DNA of 43,132 nucleotides from Desulfovulcanus ferrireducens (GTDB lineage Bacteria > Desulfobacterota > Desulfovibrionia > Desulfovibrionales > Desulfonatronovibrionaceae). Shown piece after piece: positions 1-43,132 of the stretch. The notes under the pieces were generated by a model. That model saw nothing but the letters and a program-made list of their open reading frames with translations. It did no database searches and was not told where the DNA came from. Position 1 is the stretch's first letter. Every line of letters starts with the position of its first letter. Made by a program: the position numbers and the translations under genes. The stretch is taken from contig NZ_JAGUQP010000026.1 in the NCBI RefSeq assembly GCF_018704065.1, positions 1 through 43,132 of the forward strand, given 5' to 3'.

Positions 1-362
1 AAAATTGTTCTTGAAAACAAAATAAACTAACCAATAAATTTTAACCATTAACTATTGACAAAAAACACAGTTGCTGAGTTAATTTGCGAGCGCATTTTCT
101 TCAATGCTAACAAAGACTTGGACACATCTAAGGCTTGCTTGCGGGCTGTGCATAAAGGGGTTAGGCAATAGAATGTTATTTAATGCCTTTTCTGTTGTTA
201 TGATGGGTTTCGAAAGTTCGATGGAATAACCTCCCTATACACAGCACATCCGCAATCTTCGCCAAGATGTGTTACCCAACCCGTTTGTAATGCATTTCAG
301 AAAATGCACTCTTCAATTGTGTAGTAATTTGAGGAAGTTAATCGTGTCAGAAAGTTGAGTTA
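1..362 (+). repeat. Long repeat, left copy of the terminal inverted pair
   Basis: The sequence is repeated in inverted orientation at 42771-43132. I count six mismatches in 362 bases (109, 156, 165, 179, 239 and 336) and no gaps, so about 98% identity. The outermost 108 bases are identical. The unit is itself an imperfect palindrome centred near 195: GCTGTGCATA at 145-154 faces TATACACAGC at 236-245, and similarity of the two arms extends outwards to about 92 and 310. No convincing coding frame lies inside. Shorter diverged copies lie near 19890-20056 and 42340-42720. Confidence 0.9.
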
Positions 363-386
363 ATAATTTTTCAATAAGGAGAAAAA

Positions 387-1001
387 ATGGGGATATTAAG
401 CACCAGTCTTAGCCTGACCAGATATAAAATAGTGGAAAATGTGCCAGACACTCTCTGGTCAGAAATCCAAGATAGGTTACTTAAATTTTCTTTTCAGGAT
501 ATCGATAACACAACAGATGAGCGTAGCTTTGGCTGGGTCTGCTTTGACAACATGTTAGATTCCCGATGGCAAACAGCACCACCGACAAAAGGTGAATTCC
601 TGGCCTTTGCACTCAGACTGGATACCAGACGAATCCCACCGGCCGTGCTGAAAAAACATTTTCAGATACATTTAGATGAATTCAGAAAAAAGTTAAAAGA
701 GCAAGGACAAAAATATATCTCCAGGGAACAAAAAAAGGAACTAAAAGAACAGGTTAAGCTAAAGCTGCTGACTAAAACGCTGCCTGTTCCTGCCTTTTTT
801 GATGTAGTCTGGGACATGCAGAAAAATCTTGTCTATTTTGCCTCAACAAGACCCAAGGTCCTCGAACTATTTGAAGAACTTTTTACCAAGACCTTTGAGC
901 TACACCTTGAACCTCAAAGTCCTTTTTTTAAAGCCCTGAATATTCTTGGTCAGGAGCAGCTGCCAAAAATTGAAAATTTAGAACCAACCATATTTGTTTA
1001 G
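387..1001 (+). CDS. rdgC: RdgC-like recombination-associated protein, short form
   Basis: The 204-residue product looks like the short RdgC of Desulfovibrio-type bacteria. It has the characteristic run LRLDTRRIPPAVLKKH at about residues 77-92, then a lysine-rich helix (residues 99-127) and the KLLTKTLPVPAFFDVVW segment. RdgC of gamma-proteobacteria is about 300 residues and forms a DNA-encircling ring that limits RecA loading. This version lacks the last third or so, as in other members I associate with this order. The ATG is supported by AAGGAG nine bases upstream. It starts 24 bases inside the left long repeat, so its promoter may lie within the repeat. The next gene follows at once on the same strand, which suggests a two-gene operon. 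Family assignment is fairly sure; function is inferred. Confidence 0.7.
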   Translation: MGILSTSLSLTRYKIVENVPDTLWSEIQDRLLKFSFQDIDNTTDERSFGWVCFDNMLDSRWQTAPPTKGEFLAFALRLDTRRIPPAVLKKHFQIHLDEFRKKLKEQGQKYISREQKKELKEQVKLKLLTKTLPVPAFFDVVWDMQKNLVYFASTRPKVLELFEELFTKTFELHLEPQSPFFKALNILGQEQLPKIENLEPTIFV

Positions 1002-1011
1002 GCTTCAAAGG

Positions 1012-1815
1012 ATGCGCGACATCTCAAAAAAAGTCAAAAACCTCTTTCTGGTCAAGGCCGAAAAGGACCAAAAAGTGCCCGGTGATTTTGACCTGGTTGA
1101 AATGCCTATCGAAGGTGTTGTGGCCTACTGGCTCTCAGTGAAAAAAATTCTGGAGAGCAAAAAGAACGGGGATTTTCTGGAGCAGGAAATAAAAAATACT
1201 ACAGAACCTTATATCCGGTATTTACTTGAACTATTAAATAGTTCACTTGAACCCGAACAGATAGCCAAGTTTGCCATTATCAAGAAAAATACCTTGCTTA
1301 AAGACTTGCAGCGCAAGCTAATACTAATGGCTATTTCTATCCTTGGAATGAGCACCAATGAAAACCCTCAGAAAGTACTGGTACGTATAATATCCAAATT
1401 TCCCATTTCACCAATCTACGAGAAGCAAGTCTTTGAGGCAGCGCAGACCATTGTGAATAATCTTGACAGTGAGGACTTAAATAAAAATAAATTCTTTAAC
1501 GTTGACCACCGGCTCAAGATTGAATCCCTTATCATTAACCTTATCACCTACAACATGCTCGCTAGACGCAAAGACCGACAAGAACTCTCCAATTATCTGC
1601 CTTATATCAGATCTTTCTATTTTGCCGAAGGTCTAACCTTAATTATGGATGGATTTGATTATGATTTTATTAAACACCGCTTGAACTCACAAAAAAAAGA
1701 AATCCTTGAGCTCACGGAAACCAAAATGGACTTATCTGCAGATCTATGCGTAGGCATAAAGTCAAATATAGCCTACGCAGATCTGCACACAATTGCTAAA
1801 TCTTATTTACTCTGA
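1012..1815 (+). CDS. Conserved-looking hypothetical protein downstream of rdgC
   Basis: I do not recognise this 267-residue protein. It is mostly helical by composition, charged and soluble, with no signal peptide or membrane segment. ATG at 1012 is preferred to an in-frame TTG at 994 that would overlap rdgC; neither has an ideal Shine-Dalgarno sequence (AAAGG directly abuts the ATG). The coupling to rdgC suggests co-expression. The last 26 codons contain a strong hairpin (1738-1786), so the C-terminal tail may be a late addition or a built-in terminator structure. The 3' end overlaps the convergent echF gene by 13 bases. Confidence 0.6.
   Translation: MRDISKKVKNLFLVKAEKDQKVPGDFDLVEMPIEGVVAYWLSVKKILESKKNGDFLEQEIKNTTEPYIRYLLELLNSSLEPEQIAKFAIIKKNTLLKDLQRKLILMAISILGMSTNENPQKVLVRIISKFPISPIYEKQVFEAAQTIVNNLDSEDLNKNKFFNVDHRLKIESLIINLITYNMLARRKDRQELSNYLPYIRSFYFAEGLTLIMDGFDYDFIKHRLNSQKKEILELTETKMDLSADLCVGIKSNIAYADLHTIAKSYLL
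1738..1786. other. Strong hairpin inside the 3' end of a gene
   Basis: GCAGATCT-AT-GCGTAGGC at 1738-1755 pairs with GCCTACGCAGATCTGC at 1771-1786: 16 base pairs with a two-base bulge and a 15-base loop. It lies at the convergent end of the unknown gene and echF and has no clear T-run on either side, so bidirectional termination or RNA stabilisation is only inferred. Confidence 0.75.
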
Positions 1816-2153
1816 GTCTCTTCTCTTTTTTGTTCTATCTTCATGGCTTTTTCTGCTACCGGGGCACGGTAATCTCCCTTGAAATACAAGCATTTAGTCG
1901 GGCAGTGGTCCACACATATACCGCAATAGACGCAAATATAAGGGTCAATCTGCCAAATTTTGTTCTTCTTATCTACTTCTATACACGCCGCCGGACATTT
2001 TATGCGGCACGAACTACAAAATATACAATCCTCTATGCGGATATCCAGTTCCCCGCGTACATTATCAAAGGGTTCCCTCTTTTTTACCGGATATAATCTT
2101 GTCGCGCTTTTAGAAAAGAAATTTTTTAATATGGTTGGCGTCATATGAAGCAT
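1803..2153 (-). CDS. echF: Ech hydrogenase subunit F, 2x[4Fe-4S] ferredoxin-like
   Basis: The 116-residue polyferredoxin-type subunit has two complete cluster motifs: CIFCSSCRIKCPAAC near residues 43-57 and CVYCGICVDHCPTKC near 74-88. In Ech and complex I (NuoI homologue) these two [4Fe-4S] clusters carry electrons between ferredoxin and the small subunit. A charged C-terminal tail of about 25 residues follows. It is the last gene of the ech cluster and is separated from echE by a 126-base gap with a hairpin, unlike the tight spacing of echC, echD and echE. It lies on the cytoplasmic face of the membrane complex. Identification is sure from motif plus context. Confidence 0.93.
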   Translation of the reverse strand: MLHMTPTILKNFFSKSATRLYPVKKREPFDNVRGELDIRIEDCIFCSSCRIKCPAACIEVDKKNKIWQIDPYICVYCGICVDHCPTKCLYFKGDYRAPVAEKAMKIEQKREETQSK

Positions 2154-2212
2154 GGCTGACCTCGGTATTTATTTTTTTAAGAGTATTACGTTACAGGTGT
2201 GACTTACCACGG

Positions 2213-2253
2213 GTGATAGACTCTTTAACAGTGGCAGCTAAAGAGCCTATCAC
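2213..2253. other. Hairpin between echE and echF
   Basis: GTGATAGACTCTTTA (2213-2227) faces TAAAGAGCCTATCAC (2239-2253), 14 of 15 positions paired, loop 11 bases. No T-run follows on the minus strand, so it is more likely an RNA processing or stability element than a terminator. Confidence 0.7.
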
Positions 2254-2279
2254 TATTCCTTATTCATCACCTAAGTAGC

Positions 2280-3359
2280 TTATCTCTCCGTACAACTGAT
2301 ACATGGATCTATTGACAACACAATAACCGGAACATTCGCCAAATCTTCACCCGGCAACATGGTCAAGAGAGGTGGTATATTGGCAAAAGTAGGAGTCCTG
2401 ATACGTAAGCGGTCCAATTTCTTGGTGCCTGAAGCTTTGATATAATAAAGAAGTTCTCCTCTGGGCTGTTCACTCCTGGAAATAATCTCCCCTTCCGGAT
2501 TACCCTTGACCTTTACTCTAACCTCTCCTCCTTCAGGCAGCTTGCTTATGGCTTGTCGAACAAGATCTATAGATTGGAGAACTTCCCTGAAACGAACCTT
2601 GCATCTGGCATAGGAATCTCCGTCTTGCTCTACTACAGGCTCAAAATCTAACTGACCATAGCCTGAATATCCTGTCTGACGCAGATCCTGGGCCACACCA
2701 CTGCCACGCAATGTGGGACCGCATGCACCTAACTCATAGGCCTTCTCCTTGGGCAAAACCCCGATACCCCTGGTTCTCTTTTCAACAGAATAATCATTTA
2801 TGAAAACCTTTTCCAAAGCCAGAAATTCCTTCTCCACATCCTTTAGTACATCCAGAACCCACTGACACTGTTCCTTGGTCAAATCCCGGCGCACTCCTCC
2901 AACCACATTCACAGAAATGATAACCCTGTTCCCTGCCGTGGCCTCCAGGACATCCATAATCTTTTCTCTGATCCTCCAACATTGCATAAACAGACTTTCA
3001 AACCCAAAGGCATCGGCTAAAAGTCCCAACCACAATAAGTGGCTGTGTATCCTATGCAGTTCTGACCAAATAACCCGCAATAGATGGGCTCTTTGAGGCA
3101 CCTCAACCTGCATCAAAGCCTCTATGGCCTGAGCATAAGTCAAGGCATGGATGCAACTACAAATACCACATACCCTTTCTACAACCTGTACCAGTTGATT
3201 GTAGTCCTTTAAGTCGGCTAACTTTTCCAGTCCTCTATGCACAAATCCCAATTGAGGGACTACCTCGGTCACAATTTCATCCCGGGTTGTAATCTTTAGA
3301 TGTAAAGGCTCTGGCAACACAGGATGCTGGGGTCCAAATGGAATGATAGTTGGAGCCAT
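2280..3359 (-). CDS. echE: Ech [NiFe]-hydrogenase large subunit
   Basis: The 359-residue protein is the size of known EchE. Both nickel-binding pairs are present: CGIC near residue 65 (RVCGICSCIHA) and CISC at the extreme C-terminus (DPCISCTER). The protein ends four residues after the last cysteine, so it has no C-terminal extension to be removed by a maturation protease. This matches what is reported for Ech- and Coo-type large subunits. It is homologous to NuoD of complex I. The start codon overlaps the echD stop codon (TAATG), indicating translational coupling. It holds the Ni-Fe site, facing the cytoplasm, where protons and H2 interconvert. No hyp maturation genes are in the window. Confidence 0.96.
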   Translation of the reverse strand: MAPTIIPFGPQHPVLPEPLHLKITTRDEIVTEVVPQLGFVHRGLEKLADLKDYNQLVQVVERVCGICSCIHALTYAQAIEALMQVEVPQRAHLLRVIWSELHRIHSHLLWLGLLADAFGFESLFMQCWRIREKIMDVLEATAGNRVIISVNVVGGVRRDLTKEQCQWVLDVLKDVEKEFLALEKVFINDYSVEKRTRGIGVLPKEKAYELGACGPTLRGSGVAQDLRQTGYSGYGQLDFEPVVEQDGDSYARCKVRFREVLQSIDLVRQAISKLPEGGEVRVKVKGNPEGEIISRSEQPRGELLYYIKASGTKKLDRLRIRTPTFANIPPLLTMLPGEDLANVPVIVLSIDPCISCTER

Positions 3360-3736
3360 TACTTCTTTCCTCCCTGTTCTCTTCTAATACTCACGGCACA
3401 ATAAGGGGCCCTTTGCACCTCATCTTCCAAATAAAAATGTCCTTTATAATCTAAAACCAAATCTTTGAAGTTCACTCCAAAATAATCCTGAATCTCATTC
3501 TCTACAAGAAGTGCACAAAAATAAATACTTGATATACTCTGGAACTCCTGACTTTTCTCCATTTGCACGCGCATGTTTTTTAACTTCAAGTCCTGGTCAA
3601 AATGGTAAATGAGGTCCAACTTATCGCCCAGGTCCACGGCACTAATAGTCACCAGGCGATAACCCTCGTTTTTTAATTGCTTGACCTCGGCAAGCAATTG
3701 ACTTTGATCCAGCTCAAAAATTTCTTTATCTGTCAT
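3359..3736 (-). CDS. echD: Ech hydrogenase subunit D (NuoC-like)
   Basis: This 125-residue soluble subunit has no cofactor motif. It matches the 30-kDa NuoC-type family in its C-terminal part (ENEIQDYFGVNF, then an acidic DEVQRAPY stretch). Ech-type versions are short and vary in the N-terminal half. It lies between echC (gap of 5 bases) and echE (one-base overlap). It probably bridges the small and large subunits. Identification depends largely on position and length. Confidence 0.88.
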   Translation of the reverse strand: MTDKEIFELDQSQLLAEVKQLKNEGYRLVTISAVDLGDKLDLIYHFDQDLKLKNMRVQMEKSQEFQSISSIYFCALLVENEIQDYFGVNFKDLVLDYKGHFYLEDEVQRAPYCAVSIRREQGGKK

Positions 3737-3741
3737 TTGCC

Positions 3742-4194
3742 TTACTCCGGATTATTTTCACTTTTTTCTGCCAAAATGCCCAAAGCCTGAACCACGCCAT
3801 CAATAATTGCCTCTGGCTTGGGAGGACAGCCTGGCACATAAACGTCCACCGGGATAACTTTATCAATGCCACCAAGGACATTATAAGCATCCTTAAATAT
3901 TCCGCCGCTATTACCGCAAGAACCTATACTCACAATCACCTTGGGATCAGGCATTTGTTCGTAAAGACTTTTTAACACATCTTTATTGCGATAGTTTACA
4001 GTGCCTGTCACCAGTAAAATATCAGCATGCTTTGGGTTACCTACATTGATTATTCCAAAACGTTCTACATCATAAATAGGCGTAAGACAGGCCAAAATCT
4101 CTATATCGCAGCCATTACAACTGCCACAATCGAAGTGTAGCAACCAGGGAGATTTAACTCTGGATTTTTGAATAAATCTCTTTATACACTGCAT
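3742..4194 (-). CDS. echC: Ech hydrogenase small subunit (NuoB-like)
   Basis: The 150-residue subunit carries the four cysteines that hold the proximal [4Fe-4S] cluster: CGSCNGC near residues 23-29, SIGSC near 90-94 and PGCPP near 123-127. The pattern is that of NuoB/EchC. It transfers electrons between EchF and the Ni-Fe site of EchE. A 99-base gap with a hairpin separates it from echB upstream, while echD follows at once, so the soluble-arm genes C-D-E form a tight block. The N-terminus is short and basic with no signal peptide, as expected for a cytoplasmic-facing peripheral subunit. Confidence 0.95.
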   Translation of the reverse strand: MQCIKRFIQKSRVKSPWLLHFDCGSCNGCDIEILACLTPIYDVERFGIINVGNPKHADILLVTGTVNYRNKDVLKSLYEQMPDPKVIVSIGSCGNSGGIFKDAYNVLGGIDKVIPVDVYVPGCPPKPEAIIDGVVQALGILAEKSENNPE

Positions 4195-4240
4195 TTACAG
4201 CCCCGTTATGTTTAATGTTATAATAGTAGACCGTAGACTC

Positions 4241-4265
4241 GTGGATGGCTGTTATACCCATCCAC
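4241..4265. other. Hairpin between echB and echC
   Basis: GTGGATGG (4241-4248) pairs perfectly with CCATCCAC (4258-4265) around a nine-base loop, in the gap between the membrane-arm and soluble-arm genes. No T-run; probably an intercistronic RNA element. Confidence 0.6.
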
Positions 4266-4293
4266 CAAACTCAACCTACCTTAAACTTAAATC

Positions 4294-5157
4294 CTAAAAA
4301 TACTTGGCATAAAGAAAGGCAATATTAATAAACGACAACCCTATGCCTACTCCCCAAACATATGTCAGCATCCATCGCCAGGTGGCCCTGGTTACCAGGT
4401 TGTCGATCAAAATCTCTCCCAAGTATGTTATGACAAGCAAAATAATCATTCCAATCCAACTCGTAGCCCAGAAAAGGGCACAGATGGCCAAAATCAAGAC
4501 AATCTCATACCAGTGTGCGATTTCGATTATGGCCAAGTGAGGTCCGGAATATTCTGTCAAAACACCCTTTACAATTTCTTGATGAGCATGATGAGAGGTA
4601 GAAATGTCAAAAGGAGACTTACGTAGTTTTATAGTCAGGGCAAACCCCAGAACCAGATACATCAAAGGTAACATAAGAAAAATCGGTTTATCATACGCCA
4701 TAATATCTGAAATTTTAAAACTACCGGTTACAAAATAAATGCTCACGAAAACCAGGATGAGAAGAGGTTCGTAGGTCAACATCTGCATCAACTCTCTTTG
4801 GGCACCTATCTGACTATAAGGTGATGGCGTTGATAAAGCACCGATAACCATAAAGACAGAACCTATGGTAAGCACAAAAAAGATCATTAAAAGATCAGAA
4901 CGCAAAGCAAAAAGCAGAACACAGCTTGCAGCCGAAATCAGATACATATGGGCACAAAATACCTGCCAGTAATTGACGATCATCTTTTTCTTGCCCAGCA
5001 ACTTAAACACATCATAAAAAGGCTGCAAAATAGGGGGGCCATAGCGGCCCTGGAACCAGGCTGTTAATTTCCGATCCAGACCAGAAATTATGCCTCCAAG
5101 TAATGGAGCAACAATAATGGCTATCAAACCAATTAGTAAATTTTTTGTAGTGAACAT
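4294..5157 (-). CDS. echB: Ech hydrogenase membrane subunit B (NuoH-like)
   Basis: The 287-residue, very hydrophobic protein has about eight predicted membrane segments and belongs to the NuoH/HyfC/EchB family. Family features include the N-terminal GGIISGLDRKLTAWFQGRYG region, corresponding to the quinone-side loop of NuoH, and the charged SPFDISTSHHAHQEIVKG loop near residue 190. It anchors the hydrogenase arm to the membrane and couples electron transfer to ion movement. It follows echA by about 40 bases. Assignment is firm. Confidence 0.95.
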   Translation of the reverse strand: MFTTKNLLIGLIAIIVAPLLGGIISGLDRKLTAWFQGRYGPPILQPFYDVFKLLGKKKMIVNYWQVFCAHMYLISAASCVLLFALRSDLLMIFFVLTIGSVFMVIGALSTPSPYSQIGAQRELMQMLTYEPLLILVFVSIYFVTGSFKISDIMAYDKPIFLMLPLMYLVLGFALTIKLRKSPFDISTSHHAHQEIVKGVLTEYSGPHLAIIEIAHWYEIVLILAICALFWATSWIGMIILLVITYLGEILIDNLVTRATWRWMLTYVWGVGIGLSFINIAFLYAKYF

Positions 5158-5197
5158 AGTCTAACCCCTGAATTAGTAGTTGTTGCCATTACGCAGA

Positions 5198-7117
5198 TTA
5201 AAAAACTCCAGCCATAATCACGACCAAGATACCGATAGCCACGATATTAATAGCAGTGACAAGCTTTTTTTCTCCAATATAATCATTGAGATAAAAATTT
5301 GCTGCACAAAAAGAAACAAAACTATTCATTGGGCCTTTAAAGCCATATTTTTCGCCCTCGCTGCATCCTATGCCTGCCATGTAAGGGAGGGCATAGGCTC
5401 TGGCCCCCACTCTTTTACTTGCTCTCAGGGCATAAATTAAGCCTATAACAAAGATAAAGAAAAGAGGATAAACAGAGAATGCACCAATATCGTTGACCAC
5501 GCCGCCCTGAGATAACAAGTAAAATCCCTTCTCATAATAAGTCTTGATCACTGGCAAAACCATAGCGGAATAAGTCTTGCCGACCAGGAAACTGAACACA
5601 ACTCCGGCGCAAACCAAGATAAGTAGAGGTAGACGAATAAGTATTGATTGATCTTCTACGACTCGCTCTGTTTCCACTGTGGAACTTAAAATTAGACCAG
5701 CCCAACGCGCCCAGAAAACAACCGTGAATGCACTACCAAGAGCAAGCATGACTACCACTAAAGGCTCACGAGCAGCAGCCTCAAGTACCATCCATTTACT
5801 GAGCAAGGCTCCAAAAGGAGGCAAAAACATGGTTACCATGCCTAAAAGGGTTATCAGGGTTGTTTTTGGCATTTTAGCGTATAATCCGCGCATATCTTCA
5901 ATATTTCTACTGCCAATCTTCTGTTCAATTGTGCCTACGCACATAAACAAAAGACCTTTGGCCAGGGCATGAAAAAGAATGAGCAAAATACCGGCGGATA
6001 TAGCTGCTGGCGTTCCTATCCCCGCACAGGCAACAATCATTCCCAGATTACCAATGGTGGAGTAAGCCAGAATCTTTTTGCCATTCTTTTGACTTAAAGC
6101 CAAAGTAGAAGTGGCGATAAATGTGAAAGCCCCAAAAAAAGCCACATACGAGCCAAACAAGGTGTCTTGGTAAATGGGGGCCATCCTCAAAATAAGATAC
6201 ACACCAGCATTAACCATGGTAGATGAATGCAAAAGAGCAGAAACAGGCGTTGGTGCAACCATCGCCCCGGTAAGCCAGCTCTGGAAAGGAACTTGAGCGG
6301 ATTTGGTAAACCCGGCTACACATAAAAGGGCCATGGCCAGAAGAATTCCTGCTATTTTTTCACCACTCAACAAAGATGTAATTTCTAGCGGTAGACCTTT
6401 AAATCTTAACACCAACAAGGCAAAGATAAATGCCACTCCTCCCAACAAGTTCATCCACAAAGCCCGTTGGGAGTTTTCCCTGGCAACTTCCGTGTCGTCA
6501 TGTCCAATGAGCATAAACGAACATAATGTGGTCACTTCCCAGAAAAAGTACATCCATAATAAATTATTACTTAATACCAAGCCATTCATTGCCCCCAGAA
6601 AGACAAGCAGGAAAAAGAAAAATCTTCCCTGCCGTGACTTTTCCAGGTGCAAATGCTCTTCGTGGATGCGCATATATTCCAGGGCATAAATACAAATCAA
6701 TGATCCAATAATAGATACAATCAGGACCATCATAAGTGAGAACTGGTCTGCAAACAAAGGCTTAGCTAAGCTTTGGCCTTCGCCATGAAAAAATTCCACA
6801 ATAGCCAGCGGGACAATTTGCAGAATGGTCAAGATTATTATCTTTTTGTTTTTGAGCCTAAAACCCAAAAACAAAATAAAAAACAGAAGAGCAAAATCCA
6901 GAACAGCGATAAGAGAGTCCAACTTAAAATTAACCTGCCCCATGCCGGGCTCTAGAGTAAAAGGCCCGTGGGCATACATAAACAAAGAGACAACAGTCAA
7001 AATAACGCCTGAGGTTATAACCACAAGCTTTCGCCACGCTGCCAGGTTCACCAGGACCAAAACCCCTGCCAGCATTGGCAATAAAATGCTCGTTCCAACT
7101 AACGTTTGCCAGTTCAC
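5198..7117 (-). CDS. echA: Ech hydrogenase ion-translocating subunit A (NuoL-like)
   Basis: This protein of 639 residues has some 14-16 membrane helices. It is the antiporter-like subunit related to NuoL/NuoM, with the conserved core around residues 130-430 (for example the SAQVPFQSWLTGAM motif and the LLHSSTMVNAGVYL helix). GTG at 7117 is chosen because GAGGAGG at 7124-7130 lies seven bases upstream and the protein then begins VNWQTLVG like its relatives. The longer frame to 7177 adds 20 basic residues without a good ribosome site. It is first in the ech cluster, so the promoter should lie between 7118 and about 7440. It forms the H+ or Na+ path of the complex. Confidence 0.94.
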   Translation of the reverse strand: MNWQTLVGTSILLPMLAGVLVLVNLAAWRKLVVITSGVILTVVSLFMYAHGPFTLEPGMGQVNFKLDSLIAVLDFALLFFILFLGFRLKNKKIIILTILQIVPLAIVEFFHGEGQSLAKPLFADQFSLMMVLIVSIIGSLICIYALEYMRIHEEHLHLEKSRQGRFFFFLLVFLGAMNGLVLSNNLLWMYFFWEVTTLCSFMLIGHDDTEVARENSQRALWMNLLGGVAFIFALLVLRFKGLPLEITSLLSGEKIAGILLAMALLCVAGFTKSAQVPFQSWLTGAMVAPTPVSALLHSSTMVNAGVYLILRMAPIYQDTLFGSYVAFFGAFTFIATSTLALSQKNGKKILAYSTIGNLGMIVACAGIGTPAAISAGILLILFHALAKGLLFMCVGTIEQKIGSRNIEDMRGLYAKMPKTTLITLLGMVTMFLPPFGALLSKWMVLEAAAREPLVVVMLALGSAFTVVFWARWAGLILSSTVETERVVEDQSILIRLPLLILVCAGVVFSFLVGKTYSAMVLPVIKTYYEKGFYLLSQGGVVNDIGAFSVYPLFFIFVIGLIYALRASKRVGARAYALPYMAGIGCSEGEKYGFKGPMNSFVSFCAANFYLNDYIGEKKLVTAINIVAIGILVVIMAGVF

Positions 7118-7123
7118 CTCTGC

Positions 7124-7130
7124 CCTCCTC
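7124..7130 (-). promoter_or_regulatory. Shine-Dalgarno of echA (decides a GTG start)
   Basis: GAGGAGG on the minus strand, seven bases before GTG at 7117. No comparable site precedes the longer frame's start at 7177. Confidence 0.8.
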
Positions 7131-7444
7131 TTAAGTAAAAACTTAAAAATAAACTTTAGGGATAGCTTAATGCCCAAAAAAATTTTCTTTGTATCCCAAC
7201 TTTAGGTTAATGGTCAATTGGGTTACATGAATGGCTACTTTCGACATCAAGTCCCAAACGATAATATTACTCATAACATACTCTATATTTGTCATAAAGT
7301 GAAGAGAAAAAAATTAATAAGGGACAAATAAGAAATATTTTTTTGTACACCGCCTTGGTAATTAGTCACCTGTAAAACAAAATAGAAAAAAATTTTTGAT
7401 TCTTGATCAAAAGAATGCTCCGGTGATACGCAGAAAATCCAAAC

Positions 7445-7667
7445 TTCTTTCCGTGTTGATAGCCTTATCTGCTTAGTACTGTGAAAATTGTAGAAACAGA
7501 GGAGAAAACAGGAGGTTGTGGTGGTGAGTGCCGTACCAATTACTGATAGTCACCTACAAGTAAGACAAGATGCCTTACGCGCTGCAGTGCACAGAGGGTA
7601 AGGCACCATCCTCGACTCCCAAGCCATTAAAATCAAAAAGGCCGGTTAGAAACCGGCCTTTTTGATT
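7445..7667 (+). ncRNA. Candidate structured RNA ending in a strong terminator (possibly 6S-like)
   Basis: Between ech and the chemoreceptor lies a non-coding stretch that ends on the plus strand in a near-perfect terminator (7631-7667). Upstream are complementary blocks such as TGCCTTAC and GTAAGGCA (about 7569-7604). The order GGTGGTGAG ... GCCTTACGCGCTGC ... AGGGTAAGGC ... CATCCTCGA resembles the 3' half of proteobacterial 6S RNA as I remember it. I could not find a convincing closing stem with the 5' part, so the 5' end is a guess and the 6S label is weak. It could also be a long ech leader read on the other strand. Confidence 0.35.
7631..7667. terminator. Bidirectional rho-independent terminator
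   Basis: AATCAAAAAGGCCGGTT (7631-7647) pairs with AACCGGCCTTTTTGATT (7651-7667): 17 base pairs, three-base loop, GC-rich core flanked by A and T runs. It ends the chemoreceptor gene on the minus strand and any RNA coming from 7445 onwards on the plus strand. Confidence 0.93.
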
Positions 7668-7689
7668 AATCTTTAAAAATTATTAACCT

Positions 7690-9717
7690 TTAAACCTTTT
7701 GCAGCTCCTCAATAAGACGCTTCAGTTCCTGGGCCAACTTGGCCAAATCAGCTACAGCCTGGTTACTCTGGTTCATGCCTTCGGCTATTTCAGAAGTGAT
7801 GCGATTAATTTCTTCAGTTGATCTGTTAACTTGCTCCGAAGCTGCTGACTGCTCTTCAGAAGCAGTGGCTATACCTCGGACCTGGTCAGTTGTCATTTCC
7901 ACCAGACGCAAAATTTCTTTCAGCACTTGTCCGGACTCATTGGCTTTTTGGGTACTGGTCTTTACAAAGCTCACTGTATTTTCCGTATTGGCAATATTTT
8001 TTTTGGTACTTTCCTGGATATTGCCAATATATTGAGCCACCTCTTTGGTCGCTCCCATAGTCTTTTCAGCCAGCTTTCTAACCTCATCAGCTACCACCGC
8101 AAAACCTCGACCCGCGTCACCTGCCCTCGCCGCCTCAATAGCTGCATTCAAGGCCAAAAGATTGGTCTGATCAGCAATATCTTCTATAGTTGTAATGATT
8201 TGACCAATACCCTCGGCCTGCTTTCCTAACTCTGCCATATCCTGCATAAGTTCTTGTGCATGTTCAGCCACTTTGTTGATCAAACTAGTAGCCTCGTTAA
8301 CCACCTTGGCTCCTTGCAAAGCTTGTTCTGTTGTTGATTCAGCGAGTTTAGCCGCATCGGAGGCATTTTTGGCTATTTCTAAAATAGAAGCGTTCATCTG
8401 CTCCATGGCTGTTGCTGCCTCTGATGTCATTTGCCTTTGCGAGTTTGTTCCTTCTGTAACTTCTTCAATTTGCGCTGAAAGCTCTTCAGAGGCTGAAGAA
8501 ACTTGCTCGGCAATGGCATCGGCCTCCCTAACTGTCTTGGCTATAACCTCGTTCTTGGCTTCAAGGGCTTTTTGCTGCTCTTTAATAGCGGTTAAATCAG
8601 TAATAATAGAAAAAGCGCCCAGCAATTTGTCGTCCAAATCATATAACGGGGCTATATCAGCCCGCAAATAAAGCTTTTGCCCTTGCCTGTTAACCATTTC
8701 AAAATCGTGTTTAACTAAAGGCTGCCCGGTTTCCAGCACCTGATCGGTTAAAGACTTTCTACTGGCATCATTATAAAAAAATTGGCCCACTGTCTGACCA
8801 TAATAATCTTCCGGTTTTCCCTTCAGACCAACAAGCTCAAGTGTAGCTGTATTGGAAAAGCTTACTTTGCCGCTGGCATCAATAACAAAACACGGCACGC
8901 TCATGCCAGTTAGAATACCCTTGGAAAAGCCCAGCTCCCTTTTTATTGTATCGAGCATTCTCCCCAAGTTCTGAGACAATTTACCAAGTTCATCAGCCTT
9001 ATCAACTGTAAATTGGGCATTATAATCGCCTTGGGCAACTCTCTCACTGGCCTGGGCAAGGAAAGCAACAGGCAATATTATTCCTTTACGAATAAAAAGA
9101 TTTAGGGTGATCACTAAAATGATTAAGGCCAAGGCACAAATTGCCCCGACAATATAAATCTGTTTGTCGATTTTGCTCATAGCCGAAGAAACATTCTGCA
9201 AAACCAACATTTCGCCCAGAATAGGCTTGGAAGAGCCATGACAATGATGACATGAAGGCTTATTGGGGATAGACATGACCCGGACAAAAAAATCCTTGCC
9301 TTTATTATTGATCAGCGCAGTTTCTTTTGTAACCTTTTTCAGCCCTTGCTCAGCTAGACTTATTATGTCTTTTTGATCAAAGAATTCATCCAATTTTTTA
9401 CGTACCACACTCTCATCAGTACTGTAGGTAATATTACCTTCAAAATCCATTAAATAGATATGTACATCATCAAATTTTTCTGACAAATATTTGAACTCCT
9501 CACGAGTTCCCTCATCGTCTCCGATAAGCATGGGCTTTTCTATAGACATCATCATAATTTCAGCCAATCTATTCATATCTTTCTGGAGTTCCCCACACAT
9601 TACCTTTTTTTCCATAAAGGCCATCAACCAAACAATAACGACAAAGATTAACAAAGAGATAAAAGTAACTAACAACCCGGTTTTTAAGCTTAAGTTTTGC
9701 TTAATTTTATTAAACAT
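7690..9717 (-). CDS. Methyl-accepting chemotaxis protein with periplasmic c-type haem site (DcrA-like)
   Basis: The 675-residue receptor has a membrane segment at 13-33, a periplasmic sensor up to about 186, a second segment at 187-209, a HAMP domain (210-262), a PAS domain (about 270-385) and a signalling domain (about 400-675) with the hairpin tip [19 protein letters not shown]. The sensor contains CHHCH at 156-160, a CXXCH site for covalent haem, just before the second membrane helix. DcrA of Desulfovibrio, a haem chemoreceptor for oxygen or redox potential, is the obvious model; the similarity is inferred from architecture. The C-terminus (EELQKV) lacks the CheR-tethering pentapeptide. 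AGAGGA precedes the ATG. It is followed by a strong terminator and has no che genes nearby. Confidence 0.92.
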
Positions 9718-10158
9718 TTTATTCCTCTCTTAATGTGTTTGGCCAGGGTAAAAGGCAATAGGCAAAAAGCGTTAAATGCAAAATTTGTTCCTTTAGACCT
9801 TTAATGACTTAAGGTCGCATCCGCTATTTGCACTGATTTTTGAGAAGCCTTAACTTTGACATTCCAACTACTGATTGTCCTCTCTATTCTTGTTCATATT
9901 TAGCAAAATTTTGTTATTCCTAAGTAGTCAAACCTGTTTAGATGCTCTGTGCAGTAGTAATAATCCGGAATCTGGCGGCAATCAGAAGAAAATTCTGCTA
10001 CTGACTCGCATATCCACTCTGCTCCGTCTGCATTGGCCAAGCTTCTAAAGTCTCAAAAACCATTCTTATATCATCCATCTCCACCCTACTCACCTCACTC
10101 AACCACTCTCCTACTCAACTACTCACCCCAAGTGCAGCCATCGGACAGCACCCAAGAC
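9718..10158. other. Intergenic stretch between cytochrome and chemoreceptor genes
   Basis: No coding frame of note. It should hold the chemoreceptor promoter (not recognised) and, near the cytochrome stop codon, the short octamer array listed separately. Confidence 0.5.
10085..10124 (+). repeat. Degenerate octamer array (NNCTACTC)
   Basis: Five units with a period of eight: CCTACTCA, CCTCACTC, AACCACTC, TCCTACTC, AACTACTC. The same period and consensus occur at the start of the lectin-prepilin gene (27512-27543). Confidence 0.7.
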
Positions 10159-10620
10159 TTAATGAGCTCCAGCATGGATAAGAGGTTTGAAATTAAAAGC
10201 TTTTACTCGCTCTTCATTATGACAAGAACTACACTCATCCTGTGACATATCACCCCTGATCAAACTGGGGTCACCGCCGGCATCAATATGTTTTCTCCCG
10301 GGGCCGTGGCAAGTCTCACAACCCACATCTGAAAGATGAGGGGTTTTTTCATAGGATATAAACCCACCCTTGTTATAACCAGTGGTGTGACACTCGTAAC
10401 AACCTTGCAATTCTTCGGCCGTCAATTTTGGAGCCAAAACCTGAATATGCTTCCATGATTTGGCTTTTTTCGAATAAGTCTTAAAATTATTGTATTCATC
10501 TTCATGACATTCTGCACAGGCCTTTGAGCCCACATAACCGGAAATTTCTTGAGATTGAACTTGGCCCACGTAAAGCAAATTTAAAACGAGCAAAAACATA
10601 CAGAACCTTTTAAAACTCAT
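10159..10620 (-). CDS. Periplasmic tetrahaem cytochrome c (cytochrome c554-like)
   Basis: The 153-residue secreted protein has a signal peptide (about residues 1-23, hydrophobic core FCMFLLVLNLLYV). Four CXXCH haem sites follow: CAECH 35-39, CYECH 74-78, CETCH 101-105 and CSSCH 130-134. The spacing and the CETCHGPGRKHIDAGG segment fit the cytochrome c554/NrfB-like group found in sulfate and metal reducers. It is a periplasmic electron carrier; the partner is unknown. A very strong ribosome site (AGGAGGGG, 10625-10632) suggests high expression. It stands alone but is next to the haem chemoreceptor, and both are periplasmic redox proteins. Confidence 0.9.
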   Translation of the reverse strand: MSFKRFCMFLLVLNLLYVGQVQSQEISGYVGSKACAECHEDEYNNFKTYSKKAKSWKHIQVLAPKLTAEELQGCYECHTTGYNKGGFISYEKTPHLSDVGCETCHGPGRKHIDAGGDPSLIRGDMSQDECSSCHNEERVKAFNFKPLIHAGAH

Positions 10621-11229
10621 TATTCCCCTCCTGACAGTCGTCTAGCTGACCCCATCATTAACGACAATATAAGCAAGACATGTGACACGAGTGAAGAGAA
10701 AAGTTGAAATGAATAGAAGAAAGGAGTTTGAAAAATTAAGAAAATGTGAAAATCCAAAGCGATAGACTAGCATCTTATCACTGCCCCCAAAGATAGGCTC
10801 TCTCCCAACTCGCATTTATATCTTCCCATCTTCTCGCATCACCAGCCTTGTCTGATTTTCCGGCAACGGGGTCAAAAATGTCCCTTAGTCAACCAGTCAA
10901 TCCCGTAAAAGTTCAACTTGAAATTTGACTAGAATTTTATTCAATTATTTCAAGTAACTCTCTACTTTTGCATAGGCATTTCTCCCTACTCGTTACATAT
11001 GTCATTTCACTATCTTTACAAGTTGAGCACAAAAGTCAACACTAATTTTTCTACTTCCCACGCGTATATTTAACAAGCTGTCTCCATTAAACTAAGAAAT
11101 ATAAGCCCATGGAACGCGATGGTTTTCAATTTTTTATTACGCTTCCAATCAAAAACAATTATAAACTTCTTTACGTTTTCCAAATTACAAACTACAAAGC
11201 TATCACTGATTACGATAAAGGAGGTTTTT
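10621..11229. other. 609-base divergent intergenic region
   Basis: It separates the cytochrome (minus) from the BMP-family gene (plus) and must hold both promoters. I see no gene. One inverted repeat, CTTGAAAT (10917-10924) with ATTTCAAG (10947-10954), could be an operator of the transporter but is short and AT-rich. Confidence 0.4.
11217..11224 (+). promoter_or_regulatory. Shine-Dalgarno of the BMP-family gene
   Basis: AAAGGAGG five bases before ATG at 11230 fixes the start of the signal peptide. The longer frame from 11119 would add 37 residues without such a site. Confidence 0.9.
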
Positions 11230-12291
11230 ATGCGTAAGGTTCTGGTCCTTTGTCTTATTTGTTTAGGGCTGCTCATTGGCTCGGCCTATGGGAGTAAAAA
11301 GGAATTAAAAGTGGGCTTTATTTATGTTTCCCCTATTGGGGATGCTGGTTGGTCTTATGCGCATGACCTGGGAAGAAAGGCCCTGGAAGCCATGCCAGGA
11401 GTAAAAACGTTTTATGTAGAGTCTGTTCCGGAAGGCAGTGATGCTGAACGGGTTATTTTAAACATGGCCCGCAAGGGTTATGATATTATTTTTGCCACAA
11501 GCTTTGGATATATGGATTCCATGCTTAAAATTGCCAAAAAATATCCAAACATAGTGTTCATGCACTGCTCCGGATTTAAACGGGCCAAGAATATGGGGAC
11601 CTACTTTGGACGTATGTATCAGGCCAGATACTTAAGCGGAATGGTTGCTGGAGCCATGACCAAATCCAATGTTTTGGGTTATGTGGCAGCCTTCCCCATT
11701 CCGGAGGTAATTCGGGGTATCAATGCCTTTACCCTTGGTGCCCAGGCTGTCAATCCCAAGGTTAAGGTACGTGTGGTCTGGACCAAGACCTGGTACGATC
11801 CGGCTACAGAAAAGGAGGCTGCCAAGAGCCTTTTAGATGTAGGGGCTGATGTCATAACTCAGCACCAGGATTCGCCAGCAGCCCAGGAAGCAGCCCAGGA
11901 AAGAGGGGTTTATTCCGTGGGTTATAATTCTGACATGTCCAAGTTTGCGCCCAAAGCTCATTTAACTGCCCCGGTATGGAATTGGGCGCCCATATATATA
12001 GAGATAGTCAAAGAGGTTCGCGAAGGAACCTGGAAAAGCAGAGATATCTGGTACGGTCTTGAACACAAAGTGGTTGACCTGGCTCCTTTTGGTCCCATGG
12101 TCCCCAAGGACATCCAGCAAAAAGTTTTGACCAAGAAAGAGGCATTGACCAGAGGCCAGGCCAAGGTTTTTGTTGGTCCCATTAAGGATCAACAAGGCAA
12201 GGTGCGCATTGCAGAAGGCCAGGTGGCAACCGATGTCCAGCTTTTGAGCATGGATTGGTTTGTCCAGGGAGTAATTGGCACTACCGAGTAA
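11230..12291 (+). CDS. BMP-family ABC transporter substrate-binding protein (nucleoside or purine)
   Basis: The 353-residue exported protein has a classic signal peptide (MRKVLVLCLICLGLLIGSAYG) and belongs to the basic membrane protein (BMP/Med/PnrA) family. Family marks are VGFIYVSPIGDAGWSYAHDLGRKALE at the N-terminus, the ATSFGYMDSMLKIAKKYPNI region and DVITQHQDSPAAQEAA. PnrA-type proteins bind purine nucleosides; some relatives bind other small molecules. The nearby purine phosphoribosyltransferase supports a purine substrate. No lipobox cysteine is obvious, so it is probably soluble in the periplasm. A terminator lies between it and the permease genes, which should make the binding protein more abundant than the membrane parts. 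Confidence 0.9.
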   Translation: MRKVLVLCLICLGLLIGSAYGSKKELKVGFIYVSPIGDAGWSYAHDLGRKALEAMPGVKTFYVESVPEGSDAERVILNMARKGYDIIFATSFGYMDSMLKIAKKYPNIVFMHCSGFKRAKNMGTYFGRMYQARYLSGMVAGAMTKSNVLGYVAAFPIPEVIRGINAFTLGAQAVNPKVKVRVVWTKTWYDPATEKEAAKSLLDVGADVITQHQDSPAAQEAAQERGVYSVGYNSDMSKFAPKAHLTAPVWNWAPIYIEIVKEVREGTWKSRDIWYGLEHKVVDLAPFGPMVPKDIQQKVLTKKEALTRGQAKVFVGPIKDQQGKVRIAEGQVATDVQLLSMDWFVQGVIGTTE

Positions 12292-12344
12292 GGACTTTAT
12301 AAATCGCTTAAATTTGATATTTACGACCTCATTCTTAAAAGTAT

Positions 12345-12382
12345 AGAAAACCTGACTACCGCAATCAGTAGTCAGGTTTTCT
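12345..12382 (+). terminator. Intrinsic terminator between binding-protein and permease genes
   Basis: AGAAAACCTGACTAC (12345-12359) pairs perfectly with GTAGTCAGGTTTTCT (12368-12382) around an eight-base loop and is followed by AATTTTTT. It probably attenuates rather than abolishes read-through into the permease genes, which have only 130 bases before them for a promoter of their own. Confidence 0.9.
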
Positions 12383-12511
12383 AATTTTTTCACACCATTT
12401 AGACATTGCAATCTCAAAGCATATCTGCTTAAATTGCATCTCTTTCATTTTTGAGTTGTCTTTCTCATTGGAGCCAAATATCATTTAAAACCCGGATATT
12501 ACAATTTCGCT

Positions 12512-13576
12512 GTGAAAAAAATCAGAATAGTAAGGCAGCATCAGCCCCTGAAATGGGGGTATATTTTTATTTTTTTTATAGCCTTGGGACTTTCTCTAGG
12601 GATTGGCGCAATTTTGCTCTCATTGCAGGGTAAGCCTCCCTTGAAAGGGATCGCCCTTCTCTTTCAGGGAGCTTTTGGAGCTGGGTATGCCATAGAAGAT
12701 AGTCTGATCAAGGCCGTACCCATTTTTTTATGTTCTTTAGGAGTAGCACTGAGCTTTCGTTTACAGATGTGGAATATCGGAGCCGAAGGTCAATATGCCC
12801 TGGGAGCGATTGGAGCTACCTGTATGGCCCTTAATTTCCCTCAGCTACCCTGGTTTGTACTTTTGCCTTTGATGTTTCTGGCAGCTTCTGTTTGCGGCGG
12901 GATATGGGGGCTTATTCCGGCACTGCTCAAATTGAAGATAAATGTAAATGAGATAATTGTCACCTTAATGCTTAACTATATTGGCATATTGTTTTTAGAA
13001 TATTTGGTTTATGGACCATGGAAAGACCCCACTAGTTTTGGCTTCCCTATTACACCCGAATTTAGTCCCCAAGCTATAGTGGGGACTATTCCGGGAACAA
13101 GACTTAATTGGGGAATTATTTTTTGTGTGCTTATAGGCGTGGTGATGACTGTATTTTTTCGCTATACCCGCCTGGGCTATGAACTTAAAGTCTGTGGAGA
13201 AAATTTAAGGGCAGCCAGATACGCACGCATGCCCTATGCCTTTTTAATAATTATGGTCATGGTAGTCAGCGGCGCCCTGGCTGGATCGGCAGGTTTTCTA
13301 GAGGTATCAGCTAACTTAAACCGCCTGCAAACAAGTGTAATGGCTGGATATGGTTACACGGCTATTGTCGTTGCGTGGCTGGCTAGGCTGAACCCTTTAT
13401 ACATAGGTATAGCTTCTTTTCTGCTGGCAGGGCTTCGAGTGGGAGTGGAAAATTTGCAGTTGGAAATGGGAATACCAGCTGCATTTGGGGCAATTTTAGA
13501 GGGCTTGATTTTACTCTCAGTTCTGGCTGGCGGCTTTTTTCGTGAATATAAACTGGTTATTAGAGAAAAATCATGA
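12512..13576 (+). CDS. Nucleoside-type ABC transporter permease 1 (YufP-like)
   Basis: The 354-residue integral membrane protein has about eight to ten hydrophobic segments and belongs to the branched-chain amino acid/ribose permease superfamily, YufP/NupB subgroup. The WNIGAEGQYALGAIGAT motif (residues about 88-105) and the cytoplasmic loop GYELKVCGENLRAARYARM near 220 are typical. GTG at 12512 is used; its Shine-Dalgarno sequence is weak. It overlaps the second permease gene by four bases (ATGA), so the two are translationally coupled and form a heterodimeric channel. Confidence 0.9.
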   Translation: MKKIRIVRQHQPLKWGYIFIFFIALGLSLGIGAILLSLQGKPPLKGIALLFQGAFGAGYAIEDSLIKAVPIFLCSLGVALSFRLQMWNIGAEGQYALGAIGATCMALNFPQLPWFVLLPLMFLAASVCGGIWGLIPALLKLKINVNEIIVTLMLNYIGILFLEYLVYGPWKDPTSFGFPITPEFSPQAIVGTIPGTRLNWGIIFCVLIGVVMTVFFRYTRLGYELKVCGENLRAARYARMPYAFLIIMVMVVSGALAGSAGFLEVSANLNRLQTSVMAGYGYTAIVVAWLARLNPLYIGIASFLLAGLRVGVENLQLEMGIPAAFGAILEGLILLSVLAGGFFREYKLVIREKS

Positions 13577-14493
13577 ACCTGGATTTAATTCTGGCTCTTC
13601 TGGCGGCTACCATCCAATCCGGAACTCCTATCCTTTATGCCACGCTGGGTGAAATAATTACTGAAAAGGCAGGCATATTAAACCTCGGCGTAGAAGGGAT
13701 AATGCTCATTGGGGCCCTGGCAGGTTTTTTAGTCAGCCAAAGCTTTGGCAGTCCGGTTCTTGGGTTTATTCTGGGAGGACTATGTGGAGCTTTTTTTGCA
13801 GGCATTCATGGATGCATTTGTCTGATTTTTCAAGGCAACCAGGTTGTTTCCGGGCTGGCTCTGACTATCTTAGGCACAGGTCTGGCCTATTTTTTAGGCA
13901 CACCTTTTATCGGCCAGAGTGCCCCGGGATTTTCTAAACTAGTTATCCCGGTCTTATCTCATCTGCCTGTTATTGGGCCGGTTTTCTTTAATCATGATAT
14001 CCTGGTTTATATCTCATATATTCTGCCTGTGGTCATACTTATATTTTTAAACAAAACCAGGTGGGGCTTAAGGCTAAGAGCTGTAGGTGAATATCCGCAA
14101 GCAGCCCTGGCAGCCGGGGTAAAAGTTATCTTGTACCGTTGGATCGGTGTTTTGCTGGGTGGGTTTTTAGTGGGCCTAGGCGGAGCATATTTATCTCTGG
14201 CCTATACCCATTTATGGACCAATGGTTTGACTTCCGGCCGTGGCTGGATTGCTGTGGCCCTGGTTATTTTTGCTTTCTGGCACCCCTTGCGAGCTATACT
14301 GGGAGCCTATCTCTTTGGCGGAATCATGGCCTTTCAACTACGCGTTCAGGCCCTGGGCACTAATTTGCCATCGTCAATTTTACTTATGTTACCCTATGCC
14401 ATGACCATTATTGTTTTGAGCTTGTCATACAGGAAAGGACATCTATCCGAGGCGCCAGCCAGCCTGGGAACAAATATTGAGCCAGAGGAGTAG
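13573..14493 (+). CDS. Nucleoside-type ABC transporter permease 2 (YufQ-like)
   Basis: The 306-residue membrane protein of the same superfamily is the shorter YufQ/NupC-type partner. It has the family motif EKAGILNLGVEGIMLIGAL near residues 30-48 and the loop WGLRLRAVGEYPQAALAAGVKV near 160. About eight to ten membrane helices are visible. It begins inside the end of the first permease gene. The phosphoribosyltransferase gene follows 81 bases later, then the ATPase, so transport and salvage are probably made together. Confidence 0.9.
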   Translation: MNLDLILALLAATIQSGTPILYATLGEIITEKAGILNLGVEGIMLIGALAGFLVSQSFGSPVLGFILGGLCGAFFAGIHGCICLIFQGNQVVSGLALTILGTGLAYFLGTPFIGQSAPGFSKLVIPVLSHLPVIGPVFFNHDILVYISYILPVVILIFLNKTRWGLRLRAVGEYPQAALAAGVKVILYRWIGVLLGGFLVGLGGAYLSLAYTHLWTNGLTSGRGWIAVALVIFAFWHPLRAILGAYLFGGIMAFQLRVQALGTNLPSSILLMLPYAMTIIVLSLSYRKGHLSEAPASLGTNIEPEE

Positions 14494-14574
14494 AGTTCGG
14501 GGGACCAAAGGTTGATGGGTTAGGGACTTTTATCTTCAGTCACTCTAAATTTTAGTTAAAAATTTTAACCGGAC

Positions 14575-15045
14575 ATGAGCAAGAGATACAATAAGACTTA
14601 TCCTATTTCCTGGGAACAACTGCACCGCGATGCCAAGGCCTTGGCCTGGAGATTACTCGAATATACTCCCTTTCAGGGAATTGTGGCCATTGCCAGGGGC
14701 GGACTTGTGCCGGCAGCTGTTATTGCCAGAGAATTGGAGATAAGATTGATAGATACCGTGTGCGTCTCCAGCTACGACTGGCAATATCAGGGACAACCCC
14801 AGATTTTAAAAAAAGTACACGGCGACGGAGAAGGATGGCTGATTATTGATGACCTGGTAGACACAGGTAAAACAGCTCAGGTAGTCAGAGACATGTTACC
14901 CAAGGCCCACTTTGCTACGGTCTATGCCAAGCCTGCTGGAAGGCCCGTGGTGGATACCTATATCACGGAAGTTAGTCAGGACACCTGGATCCTTTTTCCC
15001 TGGGACGCAGAGTCCCAATTTGTTCAACCTATAATAAAAAGGTAA
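14575..15045 (+). CDS. gpt: Xanthine-guanine phosphoribosyltransferase
   Basis: The 156-residue enzyme closely resembles E. coli Gpt in length and sequence. It has [28 protein letters not shown], the PRPP-binding loop [12 protein letters not shown] (residues about 94-105) and [15 protein letters not shown]. It joins xanthine, guanine or hypoxanthine to PRPP to make the nucleotide, usually at the inner face of the membrane. Its place between permease and ATPase genes of a BMP-type transporter suggests that imported purine is trapped as nucleotide at once. Confidence 0.93.
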
Positions 15046-15172
15046 CTGAATTTACGACTTCCATTTACGAGCTTATTTTCTTAAATATCTCAAACATTAC
15101 AGCATGTTATAGGCTCTGAAGTTTGAGAAACTAACATGAAGCCGTCAATTGGGATCGTAAAAGCAAGTTAGG

Positions 15173-16681
15173 TTGGTAGACGCAAAATTGAACAAACAAC
15201 CCATTGTCAGCTTAAAAGGGATCACCAAGTCCTTTGGCCAGGTAGTGGCCAACGAGGATATCAGCCTGGATATCTATGCCGGAAAAATCAAGGGGCTGCT
15301 TGGAGAAAACGGAGCCGGGAAAAGTACCTTGATGAGTATCCTGGCCGGTCGGCTGATGCCGGATAAAGGGCAAATTTTGATTCAGGGCAAACCCAGAATT
15401 TTTCACTCGGCCAAAGATGCTATAAATGCCGGTATTGGCATGGTCTACCAGCATTTCATGCTTATAGATGCTATGACCGTGTCCGAGAATATATTTTTGG
15501 GGCAAGAAGGGGGAACATGGCTAAGGCCAAAGGAGATGGCCCAAAAAGTAAACGACCTGGCAAAAAAATACGGTTTGGAAATCGATCCCCAGGCCAGAGT
15601 ATCCTCCCTGTCCATGGGAGAAAAACAGCGTGTAGAAATCTTGAAGCTTTTGTTTCGTAACAGCCAGGTGCTAATTTTTGATGAGCCGACAACCGTACTC
15701 ACATCTCAGGAAACAGCACAACTTTTTGCAGCCCTGAAAGAGATGGCCGGTCAGGGCAAGGCCATTGTCTTTATCAGCCATAAACTGGAAGAGGTTATGG
15801 ATTTGGTTGATGAAGTCGCTATTTTGCGCAAAGGACGCATAACCGCCCAAATGGGTGTGAAAGACATAAAATCCAAAGCAGATTTGGCCCTGGAAATGGT
15901 CGGTCGGGAAGTGCTTCTGGAAGTTGAGAAAAAAGTGGTGCCTCGGGGAGAGAGGGTCTTGCATATCCATGATTTAAACAGTGGACAGTTGAAGGACGTA
16001 CATCTGGATGTGTACCGGGGTGAAATCCTGGGGTTGGTCGGTGTGGCTGGCAACGGACAAAAGCCGCTGGTAGAGATAATTTGCGGCCTATCCAGTTTTG
16101 AACAAGGCAAAATTGAGATTCTTGGTCAAGACTGGCCAAAATTTTATAAATTTTTTCCCTGGAACAGGTCTTTAAGTTATATTCCGGAAGACAGGTTGGG
16201 GCTTGCTACTTGTCCGGGGCTTGACTTGACAGACAATTTTCTATTGACCACCCGAAAGGACTTTAGCTCGGGGCCATGGCTCTTAAAAAACAAAGCCAGG
16301 CAAAAAGCAGCTGATTTAATTCGCAGATTCAATGTGTTAGCTCCGAGCACCAAAATTCGGGCCAGACAATTGTCAGGCGGAAATCTACAAAAGATGGTTC
16401 TGGCCCGGGAATTTTACCGCCATCCATTGTTAATCGTGGCCGAGCAACCTACACAAGGTTTAGACATTGCGGCTACAGAAGATGTCTGGCGTTTGCTCCT
16501 TGAGGCCAAAAAGGAGGCTGGCGTCTTGCTGGTTACCGGCGATATAAACGAAGCTTTGACCCTGTCCGACCGGATTGCCGTTATCTTTAACGGTCAGATC
16601 ATGGACATTTTCCCTGTTACGGATAGATTTAAGGTTGAAAATATTGGTCTGCTCATGGCAGGAGTAAGGCCGGAAAGTTAA
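15173..16681 (+). CDS. Nucleoside-type ABC transporter ATPase, tandem domains (YufO-like)
   Basis: The 502-residue protein has two fused ATPase domains. The first (about 10-240) has Walker A GENGAGKST near residues 44-52, signature LSMGEKQRVE and Walker B LIFDEPTTVL. The second (about 260-500) has a degenerate Walker A (GVAGNGQKPL) and signature LSGGNLQKM. One functional and one degenerate site is normal for the YufO/RbsA/MglA type. TTG at 15173 is the first possible start; another TTG lies five codons on, and no start has a strong ribosome site. It powers the two permeases encoded upstream. Confidence 0.92.
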   Translation: MVDAKLNKQPIVSLKGITKSFGQVVANEDISLDIYAGKIKGLLGENGAGKSTLMSILAGRLMPDKGQILIQGKPRIFHSAKDAINAGIGMVYQHFMLIDAMTVSENIFLGQEGGTWLRPKEMAQKVNDLAKKYGLEIDPQARVSSLSMGEKQRVEILKLLFRNSQVLIFDEPTTVLTSQETAQLFAALKEMAGQGKAIVFISHKLEEVMDLVDEVAILRKGRITAQMGVKDIKSKADLALEMVGREVLLEVEKKVVPRGERVLHIHDLNSGQLKDVHLDVYRGEILGLVGVAGNGQKPLVEIICGLSSFEQGKIEILGQDWPKFYKFFPWNRSLSYIPEDRLGLATCPGLDLTDNFLLTTRKDFSSGPWLLKNKARQKAADLIRRFNVLAPSTKIRARQLSGGNLQKMVLAREFYRHPLLIVAEQPTQGLDIAATEDVWRLLLEAKKEAGVLLVTGDINEALTLSDRIAVIFNGQIMDIFPVTDRFKVENIGLLMAGVRPES

Positions 16682-16692
16682 AAGTAGAAAGA

Positions 16693-17361
16693 GTGACAAG
16701 CCGTGGGCTATCAGCTATGAACTCTGAGCTAATAAAGCTAAATGTGGCAAGACAAAAATGGCTCCTTAAGCGTCCCGCAGATCTGGAAACTCTGTGGACT
16801 GAGATGGATGAGCTGGATCAGGATGAGCGCATCCCATATTGGGTGGAAGTATGGCCGGCAAGCAAACTTTTAGGTGAGTGGCTGATTAAAAATAAACAGA
16901 ATATTAGAGGGAAATTGTGCCTGGACCTAGGGTGTGGGCTAGGCCTTACAAGCCTTATTGCCAGTAAGCTTCAGGCCAAAGTTATTGCTCTGGATTATGC
17001 TTGGCAAGCTCTTTATTTTGGTCGCCAAAACAGTCTCCTAAACGATGTCTGTTCTCCTTTGTGGGTGCAGATGGACTGGCGTACTCCCGGGTTTAAGGAA
17101 AAGAGTTTTGATTATATCCTGGGCAGCGATGTTTTTTACGAACGACGTTTTTTTGAGCCTATAAGCACATTATTTGACCGCTTTCTGGCTCCGGGTGGAA
17201 AAATCTGGTTAGGTGATCCTGAGCGCACAGTATCTAAAGACGTGTGGACAAGACTTAAATCTTTGGGGTGGCAAGTACGAAGGGTCGCCTCTAAAAAAGT
17301 TGAACTCGAAAACCAAAAAGCCATGGTCAACTTATGGGAAGTGTGTAGACAAACGCAATAA
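16693..17361 (+). CDS. SAM-dependent methyltransferase, METTL21/PrmA-like class I fold
   Basis: The protein of up to 222 residues has the SAM-binding motif LDLGCGLGLTSL (residues about 77-88), an acidic motif II ending in LDYA, and DYILGSDVFYE where lysine-methylating relatives (METTL21, eEF2KMT group) have a D/E-x-x-Y-like active loop. The PYWVEVWPAS segment before the first motif is also typical of that group and suggests a protein lysine methyltransferase; the substrate is unknown. GTG at 16693 is preceded by AGAAAGA; ATG at 16717 is an alternative. It starts 12 bases after the transporter ATPase and is followed by nikR 17 bases later, so all may share a transcript. Confidence 0.75.
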   Translation: MTSRGLSAMNSELIKLNVARQKWLLKRPADLETLWTEMDELDQDERIPYWVEVWPASKLLGEWLIKNKQNIRGKLCLDLGCGLGLTSLIASKLQAKVIALDYAWQALYFGRQNSLLNDVCSPLWVQMDWRTPGFKEKSFDYILGSDVFYERRFFEPISTLFDRFLAPGGKIWLGDPERTVSKDVWTRLKSLGWQVRRVASKKVELENQKAMVNLWEVCRQTQ

Positions 17362-17378
17362 ACGCATAAGGAGGAGTT

Positions 17379-17798
17379 ATGGGAAGGACTATACGTTTTG
17401 GCGTATCTCTGGATCTGGATCTTTTAAATAAATTTGATGAGTTGTGCGCGGAAAAGAGTTATCAGACTCGTTCCGAGGCCATTCGCGATCTTATTCGCAA
17501 TGCTTTAGTACAAAAAGAATGGGAAGATCCTGATAAAGAGATTGTGGGCACTTTGTCCCTGGTCTATGACCATCATCAAAGTGATCTGTCCCAAAGGCTG
17601 ACCGAGATTCAACACGAAGCCTTGGACGTAATTGTTACATCCATGCATGTACACCTGGACCACAACAATTGTCTGGAAGTACTGGTTATGCGTGGACCAG
17701 GCAAGCGGATTAAAGAGGCAGCGCAAAAACTTATCTCTACCAAAGGAGTCAAGCATGGCAGCCTCAGCATGTCCACAACAGGAGAAGATATAGTATAA
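17379..17798 (+). CDS. nikR: Nickel-responsive regulator NikR
   Basis: The 139-residue protein has a ribbon-helix-helix DNA-binding N-terminus ([20 protein letters not shown], then [13 protein letters not shown]) and a C-terminal ACT-like nickel domain. The high-affinity nickel ligands His79, His90, His92 and Cys98 are all present; each is shifted by exactly three from E. coli NikR (76, 87, 89, 95). A good Shine-Dalgarno (AGGAGG) precedes the ATG. NikR normally represses nickel uptake when nickel is plentiful. The [NiFe] Ech hydrogenase in the window makes a nickel need plausible, but I found no clear NikR palindrome upstream of ech. Confidence 0.96.
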
Positions 17799-17881
17799 GT
17801 AGGGCAAAGGGCAAAAGCATAGAACATAAGGAGAATCAAATTAAACCCTTTAAACTGAATAGAAAATTTATAGAATCAATA

Positions 17882-18676
17882 ATGTTTGATGTTCAGAACG
17901 GACCGTCAGAGGTCCCTTTGGCCATTGATCGGGTGGGCGTAAAAAATTTAAAGATCCCACTTATCGTCCAGGACCGCTCTAAGGGTAAGCAACACACTAC
18001 AGCTCATGTAGACTTGAGTGTGGATTTACCAAGTCAGTTCAAGGGAACACACATGAGTCGATTTTTAGAGGCCCTGAGCTCATGGTCCGGGGTGCTAAAC
18101 TATGGCAGTTTTAAGCATCTCCTGAGTGATATCAAAAAACGCCTCAATGCCAAACGGGCCCACCTCTGTTTTAAATTTTCCTATTTTCTGAACCAGCAGG
18201 CCCCTGTGAGTAAAAATGAATTTTTAATGGATTTTGATGCCTTTATACTAGGACAACTGGATGACGGGCATCTGGACATGACTTTAGGCGTAGAGGTTCC
18301 GGTGATGACCGTATGCCCCTGCTCACTGGCCATAAGTGAGACCGGTGCACATAGTCAGAGAGCCAAAGTGAAGATTAAGGCTGGCTTTAATGGGTTGTTA
18401 TGGCTGGAAGAACTAATTGAGATTGGCCAGCAGGCCGGATCATCTCCGGTCTATCCGTTACTTAAAAGGGAAGATGAAAAGTTTGTTACAGAATCGGCCT
18501 TTGCCCAGCCTACTTTTGTGGAGGACGTGGTCCGCAGAGCCGCCAGCGCCCTGGATAAACACGAATTAATTACCTGGTATGAAGTCGAGGTGGAAAGTTT
18601 TGAATCCATTCATAATCACAGTGCCTATGCCTGTATTAAAAGGGAAAAGGGCGCTGGGCTAAAGGCTGAAGAATGA
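17882..18676 (+). CDS. folE2: GTP cyclohydrolase FolE2 (type IB)
   Basis: The 264-residue protein belongs to the FolE2/COG1469 family. It has the catalytic cysteine motif VCPCSLAISETGAHSQR (about residues 143-159) and the conserved N-terminal VGVKNLKIPLIVQD. It converts GTP to dihydroneopterin triphosphate, the first step of folate synthesis. FolE2 can use metals other than zinc, and in some bacteria replaces FolE under zinc shortage. The ATG at 17882 lacks a good ribosome site; AAGGAG lies about 50 bases upstream. It follows nikR by 83 bases. Confidence 0.93.
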   Translation: MFDVQNGPSEVPLAIDRVGVKNLKIPLIVQDRSKGKQHTTAHVDLSVDLPSQFKGTHMSRFLEALSSWSGVLNYGSFKHLLSDIKKRLNAKRAHLCFKFSYFLNQQAPVSKNEFLMDFDAFILGQLDDGHLDMTLGVEVPVMTVCPCSLAISETGAHSQRAKVKIKAGFNGLLWLEELIEIGQQAGSSPVYPLLKREDEKFVTESAFAQPTFVEDVVRRAASALDKHELITWYEVEVESFESIHNHSAYACIKREKGAGLKAEE

Positions 18677-18797
18677 TAATCCTTATAAAGAAAGGGAAGG
18701 TAAAGAGTTAAAGGCGGTTATATTGTTCAATAAATTGCCCTTTTGCCTATTCGCCTATAAACTCACTCGTTCAGTTAACTCGTATAATATTTTAGTT

Positions 18798-18802
18798 GGA
18801 GA
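18798..18802 (+). promoter_or_regulatory. Shine-Dalgarno of recA
   Basis: GGAGA five bases before ATG at 18808 shows that the protein starts MAKKATLS and not at the in-frame TTG at 18796. Confidence 0.8.
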
Positions 18803-18807
18803 TAATC

Positions 18808-19863
18808 ATGGCCAAAAAAGCAACCTTATCCCCGGAAGAGCTAAAACGCGAAGCCCTGCAAACAGCAATCACAACCATTGAACGCAAGTATGGTCAGGGC
18901 TCTGTCATGCGTCTTTCTGATGATGCTCACCAGGTAATTCCTTCTATCCCGACCGGGTCCATAGGCCTGGACCTGGCCCTTGGTATTGGCGGTATCCCCA
19001 GAGGAAGGGTGACAGAGATCTTCGGGCCAGAATCATCAGGAAAGACTACTCTGGCGCTGCATATCATTGCCGAAGCCCAGAAAAAAGGCGGGGTAGCCGC
19101 ATTTATTGATGCTGAACATGCCCTGGATGTAAATTATGCCAAAAGGCTGGGTGTAAAAACCGAAGAGTTACTCATTTCCCAGCCCGATTATGGTGAACAG
19201 GCTCTGGAAATAGCAGATCTTTTGGTCCGTTCAGGTGGGGTTGACGTGGTGATTGTGGACTCTGTGGCAGCACTGATCCCCCAGGCTGAACTGGAGGGGA
19301 GCATGGGCGAGACCCAGGTGGGAAGCCAGGCTCGTCTCATGTCTCACGCCATGCGTAAACTCACCGGAACAATCCACAAATCCAGAACCGCCCTGATCTT
19401 TATCAACCAGATCAGGATGAAAATCGGTGTCATGGGTTACGGCAATCCGGAGACCACAACCGGCGGAAATGCGCTGAAATTTTACTCTTCTGTGCGCTTG
19501 GACATCCGCAAGATCCAGACACTTAAGGATAAAGAAGAAGTGTACGGTAACAGGGTACGTGTAAAGGTGGTCAAAAATAAGGTCGCTCCGCCATTCCGGG
19601 AAGCCGTATTTGACATCCTATACGGACAGGGAATTTCCAGAGAAGGCGAGTTACTAGACCTGGGCGTGGAACACGGTATCGTGGACAAAAGCGGGGCTTG
19701 GTATGCTTTTGAATCGGAAAGACTGGGCCAAGGCCGGGAAAATGTACGCGCTTTTTTACAGGAAAACAAAGAACTGGCTAAATCTATTGAAGACAAGTTG
19801 CTTGTCCATCTGGGAGTAAAAGAAGATGAAACTTCGATGCGGGGAAACGGAGAACCTGACTAG
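18808..19863 (+). CDS. recA: RecA recombinase
   Basis: The 351-residue RecA is full length. It has Walker A GPESSGKT at 73-80, the Walker B segment [14 protein letters not shown], loop L1 ([20 protein letters not shown]) and L2 ([21 protein letters not shown]). It forms filaments on single-stranded DNA for strand exchange and SOS induction. I did not find a clear LexA box in the 130 bases upstream, but deltaproteobacterial boxes vary. It is followed by a 220-base gap with a decayed copy of the long repeat, then alaS, an order common in this group. Confidence 0.99.
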
Positions 19864-19889
19864 CTAATTTATTCAACCCGCACTACTTA

Positions 19890-20056
19890 CTCAGCTCAAC
19901 TTTCGGGGTTTCTTTTCAGGCTTGTTTTCGTAATGCTAACAGCGAAGCGAAAACTCGGAATCATCTAAAGCTCGCTTGTAATACATTTCAGAAAATATGC
20001 TCTTCGAAAATGCTGTAATGTCAACAAGTTGAACAAGTGGGAAAGTTGAGTTACTC
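19890..20056 (+). repeat. Decayed, centre-deleted copy of the long repeat
   Basis: It has the same orientation as the left end copy. Shared blocks in order include AATGCTAACA, ATCTAAAGCTCGCTTG (left copy: ATCTAAGGCTTGCTTG), ACATTTCAGAAAATATGCTCTTC and AAAGTTGAGTTA. About 130 bases in the middle, including the inner palindrome, are missing. Confidence 0.75.
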
Positions 20057-20085
20057 AATCAGAAAGAGATAAAGGAGATAAATTG

Positions 20086-22728
20086 GTGTTCAAAGCTAGT
20101 GAGATCAGAGAAAAATTTTTACAATATTTTGAGGAAAACGGGCATACAATAGTCCCCAGCTCGCCTTTAATTCCCAAAGACGATCCTAGCCTTCTTTTTA
20201 CCAATGCAGGCATGGTCCAGTTTAAAAAGGTCTTTTTGGGTCAGGAAAAGAGGGATTATATTCGCGCGACTTCAGCCCAAAAGTGCCTGCGCGTAGGCGG
20301 AAAGCACAATGACCTGGAAAATGTGGGCCGTACAGCCAGGCACCACACTTTTTTCGAGATGCTGGGGAATTTTTCTTTTGGGGATTATTTTAAAGAAGAG
20401 GCCATAAGACTGGCCTGGGAGTTTTTAACCAAGGAACTGGAGCTGCCCAAAGAAAAGCTTTATGCCACAGTATATAAAGATGATGATGAAGCCATTTTGC
20501 TCTGGAAAAAAATCGCCGGGCTTCCTGATGAAAAGATTTTTAGGCTGGGAGAAAAGGATAACTTCTGGTCCATGGGCGACACAGGTCCATGCGGACCGTG
20601 TTCAGAGATTCTCTTTGATCAGGGTGAACATATGGCCTGCGGACCTGACTGTGGAATAGGTGAATGTGATTGCGACCGCTATCTCGAGATCTGGAACCTG
20701 GTTTTTATGCAGTATGACAGGGACGAGAGCGGCAAATTAAATCCTCTGCCCAGGCCAAGTATTGATACAGGCATGGGACTCGAGCGAATAACCGCTGTAT
20801 GTCAGGGAGTCTATTCAAATTTTGATACGGACCTGTTTACTGGACTTATTCAGTTCACAGAGGCAAAGGCCGGGGTAAAGTACCGGGAAAATGAAGATAC
20901 TGATACAGCCCTCAGGGTTATTGCTGATCATAGCCGGGCCATGGCCTTCATGCTGGCCGATGGAATTTTGCCCTCCAATGAAGGGCGCGGCTATGTACTG
21001 CGTCGCTTGATTCGACGGGCCTTTCGCTTTGGCCGCCTTCTGGGCCTAAAAGATCCTTTTTTGTTTGCTGTGGCCGACGAAGTAATTAATGAAATGGGAG
21101 AGGCTTATCCGGAATTAAAAGCAAGCCGGGAGTTCATGCTCAAGGTTATTCGCCAGGAGGAGGAACGATTTTCCGAGACTCTGGATAAGGGATTAAAAAT
21201 TTTAGAAGAAGAGTTACTGAGTTTGCAAAAGCAAGGGGTACAGACCATCCCCGGTGAGGTAGCCTTCAAGCTGTACGATACTTATGGATTTCCTATAGAT
21301 ATCGTCAATGATATTGCTGAAAAACAAGGCTTTGACGTTGACGAAAACGGATTTAATAAATGCATGGCCGCACAAAAAGAGCGGGCCAAATCAGCCTGGA
21401 AGGGAAGCGGAGAAAAGGACCTGGCTGGCCAATTTAAAAGGCTTATTGCTGAAGGTTTACAGACAGAATTTGTTGGTTATGACCGGTTAACTGCCACGGC
21501 CCGTGTTGTTTATCTTCTGGATGAGCAAGCCCTTGGCGTGCTGGCACATAGTCTGAGCAAAGGACAGACAGGATTTGTAGTCACTTCCAGGACACCTTTT
21601 TATGGTGAATCCGGTGGTCAGGTCGGAGACAAGGGACAGATAAAGACAGCCTCCGGCATCTGTGTTGTTGAAGATACAATAAAACCGGCGGCGGAACTTA
21701 TTGTACACAAAATACGGGTAACTCAAGGTGAAATCCTGCTGGACCAGGAAGCCGAACTTCAAGTTGACGAAAAAAAACGCATGGCAACAGCCAGAAATCA
21801 TACCGCCACCCACCTTCTGCATGCTGCCTTGCGAAAAATTTTGGGAGAACACGTCAAGCAGGCAGGCTCTTTGGTCGAAGACAAGAGGCTGCGCTTCGAC
21901 TTTACCCATATTCAGGCCTTGAGTCCTGATGAAATCAAGGCCGTGGAAAAGGAAGTCAACACTGCAATCTTAGCCAATTTGCCCGTAAAGACCGAAATTA
22001 TGCCTTATAATCAAGCCGTAGCCAAAGGGGCCATGGCCCTTTTCGGAGAAAAGTACGCAGACCAGGTACGCGTGGTTACCGTGCCTGGAGTATCCATAGA
22101 GCTCTGTGGCGGAACGCATTTGCAGAGTACTGGCCAGATCGGCTATTTCAACATTGTCTCCGAGAGCGCAGTAGCTGCCGGGGTACGCAGAATCGAAGCG
22201 ATTACCGGCTTTGAGGCCATCCACTGCCTGCAGAATCTCAAGCAGGAGATGGAAGAGTTACAATCCCTGCTCAAAGCCGGAAGCGGTCAACTTAAGAACA
22301 AGGTGATGGCCCTGCAGGAGCAGATAAAAATCTTGAACAAGGAAAAACAGGCCCTGGCAGACAAGCTGGCATCGGGCCGTGGTAAAGATCTACTTCAAGA
22401 AGCACAGGAGATAAACGGTATAATGGTTCTGAGCCAGAAAGTAGAAGCTCCGGATGTAGGCGCCCTGCGTAAGCTCATGGATGATCTTCGCTCAAAGTTA
22501 AAATCAGGAATTATCTTGCTGGGCTGTGAACAAAAAGGTAAGGCCATGCTTATCCTGTATGTAAGCAAGGACTTGCACGACAAATTTACAGCTCCAGCAT
22601 TGGTTAAAGAAGTTGCCAAAGAAATTGGTGGCAGCGGAGGTGGTCGCCCTGAACTGGCCCAGGCAGGCGGACCAAATATCCAGGGACTGGATAAGGCTTT
22701 GGAAAAAATAAAAGAATTGATAAGCTAA
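20086..22728 (+). CDS. alaS: Alanyl-tRNA synthetase
   Basis: The enzyme of about 880 residues is complete. The class II catalytic core is at the N-terminus ([17 protein letters not shown], then [21 protein letters not shown]). The editing domain has its zinc ligands HTATH near residue 573 and CGGTH near 675. The C-terminal DHHA1/C-Ala domain ends in [15 protein letters not shown]. It charges tRNA-Ala and clears mischarged Ser and Gly. GTG at 20086 lies eight bases from AGGAG (20073-20077) and is preferred; TTG at 20083 is the alternative. A long hairpin follows the stop codon. Confidence 0.98.
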
Positions 22729-22732
22729 CCAG

Positions 22733-22779
22733 GGCTAAGGAATGGCTGAAGACGAAAGTTTTTTAGCCATTCCTTAGCC
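22733..22779. other. Long perfect hairpin after alaS
   Basis: GGCTAAGGAATGGCT (22733-22747) pairs with AGCCATTCCTTAGCC (22765-22779): 15 perfect base pairs, 17-base loop. No T-run follows on the plus strand, so it is not a standard terminator. It separates alaS from ricT. Confidence 0.75.
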
Positions 22780-22804
22780 TAACTTCAACAACCCAACAAG
22801 CACA

Positions 22805-23653
22805 ATGAACTCAATGAACCCAACACCCCCCGTAGACTCAACAAACTCAAAAAAAATAGTAGGTATTAAATTCAGGGAATCAGGGCCGGTTTATTATTTT
22901 CTGGCCAGTCCTTTTGTAATCAATGAAGGTGATAAGGTAATCGTAAAAACAGAAGAGGGGTTGGGACTAGGGACTGTGGTTATAACCCGTGACAGTCTGC
23001 CGGAAGGCTTTAAGGAGGAAGATTTAAAATCTGTCTTTCGTTTGGCTAATGAAGAAGATTTAAAAATCGTAGCGGAGAATAAGGTCTTGGCTAAAGAAGC
23101 ATTTGCTTTTTGTAAGAAGTGCATCGAGAAACATGACCTGCCCATGAAGCTGGTGGACGTGGAAGTCTATTTCGACCGGAGCAAGATGATTTTTTATTTT
23201 ACCGCGCCCATGCGCATAGATTTTCGTGAGCTGGTCAAGGATTTGGTTCGCCAATATCGGACCAGGATCGAGTTACGCCAGATTGGCGTACGCCATGAAA
23301 CCCAGATGCTCGGGGGAGTAGGTAATTGCGGACAAGTCTGCTGTTGCCGCCGTTTTCTTCGCAAATTTGAGCCGGTGACCATAAAAATGGCCAAGGACCA
23401 GAACCTGTTTTTAAATCCTGCCAAAATTTCAGGTGTTTGTGGTCGATTATTATGTTGTCTGGCGTTCGAGCAGGATCACTATGCCGAATTTCAAAAAAAG
23501 TTGCCCAAGATGGGCAAGCGCTACCAAACAGATCAAGGCATGTTGCGCGTCATCAGAGCGAATATTTTCCGCGATACAATCACTGTCTTGAATGAAGAAG
23601 GCAAGGAACTGGAAATAAAAATGAAGGACTGGCAGGCCATGGTGAAAAAATAG
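22805..23653 (+). CDS. ricT: PSP1-domain protein, RicT/YaaT-like
   Basis: The 282-residue protein has a PSP1 core and the cysteine pattern GNCGQVCCCRR followed by SGVCGRLLCCL. In Bacillus, RicT (YaaT) with RicA and RicF forms a complex carrying [4Fe-4S] clusters that promotes RNA processing through RNase Y. In deltaproteobacteria the gene often sits next to metG, as here. The first 17 residues (MNSMNPTPPVDSTNSKK) are low-complexity and come from a run of CAAC/CTCAA repeats; relatives usually begin near KKIVGIKFRE. No Shine-Dalgarno precedes ATG at 22805 or 22814, so the start is uncertain. Confidence 0.85.
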   Translation: MNSMNPTPPVDSTNSKKIVGIKFRESGPVYYFLASPFVINEGDKVIVKTEEGLGLGTVVITRDSLPEGFKEEDLKSVFRLANEEDLKIVAENKVLAKEAFAFCKKCIEKHDLPMKLVDVEVYFDRSKMIFYFTAPMRIDFRELVKDLVRQYRTRIELRQIGVRHETQMLGGVGNCGQVCCCRRFLRKFEPVTIKMAKDQNLFLNPAKISGVCGRLLCCLAFEQDHYAEFQKKLPKMGKRYQTDQGMLRVIRANIFRDTITVLNEEGKELEIKMKDWQAMVKK

Positions 23654-23759
23654 ACAAGAACGGGGAAGCGAGGGCACGGCGAAACAGAAATTTTCTTTAA
23701 CATTTTCTCTTTTTCTTCCCCCCTTGTCTTAGCTTCATTAAATATATTGAGGGAGGTTA

Positions 23760-25685
23760 ATGTTGAATACCTTTTTTATCTCCACACCTATTTATTATGT
23801 TAATGCCAAGCCCCACCTGGGGCATGCTTATACGACCATTGTTGCTGACAGTGTAAACAGGTTCCATAAATTACAGGGTAAAGAGACCTACTTTTTAACC
23901 GGGACAGATGAACACGGTGACAAAATAGTCCAGGCTGCGGAGAAGAACAAACAAACTCCCAAAGAGTATGTGGATATAATCAGCAAACTCTTCAAAGACA
24001 CCTGGCCTGGGCTGGAGATAGAATATAATCGGTTTATCCGGACTACCGATCCTGATCATATTGCCTGCGTGCAGACTTTTCTGCAACGTGTCTATGACAA
24101 CGGAGACATTTATTTTGGCGAATATGGCGGCTTTTATTGTTTTGGCTGCGAACGTTTTTACACGGAAAAGGAACTTCAGGATGGTCTTTGCCCAGACCAC
24201 CAAACCAAACCGGAATTTATCCAGGAGAAGAATTATTTCTTCCGGATGAGTAAATATCTAAAACCCCTTAGAGAATATATTGAAAGCCATCCCGATTTTA
24301 TTCAGCCCGAACGCTACCGCAATGAAGTCCTGGGCTTACTTAAAGAGGATCTGGGAGATCTATGTATTTCCAGGCCAAAATCCCGCCTTACCTGGGGTAT
24401 TGAACTGCCCTTTGACAAAAACTTTGTTACTTACGTCTGGTTTGACGCCCTGATTAACTATATCACCGCCCTGGGATGGCCAGACGGAGAAAATTTTCAG
24501 AAATTCTGGCCTAATGCCCACCATCTGGTGGCCAAAGATATTTTAAAACCCCATGCTATTTTTTGGCCTACCATGCTCATGGCCGCAGGCGTTGATCTGT
24601 ATAAAGGTTTGCGCGTCCACGGCTATTGGACGGTCAATGAAACCAAGATGTCCAAAAGCCTGGGCAATGTAGTCTCTCCAATGTCCATGAAGGACAAATA
24701 CGGGCTTTCCGCTTTTCGCTACTTCTTACTCAGGGAAATGCAATTCGGTCTGGATGCCAGCTTTTCTGAAGAGGCACTGGTTGGACGCTTAAATGCCGAT
24801 CTTGCCAATGACCTGGGCAACCTGTTCAGCCGGGTTCTGACCATGACTAATAAATACTTTGCCGGTGAGGTTCCAGAACCGGGTAGCCTGGAAAAGATTG
24901 ACGAGGATGCGCTGGAGCTTGGCTTTAATGCCCTCAAAAATTACCAGGATCTTTTTCCAAAGTTTCAATTTTCCAAGGCATTAAGCAGCCTGTGGGAGCT
25001 AGTCCGTCATTTAAACAAATATATTGATACCTGTGCGCCCTGGAGCCTGTATAAAAATAAAGAAACCGAGCGGTTAAAAACCGTGATCTATATTCTCCTG
25101 GAAGGAATGCGTAAAATCGGGCTGCACTTGTGGCCGGTTATGCCTTCTACCAGTATTAAAATGCTCTCGCAACTGGGAGTGGATTTTGATTTACAAAAAG
25201 TAAACCTGGACCAGGAGACCAAGCAATGGGGAGGTTTGAAACCAGGCATTAAAGTAGCAAAAAAATCTAACCTGTTTCCACGCCGCGAACTAAAGCTGGA
25301 AAAATCTTGTGAGACTAAAACAGAGGCCCAAAAAGTTCGAAAAAGCCAAAAAGAAAAGAACTATATCGAATTTGAAGACTTTGTGAAGGTGGAACTAAAA
25401 GTAGGCAAAGTGGTCAAGGCCCAAAAAGTTCCCAAAGCCGATAAGCTATTGCAGGTTTTTGTGGATTTAGGGGAAAATGAACCACGACAGGTTGTAGCCG
25501 GTCTTGCTGAATACTATGAACCGGATGAGCTTATAGGTAAACAAGTCGTTGTAGTTGCCAACTTGAAGCCACGCAAATTAAGAGGCGTACTCTCCCAGGG
25601 AATGATTCTGGCTGTGCAGGCAAAAGGAAAAATGGAACTGCTAACGGTCAGTGGGGAAGTAAAACCGGGAAGCAAAGTTTCGTAG
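23760..25685 (+). CDS. metG: Methionyl-tRNA synthetase
   Basis: The 641-residue class I synthetase has the HIGH-like motif HLGHAYTT near residue 20, a single zinc knuckle pair (CFGCERFY and GLCPDH near 128-150), KMSKSLGN near 297, an anticodon-binding helical domain and a C-terminal EMAPII/Trbp111-type tRNA-binding domain (about 540-641) that promotes dimer formation. GGGAGG precedes ATG. A palindromic element begins two bases after its stop codon, so the 3' end of the transcript is formed by that repeat. Confidence 0.98.
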   Translation: MLNTFFISTPIYYVNAKPHLGHAYTTIVADSVNRFHKLQGKETYFLTGTDEHGDKIVQAAEKNKQTPKEYVDIISKLFKDTWPGLEIEYNRFIRTTDPDHIACVQTFLQRVYDNGDIYFGEYGGFYCFGCERFYTEKELQDGLCPDHQTKPEFIQEKNYFFRMSKYLKPLREYIESHPDFIQPERYRNEVLGLLKEDLGDLCISRPKSRLTWGIELPFDKNFVTYVWFDALINYITALGWPDGENFQKFWPNAHHLVAKDILKPHAIFWPTMLMAAGVDLYKGLRVHGYWTVNETKMSKSLGNVVSPMSMKDKYGLSAFRYFLLREMQFGLDASFSEEALVGRLNADLANDLGNLFSRVLTMTNKYFAGEVPEPGSLEKIDEDALELGFNALKNYQDLFPKFQFSKALSSLWELVRHLNKYIDTCAPWSLYKNKETERLKTVIYILLEGMRKIGLHLWPVMPSTSIKMLSQLGVDFDLQKVNLDQETKQWGGLKPGIKVAKKSNLFPRRELKLEKSCETKTEAQKVRKSQKEKNYIEFEDFVKVELKVGKVVKAQKVPKADKLLQVFVDLGENEPRQVVAGLAEYYEPDELIGKQVVVVANLKPRKLRGVLSQGMILAVQAKGKMELLTVSGEVKPGSKVS

Positions 25686-25686
25686 C

Positions 25687-25917
25687 CCTAAATTGAGCGA
25701 TTCTTTTGCGGTTTAAAGTTTGAGATTTTTTTATGACATTGCGAGGAGGGTTGAGATTACGATGTTTGAGATTGCTTCGCTCCACTTCGTTCCGCTCGCA
25801 ATGACAGGGGCGAGCATATTGTCATTGTGAGGGCAGCGAAGCTGCCCGTGGCAATCTCACCCATTGGGTGAGAATAGCTGGCTCTAAATCTACTTGTATT
25901 CCAATGTGTTTGAACAT
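25687..25917 (-). repeat. Palindromic MITE-like element, copy 1
   Basis: It starts CCTAAATTGAGCGATT two bases after the metG stop codon. It contains the core (GAGATTGCTTCGCTCCACTT ... GGCAGCGAAGCTGCCCGTGG ... CACCCATTGGGTG) and ends with the long-arm segment that in other copies reads GATTTTRAGCCAGCGATTTTC on the opposite strand. The outer end is worn away near 25917. The core is a pair of imperfect palindromes able to form a cruciform or a stable RNA hairpin. Confidence 0.85.
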
Positions 25918-26073
25918 CTGGGCAGGAATTTGAACATTTGGGAAGAAAAAAGTTGAGTGATAAAATAGCTGGAAGCATGAAAACTGCACTAAATGAAATC
26001 CCTGGGAGCAAGTTTCCAGTTTAAGACTTTTTGGGGATTTCATTAAAGAGGCAAGAACAATCTTTGCAAAAAA

Positions 26074-27552
26074 TTACAGAAATTTAATCCCAAAATCAGA
26101 AATAGTAACATTTTGGGTTTTACCTCTAGTACTCTGAGTCCAGCCAAAAATAATATAATCCATGTTAGAAATGGTCACGCTATCTTGAATAGTCGGCGTT
26201 GTGCCATTGTAAGAACTGGTCAAGTCGCTACAATCAATACAATCAACCCACGCCCTGAGCTGAAAATCTCCTGATGTAGCATTACGATCTACCTCCAAAC
26301 GAAACGTATGCTCCATAGCATCTTCTAGCCAAGTCACCTGCGTTGTATTATAGTAACCTAAATCACCATATTCATTATTTTTTGGGTCGCCCTTATCTGG
26401 ATCTCCCGCACCATGTGTCACATCATCATCAACATCTTCAACAAGCTTTTTTTTGCGTTTTTTCTCGTATTTTTCTCCCCAGTACATAAGAGATACATGA
26501 TTGTATGGGGAATAATCATTAAAACCTCCATCTGGATATGTATCAACCTCTACAGCCATTTTTGGGTAACGAACAGGCTCTGTAACTCCATTATCTCCGG
26601 CATAACCTAAATAGCCTTTATCCTTGCCGCAAACAGTGCAATCATTGTTTGCTGCGGAAATTAGCGCAAATGTAAAACCATCAGCAAAATCTTTGCTGCT
26701 AAGACTTGAATCAATATCGGCAAATCTGAACTTAAAAAATACTCGTACACCATTTCCAAAAGTACAATTCCCATTGTTACAGGGACCAGAATCTCCGGAA
26801 TACCAGTAACAACCGTAAGCATTTCTATACCCATTACCCAAATTTATAGTCTTATTTTCTTGAACGACCGTTATACTTTGTTTTTTACGGGGATAAATTG
26901 CTGCGCCTTGCACAAAATCATCCATGTTTTGCGCAAAAGAAATGTCAGCTCCCAGGGGTCCACTTTCAGAACCAGATGCAGAAGTACATATTTTTTGTTT
27001 TAAGTAACCTAGGGTCACGTATTCAACAATATCGTCATAAGGCTCTGGTCTATCTACATCCTCTGGATAGTCGTCCACCTTCTGGCCATATTCGTAAATA
27101 GTTACATCATCGGTATTATTGCCCAACTGCAAATTAAAATTCTCCCCCTTACTGGCAATGACAAAGGCAACATTATCCCTTGTATCTGATCCTAGAATTA
27201 CGCTTAATGTAGAATTATCTTGCGAACATATACTATCGTCGGCAAGCAAGTTACTAGCTGGCCTGTAAAAGAGCGTCCCTTTTCCAAAGATTTCCTCACC
27301 GTGTCCGATTTGATCCGGAGAAGAAGGCAGCTTGCCATTCATCACTGCATATCCCACAATCTCATCCCTGGCTATCCGAACCAACCGCCTGGCATTTGTT
27401 AACCTATCTCTTTTTATACTTTTTACTATCGCCGGCACGATCATGCTCGCAATCAGGCCAATAATGACGATAATAATGGCCATCTCCACAAGGGTAAAAC
27501 CCCTTTTTGTTGAGTGGTTAAGTGGCTGAGTGGGGGAGTGGTAAACTCTCAT
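26074..27552 (-). CDS. Type IV prepilin with C-terminal L-type-lectin-like domain (candidate pilus adhesin)
   Basis: The 492-residue protein has a prepilin leader cut after Gly18 (TKRG/FTLVEMAI) and the pilin helix (19-45). A pilin-like region runs to about 200 and a beta-rich C-terminal domain from about 215 to 492. That domain has the marks of legume/L-type lectins in order: DGFTFAL 291-297, GYLGYAG 313-319, AVEVDTYPD 333-341 with N345, D346, N351 and H352 as candidate metal and sugar ligands, HTFRLEVDR 415-423, and a C-terminal FGWTQSTRG ... ISDFGI strand pair. Several cysteine pairs (CTVC, CIDC) suggest disulfides. The leader is long because it is coded by an octamer repeat; AGAGGA five bases before ATG supports this start. 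The lectin call is by eye; the prepilin call is firm. Confidence 0.85.
   Translation of the reverse strand: MRVYHSPTQPLNHSTKRGFTLVEMAIIIVIIGLIASMIVPAIVKSIKRDRLTNARRLVRIARDEIVGYAVMNGKLPSSPDQIGHGEEIFGKGTLFYRPASNLLADDSICSQDNSTLSVILGSDTRDNVAFVIASKGENFNLQLGNNTDDVTIYEYGQKVDDYPEDVDRPEPYDDIVEYVTLGYLKQKICTSASGSESGPLGADISFAQNMDDFVQGAAIYPRKKQSITVVQENKTINLGNGYRNAYGCYWYSGDSGPCNNGNCTFGNGVRVFFKFRFADIDSSLSSKDFADGFTFALISAANNDCTVCGKDKGYLGYAGDNGVTEPVRYPKMAVEVDTYPDGGFNDYSPYNHVSLMYWGEKYEKKRKKKLVEDVDDDVTHGAGDPDKGDPKNNEYGDLGYYNTTQVTWLEDAMEHTFRLEVDRNATSGDFQLRAWVDCIDCSDLTSSYNGTTPTIQDSVTISNMDYIIFGWTQSTRGKTQNVTISDFGIKFL
27512..27543 (-). repeat. Octamer array translated as the prepilin leader
   Basis: Read on the minus strand the units are TACCACTC, CCCCACTC, AGCCACTT and AACCACTC, the same period-8 pattern as at 10085-10124. 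It encodes most of the leader peptide of the lectin prepilin. Confidence 0.7.
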
Positions 27553-27604
27553 ATTTTCCTCTTCTTTCGTAAAGATGAGTTGAGTGAAGAAATATTGACA
27601 TATA

Positions 27605-27783
27605 CCTAAGTTGAGCGATTCTTAATTTAATTTTACATTAAACACATTGAGGTAAAAGTAAATTTTGAGCCAGGCTATTCTCTACCCATTGGTTAAGATT
27701 GCCACGGGCAGCTTCGCTCCCCTCGCAATGTCAATCTCGCCCATGTCATTGCGAGCGGAACGAAGTGGAGCGAAGCAATCTCC
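27605..27783 (+). repeat. Palindromic MITE-like element, copy 2 (left of the GIY-YIG gene)
   Basis: It begins CCTAAGTTGAGCGATT, continues with the AATTTAATTTTACATTAA long arm and reaches the core (AGATTGCCACGGGCAGCTTC ... GAGCGAAGCAATCTC). The core overlaps the last 30 or so codons of the GIY-YIG gene, which reads through it on the opposite strand. Confidence 0.88.
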
Positions 27784-28080
27784 TAGTACCAACCCACTGA
27801 GAGATCCTTCCACCCTTTTATTTTCCTTCTCAATCAAGGCTATCTTCTTCGCCCTAGAACCTGACTTTATCTGCTTCTCCCGAGCAATAGCTAAATTTAT
27901 ATCCTCATAAAACTCATAATAAACCAGCTTGTTGATACTATACCTTGCTGTAAAAGAGTTTGGCTTTACCTTGTTCTTATGCTCGCAAACCCTCCGTTGC
28001 AAATCATTACAAATCCCAGTGTATAAAACCGTGTTATTTTTATTGGTCATTATATAAACATAATAGTTGTGCTCTCTCAT
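27682..28080 (-). CDS. GIY-YIG nuclease, C-terminus encoded by the repeat
   Basis: The 132-residue protein has a complete small GIY-YIG domain (about residues 5-95): YYVYIM for GIY, LYTGI for YIG, Arg in NDLQRR, His in CEHK, the KLVYYE strand and the glutamate helix AIAREKQIK. Such proteins (YhbQ/UPF0213 type) cut DNA; many are single-domain and of unknown role. From about residue 100 (GDCFAPLRSARND) the sequence is translated palindromic repeat, so the original stop codon was probably lost or replaced. ATG at 28080 is preferred to GTG at 28104; neither has a strong ribosome site. Matching repeat cores lie on both sides (27690-27783 and 28142-28276). Confidence 0.88.
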   Translation of the reverse strand: MREHNYYVYIMTNKNNTVLYTGICNDLQRRVCEHKNKVKPNSFTARYSINKLVYYEFYEDINLAIAREKQIKSGSRAKKIALIEKENKRVEGSLSGLVLGDCFAPLRSARNDMGEIDIARGAKLPVAILTNG

Positions 28081-28141
28081 AAAAAACAATTTTTCTTGGT
28101 TCACGGTAAAATGTCAACGATGAAAAATCTTTCCCTCAATG

Positions 28142-28276
28142 CTTGAGATTGCCACGGGCAGCTTCGCTGCCCTCGCAATGACAATCTCGCCCATGTCATT
28201 GCGAGCGAAACGAAGTGGAGCGAAGCAATCTCAAACTTGGTAATCTCAACCCTCCTCGCAATGTCATAAAAAAATC
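28142..28276 (+). repeat. Palindromic MITE-like element, copy 3 (right of the GIY-YIG gene)
   Basis: The core has the same orientation as copy 2, followed by the extra half-unit (AATCTCAACCCTCCTCGCAA, then TGTCATAAAAAAATCTCAA) that is also in copy 1. The outer terminal repeat is missing; the element stops at the stop codon of the next prepilin gene (28277). Confidence 0.88.
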
Positions 28277-28936
28277 TCAATCAAAAAGGGCTTGCAATTC
28301 CGAAGCAGTAACGATTAATGCCAGGTCATCATAACTTGCATCATCAGGATGATAAAAATTGGGTGGGTTGTCAGGATCTAATGCCGCAGCCAGTGTATCA
28401 GAGCTTACAAATCTGTCCCCATAAGAAGAATCATCTGCCTGGCCGTTTTTCCCAAAACTAATAAGGATAAATGCCACGCCGGTGCGTTCCTTATTGTGGA
28501 CATCAATAACTTTGGAGTCTGGGCTGATTGTAGCCCTTGCCTGGTCCTGGGCCAGGTTTGCTATGACATAGTCACTGCTCTGACTCAAGCCATCTCCGCC
28601 CTGCTCAAGTCCCTCTAAGAATCTGAGCCGATTTCCCCAGGCATCTTTTATGCCACACAGGCAAACATCAACATCTTTGGTTTGATCTACACTGGAACAA
28701 TCAGGTGCAGGTGTATAATCTGGATATTTATTGGTATAAGCAATTCGCCTGAACAAACAATCCTTGGCCTGATTCAATGCCGAACGCGTTGCTGCAATTT
28801 TGCGGGCCTGCATCAAGGAGGTCCAAGACAAAACACCACCACCAATAAGCAGACCAACTATAACCAAAACCAAGGCTAATTCCACAAGAGTGAAACCATT
28901 TTTTACGGTTCTATTTAGCCTGGATACTATCAACAT
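28277..28936 (-). CDS. Type IV prepilin-like protein (minor pilin)
   Basis: The 219-residue protein has the prepilin site VKNG/FTLVELALVLVIVGLL (cut after about residue 14) and the usual N-terminal helix. The globular part has five cysteines (one near 64, DCSS, CLCG) and an acidic C-terminal half (ALDPDNPPNFYHPDDASYDD). It is larger than the probable major pilin and lies after that gene's terminator, so it is likely a lower-abundance minor pilin or pseudopilin. The stop codon touches a palindromic element. Confidence 0.88.
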   Translation of the reverse strand: MLIVSRLNRTVKNGFTLVELALVLVIVGLLIGGGVLSWTSLMQARKIAATRSALNQAKDCLFRRIAYTNKYPDYTPAPDCSSVDQTKDVDVCLCGIKDAWGNRLRFLEGLEQGGDGLSQSSDYVIANLAQDQARATISPDSKVIDVHNKERTGVAFILISFGKNGQADDSSYGDRFVSSDTLAAALDPDNPPNFYHPDDASYDDLALIVTASELQALFD

Positions 28937-28983
28937 AACAAGCCTGTAATATTATCGCTTATTTCTTTTCCGTAAGACAAACA

Positions 28984-29018
28984 AAAAAGCGGATGCTTAT
29001 AATTTGCATCCGCTTTTT
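28984..29018 (-). terminator. Terminator after the probable major pilin
   Basis: AAAAAGCGGATGC (28984-28996) pairs with GCATCCGCTTTTT (29006-29018), nine-base loop. Read on the minus strand it ends in a T-run. It separates major pilin expression from the two downstream prepilins. Confidence 0.9.
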
Positions 29019-29201
29019 ATAATTAGATATTTTTTACTCATCGTTCAAAGTATAAGAGAGCTAAAGAAAGCTCTTTGGTATCATTGGCTACGTACATCGA
29101 TCTAACTACTACGCCAATGCTTAGTCCATAGACAATTTTTAAAACCCAGGGTCCTACTCAGTTCTGCAAGCGGGACTAAGCTTATAGCGACCCTACCACT
29201 T

Positions 29202-29777
29202 CTAAAACCGAATAAAGGTGTTACCTATCGAACCACTTGCTGGGACGTAGTCCTCACTGGCCACTACAGAACCGGTATTATAAACACCATCGTCTAGTTT
29301 GGTGTCGATTTCCAAAGCCACATCCCAGGGCAAATTGTCTAGGCGAAACCAATGGTCTGTAATGCCGCCAGCAGGAGTCTGCCAATACAATAAAATGAGA
29401 TCGCCAAAAGCATGCTTAGGGTAGCTATCGGTACCATCTCCATCGTAGCTTCCTGAAATCATACCCGCTTTTTGCAGGTCTTCGAAAAGCATATCGCTTT
29501 CACCAAATTCTATCTGACCGTCACCATCGCCATCATGTGTATCGCCATCAGGAAAATTTGCCGAATTTTCATCCCCTGGATACATACCATAGCGGTCATA
29601 AAATGTTAAGGTCGCAGCGCGAATAGAATCTACCGCCTTCATTACATTTTTGACCTTTGCTTCCTGAATGAGTGAACGGCCCTTGAGTACTCCTGCTATA
29701 AGCAAACCAACAATAACCAAAACAATGGCCAGTTCCACTAAAGTAAAACCTTCTTCTCTTTTAACTTCTTTTAACAT
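29202..29777 (-). CDS. Type IV prepilin, probable major MSHA-type pilin, with EF-hand-like loop
   Basis: The 191-residue prepilin has a short leader cut after Gly10 (KREEG/FTLVELAIVLVIVGLLIAG) and the FYDRYGMYPGDE strand typical of one prepilin group. At residues 82-93 it has a perfect EF-hand loop pattern, DGDGDGQIEFGE (D82, D84, D86, G87, I89, E93), and a second acidic run YDGDGTD at 111-117, so calcium binding is likely. A strong Shine-Dalgarno (GGAGGAGG), a sigma-54-type promoter of its own and a terminator right after it all argue for high, separately controlled expression, as expected of the main fibre subunit. No cysteines are present. Confidence 0.9.
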   Translation of the reverse strand: MLKEVKREEGFTLVELAIVLVIVGLLIAGVLKGRSLIQEAKVKNVMKAVDSIRAATLTFYDRYGMYPGDENSANFPDGDTHDGDGDGQIEFGESDMLFEDLQKAGMISGSYDGDGTDSYPKHAFGDLILLYWQTPAGGITDHWFRLDNLPWDVALEIDTKLDDGVYNTGSVVASEDYVPASGSIGNTFIRF

Positions 29778-29784
29778 AGAATTT

Positions 29785-29793
29785 CCTCCTCCT
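29785..29793 (-). promoter_or_regulatory. Strong Shine-Dalgarno of the pilin gene
   Basis: AGGAGGAGG ends eight bases before ATG at 29777, the strongest ribosome site in the pilus locus. Confidence 0.85.
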
Positions 29794-29850
29794 ACAAATT
29801 AAAATTTAGTTCAATAAATTTATTCATAATGACATACAAAAAAAACTTTA

Positions 29851-29865
29851 GCAAGCTTGTTGCCA
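29851..29865 (-). promoter_or_regulatory. Sigma-54 (-24/-12) promoter of the pilin gene
   Basis: The minus strand reads TGGCAACAAGCTTGC. It matches the RpoN consensus TGGCACGN4TTGC at all key bases (GG at -24, GC at -12) with exact spacing. Transcription should start near 29839, leaving a leader of about 60 bases. Type IV pilin genes are often driven by RpoN with PilS/PilR; those genes are not in the window. Confidence 0.8.
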
Positions 29866-30195
29866 AATAAAACTTAAGCCTGACGAAAATTACCCTCCCC
29901 GCATACACCAAGAAAAATATTTATTGTGTTCTCCCCGAAATGACAACTGCCAATAAAGTATTTTTTTTCAGCAAATTAGCCTATATACCGCCCTTTAACT
30001 TTCCGGCCTTTCTATTAGACTCACTAAACTCTCTCAACACGACCTTGTTTTTTGTTGTTTAAGACCTCGTTGGTAACATTTTATCCATAACACATGAGAC
30101 GATAGGATGACACTTAATTCTCGATACTCTCCTCAAGCAACCTATAAAATATCTTAATGCCCGACGTTTAACCTTTCGGTTTCGTGTCTTTTTGT

Positions 30196-30993
30196 TTAAC
30201 GTTCTTCGAATATTCTTTCCAGGCGCAACACACGCCTGTCTGTTGGATAGTTCTGAATCAATTTTGTATACTCCTGCTTGGCCAGCATAAACTTTCGCTG
30301 ACCTAGTAAAGAATAGATCAAGTTAACACGACAGACTATATCCCCACGATTTCTTATCAGGGCCTGACGAAAAAATTGTTCTGCCTCCTGAAACTTTTTT
30401 TTCTTTAAAGCCAGGACACCTTGCCATTTAAGTGTCAAAAAATTGTCAGGACCCAAAAGCTGATTTACCTGAGCCAGTAACCGGTTGAACTCTTCTTCAT
30501 CTCCTTTGTTCAAGGCCGATGCAAGCCGTGCATTGAGACTCAAGACTCTTTTATTGCGCTTAGCCTGAGCGAAAAAATGTTTTTCCAGGGCCAAAGTGGG
30601 TTTTTTAAATTCTTTAGGCAATACCTCTTCTTTTTTTGAGACCTTCTTTTTCAACTTATCCACAGAGGCAAGGGCGAAAATACTGCCCTTATCACCTCCA
30701 TTTTCTTCAACTCGAGATGTTGCGTTCTGACTTTGCGCCTTTACTGGCTCTGCCTTTTTGACCTTTGCCGTGGTCTTGCGTACCAAAGGCTTTTTTACCT
30801 CGGAAACTTGTTGAATCTCTCCTGCAGTCCAAAAAAAACCAACAAACAAAATAAAGCTGATTGCGAGAAGAAAAAAAAGTAGACGTGAGACAACCTCCCT
30901 GGGCTTGGGCATAGCGCCCACTGGCACCACCTTAGGTTGTCCTTGGACTTTCTGACGGCGAAGTTGTTGAAGGCTGCGGTAGATGAGACTCAC
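30196..30993 (-). CDS. MshN-like TPR protein of the pilus machine
   Basis: The 265-residue protein has the MshN-type start (MSLIYRSLQQLRRQK), one membrane helix at about 38-56, a basic linker (60-140) and a C-terminal TPR region (about 190-260). Topology suggests a periplasmic TPR domain that could contact the secretin. GTG start at 30993, one base after the mshL stop codon (TGACGTG), so translation is coupled. It is the last gene before the pilin promoter region. Naming rests on architecture and position. Confidence 0.8.
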   Translation of the reverse strand: MSLIYRSLQQLRRQKVQGQPKVVPVGAMPKPREVVSRLLFFLLAISFILFVGFFWTAGEIQQVSEVKKPLVRKTTAKVKKAEPVKAQSQNATSRVEENGGDKGSIFALASVDKLKKKVSKKEEVLPKEFKKPTLALEKHFFAQAKRNKRVLSLNARLASALNKGDEEEFNRLLAQVNQLLGPDNFLTLKWQGVLALKKKKFQEAEQFFRQALIRNRGDIVCRVNLIYSLLGQRKFMLAKQEYTKLIQNYPTDRRVLRLERIFEER

Positions 30994-30994
30994 G

Positions 30995-32584
30995 TCAAAT
31001 AATTCTAATCGTCATTATAATAACTAACTCACGGACCTGTTCAGTATAATTCTTACCTTTAAATAACCATCCCAGAACAGGAATACGCCCTAACCCGGGG
31101 ACTTCTTGATCTGTTTTACCAGTTGTCTTATCAATAAGCCCCCCCAGAATAATGGTGTCATTATTATGTACCTTTACGTTAGTACTTACATTTTTTATCT
31201 CAATCTTGGGCAAAGTGATTTTGCTTCCATCACCTGTTACATCGCGCAAAGTTAAACTATCAGGGTCAACCTGACTCTTGATAGGAAAAATTTGCAGGTC
31301 TGCTTCATTTTCATTATTTATAAAAGGAACAACTCCAAGCAATATCCCATCAAATACAGAGGCTACATCCACAGTATAAGTAACCTGACCATCTTCTTCC
31401 TGCCTGGTGACACTGCGCACATAGTTCTCAGATGTACCTGAAGTAAACAAAGCTGGCTGACCATGACGGGCGCGAACATGCGGGTTGGAAACAACCTTAA
31501 CATTACCAAAAGTTTGCAAAGCCTCTATGGTAGTACGCATCGTTGAGGTGCGGTCATGGCTACCAATGGCACTATCGGGTTTAGTAACCACGGTTAGTGG
31601 GATCGTGCCCGCGCCTGCCCCGGTCCACCCAACGTTTACAGAGTAAGCAGTTCCACTAATCAGCCTCTCGGCCACATAGTTCCAGTCAATACCAAAGCGA
31701 AAGTCATCTTTTAAACTAACTTCCAGAATCTGAGCGTCAATAATTATCTGTTTTTTCATTTTTTTCTTCAACTGGCGCAAAAAACGACTCACAGCATTCA
31801 TCTTTTGCGGGCTGGCGCGCACAACCAAAGTACCGGCCAAAGGGTCAAGCGTAAAATACTGGTCACCAGAGCTTGCGCCTGCAGTCGAAGAACCGGCAGA
31901 ACCACCACCTGCAAGGATGCTGGCTATTGAGGTCTGAACAAAACTGTACAAAGAACCATCTGCAATCCCCTTACCTAAAGAGGCCGTTACCTGAAACTTG
32001 CCTGCCATATTGGCACTACCTTCACCCAAGGCCGAACCGAATACATCCCCACCATTATCTATCTCAACAGCAGTCTGAACATTTAAAAAACCAAGGTCAA
32101 AAGCCCTCTCTTCAAATCTCTTTACAAAAAGCACGTTGTCCTTGATCTCCCACGCCAGATCATAAGCCTGCAAAAGTTTCTCCACCACAACTGAAGAGGG
32201 TGTATCCTCAAAAGAAAGCGTGACCTTGTTCTCCAAGCTAATCCCGGGCTCGATAACCAGGTTTAAGCCAGCATTGCGGGCAATCACATATAACACATCA
32301 TGCAATGGTTCATCTTTTACTGAAATAGAAACAGGGGTCTCCTCCAAAGGATTAAACCCCGGTATCTCCGGCTCAATAGGCACCTTTAAACGTGGAGTTG
32401 TCTTTTCTAGGTCGCCTTCCTTTTCTCTAACCCTGGCTAACGATTCTTGTTCAGCCTGGAGGGCCTTATATAGAGCATCATATCCAAGCTTGGGTTTAAG
32501 TCTGTCTTTTGGCGGGGCACAAGACAAACAAATACCCAAAGTCACAACTATCAAAAAAATAGTAAGGATTTTTCTTTTTATCAT
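30995..32584 (-). CDS. mshL: MSHA-type secretin MshL-like, outer-membrane channel
   Basis: The 529-residue protein has an N-terminal export signal with a cysteine near residue 22 (probable lipoprotein, though the lipobox is not ideal) and an STN/N0-like domain (VSISVKDEPLHDVLYVIARNAGLNLVIEPG). A secretin N domain and the C-terminal secretin domain follow (VVRASPQKMNAVSRFLRQL, then VPGLGRIPVLGWLFKGK near the end). A Gly/Ser/Ala-rich loop lies near residues 225-245. It forms the ring through which the pilus passes. Confidence 0.92.
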   Translation of the reverse strand: MIKRKILTIFLIVVTLGICLSCAPPKDRLKPKLGYDALYKALQAEQESLARVREKEGDLEKTTPRLKVPIEPEIPGFNPLEETPVSISVKDEPLHDVLYVIARNAGLNLVIEPGISLENKVTLSFEDTPSSVVVEKLLQAYDLAWEIKDNVLFVKRFEERAFDLGFLNVQTAVEIDNGGDVFGSALGEGSANMAGKFQVTASLGKGIADGSLYSFVQTSIASILAGGGSAGSSTAGASSGDQYFTLDPLAGTLVVRASPQKMNAVSRFLRQLKKKMKKQIIIDAQILEVSLKDDFRFGIDWNYVAERLISGTAYSVNVGWTGAGAGTIPLTVVTKPDSAIGSHDRTSTMRTTIEALQTFGNVKVVSNPHVRARHGQPALFTSGTSENYVRSVTRQEEDGQVTYTVDVASVFDGILLGVVPFINNENEADLQIFPIKSQVDPDSLTLRDVTGDGSKITLPKIEIKNVSTNVKVHNNDTIILGGLIDKTTGKTDQEVPGLGRIPVLGWLFKGKNYTEQVRELVIIMTIRII

Positions 32585-32618
32585 CTTCTTTTTTCAATTT
32601 ATTGGTTTATTTTAGATT

Positions 32619-32840
32619 CCTAAGTTGTACGATTTTTAATTTAATTTTACATTAACCACATCGGAATAAAAGCAGATGTTGAGCAAGCGATTTTCACCCA
32701 AAGGATGAGATTGCCGCTGGCAGCTTCGCTGCCCTCGCAATGACAATATGCTCGCCCCTGTCATTGCGAGCGGAACAAAGTGGAGCGAAGCAATCTCAAG
32801 CCTGACAATCTCAATTCTTCTCGCAATGACAATGTAAAAC
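32619..32840 (+). repeat. Palindromic MITE-like element, copy 4
   Basis: It starts CCTAAGTTGTACGATTTTT with the long arm, then the full core, and ends in the extra half-unit. It fills most of the 365-base gap between the MshK-like gene and mshL. The outer right terminal repeat is not recognisable. Confidence 0.85.
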
Positions 32841-32949
32841 TCTATATTAGCAACCTATTCAACAATTTATTATCGAACATTGGCTGCAAAAATAAGTTTT
32901 TTTCAGGCGCTTATTTTCATATCAAGCTTAATAAGATAGCTATCACAAA

Positions 32950-33594
32950 TCACTTTTTCTGCAACTGTTTTAAAAGTTTTAATGCCTGCTCAGGCGATAA
33001 AAGTTGTTCTTTTGTTTGATTTGCATTCAATGTAGTTAGGGGTTCATCAGTTTGCATCTGGTTTGTAACAGGGTGAGATGTCGTGGATGATCGAGTGACA
33101 ACATTCTGCGATTGTGCCGGTACAACTTTTTTTAACTCTACTTTTAATGGCGGTATCCATGGCACAATATACGTCTGCTTTCTTATATCTTGCAAATGAA
33201 CACCATCCTGGTCAATAAGAGCAACCTTTCTTCCATCAGGCAATATGTCGCCAATTGTATAAAACTCACCATTTATAACAGCAAATTTTTTACTCTCTCC
33301 CAGAAAAATCAATTGCACCTCAAGGGGGCCAAGCCGTTCTAATGGGTCCACAATGAGCTCAGATAATAGCCGAGGAAAACTCTCCTCCAACCGCAAATTA
33401 ATCAACTCAGCAGCCTGATAAATCAAATTCTGGTCGCTCTCAGGGGGCAATATGTCCACATGCTGCTCTACTTTTAGCTTCACTGGTAGAACTGAAACAT
33501 TGGTTATCTTTTGAATAGACCAAAACAAAACTAAACCGGAAATTAAAATAACCAGCAAAAGACGAATGATACTTTGAATACGTAAGGGATGCAT
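32950..33594 (-). CDS. MshK/PilP/GspB-like inner-membrane protein
   Basis: The 214-residue protein has one N-terminal membrane anchor (about 11-28) and a periplasmic domain. The FAVINGEFYTIGDILPDGRKVALIDQDGVHL stretch (about 104-135) matches the small beta domain of GspB/MshK/PilP proteins, which link the inner-membrane assembly to the secretin. The tail (150-214) is Thr/Ser/Gln-rich and ends with a helix. No clear ribosome site. Its neighbours are secretin and PilN-like genes, with repeat elements in both gaps. Confidence 0.75.
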   Translation of the reverse strand: MHPLRIQSIIRLLLVILISGLVLFWSIQKITNVSVLPVKLKVEQHVDILPPESDQNLIYQAAELINLRLEESFPRLLSELIVDPLERLGPLEVQLIFLGESKKFAVINGEFYTIGDILPDGRKVALIDQDGVHLQDIRKQTYIVPWIPPLKVELKKVVPAQSQNVVTRSSTTSHPVTNQMQTDEPLTTLNANQTKEQLLSPEQALKLLKQLQKK

Positions 33595-33607
33595 ATTTTA
33601 TTACTAT

Positions 33608-33682
33608 GTGCTTAACTTGTACAATTGATTTGATATTTAACCTTTGAGACTGTAGAGCGCTAACGCGCCTCGCAATGACAAA
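33608..33682 (+). repeat. Fragment of the palindromic element, copy 5
   Basis: It holds a worn terminal repeat (CTTAACTTGTACAATTGATTT) and a short piece of core (TTTGAGACTGTAGAGCGCTA, then GCGCCTCGCAATGACA), in the gap between the PilN-like and MshK-like genes. Confidence 0.6.
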
Positions 33683-33718
33683 GTAAGATTTCAAACGATT
33701 GACGTAACTTTGTAAAAA

Positions 33719-35527
33719 TCACAAGCTGTGTAATAAGGTTAACGCAAAAAAGTTATTCTCCAGGCTTAAGTCAATATCTTTACGTAATATCTTATATCCA
33801 GCTTCCTCAAGCATAGCTAAATACTTGGTAAAAACAGACTGAGCTTGAATCAGGTCAGCATCTATTGTCCCTTCCAAGCGCACCTGAACGCCATCTTTAA
33901 TATATTTTATTTCTAAAGCTTCAATTCGACATACTCGAGGCTTTAACTTAGCAAGGCCATTCCATATTTCTATTAATTTAGGAGACAGGGTAGCATCTTT
34001 GATATTTTGGGCCAATTCTCTTAACCTGCTTAAATCCTCTTTACTGTATCTTTGCAGCTTCTGCAAAGGCTCTTGCAATTCTTTGATATCCTTAACAAGC
34101 TCTTGAGCCTGCTGCTCTAGCTGAGAAATTTCCAGCTCCACTTGTTTATTTGTCTTGTCGAATAAAATTGCACTAGCACCAAAAGACAGGCTCAACCCCA
34201 GCATAGCGGCCCAAACCCATTTTTCAATCTTTTCCAAACCAAGGGCCCATATCTCATTTTTAGGCCCAAAACAGGCTTTTTTAGAAACATGACGCACCGC
34301 GCCGGGCAAACTAGACCAAACCTTACGCCCGTCTAGCTCAAGAATATAAAGTGGCCACCTATAAAAAGAAACTCCCTGGGGCAGGATCTGCGGCCAGACA
34401 GGATTATCAGCCAAACCCTCAAGCCACTCGATCTGTTCAATATCTTCTCCTCCAGACTGTGTTAACAGATCCTGCACACAGGCAAAAATTCCCTCTTGCA
34501 AAGCGTGTTCATCATCTCCAGCCAATGCATAACGCCTGGCCCAAAAAACTCGTCCTCTACGTCCAGCAAGAAGCAAAATGGCTTCCGGAATATGCAGAGC
34601 CAGAGCCACCGCCTTTTTTCTTTTCAAACCTAAAAAAAGACCATAGAGTAGCCCCAAGGTATCGAAAAGCAGATATCCCTGCCTCGTTTTTGTCGCCTTA
34701 TCCAGGAGATTATAATGTTTCTCGCGGGGTAAAAGTTGATATAGAAATTCTGTTCGTGACTTGGAAATTTTTCGCCTGGTCACAAAATGAAGTTCATATT
34801 CATCAGTAAGTTCACCCTGTTCCTGCAATTTTTTTCTAGCCAGGATATGGGCATATTTAGGCTGACCATCAATGGTCAAAATTCCCATCTCAGGTGCCAA
34901 ATAATAATCCACAAAATAAAGCAGATGCTTATTGTATTTATCAATATCAACATCTTGAGCTACAACATTGCCAGAAAACAGATACAATCCGCTTTCCAAA
35001 TCGAGAACAAAATCAGGATAAGAAGTATGTTCAGCGATGTTCCACCCCTGAGTCAGTAGGATATCATCTTGAAGCTGCTTACTTTCTTCAAACTGACTCC
35101 GTTCCCAACCAGGGCCGGTTTCAGTCCAGGCTGACCAAGGTTGCGGAGACTGAGCAGGAGAAGATCCTTCGTCCGGACTTGAACCAAGAGGTAACGTCTC
35201 AACTGTTTCAGTTACTGTTGATGCTGTTTCTTTATCATCCTCTTTAATCTCTTGCCCGTTTTCCTGCCCCTCTCCTGGCTCTAGAGCTGGCTTTGAATTT
35301 TTCTTGTCAGGTTCTTGACTCTCCGGAAAAAAAAATTCAACTGCCGGCTCTTCTAGATCCGGCAGTTGCTCTGGAATATCATCATCCAGACTAACTTCAG
35401 GGATAGAACCCTTGTCCTCACTATAGGCAGAGGAATTAGCCCTTTTATCTGTCGACTCTGAAAACAGCTCTTCCTGCTGCTCCAATTCAGAAACTTTTTT
35501 TTGGGGCTTTTTTGTGTTATCAGACAT
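33719..35527 (-). CDS. MshI/PilN-like assembly protein with long acidic N-terminal region
   Basis: The 602-residue protein has three parts. Residues 1 to about 145 are acidic, rich in Glu, Ser, Pro and Gln and probably disordered. Residues about 150-395 form a folded cytoplasmic domain that may be a diverged PilM/GspL-type actin-like fold. After one membrane helix (about 400-420) come a coiled coil (SQLEQQAQELVKDIKELQEPLQKL) and a C-terminal PilN-type ferredoxin-like domain. This order fits an MshI/GspL-type protein joining the cytoplasmic ATPase level to the periplasm. The acidic extension is unusual. Confidence 0.75.
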   Translation of the reverse strand: MSDNTKKPQKKVSELEQQEELFSESTDKRANSSAYSEDKGSIPEVSLDDDIPEQLPDLEEPAVEFFFPESQEPDKKNSKPALEPGEGQENGQEIKEDDKETASTVTETVETLPLGSSPDEGSSPAQSPQPWSAWTETGPGWERSQFEESKQLQDDILLTQGWNIAEHTSYPDFVLDLESGLYLFSGNVVAQDVDIDKYNKHLLYFVDYYLAPEMGILTIDGQPKYAHILARKKLQEQGELTDEYELHFVTRRKISKSRTEFLYQLLPREKHYNLLDKATKTRQGYLLFDTLGLLYGLFLGLKRKKAVALALHIPEAILLLAGRRGRVFWARRYALAGDDEHALQEGIFACVQDLLTQSGGEDIEQIEWLEGLADNPVWPQILPQGVSFYRWPLYILELDGRKVWSSLPGAVRHVSKKACFGPKNEIWALGLEKIEKWVWAAMLGLSLSFGASAILFDKTNKQVELEISQLEQQAQELVKDIKELQEPLQKLQRYSKEDLSRLRELAQNIKDATLSPKLIEIWNGLAKLKPRVCRIEALEIKYIKDGVQVRLEGTIDADLIQAQSVFTKYLAMLEEAGYKILRKDIDLSLENNFFALTLLHSL

Positions 35528-35627
35528 TACTTTATATTTCGTAACTTATGTTGAGTTTCCCATCTATCCAACCGAGCTCACTGCAAAAATTTACTTTCTG
35601 CAGACACACCCTTCTCGTGTATTTCGT

Positions 35628-35844
35628 GGTTAAGTTGAGCGATTTTTAATTTAGTTTACTTAAACATATTGGAATAAAAATAGATTTTAAGCCAGCGATT
35701 TTCACCCAATGGGTGAGATTGCCACGGGCAGCTTCGCTGCCTCGCAATGACATAACGATCATCCTGTCATTGCGAGGAGCGAGCGTGAGCGAAACGACGA
35801 AGCAATCTCTAGCTTTAAACAGCAAAAAAATCGCTTAACTTAGG
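35628..35844 (+). repeat. Palindromic MITE-like element, copy 6 (best preserved ends)
   Basis: Left end TTAAGTTGAGCGATTTTTAA and right end AAAAAAATCGCTTAACTTAG are inverted copies; long arm and full core lie between. The 8-mer TCGTGGTT occurs at 35624-35631 and 35846-35853, bracketing the element like a target duplication, though its left copy overlaps the end by a few bases. Confidence 0.88.
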
Positions 35845-35865
35845 GTCGTGGTTGAAATGTGGCAA

Positions 35866-36381
35866 TCATTGAAACATCCTTTTTCTCATCAAAAATTGCC
35901 CCTTTAATTTAATTTGATACATATCTTTCTCAGAATCAGTAACTTGTGCACGCAAATGCTGATCATTTGCTTTTTGTTTTGAAGCTGCAATTTTTATGAG
36001 CACAAAGAGTTCTGGTTTGAACCAATAGTCTTGCGGATAAGGACGGCCGCGTGAAACCAAATACACGAGTCCCTCCACTTGGGCCCAAGAAAGCTTCTGG
36101 TCAATATCTAATGGGTAAAGCAACCAATTATCCGCATCTAACCCTGCGGCATGAACTCGACTTAATATCTGCTTCCATCGCCTGACCTTTTGCGGGTTTG
36201 ATTGAATTCTATGTAATTCAGTCTGCAACTTGCTGAGCTCACGCTCAACTTGTGCTCTTTTCTGCAAATTAGCCTTAAACCGACTATAAGTTTGAGCAAA
36301 AAAAATGCTCGCTCCTGCCAATGCCAAAGTAAGCACAATGCCAGTCGCCCAACTGATTATCTGACGTGTTTCAACTTTCAT
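35866..36381 (-). CDS. PilO/MshJ-like assembly protein
   Basis: The 171-residue protein has one membrane helix (about 11-29), a coiled-coil segment (FKANLQKRAQVERELSKLQTELHRI) and a small C-terminal domain. That is the layout of PilO/GspM/MshJ proteins, which pair with the PilN-like partner encoded next. No sequence motif is decisive, so the name comes from topology and its place between mshG and the PilN-like gene. The gap to mshG is 35 bases. Confidence 0.7.
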   Translation of the reverse strand: MKVETRQIISWATGIVLTLALAGASIFFAQTYSRFKANLQKRAQVERELSKLQTELHRIQSNPQKVRRWKQILSRVHAAGLDADNWLLYPLDIDQKLSWAQVEGLVYLVSRGRPYPQDYWFKPELFVLIKIAASKQKANDQHLRAQVTDSEKDMYQIKLKGQFLMRKRMFQ

Positions 36382-36416
36382 CTTTCTATTTCAGCCTCTT
36401 AGGACTTATATAAGCC

Positions 36417-37643
36417 CTAACTAATACCACTAATCAAGTCATAGATAGGCAGGAGCAGGCCGGCAATGATCATAGCAAACAAAATACCTACAAAAACTAA
36501 CAGGGCCGGTTCCAGGGTCTTTCCCAAAACCTCTACAAGGGCATCTAATTTCTGCCGATAGACTCTCGCAATATATTCTGTTTGCTCCTCAATACGTCCA
36601 GTTTGCTCCCCAACCGTAATCATCCTCAGTGCAAAAGGATGCATGGCTTGAGTCTGACGCAATGCCTCGGATAAAGTTACTCCCCCTTTAATGGCGTCTT
36701 TTACCTGATTTAACCTTTTTTTATACACTTCATTACTAATGGAATCAATAATTATCTCTAAAGCACGCAAAACCCCAATTCCAGCACCAATAAGAATGCC
36801 CAAAAACTCACTCACTCTGGCCACCAAAGAAATTGTCAGGATATTGGACAAGAGAGGCAAATGCAATAGGACGTTATCGCTAAAATAGCGAAAATTATAA
36901 GACATGCGACGCACAATCATAACTCCAGCGGCTACAAAGGCCACAATAAAAACTGCCATGCCAAAATAATTCTGAAACAAATCAGAAATATAAATTAAAA
37001 TACGTGTCGGCAAAGGCAGAGCAACCCCCATTTCTTTAAAAAGGGAAACCAGTTTGGGAACTACATACCAGAACCAGAATATAACTGCTCCTACTACCAT
37101 CACGGAGAGAAACGCTGGGTACATCAATGCTCGTTTAGTCCCGCTAATAATTTCATGCAAATGCTGAATATGCTCGGAACATTTTTTGAGCATTTTATCC
37201 AAATTTCCTGTTTCCTCACCAATACGGATCATATGCAGAAGCACGGGAGAGAATATACGTCTATGTTTTTCAATTGCCTCGCCAAAAGTTTGACCACTCT
37301 CTATATCTGTACAAATGAGTCTTATGGTTAGTTTTAGAAAAGGATTTTCAGCGTCACCTTCCAATTCTTCCAAAGCAGATAAAATCGGGACTCCTGCCGA
37401 AAGAAGCATGGACAGGTTGTTGAAAAATTCGGCCAGCACAGGACGCTTAACATTGAGCAATCCACCTTTTATCGCGCGCATCAAAAAAGAAATAGTATCA
37501 GGTATTCGAGTGACCTCTAAAACAACACTACCGCGTCGTTCAAGATAGCGAAGAGCTGCACCAGGATCATCAAATGGCAATTCGACAAAACCGGTTTCTA
37601 CTTCTCCTTGGGGTGTAAGCAGCTTGAATCTGAAGGTAGACAT
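36417..37643 (-). CDS. mshG: Inner-membrane platform protein MshG/GspF-like
   Basis: The 408-residue protein has two repeated T2SF domains (about 68-190 and 270-395), each with the conserved FFNNLSMLLSAGVPILSALE-type or FLGILIGAGIGVLRALE motif, and three membrane helices. It is the inner-membrane platform on which the ATPase acts to add pilin. It follows mshE in order but lies 470 bases away because a composite repeat element fills the gap, so it may depend on a second promoter or on read-through. Confidence 0.95.
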   Translation of the reverse strand: MSTFRFKLLTPQGEVETGFVELPFDDPGAALRYLERRGSVVLEVTRIPDTISFLMRAIKGGLLNVKRPVLAEFFNNLSMLLSAGVPILSALEELEGDAENPFLKLTIRLICTDIESGQTFGEAIEKHRRIFSPVLLHMIRIGEETGNLDKMLKKCSEHIQHLHEIISGTKRALMYPAFLSVMVVGAVIFWFWYVVPKLVSLFKEMGVALPLPTRILIYISDLFQNYFGMAVFIVAFVAAGVMIVRRMSYNFRYFSDNVLLHLPLLSNILTISLVARVSEFLGILIGAGIGVLRALEIIIDSISNEVYKKRLNQVKDAIKGGVTLSEALRQTQAMHPFALRMITVGEQTGRIEEQTEYIARVYRQKLDALVEVLGKTLEPALLVFVGILFAMIIAGLLLPIYDLISGIS

Positions 37644-37735
37644 AATTTTTCAAATCATCCTTAAATTCGTAATCCATCAAAGATTATCGCCTGAATTTCC
37701 TTCACCATTACTTTATACCGCCTCACCCACTACTA

Positions 37736-38111
37736 CCTAAATTGAACAATTTTTTCTAACTGCTTAAATTTATTGCTAACTGGTGACTGGATCCTTTTGC
37801 GAAACAAAAGTGCCTGCTCCCAGAAACAGAAAGGCTCGAACAACTAATTTAGCTGATGCAAAAACGCTCAATTTAGAAAATACATTTTCATGCACGGGGG
37901 GGGGACAAAATCTCTTGTCATTGACGTTTAGGAAAGTAAAAGTAAATTTTTCGCCAGCGATTTTCACCCAATAGATGAGATTCCACGGGCAGCGAAGCTG
38001 CCCTCGCAATGACAATTCGTTCACCCCCTGTCATTACGAGGAGCGAGCGTGAGCGAAGCGACGAAGCAATCTCAAAGTTTTTTAAGTTGCAAAAAAATCG
38101 CACAAAGTAGG
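37736..38111 (+). repeat. Composite palindromic element, copy 7
   Basis: The outer ends are CCTAAATTGAACAATTTTTT (37736) and AAAAAAATCGCACAAAGTAG ending at 38111, two bases past the mshE stop codon. The core at about 37960-38075 is normal. The left part is an extra segment (37736-37876) that itself ends in AAAAACGCTCAATTTAG and so looks like a complete small element joined to a second one. A run of nine G lies at 37896-37904. Confidence 0.8.
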
Positions 38112-38113
38112 AG

Positions 38114-39760
38114 CTAGTACCTCGTCGTGCCAAGAACCCTCTTTATCTCTTCTAAAGTTGTTAACCCTGCTTTGATCTTGGCCACACCAATATCAAACAT
38201 ACTTTTAAAGCCCTTTTGTTTAATTGTTTGAGCAAGCTCGTAAATGGGGACCCCCCTTTCCAAAAGAGAACGTAATTCACTATCCAAAAGTAAAATTTCA
38301 TAAACTAATGTCCGGCCCAAATATCCGCTTTGAGCACACGAATCGCATCCTGCGCCGCGATATAGCTGATCGACATCTTCTTTCAGATAAGCTTTTTCCT
38401 CAGCCGATGGCACATAAGGCTGACGACAATGCTTACACACTGTGCGTACCAGCCTTTGACTAACCACACAGACCAAACTTTCAGCAATAGTTAAGTTGTC
38501 CACATTTAAATTCTGCAATCTGGCTATAGCACCAAGAGCTGTATTGGTATGTAATGTGGACAGGACCAAGTGACCGGTATTAGCAGCGGTCATGGCTGTC
38601 TTAGTTGTAAGTTCATCTCTCATCTCGCCAACCAGGATTACATCCGGGTCATGACGTAAGAAATAGCGCATGGCATTGGCAAAATCATAGCCTGCAGCCT
38701 CATTAACCTGGGTCTGTCTGGCCAAAGGCACGACATATTCAATGGGATCCTCTATGGTCAAAACATTTTTGCCCAAGAGGTCCAGAGTCATCAAACCGGC
38801 TACCAGAGTGGTGGACTTTCCAGAACCAGTAGGCCCAGTAAGAAGAACAATACCAAAAGGTTCGGCAAAGGCCTGCTGAATCAGACTTAGATCCTCAGGT
38901 AAAAAGCCCAAGGATTCCAAGCTGAAGCTGGCCCTTTCCTGAGAGAGAAGACGTAGAACTATGTTCTCGCCATAAGGCGTCACCACAGAGGAGGCGCGAA
39001 TGTCATAACTTCTATTCAAAATTCTGGCAGTCCAGCGTCCGTCCTGTGGCAGCCTTTGTTCTGAAATATCCATGCCGGCCTGAAGTTTGATGGCTGTGAT
39101 AATTCGTTTAAGCTGGACCGGAAAAAAATACTCGTTTCTTAAAACCCCATCAACACGGAAAGCTACACTAATGCCATTGCTCATTGGACGAATATGAATG
39201 TCTGTTGTTCTTCTCTTCACTGCCAACAAAAGAAGATGCTGAATAAAACTGTCAGGGCTAACTGTCATCCTGGTGTCGGCAGCAAGTACTTCAGCTTCTC
39301 TCTGGATAATAGACTCAACAGGGTTTTCCAAAAAATAAAAGTAGTTATAGATAGAAGTAACAACCTGTGTTTCTTCCGCCAGAACAAATCGAGGTCTTTT
39401 GCCTGTAAAACGAAGACAGGACTGTTCAATATTTTGGTTTGGCAAGTCCGAGGTCGCAATGAGGATATGATTGCCTTCCTGACGTAAAGGGAAAAAATAC
39501 TGATTAAGACAAACGTTCCGATTAAATCTCTTCAAAATTGCCGGGTCTGGCTGCTCTCTGGATAGATCCATATATTCCAGTCCTAATTGCTCGGCTACGG
39601 TTTTAACCAGATCATATTCACTAACCAAGCCAACTCGGGTGAGTACCTGTCCTAACTTCTCTTTTGTAACCTTTTGCACCTGCAGGGCATAGTGCAAATG
39701 TTTATCTTCAATAAGGCCTTTCTCGATTAAAAGATCTCCAAGACGTAGAGGCTTGGACAT
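38114..39760 (-). CDS. mshE: Pilus assembly ATPase MshE/GspE-like
   Basis: The 548-residue protein has an N-terminal MshEN/GspEN domain (1-150) and a hexameric ATPase domain. Walker A GPTGSGKST lies near residues 305-313, followed by the Asp box (TIEDPIEY), Walker B (ILVGEMRDELT), His box (LVLSTLHTN) and a zinc-binding tetracysteine (CKHC ... CDSC, about 440-480) usual for extension ATPases. It powers pilus extension. Its start is one base from the end of the ExeA-like gene, so the two are coupled. A retraction ATPase (PilT) is not in the window. Confidence 0.96.
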   Translation of the reverse strand: MSKPLRLGDLLIEKGLIEDKHLHYALQVQKVTKEKLGQVLTRVGLVSEYDLVKTVAEQLGLEYMDLSREQPDPAILKRFNRNVCLNQYFFPLRQEGNHILIATSDLPNQNIEQSCLRFTGKRPRFVLAEETQVVTSIYNYFYFLENPVESIIQREAEVLAADTRMTVSPDSFIQHLLLLAVKRRTTDIHIRPMSNGISVAFRVDGVLRNEYFFPVQLKRIITAIKLQAGMDISEQRLPQDGRWTARILNRSYDIRASSVVTPYGENIVLRLLSQERASFSLESLGFLPEDLSLIQQAFAEPFGIVLLTGPTGSGKSTTLVAGLMTLDLLGKNVLTIEDPIEYVVPLARQTQVNEAAGYDFANAMRYFLRHDPDVILVGEMRDELTTKTAMTAANTGHLVLSTLHTNTALGAIARLQNLNVDNLTIAESLVCVVSQRLVRTVCKHCRQPYVPSAEEKAYLKEDVDQLYRGAGCDSCAQSGYLGRTLVYEILLLDSELRSLLERGVPIYELAQTIKQKGFKSMFDIGVAKIKAGLTTLEEIKRVLGTTRY

Positions 39761-39761
39761 T

Positions 39762-41309
39762 TTATTTAGCTCCTCTCTGTTCCAGCCAAAATAAAGTGAT
39801 GTGATCCGGATAACCTGTCACAGGTAAACCACAATCTCTTTGAAAATCACTAATAGCAACCCAGGTTTTTTTTCCTGCTATCCCGTCAACTCTACCCGTA
39901 TGATAACCAAGTTTACGAAGGAGAGTTTGCAAAATAGTAATTTCAGGACCTTTTGCCCGATAACAAAATTCTTTAACCATTATCATCGGACGCCAGATAA
40001 CAATCCAAACCGGACCGTCAGGTACATACTTGGACCAATTCAAAGCAGACCAATTTAATCGCCTGTGTCCAGGTATATGGTCAAGCTCAAGGAGTTGTAA
40101 TCCAGACGGCAAATGTCTCCGCAACAAATCTACACAGGCGTATTTCTTAGCCTGTTGCAGGTAAGGCATTAATTCCTCAACTCCCCATGGCTGCAAAAAT
40201 TCTATCCATTCTCGTTCAATAGCATCCTGATCTTTTGCAGGCTCCATAACCTGACTAGCAGACTTCGAGCCAGGCGCTGGTTCTCCCTGGCGTACTATTT
40301 TCCCATAGACTATGGGACCGGACGAATCCAAACCCTCCTGCAACTTATAAAAAAGATAGCTGGGCAAATTGACGTCTCCCTTCTCAGGAAGCTCCCAAAG
40401 GGGGAAAAAAGTTGTGCACATCAAAAGCACAAGAATGCTTGTCAAAACCATGAGACGCTTCTTCCTTCGAAACTGACTCAACTGTCTGGATATATCTACC
40501 TGATAAATGGCAACATCTTCAATGGCAATCTTGATAATTTTCCTGCTTATCGTACTCTCGTTCGCAACAAACAGGGCATAGAGAGACCGCTCCATAACAA
40601 GGTTAACCAGGCGTAAATTCCCCTTGGTCGCGTTCCATAACAGATTAATAGCCTGCCGGGTGATCCTGAACTGCGACTCGGCATTAGCCAGTTTAAAGTC
40701 AATGTACCCTTTTAATTCTTCTCTGGTCAGATGAGGAAGTTCCAGGAAAATGCTTATCCGGCTACGCACTTGACGCATGCGCGGTTGATCCAAAAAAAGT
40801 TTAAGTTCGGGTTGGCCAATGAGCAGAATTTGCACCAACTTCTGCCCTTCCCATTCTAAATTGGAGAGCATACGTAAGGCTTCAAGACACTCACCGCTTA
40901 AGTTGTGAGCTTCATCAATAACTATAACGCAATTCTTATTCTCTTTATAATATTTGAGGAAAGATTGATAAAACTGGTCTTGTAAAGAAGACAGGCTTTT
41001 TTTGACGGGAAACCCAAAATCCTTGGCTAAAACCTGAAATAATTCAATTTTATTCAAGGCCGTATTAAAAACCCAAGCAAAAGGAATTTCTTCTTTTTTT
41101 AGTCTAGCCAGTAGCTGAAGCGACAATGATGTTTTACCTACTCCCACTTCTCCCATCAAAACCAGAAATCCTTTACGGGTCTCTATACCATGCCACAACT
41201 CTTCCAAAATACGTTTAGTAGCATCAGTATAGTAATATCCGCCAGAATCAGTAGCCACTGAAAAAGGGTTGAACTTTAAACCTAGAACAGAAAAAATATC
41301 TTGTTGCAC
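39762..41309 (-). CDS. ExeA/GspA/MshM-like ATPase with peptidoglycan-binding domain
   Basis: The 515-residue protein has a cytoplasmic AAA ATPase (Walker A GEVGVGKT at 53-60, Walker B VIVIDEAHN near 129-137), one membrane helix (about 286-306) and a periplasmic part ending in a peptidoglycan-binding domain (about 455-510, LQTLLRKLGYHTGRVDGIAGKKT). In Aeromonas, ExeA with ExeB uses this layout to open the cell wall for secretin assembly; MshM in MSHA loci is the shorter relative. Here it heads the operon. GTG start at 41309 with a purine-rich AGGAAGAGGG upstream. Confidence 0.9.
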   Translation of the reverse strand: MQQDIFSVLGLKFNPFSVATDSGGYYYTDATKRILEELWHGIETRKGFLVLMGEVGVGKTSLSLQLLARLKKEEIPFAWVFNTALNKIELFQVLAKDFGFPVKKSLSSLQDQFYQSFLKYYKENKNCVIVIDEAHNLSGECLEALRMLSNLEWEGQKLVQILLIGQPELKLFLDQPRMRQVRSRISIFLELPHLTREELKGYIDFKLANAESQFRITRQAINLLWNATKGNLRLVNLVMERSLYALFVANESTISRKIIKIAIEDVAIYQVDISRQLSQFRRKKRLMVLTSILVLLMCTTFFPLWELPEKGDVNLPSYLFYKLQEGLDSSGPIVYGKIVRQGEPAPGSKSASQVMEPAKDQDAIEREWIEFLQPWGVEELMPYLQQAKKYACVDLLRRHLPSGLQLLELDHIPGHRRLNWSALNWSKYVPDGPVWIVIWRPMIMVKEFCYRAKGPEITILQTLLRKLGYHTGRVDGIAGKKTWVAISDFQRDCGLPVTGYPDHITLFWLEQRGAK

Positions 41310-41337
41310 TCTGTGTGCCCTCTTCCTGCTATTAGAA

Positions 41338-41408
41338 ATTGTTAGTTAACCATTATCTATAGGAGGTACCCTGGTATACCTGACATTTAAATACCAGACT
41401 CTAACAAT
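41338..41408 (-). promoter_or_regulatory. Nested inverted repeats upstream of the pilus operon
   Basis: ATTGTTAG (41338-41345) faces CTAACAAT (41401-41408). Inside, CTGGTAT (41371-41377) faces ATACCAG (41391-41397). All pairs are perfect. The site is 29-99 bases before the first pilus gene start and in the divergent promoter region with the TauE gene, so an operator or leader structure is likely; no regulator is known. Confidence 0.5.
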
Positions 41409-41540
41409 GCTTTGATTTAGATAGAACTTAGTATCATCCTGAAACGTTGGCTAAGCTGAACTTTACTCTAATCTTAGTTTAATTTAAATAGGTTGACTAC
41501 CCCTTTTAATTAAAAAAAGTCTGCCTGCGAGTAAAAAATT

Positions 41541-42269
41541 ATGAACATAGTTTTACCATTGGCCTTAATCACCTTTTTTGCCGGCTTCACCCAAGGACTG
41601 TCCGGATTTGGCTCTATCCTGGTTTCTTTACCTCTCCTGGCCCTGTTTCTGGACATAAAAACGGTCATCCCGTTAATCAGCCTTTTTGCCTTGGTCATCA
41701 ATACCATCATTATTTACAAGATGCACAAACATCTGCGTTGGAAAGACCTCTACCCTCTACTTTTAGCCACTATTTTTGGTATCCCCACGGGAGTGTATAT
41801 CCTAAAAATAGTATCACCGCAGATTTTACAGGTTGCATTGGGGGTTATGCTGATCCTCTTTGCCGGCTATGCCCTGTTTATACAGCTACCTCAAAAACGT
41901 CTTTCATCCGAGTGGGCTTGGCTGACAGGCTTCACTGCCGGGTGCCTGGGAGGCAGTCTTGGTGCAAATGGACCTCCCATAATCATTTATACCGCTATTC
42001 AACCCTGGACCAAAGATAAAATAAAGTCCACTCTGGCTGGATATTTTTTTGTAGCCGGTATAGGCATCTCCTCCACACATGCCCTAACCGGATTGATCAC
42101 TCCCCTGGTCCTAAAACTTTTTTTTCTTGGAATAATTTTTCTCATCATGGGAGTGATGACAGGAATGTCCTGCTATAAACGCCTTAGTGAACAAAAATAT
42201 CGCCAATTTATTAGTGTGCTCATACTCATCTTAGGGCTAGTTATGCTGAGTAAGGGAGTGACCAGTTAA
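41541..42269 (+). CDS. TauE/SafE-family membrane transporter
   Basis: The 242-residue integral membrane protein has about seven or eight helices. It has the two-repeat pattern of TauE/SafE proteins: the first FFAGFTQGLSGFGSILVSLPLL (about 10-31), the second GFTAGCLGGSLGANGPPIIIY (about 131-151). Members export sulfite, sulfonates or related organic anions; in a likely sulfate reducer a sulfur anion is a fair guess, but the substrate cannot be read from sequence. It is transcribed away from the pilus operon and stands alone, with repeats downstream. Confidence 0.9.
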   Translation: MNIVLPLALITFFAGFTQGLSGFGSILVSLPLLALFLDIKTVIPLISLFALVINTIIIYKMHKHLRWKDLYPLLLATIFGIPTGVYILKIVSPQILQVALGVMLILFAGYALFIQLPQKRLSSEWAWLTGFTAGCLGGSLGANGPPIIIYTAIQPWTKDKIKSTLAGYFFVAGIGISSTHALTGLITPLVLKLFFLGIIFLIMGVMTGMSCYKRLSEQKYRQFISVLILILGLVMLSKGVTS

Positions 42270-42339
42270 ATCACAGCCACGTCAAAAGTTGATGTTATGC
42301 CATAACCCCTTAAGAGCCTGTGCCCAAATCCCATTTAAA

Positions 42340-42720
42340 CCGCTGATTGAAGGTCCTGGTTTCTGAAATGCATTACAAACGGCTTGGGTAACCCAATCTT
42401 AGTGAAGCTTGCGGATAAGCAGAGCATCGGGATGACAAAGCTAATATCCGGGACTACTTGCCATGACTATCTATAGTTTAAATTTAACGATTTTTTTGCA
42501 GTTCAAACTTTGAGATTGCTTCGTCGCCTCGCTCACGCTCGCTCCTCGCAATGACAGGAGCGAGTTCGTCATTGCGAGGGCAGCGAAGCTGTCCGTGACA
42601 ATCTCACCCATTGAGTGAAAATCGCTCAACTTAGGCATAATAAAAGAATATTTATTTGTCCAAAATGTCCCTTTATGCTCTGTCCGCAAGCAAGTTTTGA
42701 GAACATGTCCAAGTCTTTGT
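42340..42720 (-). repeat. Older copy of the long repeat, interrupted by a MITE-like element
   Basis: CTGAAATGCATTACAAACGG at about 42363-42382, then CTTGCGGATAAGCAGAGCAT, match one arm of the long repeat. TATGCTCTGTCCGCAAGCAA and TGTCCAAGTCTTTGTTCCAG (about 42674-42725) match the other. Between them sits palindromic element copy 8. The orientation is the same as the right end copy, which starts 50 bases further on. Confidence 0.8.
42476..42635 (-). repeat. Palindromic MITE-like element, copy 8 (short form)
   Basis: The full short element runs from TTTAAATTTAACGATTTTTTT on the left to GAAAATCGCTCAACTTAGG on the right. The core lies between, with no long arm. It sits in the central loop of the older long-repeat copy. 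Confidence 0.88.
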
Positions 42721-42770
42721 TCCAGCATGAAAGAAACCAAGACTGGAATGAACTATGGAAATTAAGTTAA

Positions 42771-43132
42771 TAACTCAACTTTCTGACACGATTAACATCC
42801 TCAAATTACTACACAATTGAAGAGTGCATTTTCTGAAATGCATTACAAACGGGTTGGGTAACACATCTTGGCGAAGATTGCGGATGTGCTGTGCATAGGG
42901 AGGTTATTCCATCGAACTTTCGAAACCCATCATAACAACAGAAAAGGCATTAAGTAACATTCTATTGACTAACCCCATTATGCACAGCCCGCAAGCAAGC
43001 CTTAGATGTGTCCAAGTCTTTGTCAGCATTGAAGAAAATGCGCTCGCAAATTAACTCAGCAACTGTGTTTTTTGTCAATAGTTAATGGTTAAAATTTATT
43101 GGTTAGTTTATTTTGTTTTCAAGAACAATTTT
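42771..43132 (-). repeat. Long repeat, right copy of the terminal inverted pair
   Basis: The inverse of 1-362. It keeps the inner palindrome intact (GCTGTGCATA 42888-42897, TATGCACAGC 42979-42988), where the left copy has one change. The gene-free region 42270-43132 is thus almost entirely repeats. Confidence 0.92.

Follow-up and report, generated by a model that had tools for sequence, protein, structure and literature searches.

A predicted fusion of a type IV prepilin with an L-type lectin domain beside MSHA-type pilus genes in Desulfovulcanus ferrireducens

Pilins that carry a functional module on a type IV pilin N-terminus are already known in bacteria. The pilin PilC of S. sanguinis contains Ig-like and ConA-like lectin modules, and its binding of sialylated glycans and GAGs has been measured (PMC9934059). 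A survey of modular pilins counted more than 1,200 of these proteins in 264 architectures, including one with the lectin family PF13385 (PMC8179133). The literature searched for an L-type lectin joined to a pilin, or displayed on an MSHA-type pilus, yielded no such case. The protein described here is encoded in the window, meaning the whole 43,132-nucleotide stretch of DNA that was analyzed. A preliminary description, drawn from the letters of this DNA, had stated that no MSHA-type pilus with this fusion was known. That statement agrees with the literature searched, with the qualification that lectin-bearing pilins as such have been described (PilC, PMC9934059; PMC8179133). As PilC is known and modular pilins are widespread, the fusion in the window is best placed as a conserved but unreported variant of the modular lectin pilin.

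The prepilin gene and its MSHA-type locus

The open reading frame at 26074-27552 (minus strand) starts with ATG and encodes a product of 492 amino acids. The N-terminus scores above the cut-offs of both Pfam N_methyl (PF07963; 23.9 bits against 21.2) and NCBIfam IV_pilin_GFxxxE (TIGR02532; 16.6 against 16.3), so the prepilin first proposed for this frame is upheld. Residues 1-18 form a leader that ends in glycine, cleavage is predicted before F19 (MRVYHSPTQPLNHSTKRG/FTLVEMAIIIVIIGLIASMIVP), and the mature protein has a glutamate at position 5 (Glu5). The gene and its parts are as follows.

27558-27562, minus strand: Shine-Dalgarno-like AGAGG, 5 nt 5' of the ATG, read from the sequence
26074-27552, minus strand: predicted prepilin-lectin fusion gene, 492 aa, stop codon included (open reading frame list, full-length relatives)
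27499-27552, minus strand: predicted 18-aa class III leader peptide, ending KRG/FTLVE (Pfam N_methyl, NCBIfam GFxxxE)
26986-27498, minus strand: mature pilin module, residues 19-189, an alpha-1 helix with Glu5 and a small domain ending YDDIVEYVTLGYLKQKIC (model helix 21-72; family profile matches solved type IV pilins; module also in lectin-less pilins)
26941-26985, minus strand: short Ser/Gly-rich linker, residues 190-204 (TSASGSESGPLGADI), at the position of an Ig-like He_PIG domain in relatives (comparison with relatives)
26077-26940, minus strand: predicted L-type lectin domain, residues 205-492, about 285 aa (Pfam matches of relatives, PDB profile search, model)

The window contains three prepilin genes, the lectin-pilin included, together with a block of MSHA-type assembly genes.

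28277-28936, minus strand: minor prepilin immediately upstream of the lectin-pilin; its orthologue adjoins lectin or carrier pilins in relatives (open reading frame list, NCBIfam, loci of relatives)
29202-29777, minus strand: further prepilin, candidate major pilin (open reading frame list, NCBIfam)
30196-41309, minus strand: MSHA-type assembly genes, whole block (NCBIfam, Pfam)
30196-30993, minus strand: TPR protein, MshN-like
30995-32584, minus strand: secretin MshL (TIGR02519, 259.5 bits against a cut-off of 250.2)
32950-36381, minus strand: small and large accessory proteins
36417-37643, minus strand: MshG/GspF (Pfam)
38114-39760, minus strand: MshE ATPase with c-di-GMP MshEN domain (c-di-GMP motif NF053729, 55 against a cut-off of 38)
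39762-41309, minus strand: ExeA/MshM-like AAA and peptidoglycan-binding protein (PF13401, PF01471)

The Pfam basis for the MshG and MshE assignments is PF00437, PF05157 and PF00482. With an MshL secretin and an MshE ATPase carrying an MshEN domain, both over their cut-offs, this is an MSHA-type locus. One prepilin peptidase gene (PF01478) lies elsewhere in the genome, and no MshQ-like gene was recognized in the annotated parts of the window.

These assignments bear on whether the protein might instead be a T2SS-like pseudopilin, with a lectin that helps to hold a secreted substrate and with no adhesive pilus. GspG and GspH models gave the best matches to the N-terminus, though below their cut-offs, and the MSHA and T2SS machines are homologous; the secretin, however, is over the MshL cut-off and not over that of GspD, and the ATPase has the MshE type of c-di-GMP domain, which makes the T2SS explanation highly improbable. 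The reading that we prefer, with a probability of roughly 0.7, is a modular type IV pilin of an MSHA-type pilus whose lectin head would bind a metal and a glycan and anchor the cell.

A palindromic dispersed repeat of about 96 nt (TGTCATTGCGAGCGAAACGAAGTGGAGCGAAGCAATCTC...) has copies at 25768-25866, 27687-27782, 28137-28232 and 32706-32797, which bracket the lectin-pilin gene and also fall inside the MSHA locus. We considered whether 95-nt inverted repeats mark the ends of a mobile cassette, but rejected this as the main reading because the repeat is present in about 40 copies, at 89-96% identity, spread throughout the genome. A GIY-YIG nuclease-like open reading frame (PF01541, 27682-28104) lies between two of the copies, separates the lectin-pilin from the other pilin genes and has its C-terminus encoded by the repeat.

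Evidence for an L-type lectin fold

The C-terminal motifs that had led to the lectin assignment in the preliminary description are all present and in the order given there: ADGFTFAL (290-297), GYLGYAG (313-319), AVEVDTYPD (333-341), ND (345-346), NH (351-352), HTFRLEVDR (415-423) and FGWTQSTRG (469-477). Searched alone against Pfam, the window domain matched no family at E<=1, and a phmmer search of the protein against the PDB returned nothing convincing outside of the pilin part. As both searches were blank for this domain, the case for a lectin rests on its relatives.

Full-length relatives of the window protein are present in the same order, and the lectin domain was matched in 50 of 348 genomes of that order. 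In a 32-row alignment the lectin domains share 28-60% identity, and E335, D337, H352 and the glycine of GWT are among the invariant columns. Further conserved motifs in the domain are YWG, DDNxHG, WLEDG and HxxRxE. At E<=1, PF18483 (Lectin_L-type_dom) matches 22 of these 32 sequences, with a best value of 1.5e-7, and PF00139 (Lectin_legB) matches six; the Pfam families listed for them include no LamG and no GH16. Profile support for an L-type lectin was thus obtained through the relatives and not through the window domain itself. When the family profile was searched against all PDB chains, 32 chains were matched, all but one of them legume lectins (best 2fmd, 1.6e-4); the metal loop and the D-G-[FL], LG and ExDTYxN motifs were in register between the profile and the PDB legume lectins. 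At its N-terminus a profile of the whole protein matched nothing but type IV pilins and pseudopilins, and at its C-terminus nothing but legume lectins. On these alignments, we judge that the match of the C-terminal domain is not due to chance. In addition, both halves are recognized on one protein in each of two relatives: a Persephonella protein (L078) matches N_methyl and PF18483 (3.5e-14), and a Nitrospirae protein (L083) matches N_methyl and, above the gathering score, PF00139, so that the latter fusion is recognizable as pilin plus legume lectin by Pfam.

An AlphaFold2 model was built from the window protein and 24 relatives (25 sequences), and was used in place of a single-sequence prediction, which reached a pLDDT of 33. 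The model, with a pLDDT of 77.6 overall and 80-96 over most of the lectin core, places a long helix at residues 21-72 and a beta-rich domain at the C-terminus; a loop at 361-396 is below 50. All of the first 50 Foldseek matches of the model in the PDB are legume lectins. The best VIA-align match is the legume-lectin domain of M. jannaschii (Methanocaldococcus; 7elv), with Z 21.5 and an rmsd of 2.3 A over 204 residues at 22% identity. Comparison of model residues 200-492 with legume lectins, SraP, ERGIC-53, VIP36 and YwfG gave Z values of 18.4-19.0 (SraP 18.9, legume lectins and ERGIC-53 18.7-18.8, VIP36 18.5). The predicted fold is accordingly the ConA-like jelly roll that the preliminary description had anticipated. 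From the N-terminal scores, the Pfam and PDB matches of the relatives and this model, the window protein is predicted to be what that description proposed, a true prepilin that carries an L-type-lectin (ConA-like) domain at its C-terminus.

The putative metal and sugar site

Three elements of a legume-type binding site can be placed on the window sequence by alignment.

26656-26685, minus strand: putative sugar-site loop A, ADGFTFALIS (D291), aligned with ADGxxF of legume lectins
26596-26616, minus strand: GYLGYAG, putative equivalent of the legume GGxLGLF loop B (alignments with relatives and PDB legume lectins)
26497-26550, minus strand: putative metal-site motif E335-V-D337-T-Y339-P-D341..D346..H352 (family and PDB alignments)

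In the alignment, ConA residues E8, D10, Y12, N14, D19 and H24 correspond to E335, D337, Y339, D341, D346 and H352 of the window protein, in which the canonical metal ligands Glu8, Asp10, Asp19 and His24 are therefore all present. Among about 60 distinct family segments, a set that includes near-copies and so gives non-independent counts, E8 and D10 are invariant wherever the residue is present, H24 is kept in 56 of 58, D19 in 47 of 52 and N14, as asparagine, in 50 of 58, while the aspartate of loop A is retained by 48 of the 52 with a residue there. The metal site is thus preserved in homologues, with E8, D10 and H24 near-invariant, as the preliminary description would require. Its "ND" ligands hold in part: D346 is the equivalent of ConA D19, but the equivalent of the canonical Asn14 is Asp341 and not N345.

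The sugar-site triad of the window protein therefore has Asp291 and the GYLG loop, with an aspartate (Asp341) at position 14, a change seen in few other family segments. The alignment at this position is firm because EFDVYPNGGRNDPGTYNH of the Thermodesulfobacterium protein (L074) aligns with EVDTYPDGGFNDYSPYNH of the window. The closest relative (L065) keeps Asn14 and has a tyrosine in place of the loop-A aspartate. Aspartate is able to bind calcium, and the canonical asparagine side chain of legume lectins also hydrogen-bonds the sugar. Given the two substitutions, neither the window copy nor L065 can be assumed to bind sugar in the canonical way, and their canonical binding of monosaccharides may have been changed or lost. 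Some relatives of the legume lectins have lost sugar binding, and the same substitutions would fit a domain that keeps the lectin fold with a structural metal and a degenerate sugar site, contacting protein, mineral or the pilus rather than a glycan. We regard this as unlikely, as the window copy retains every metal ligand, the loop-A aspartate and the GYLG loop, and as most of the family keeps both Asn14 and the loop-A aspartate at the counts given above. Judged from these residues, sugar binding by the window copy is likely but not assured.

For the preferred reading, a glycan-binding modular pilin of an MSHA-type pilus, the following course can be proposed. Prepilin peptidase would remove the 18-residue leader by cutting at G18, and the alpha-1 helix with Glu5 would pack the pilin module into the filament, probably as a minor subunit. 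The linker at residues 190-204 would expose the lectin, either on the outside of the filament or at its tip. The lectin would use E335, D337, D346 and H352 to hold calcium, probably along with a second ion, and once loaded with metal would grip a glycan in a shallow site formed by loops A, B and C. As the pilus extends and retracts, under MshE and its c-di-GMP-binding domain, the cell would become anchored to surfaces, polymers or partner cells that bear sugar. Tip-type pilins of the GspK kind usually lack Glu5, and as the window copy keeps it, a tip position is not implied. A bulky head favors tip exposure without proving it, a reservation also made by the authors of the modular pilin survey (PMC8179133). 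The glycan binding of PilC is a precedent and is taken as support for the function of the window lectin, and because the metal motif is conserved, the proposed calcium-dependent binding is directly testable.

Within this preferred reading the ligand could be the cell's own exopolysaccharide or neighboring biofilm cells in place of an external host or substrate glycan. A glycosylated animal host is not expected for most of the named carriers, which are free-living sulfate reducers and thermophiles, but two are MAGs from symbionts of the worm Olavius, and we treat a self or biofilm ligand as a serious possibility that falls somewhat short of an even chance.

Distribution, modularity and comparison with known systems

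A contig search with the window protein alone as the query found no relatives, and the wider contig search was conducted with a 7-row alignment as the query; the plasmids and phages searched gave no match. Homologous assembly genes lie beside the fusion in a Desulfobacterales MAG (L065), in Thermodesulfobacterium thermophilum (L074) and in Thermodesulfovibrio (L085), and MshL lies beside it in two Persephonella loci (L078 and L081). Pilus loci with the fusion, often with an Ig-like spacer, are thus found among sulfate reducers and thermophiles of several phyla. Among the 121 Aquificota genomes, five have a protein that matches the Persephonella fusion along its whole length; in many others the match covers the pilin and Ig region of longer frames but not their C-termini.

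The module displayed on this conserved carrier is swapped. The carrier pilin has a conserved end, ..YDDIVxxVTLxxLxxKIC, and occurs without a lectin in genomes of the same family (L006-L008) and in a paralogue of L065. In another genome of the family (L013:865-2007) it is followed by a stretch that resembles an Ig-like domain and by a tail rich in Gly, Ser and His, with no lectin, and adjoins MshL and a TPR gene. Carrier, Ig and lectin are joined in L074, L078, L081, L085 and L083, with He_PIG (Ig-like) over its cut-off in L085, and carrier and lectin alone in the window, L065, L003, L055 and L076. As the carrier is found bare, with Ig, with Ig and lectin, and with lectin alone, the family is a good example in which to follow how pili exchange adhesive heads. 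On a tree of carrier pilins, the lectin must have been gained or lost at least four times; as many of the deep forks are weak, we do not infer a direction or an exchange of the head between particular genes. Searches of the other genomes from the same genus and family did not find the lectin. Some of these genomes retain a lectin-less pilin module, indicating that the lectin is not essential to the pilus.

Most members of the lectin family found here have a pilin-like N-terminus. The same lectin occurs on Glu5-less PilX/GspK-like pilins (GSSLLYVI...) in Solidesulfovibrio and Desulfovibrio (Desulfovibrionaceae), as well as on proteins that begin with an ordinary signal peptide (L070, L073, L079 and L080), of which L080 is a secreted non-pilin lectin on a contig labeled as a Bacteroidota MAG. 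One Glu5-less pilin-like protein (L010:805-2931), encoded downstream of two prepilin genes, carries an L-type lectin and then a LamG domain (PF13385). In four Desulfobacterota sequences (L087, L088, L089 and L090) the lectin domain is in two halves about 200-300 residues apart, as if a domain had been inserted; in L088 the halves are in overlapping frames.

L-type lectins fused to pilins were found in Thermodesulfobacteriota, Nitrospirota and Aquificota, a distribution that is wide and apparently unreported. We hold it to be evenly balanced whether they constitute a widespread, unrecognized family of pilus-borne lectins, a dedicated, swappable head of MSHA-type pili in at least three phyla, on Glu5 and Glu5-less carriers, with metal-dependent glycan specificity. 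The predicted fusion would add the best-studied lectin fold to the heads known on bacterial type IV pili, and the link between an L-type head and the MSHA-type machines of anaerobes and thermophiles offers a route to what environmental pili hold.

The closest precedent in architecture is PilC, which also joins a prepilin N-terminus to a C-terminal lectin of the ConA superfamily. Its pilin-Ig-lectin order is shared with L074, L078, L081 and L085, and is absent from the window protein, which has pilin and lectin only. The likeness is one of architecture. The PilC module has been described only as SSF49899 and superposed on galectin-7, whereas the window protein has a predicted L-type lectin with the legume metal motif, in an MSHA-type pilus of diderms. 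The vWA pilin PilB of S. sanguinis and other modular pilins (PMC8179133) likewise place a functional domain on a pilin carrier, with a different head domain. With the lectins of PF18483 and PF00139 (7elv, legume lectins, SraP, YwfG, ERGIC-53 and VIP36) the window domain shares the predicted fold, the ordered loops A-C and the metal ligands; it differs in falling below Pfam detection, in its extra conserved motifs and in the aspartate at position 14. The locus resembles that of the Vibrio MSHA pilus in having MshL, MshE with a c-di-GMP domain, MshG, MshM-like and TPR genes together, and differs from it in the module displayed, which in the window is a predicted L-type lectin fused to a prepilin.

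Follow-up and report, generated by a model that had tools for sequence, protein, structure and literature searches.

Ordered stacks of palindromes in a MITE-like repeat family of Desulfovulcanus ferrireducens, with a centre exchanged between copies

A small palindromic element, here designated D4, lies in the centre of a longer repeat near one end of contig NZ_JAGUQP010000026.1 of Desulfovulcanus ferrireducens. This composite is likely one copy of a MITE-like non-autonomous transposon of stacked palindromes, which D4 entered once, in an ancestral copy, and whose centre has since been exchanged. D1 (~100 bp, with GAGYCTGTGGCCAAACC ends) holds D2 in its middle, D2 holds D3, and D3 holds D4 at its exact midpoint. 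The D1 ends would be recognised by a transposase supplied in trans. D4 inserted into one ancestral long copy, and the composite then moved as a unit; the later exchange of its centre may have come about by template switching or gene conversion, possibly at the tip of the folded palindrome. The stretch of DNA analysed (the window, 43,132 nucleotides) is the whole of this contig, C26 in a 2.59-Mb genome of 60 contigs, among which six short ones (C55-C60) read N.

The long element including its D4 insert occupies positions 42314-42773 of the window, beginning after a TTAA (42310-42313) and stopping where another element, B, starts. This TTAA is presumed to be the left copy of a 4-bp target duplication by analogy with other members of the family, and the right copy is absent from the window, where the right end has been lost. 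The left half of the long element (42314-42471, + strand, 158 bp) opens with the 17-bp left terminal inverted repeat of D1 (42314-42330, + strand), which has two mismatches to the consensus GAGYCTGTGGCCAAACC, and comprises a D1 arm, a D2 arm (TTTCTGAAATGCATTACAAACGG, from about 42360) and a D3 arm beginning CTTGCGGATAAGCAGAGCATCGGG. D4 (42476-42635, + strand, 160 bp) has the outer arms GTTTAAATTTAACGATTTTT and AAAATCGCTCAACTTAGG and an inner hairpin (CTCGCAATGACA ... GTCATTGCGAG), and is preceded by TATA (42472-42475), its left flank duplicate. The right half (42636-42773, + strand, 138 bp) starts with CATA (42636-42639), an altered TATA, and lacks the right D1 terminal repeat, element B having removed this outer end. 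In its long form (42774-43132, + strand, terminal repeat CTCAACTTTCTGA), B sits in the right D1 arm, has D2 and D3 modules in its middle and runs off the contig; a second long-form B at the opposite contig end (1-369, - strand) is 98% complementary to 42764-43132. The region is bordered by this contig-end repeat on one side and, on the other, by a gene at 41541-42269 whose product we take to be TauE-like (NCBIfam gave no match). Several further intergenic D4-type palindromes, some with additional inner or outer segments, are present at 25684-38080.

The segment 42340-42720 retrieved at least 52 matching pieces from the genome (40 of 266 candidates were scored) and no Rfam match at the gathering threshold. 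Identity to the six best uninterrupted copies is 82-86% for the left half of the element and 85-89% for the right half. Among 30 uninterrupted copies, 24 gave an alignment of 120 columns or more with the left half, and 28 gave one of 90 columns or more with the right half. The split point was located in 26 full-length copies without the insert: its mean distance from the midpoint is 0.7 bp, 25 of the 26 have it no more than 2.5 bp away, and the largest distance is 5 bp. The preliminary description, in which D4 was copy 8 of a palindromic element, had placed it in the centre of a single long-repeat unit within 42340-42720. These alignments bear out both the central nesting and the unity of the two sides, while the span given there is too short at both ends.

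The terminal repeat GAGYCTGTGGCCAAACC occurs at 241 sites in the genome with at most two mismatches, against none for a reversed control. In contig C1 (262 kb), which was not selected for repeats, terminal-repeat pairs are spaced by about 100, 160, 315 or 475 bp. Alignment indicated that each of the corresponding size classes (~100, 160, 316 and 475 bp) consists of the preceding class plus palindromic sequence in its middle. A total of 60 distinct terminal-repeat pairs, representing all DNA fetched and a non-random sample outside C1 because the loci came from searches with these elements, were assigned to D1 only (7), D1+D2 (7), D1+D2+D3 (27, one with a further element Y and one with a false call of a palindrome X) and forms with D4 (19). 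The layers always follow the order D1, D2, D3, D4 from outermost to innermost; 0 of the 60 elements are out of order, and an inner layer is never present unless the outer ones are there too. The D2 and D3 modules in C1 always lie within a D1 or B wrapper, save at C1:250092, where the wrapper is not settled; their arrival as separate elements is therefore less certain than that of D4.

Exact 4-bp direct repeats border the outer ends of 42 of the 60 elements, and 55 have such repeats when one mismatch is allowed. A partner-shuffled control gave a mean of 4.2 exact repeats and a maximum of 12 (5000 runs), and repeats of 3 bp (11/60) or 5 bp (2/60) are not favoured. The target duplication of D1 is thus 4 bp long, and it is AT-rich. 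By rising size class, exact duplications were found in 7/8, 3/6, 17/26, 11/15 and 4/5 elements. The D4-bearing class has 4-bp duplications of its own (11/15), which indicates that the composite travels with D4 inside. Predicted single-strand folds are hairpins, long in the larger classes, as computed for the elements themselves. The family thus combines terminal inverted repeats common to many dispersed copies with a constant 4-bp target duplication, both of which are features of MITEs. A transposase gene inside the elements is unlikely, judged from their length of 98-823 bp, and we read the D1 family as a non-autonomous bacterial MITE family of stacked palindromes. A search for an autonomous partner, which covered PF01609 with contigs C55-C60 reading N, identified three DDE_Tnp_1 genes, none of which has D1 or B ends.

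The uninterrupted junction of the long element was found at 51 genome sites and the junction interrupted by D4 at 33, and the reversed control pattern gave 0 for both. The right junction was located in 29 of 32 interrupted copies, and in these the right flank is TATAATTAAAAG or a close variant. Most other copies have TATA on both sides of D4; the window has TATA and CATA. The orientation of D4 is identical in 33 of 33 interrupted copies, two of which had first been classed as 'other'. A scan of all fetched loci in either orientation yielded 31 D4 one way, 0 in reverse, 37 empty loci and 3 'other', two of these having the same orientation by eye. At position +1, all 29 empty copies have G, which no filled copy has, and 27 of 29 filled copies have T; at +7, A is found in 29/29 empty copies and T in 26/29 filled ones, the empty copies having been retrieved with a pattern that covers the flank and limits its variation to three mismatches. 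Some filled copies keep bases of the empty type, namely GACA up to D4 on the left (4 copies) or, in others, the bases from +7 on the right. A filled-type flank without D4 was not found, all 13 matches to its pattern being empty copies of the GATA/GACA type.

That every copy has D4 at the same junction and in the same orientation implies that it entered once, in an ancestral copy. This was a single founding insertion with a presumed TATA duplication. Since the midpoint position reflects one founding event, it counts only once against chance, at about 5/316 or roughly 2%. The D4 of the window copy differs from that of copy C14:64717 at 0.6% of sites, which makes this identically nested copy its close sister. 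Most likely, the window copy came already nested, and the nesting did not arise at this spot. The sole relative of the TauE-like neighbour in genome contigs is from a distant cyanobacterium. Of the earlier proposal, the order of events is supported, in that an uninterrupted long element exists and a separate D4 entered its centre; movement of D4 into a long element already settled at this place is not supported. Nesting of repeats seen at one locus need not document a local event.

The centre with D4 and about 15 bp beside it is swapped among copies with different arms. A tree of the arms was built from 59 rows, among them the window copy (L165), omitting 12-20 bases adjoining the junction; the filled copies L146, L147 and L158, whose right junction could not be located, and C27:6543, which has no locus, were left out. 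On this tree, the 29 filled rows do not form one clade (p-AU 2e-5), and the filled or empty state changes 15 times, against a mean of 20 for shuffled states. In the linkage analyses, from which the truncated row E_L130 was excluded, the r2 of D4 presence with single sites is 1.0 at +1, 0.87 at +7, 0.36 at +14 and 0.28 at -15, and low elsewhere. With 54 informative sites 25-130 bp away, D4 presence has a mean r2 of 0.0235, compared with 0.018 for permuted labels (95th percentile 0.0238), and so lies within the permuted range; when the test was run again with 500 permutations, p was 0.066, rising to 0.36 once seven aberrant rows, the window copy among them, had been removed. The arm sites among themselves, at the same distances, have a median r2 of 0.136, and their linkage declines with distance; 12 of the 78, however, show linkage to the arms no stronger than that of D4. 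Median divergence is 7% among the embedded D4 copies and 25% among the surrounding arms, the correlation between the two being 0.16. A single founding event and many changes on the tree are best reconciled by exchange between copies.

How the centre was exchanged is less certain. Ordinary homologous recombination among dispersed copies after the one insertion, in which the palindrome tip would play no particular part, is a serious candidate, though one to which we give somewhat less than an even chance. The arms are themselves mosaic, as left and right arm distances are uncorrelated (r = -0.05), and the decay of arm-site linkage with distance also agrees with this explanation. However, the linkage of D4 reaches background within about 15-20 bp, whereas arm sites remain linked over 40-120 bp, so that exchange seems denser at the centre. 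This sharp central fall favours repair of breaks at the tip over ordinary recombination. In E. coli, the hairpin nuclease SbcCD breaks palindromes, which are then repaired (PMC4245961, PMC3315005), and this system offers a way for a palindrome tip to become a point of recombination. In the cited accounts it was demonstrated for long near-perfect E. coli palindromes, whereas such a role in the D1 family would be by extension. A search for SbcD in the genome gave a single sub-threshold match, to a protein of 415 aa that has a metallophosphatase domain, and the lack of a clear SbcD gene argues against SbcCD as the enzyme of tip repair. Only tentatively, therefore, do we suggest that the tip may serve as a port of entry and exchange, at which breakage or template switching would let hairpins be copied in. 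Palindromes would then grow from inside, and the insert would spread by short conversion tracts (~15 bp of flank) in a homing-like manner without an endonuclease gene in the insert. If so, D4 would be moving into the members of a MITE family that had already diverged, by a route separate from transposition.

An alternative starting point is that the composite is original and the shorter classes are central deletions, given that long palindromes lose their centres. The D1-only and D1+D2 forms can indeed be derived, by eye, through deletion between the short direct repeats AGAAATC and ACCCA, and the D1+D2 copy C1:180913 keeps a scrap resembling D3 and looks like the deletion product of a D3-bearing copy. 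As a general account this is nevertheless improbable: the 51 empty sites have GATAATAAAAAG or a variant of it, with no D4 remnants and with different flank bases, the embedded D4 copies have diverged less than the arms, and D4 exists alone, in another genus as well. It is still harder to accept repeated, independent insertions of D4 into many copies, all at one hairpin tip and all in one orientation. The scatter of filled copies on the arm tree would suit such repeated entry, yet the filled copies have common substitutions at +1 and +7 that are missing from the empty ones, and 0 of 33 are in reverse orientation. Independent insertion is disfavoured by the flanks common to filled copies and by the pattern search, which found no D4-less copy with such a flank. 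Hardly credible at all is the local event of the preliminary description, in which D4 transposed into this already settled long copy in search of a palindrome tip: D4 does lie at the midpoint, is flanked by a 4-bp repeat and exists alone, but it was rejected for this site on account of the junction and orientation common to 33 copies, and the composite's own target duplications and the near-identical, identically nested D4 at C14:64717 speak against it as well.

The family has partial parallels in known systems. REP/BIME sequences with RAYT are not known to have a target duplication, as is the case for IS200/IS605-type enzymes, and the 4-bp duplications of the D1 family set it apart from them. 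Bacterial MITEs include Correia/NEMIS of Neisseria, QMITE1 of Coxiella and Chunjie of Geobacter (PMC10969869, PMC2229807). Like these, the D1 elements are short, repeated and hairpin-forming, with terminal inverted repeats, a target duplication and size variants; Correia elements, for example, occur as variants of 155 and 107 bp, with or without an internal segment (PMC10969869, PMC2229807). Unlike the MITEs covered there, the D1 family has four ordered classes, each with a palindrome added in the middle, and its innermost layer is a repeat family of its own. The two MITE reviews, in the portions cited, mention size variants, and the word 'nested' occurs in neither (PMC10969869, PMC2229807). 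A similar arrangement is known from Volvox carteri organelle DNA, where short palindromic repeats lie within palindromes and form larger composites, a few of them at several places (PMC2670323). The likeness, palindromes inserted in the middle of palindromes, is one of arrangement. Unlike the D1 family, the Volvox repeats belong to an algal organelle and have TAAA/TTTA loops, and the cited passages of PMC2670323 contain neither a unit of terminal repeats plus target duplication nor a linkage test. Among titles and abstracts, with partial coverage that leaves absence from print unproven, no stacked palindromic MITEs were described in bacteria, and none of the papers retrieved with the D4 core letters is, by title and abstract, about bacterial repeats. 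The ordered series of 100, 160, 316 and 475 bp, with empty and filled forms in tens of copies, is found in one bacterial genome. The growth and spread of palindromic repeats thus become testable, as the founding junction, the common flank and the loss of linkage within ~20 bp can be set against the predictions of tip-directed transposition, conversion and hairpin breakage.

Other insertions into the family were also observed. Element B is 295 bp long where it lies inside contigs, and 25 contig ends have a longer form of it whose copies all break off at one common base. Both ends of the window contig are of this longer form, which may be the autonomous element, broken by assembly. Its target duplications are exact over 8 bp in 3 of 9 copies and look like 6-7 bp in the rest. 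The palindrome X (TACCCCGTTGAATACTGGC...GGGGTA) occurs at the D2/D3 border, on one side only, in L019, L024, L026, L028, L142 and L143; these copies were accepted by eye, and L025, L029 and L118 were rejected as false matches of a loose pattern. Element Y, about 300 bp with ends near GAATCCGTGAAAGT, lies off centre in the outer D1 arm of L121, L142 and L143. Since X, Y and B lie off centre, insertions are not confined to the midpoint. A general preference for palindrome tips, which had been proposed from the nesting together with a likeness to insertion sequences that target REP sequences, is accordingly not borne out, as the midpoint position of D4 counts as one founding event. IS1397, ISKpn1 and IS621 insert in REP palindromes (PMC1525189), and the shared feature is that a mobile element enters a palindromic repeat. 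The likeness goes no further, since those elements, as the cited part of that source presents them, encode a transposase and are not 160-bp palindromes (PMC1525189), whereas D4 is a palindrome whose length leaves no room for a transposase gene and which is carried by its host element.

The layers differ in their distribution among relatives. The full composite is absent from all 60 relatives searched, six of which matched short pieces only. The D1 end GAGYCTGTGGCCAAACC is at control level in these 60 genomes, with 0 sites in the same-genus genome, and D1 was found in this genome only. The D4 motif GTCATTGCGAGG was counted 108 times in this genome and not once in the same-genus genome, which is 82% complete; four genomes from another genus of the family have 19-76 occurrences each. 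It is rare elsewhere in the order and present at least once in 21 of 61 genomes. D4 is also found by itself, outside the long element, here as well as in another genus of the family. Element B with D2 and D3 inside is likewise present in the same-genus genome, and a piece of B (the D2 arm and the B end) in a genome of another genus. With D1 confined to this genome and B with D2/D3 found elsewhere, D1+D2+D3 looks like a young wrapper round older modules. In the relatives (L201-L211), the GTCATTGCGAG hairpin carries other outer arms, and core and wrapper look exchangeable between species on this comparison of sequences. An X-like palindrome was also seen inside a GTCATTGCGAG hairpin of one relative (L211).
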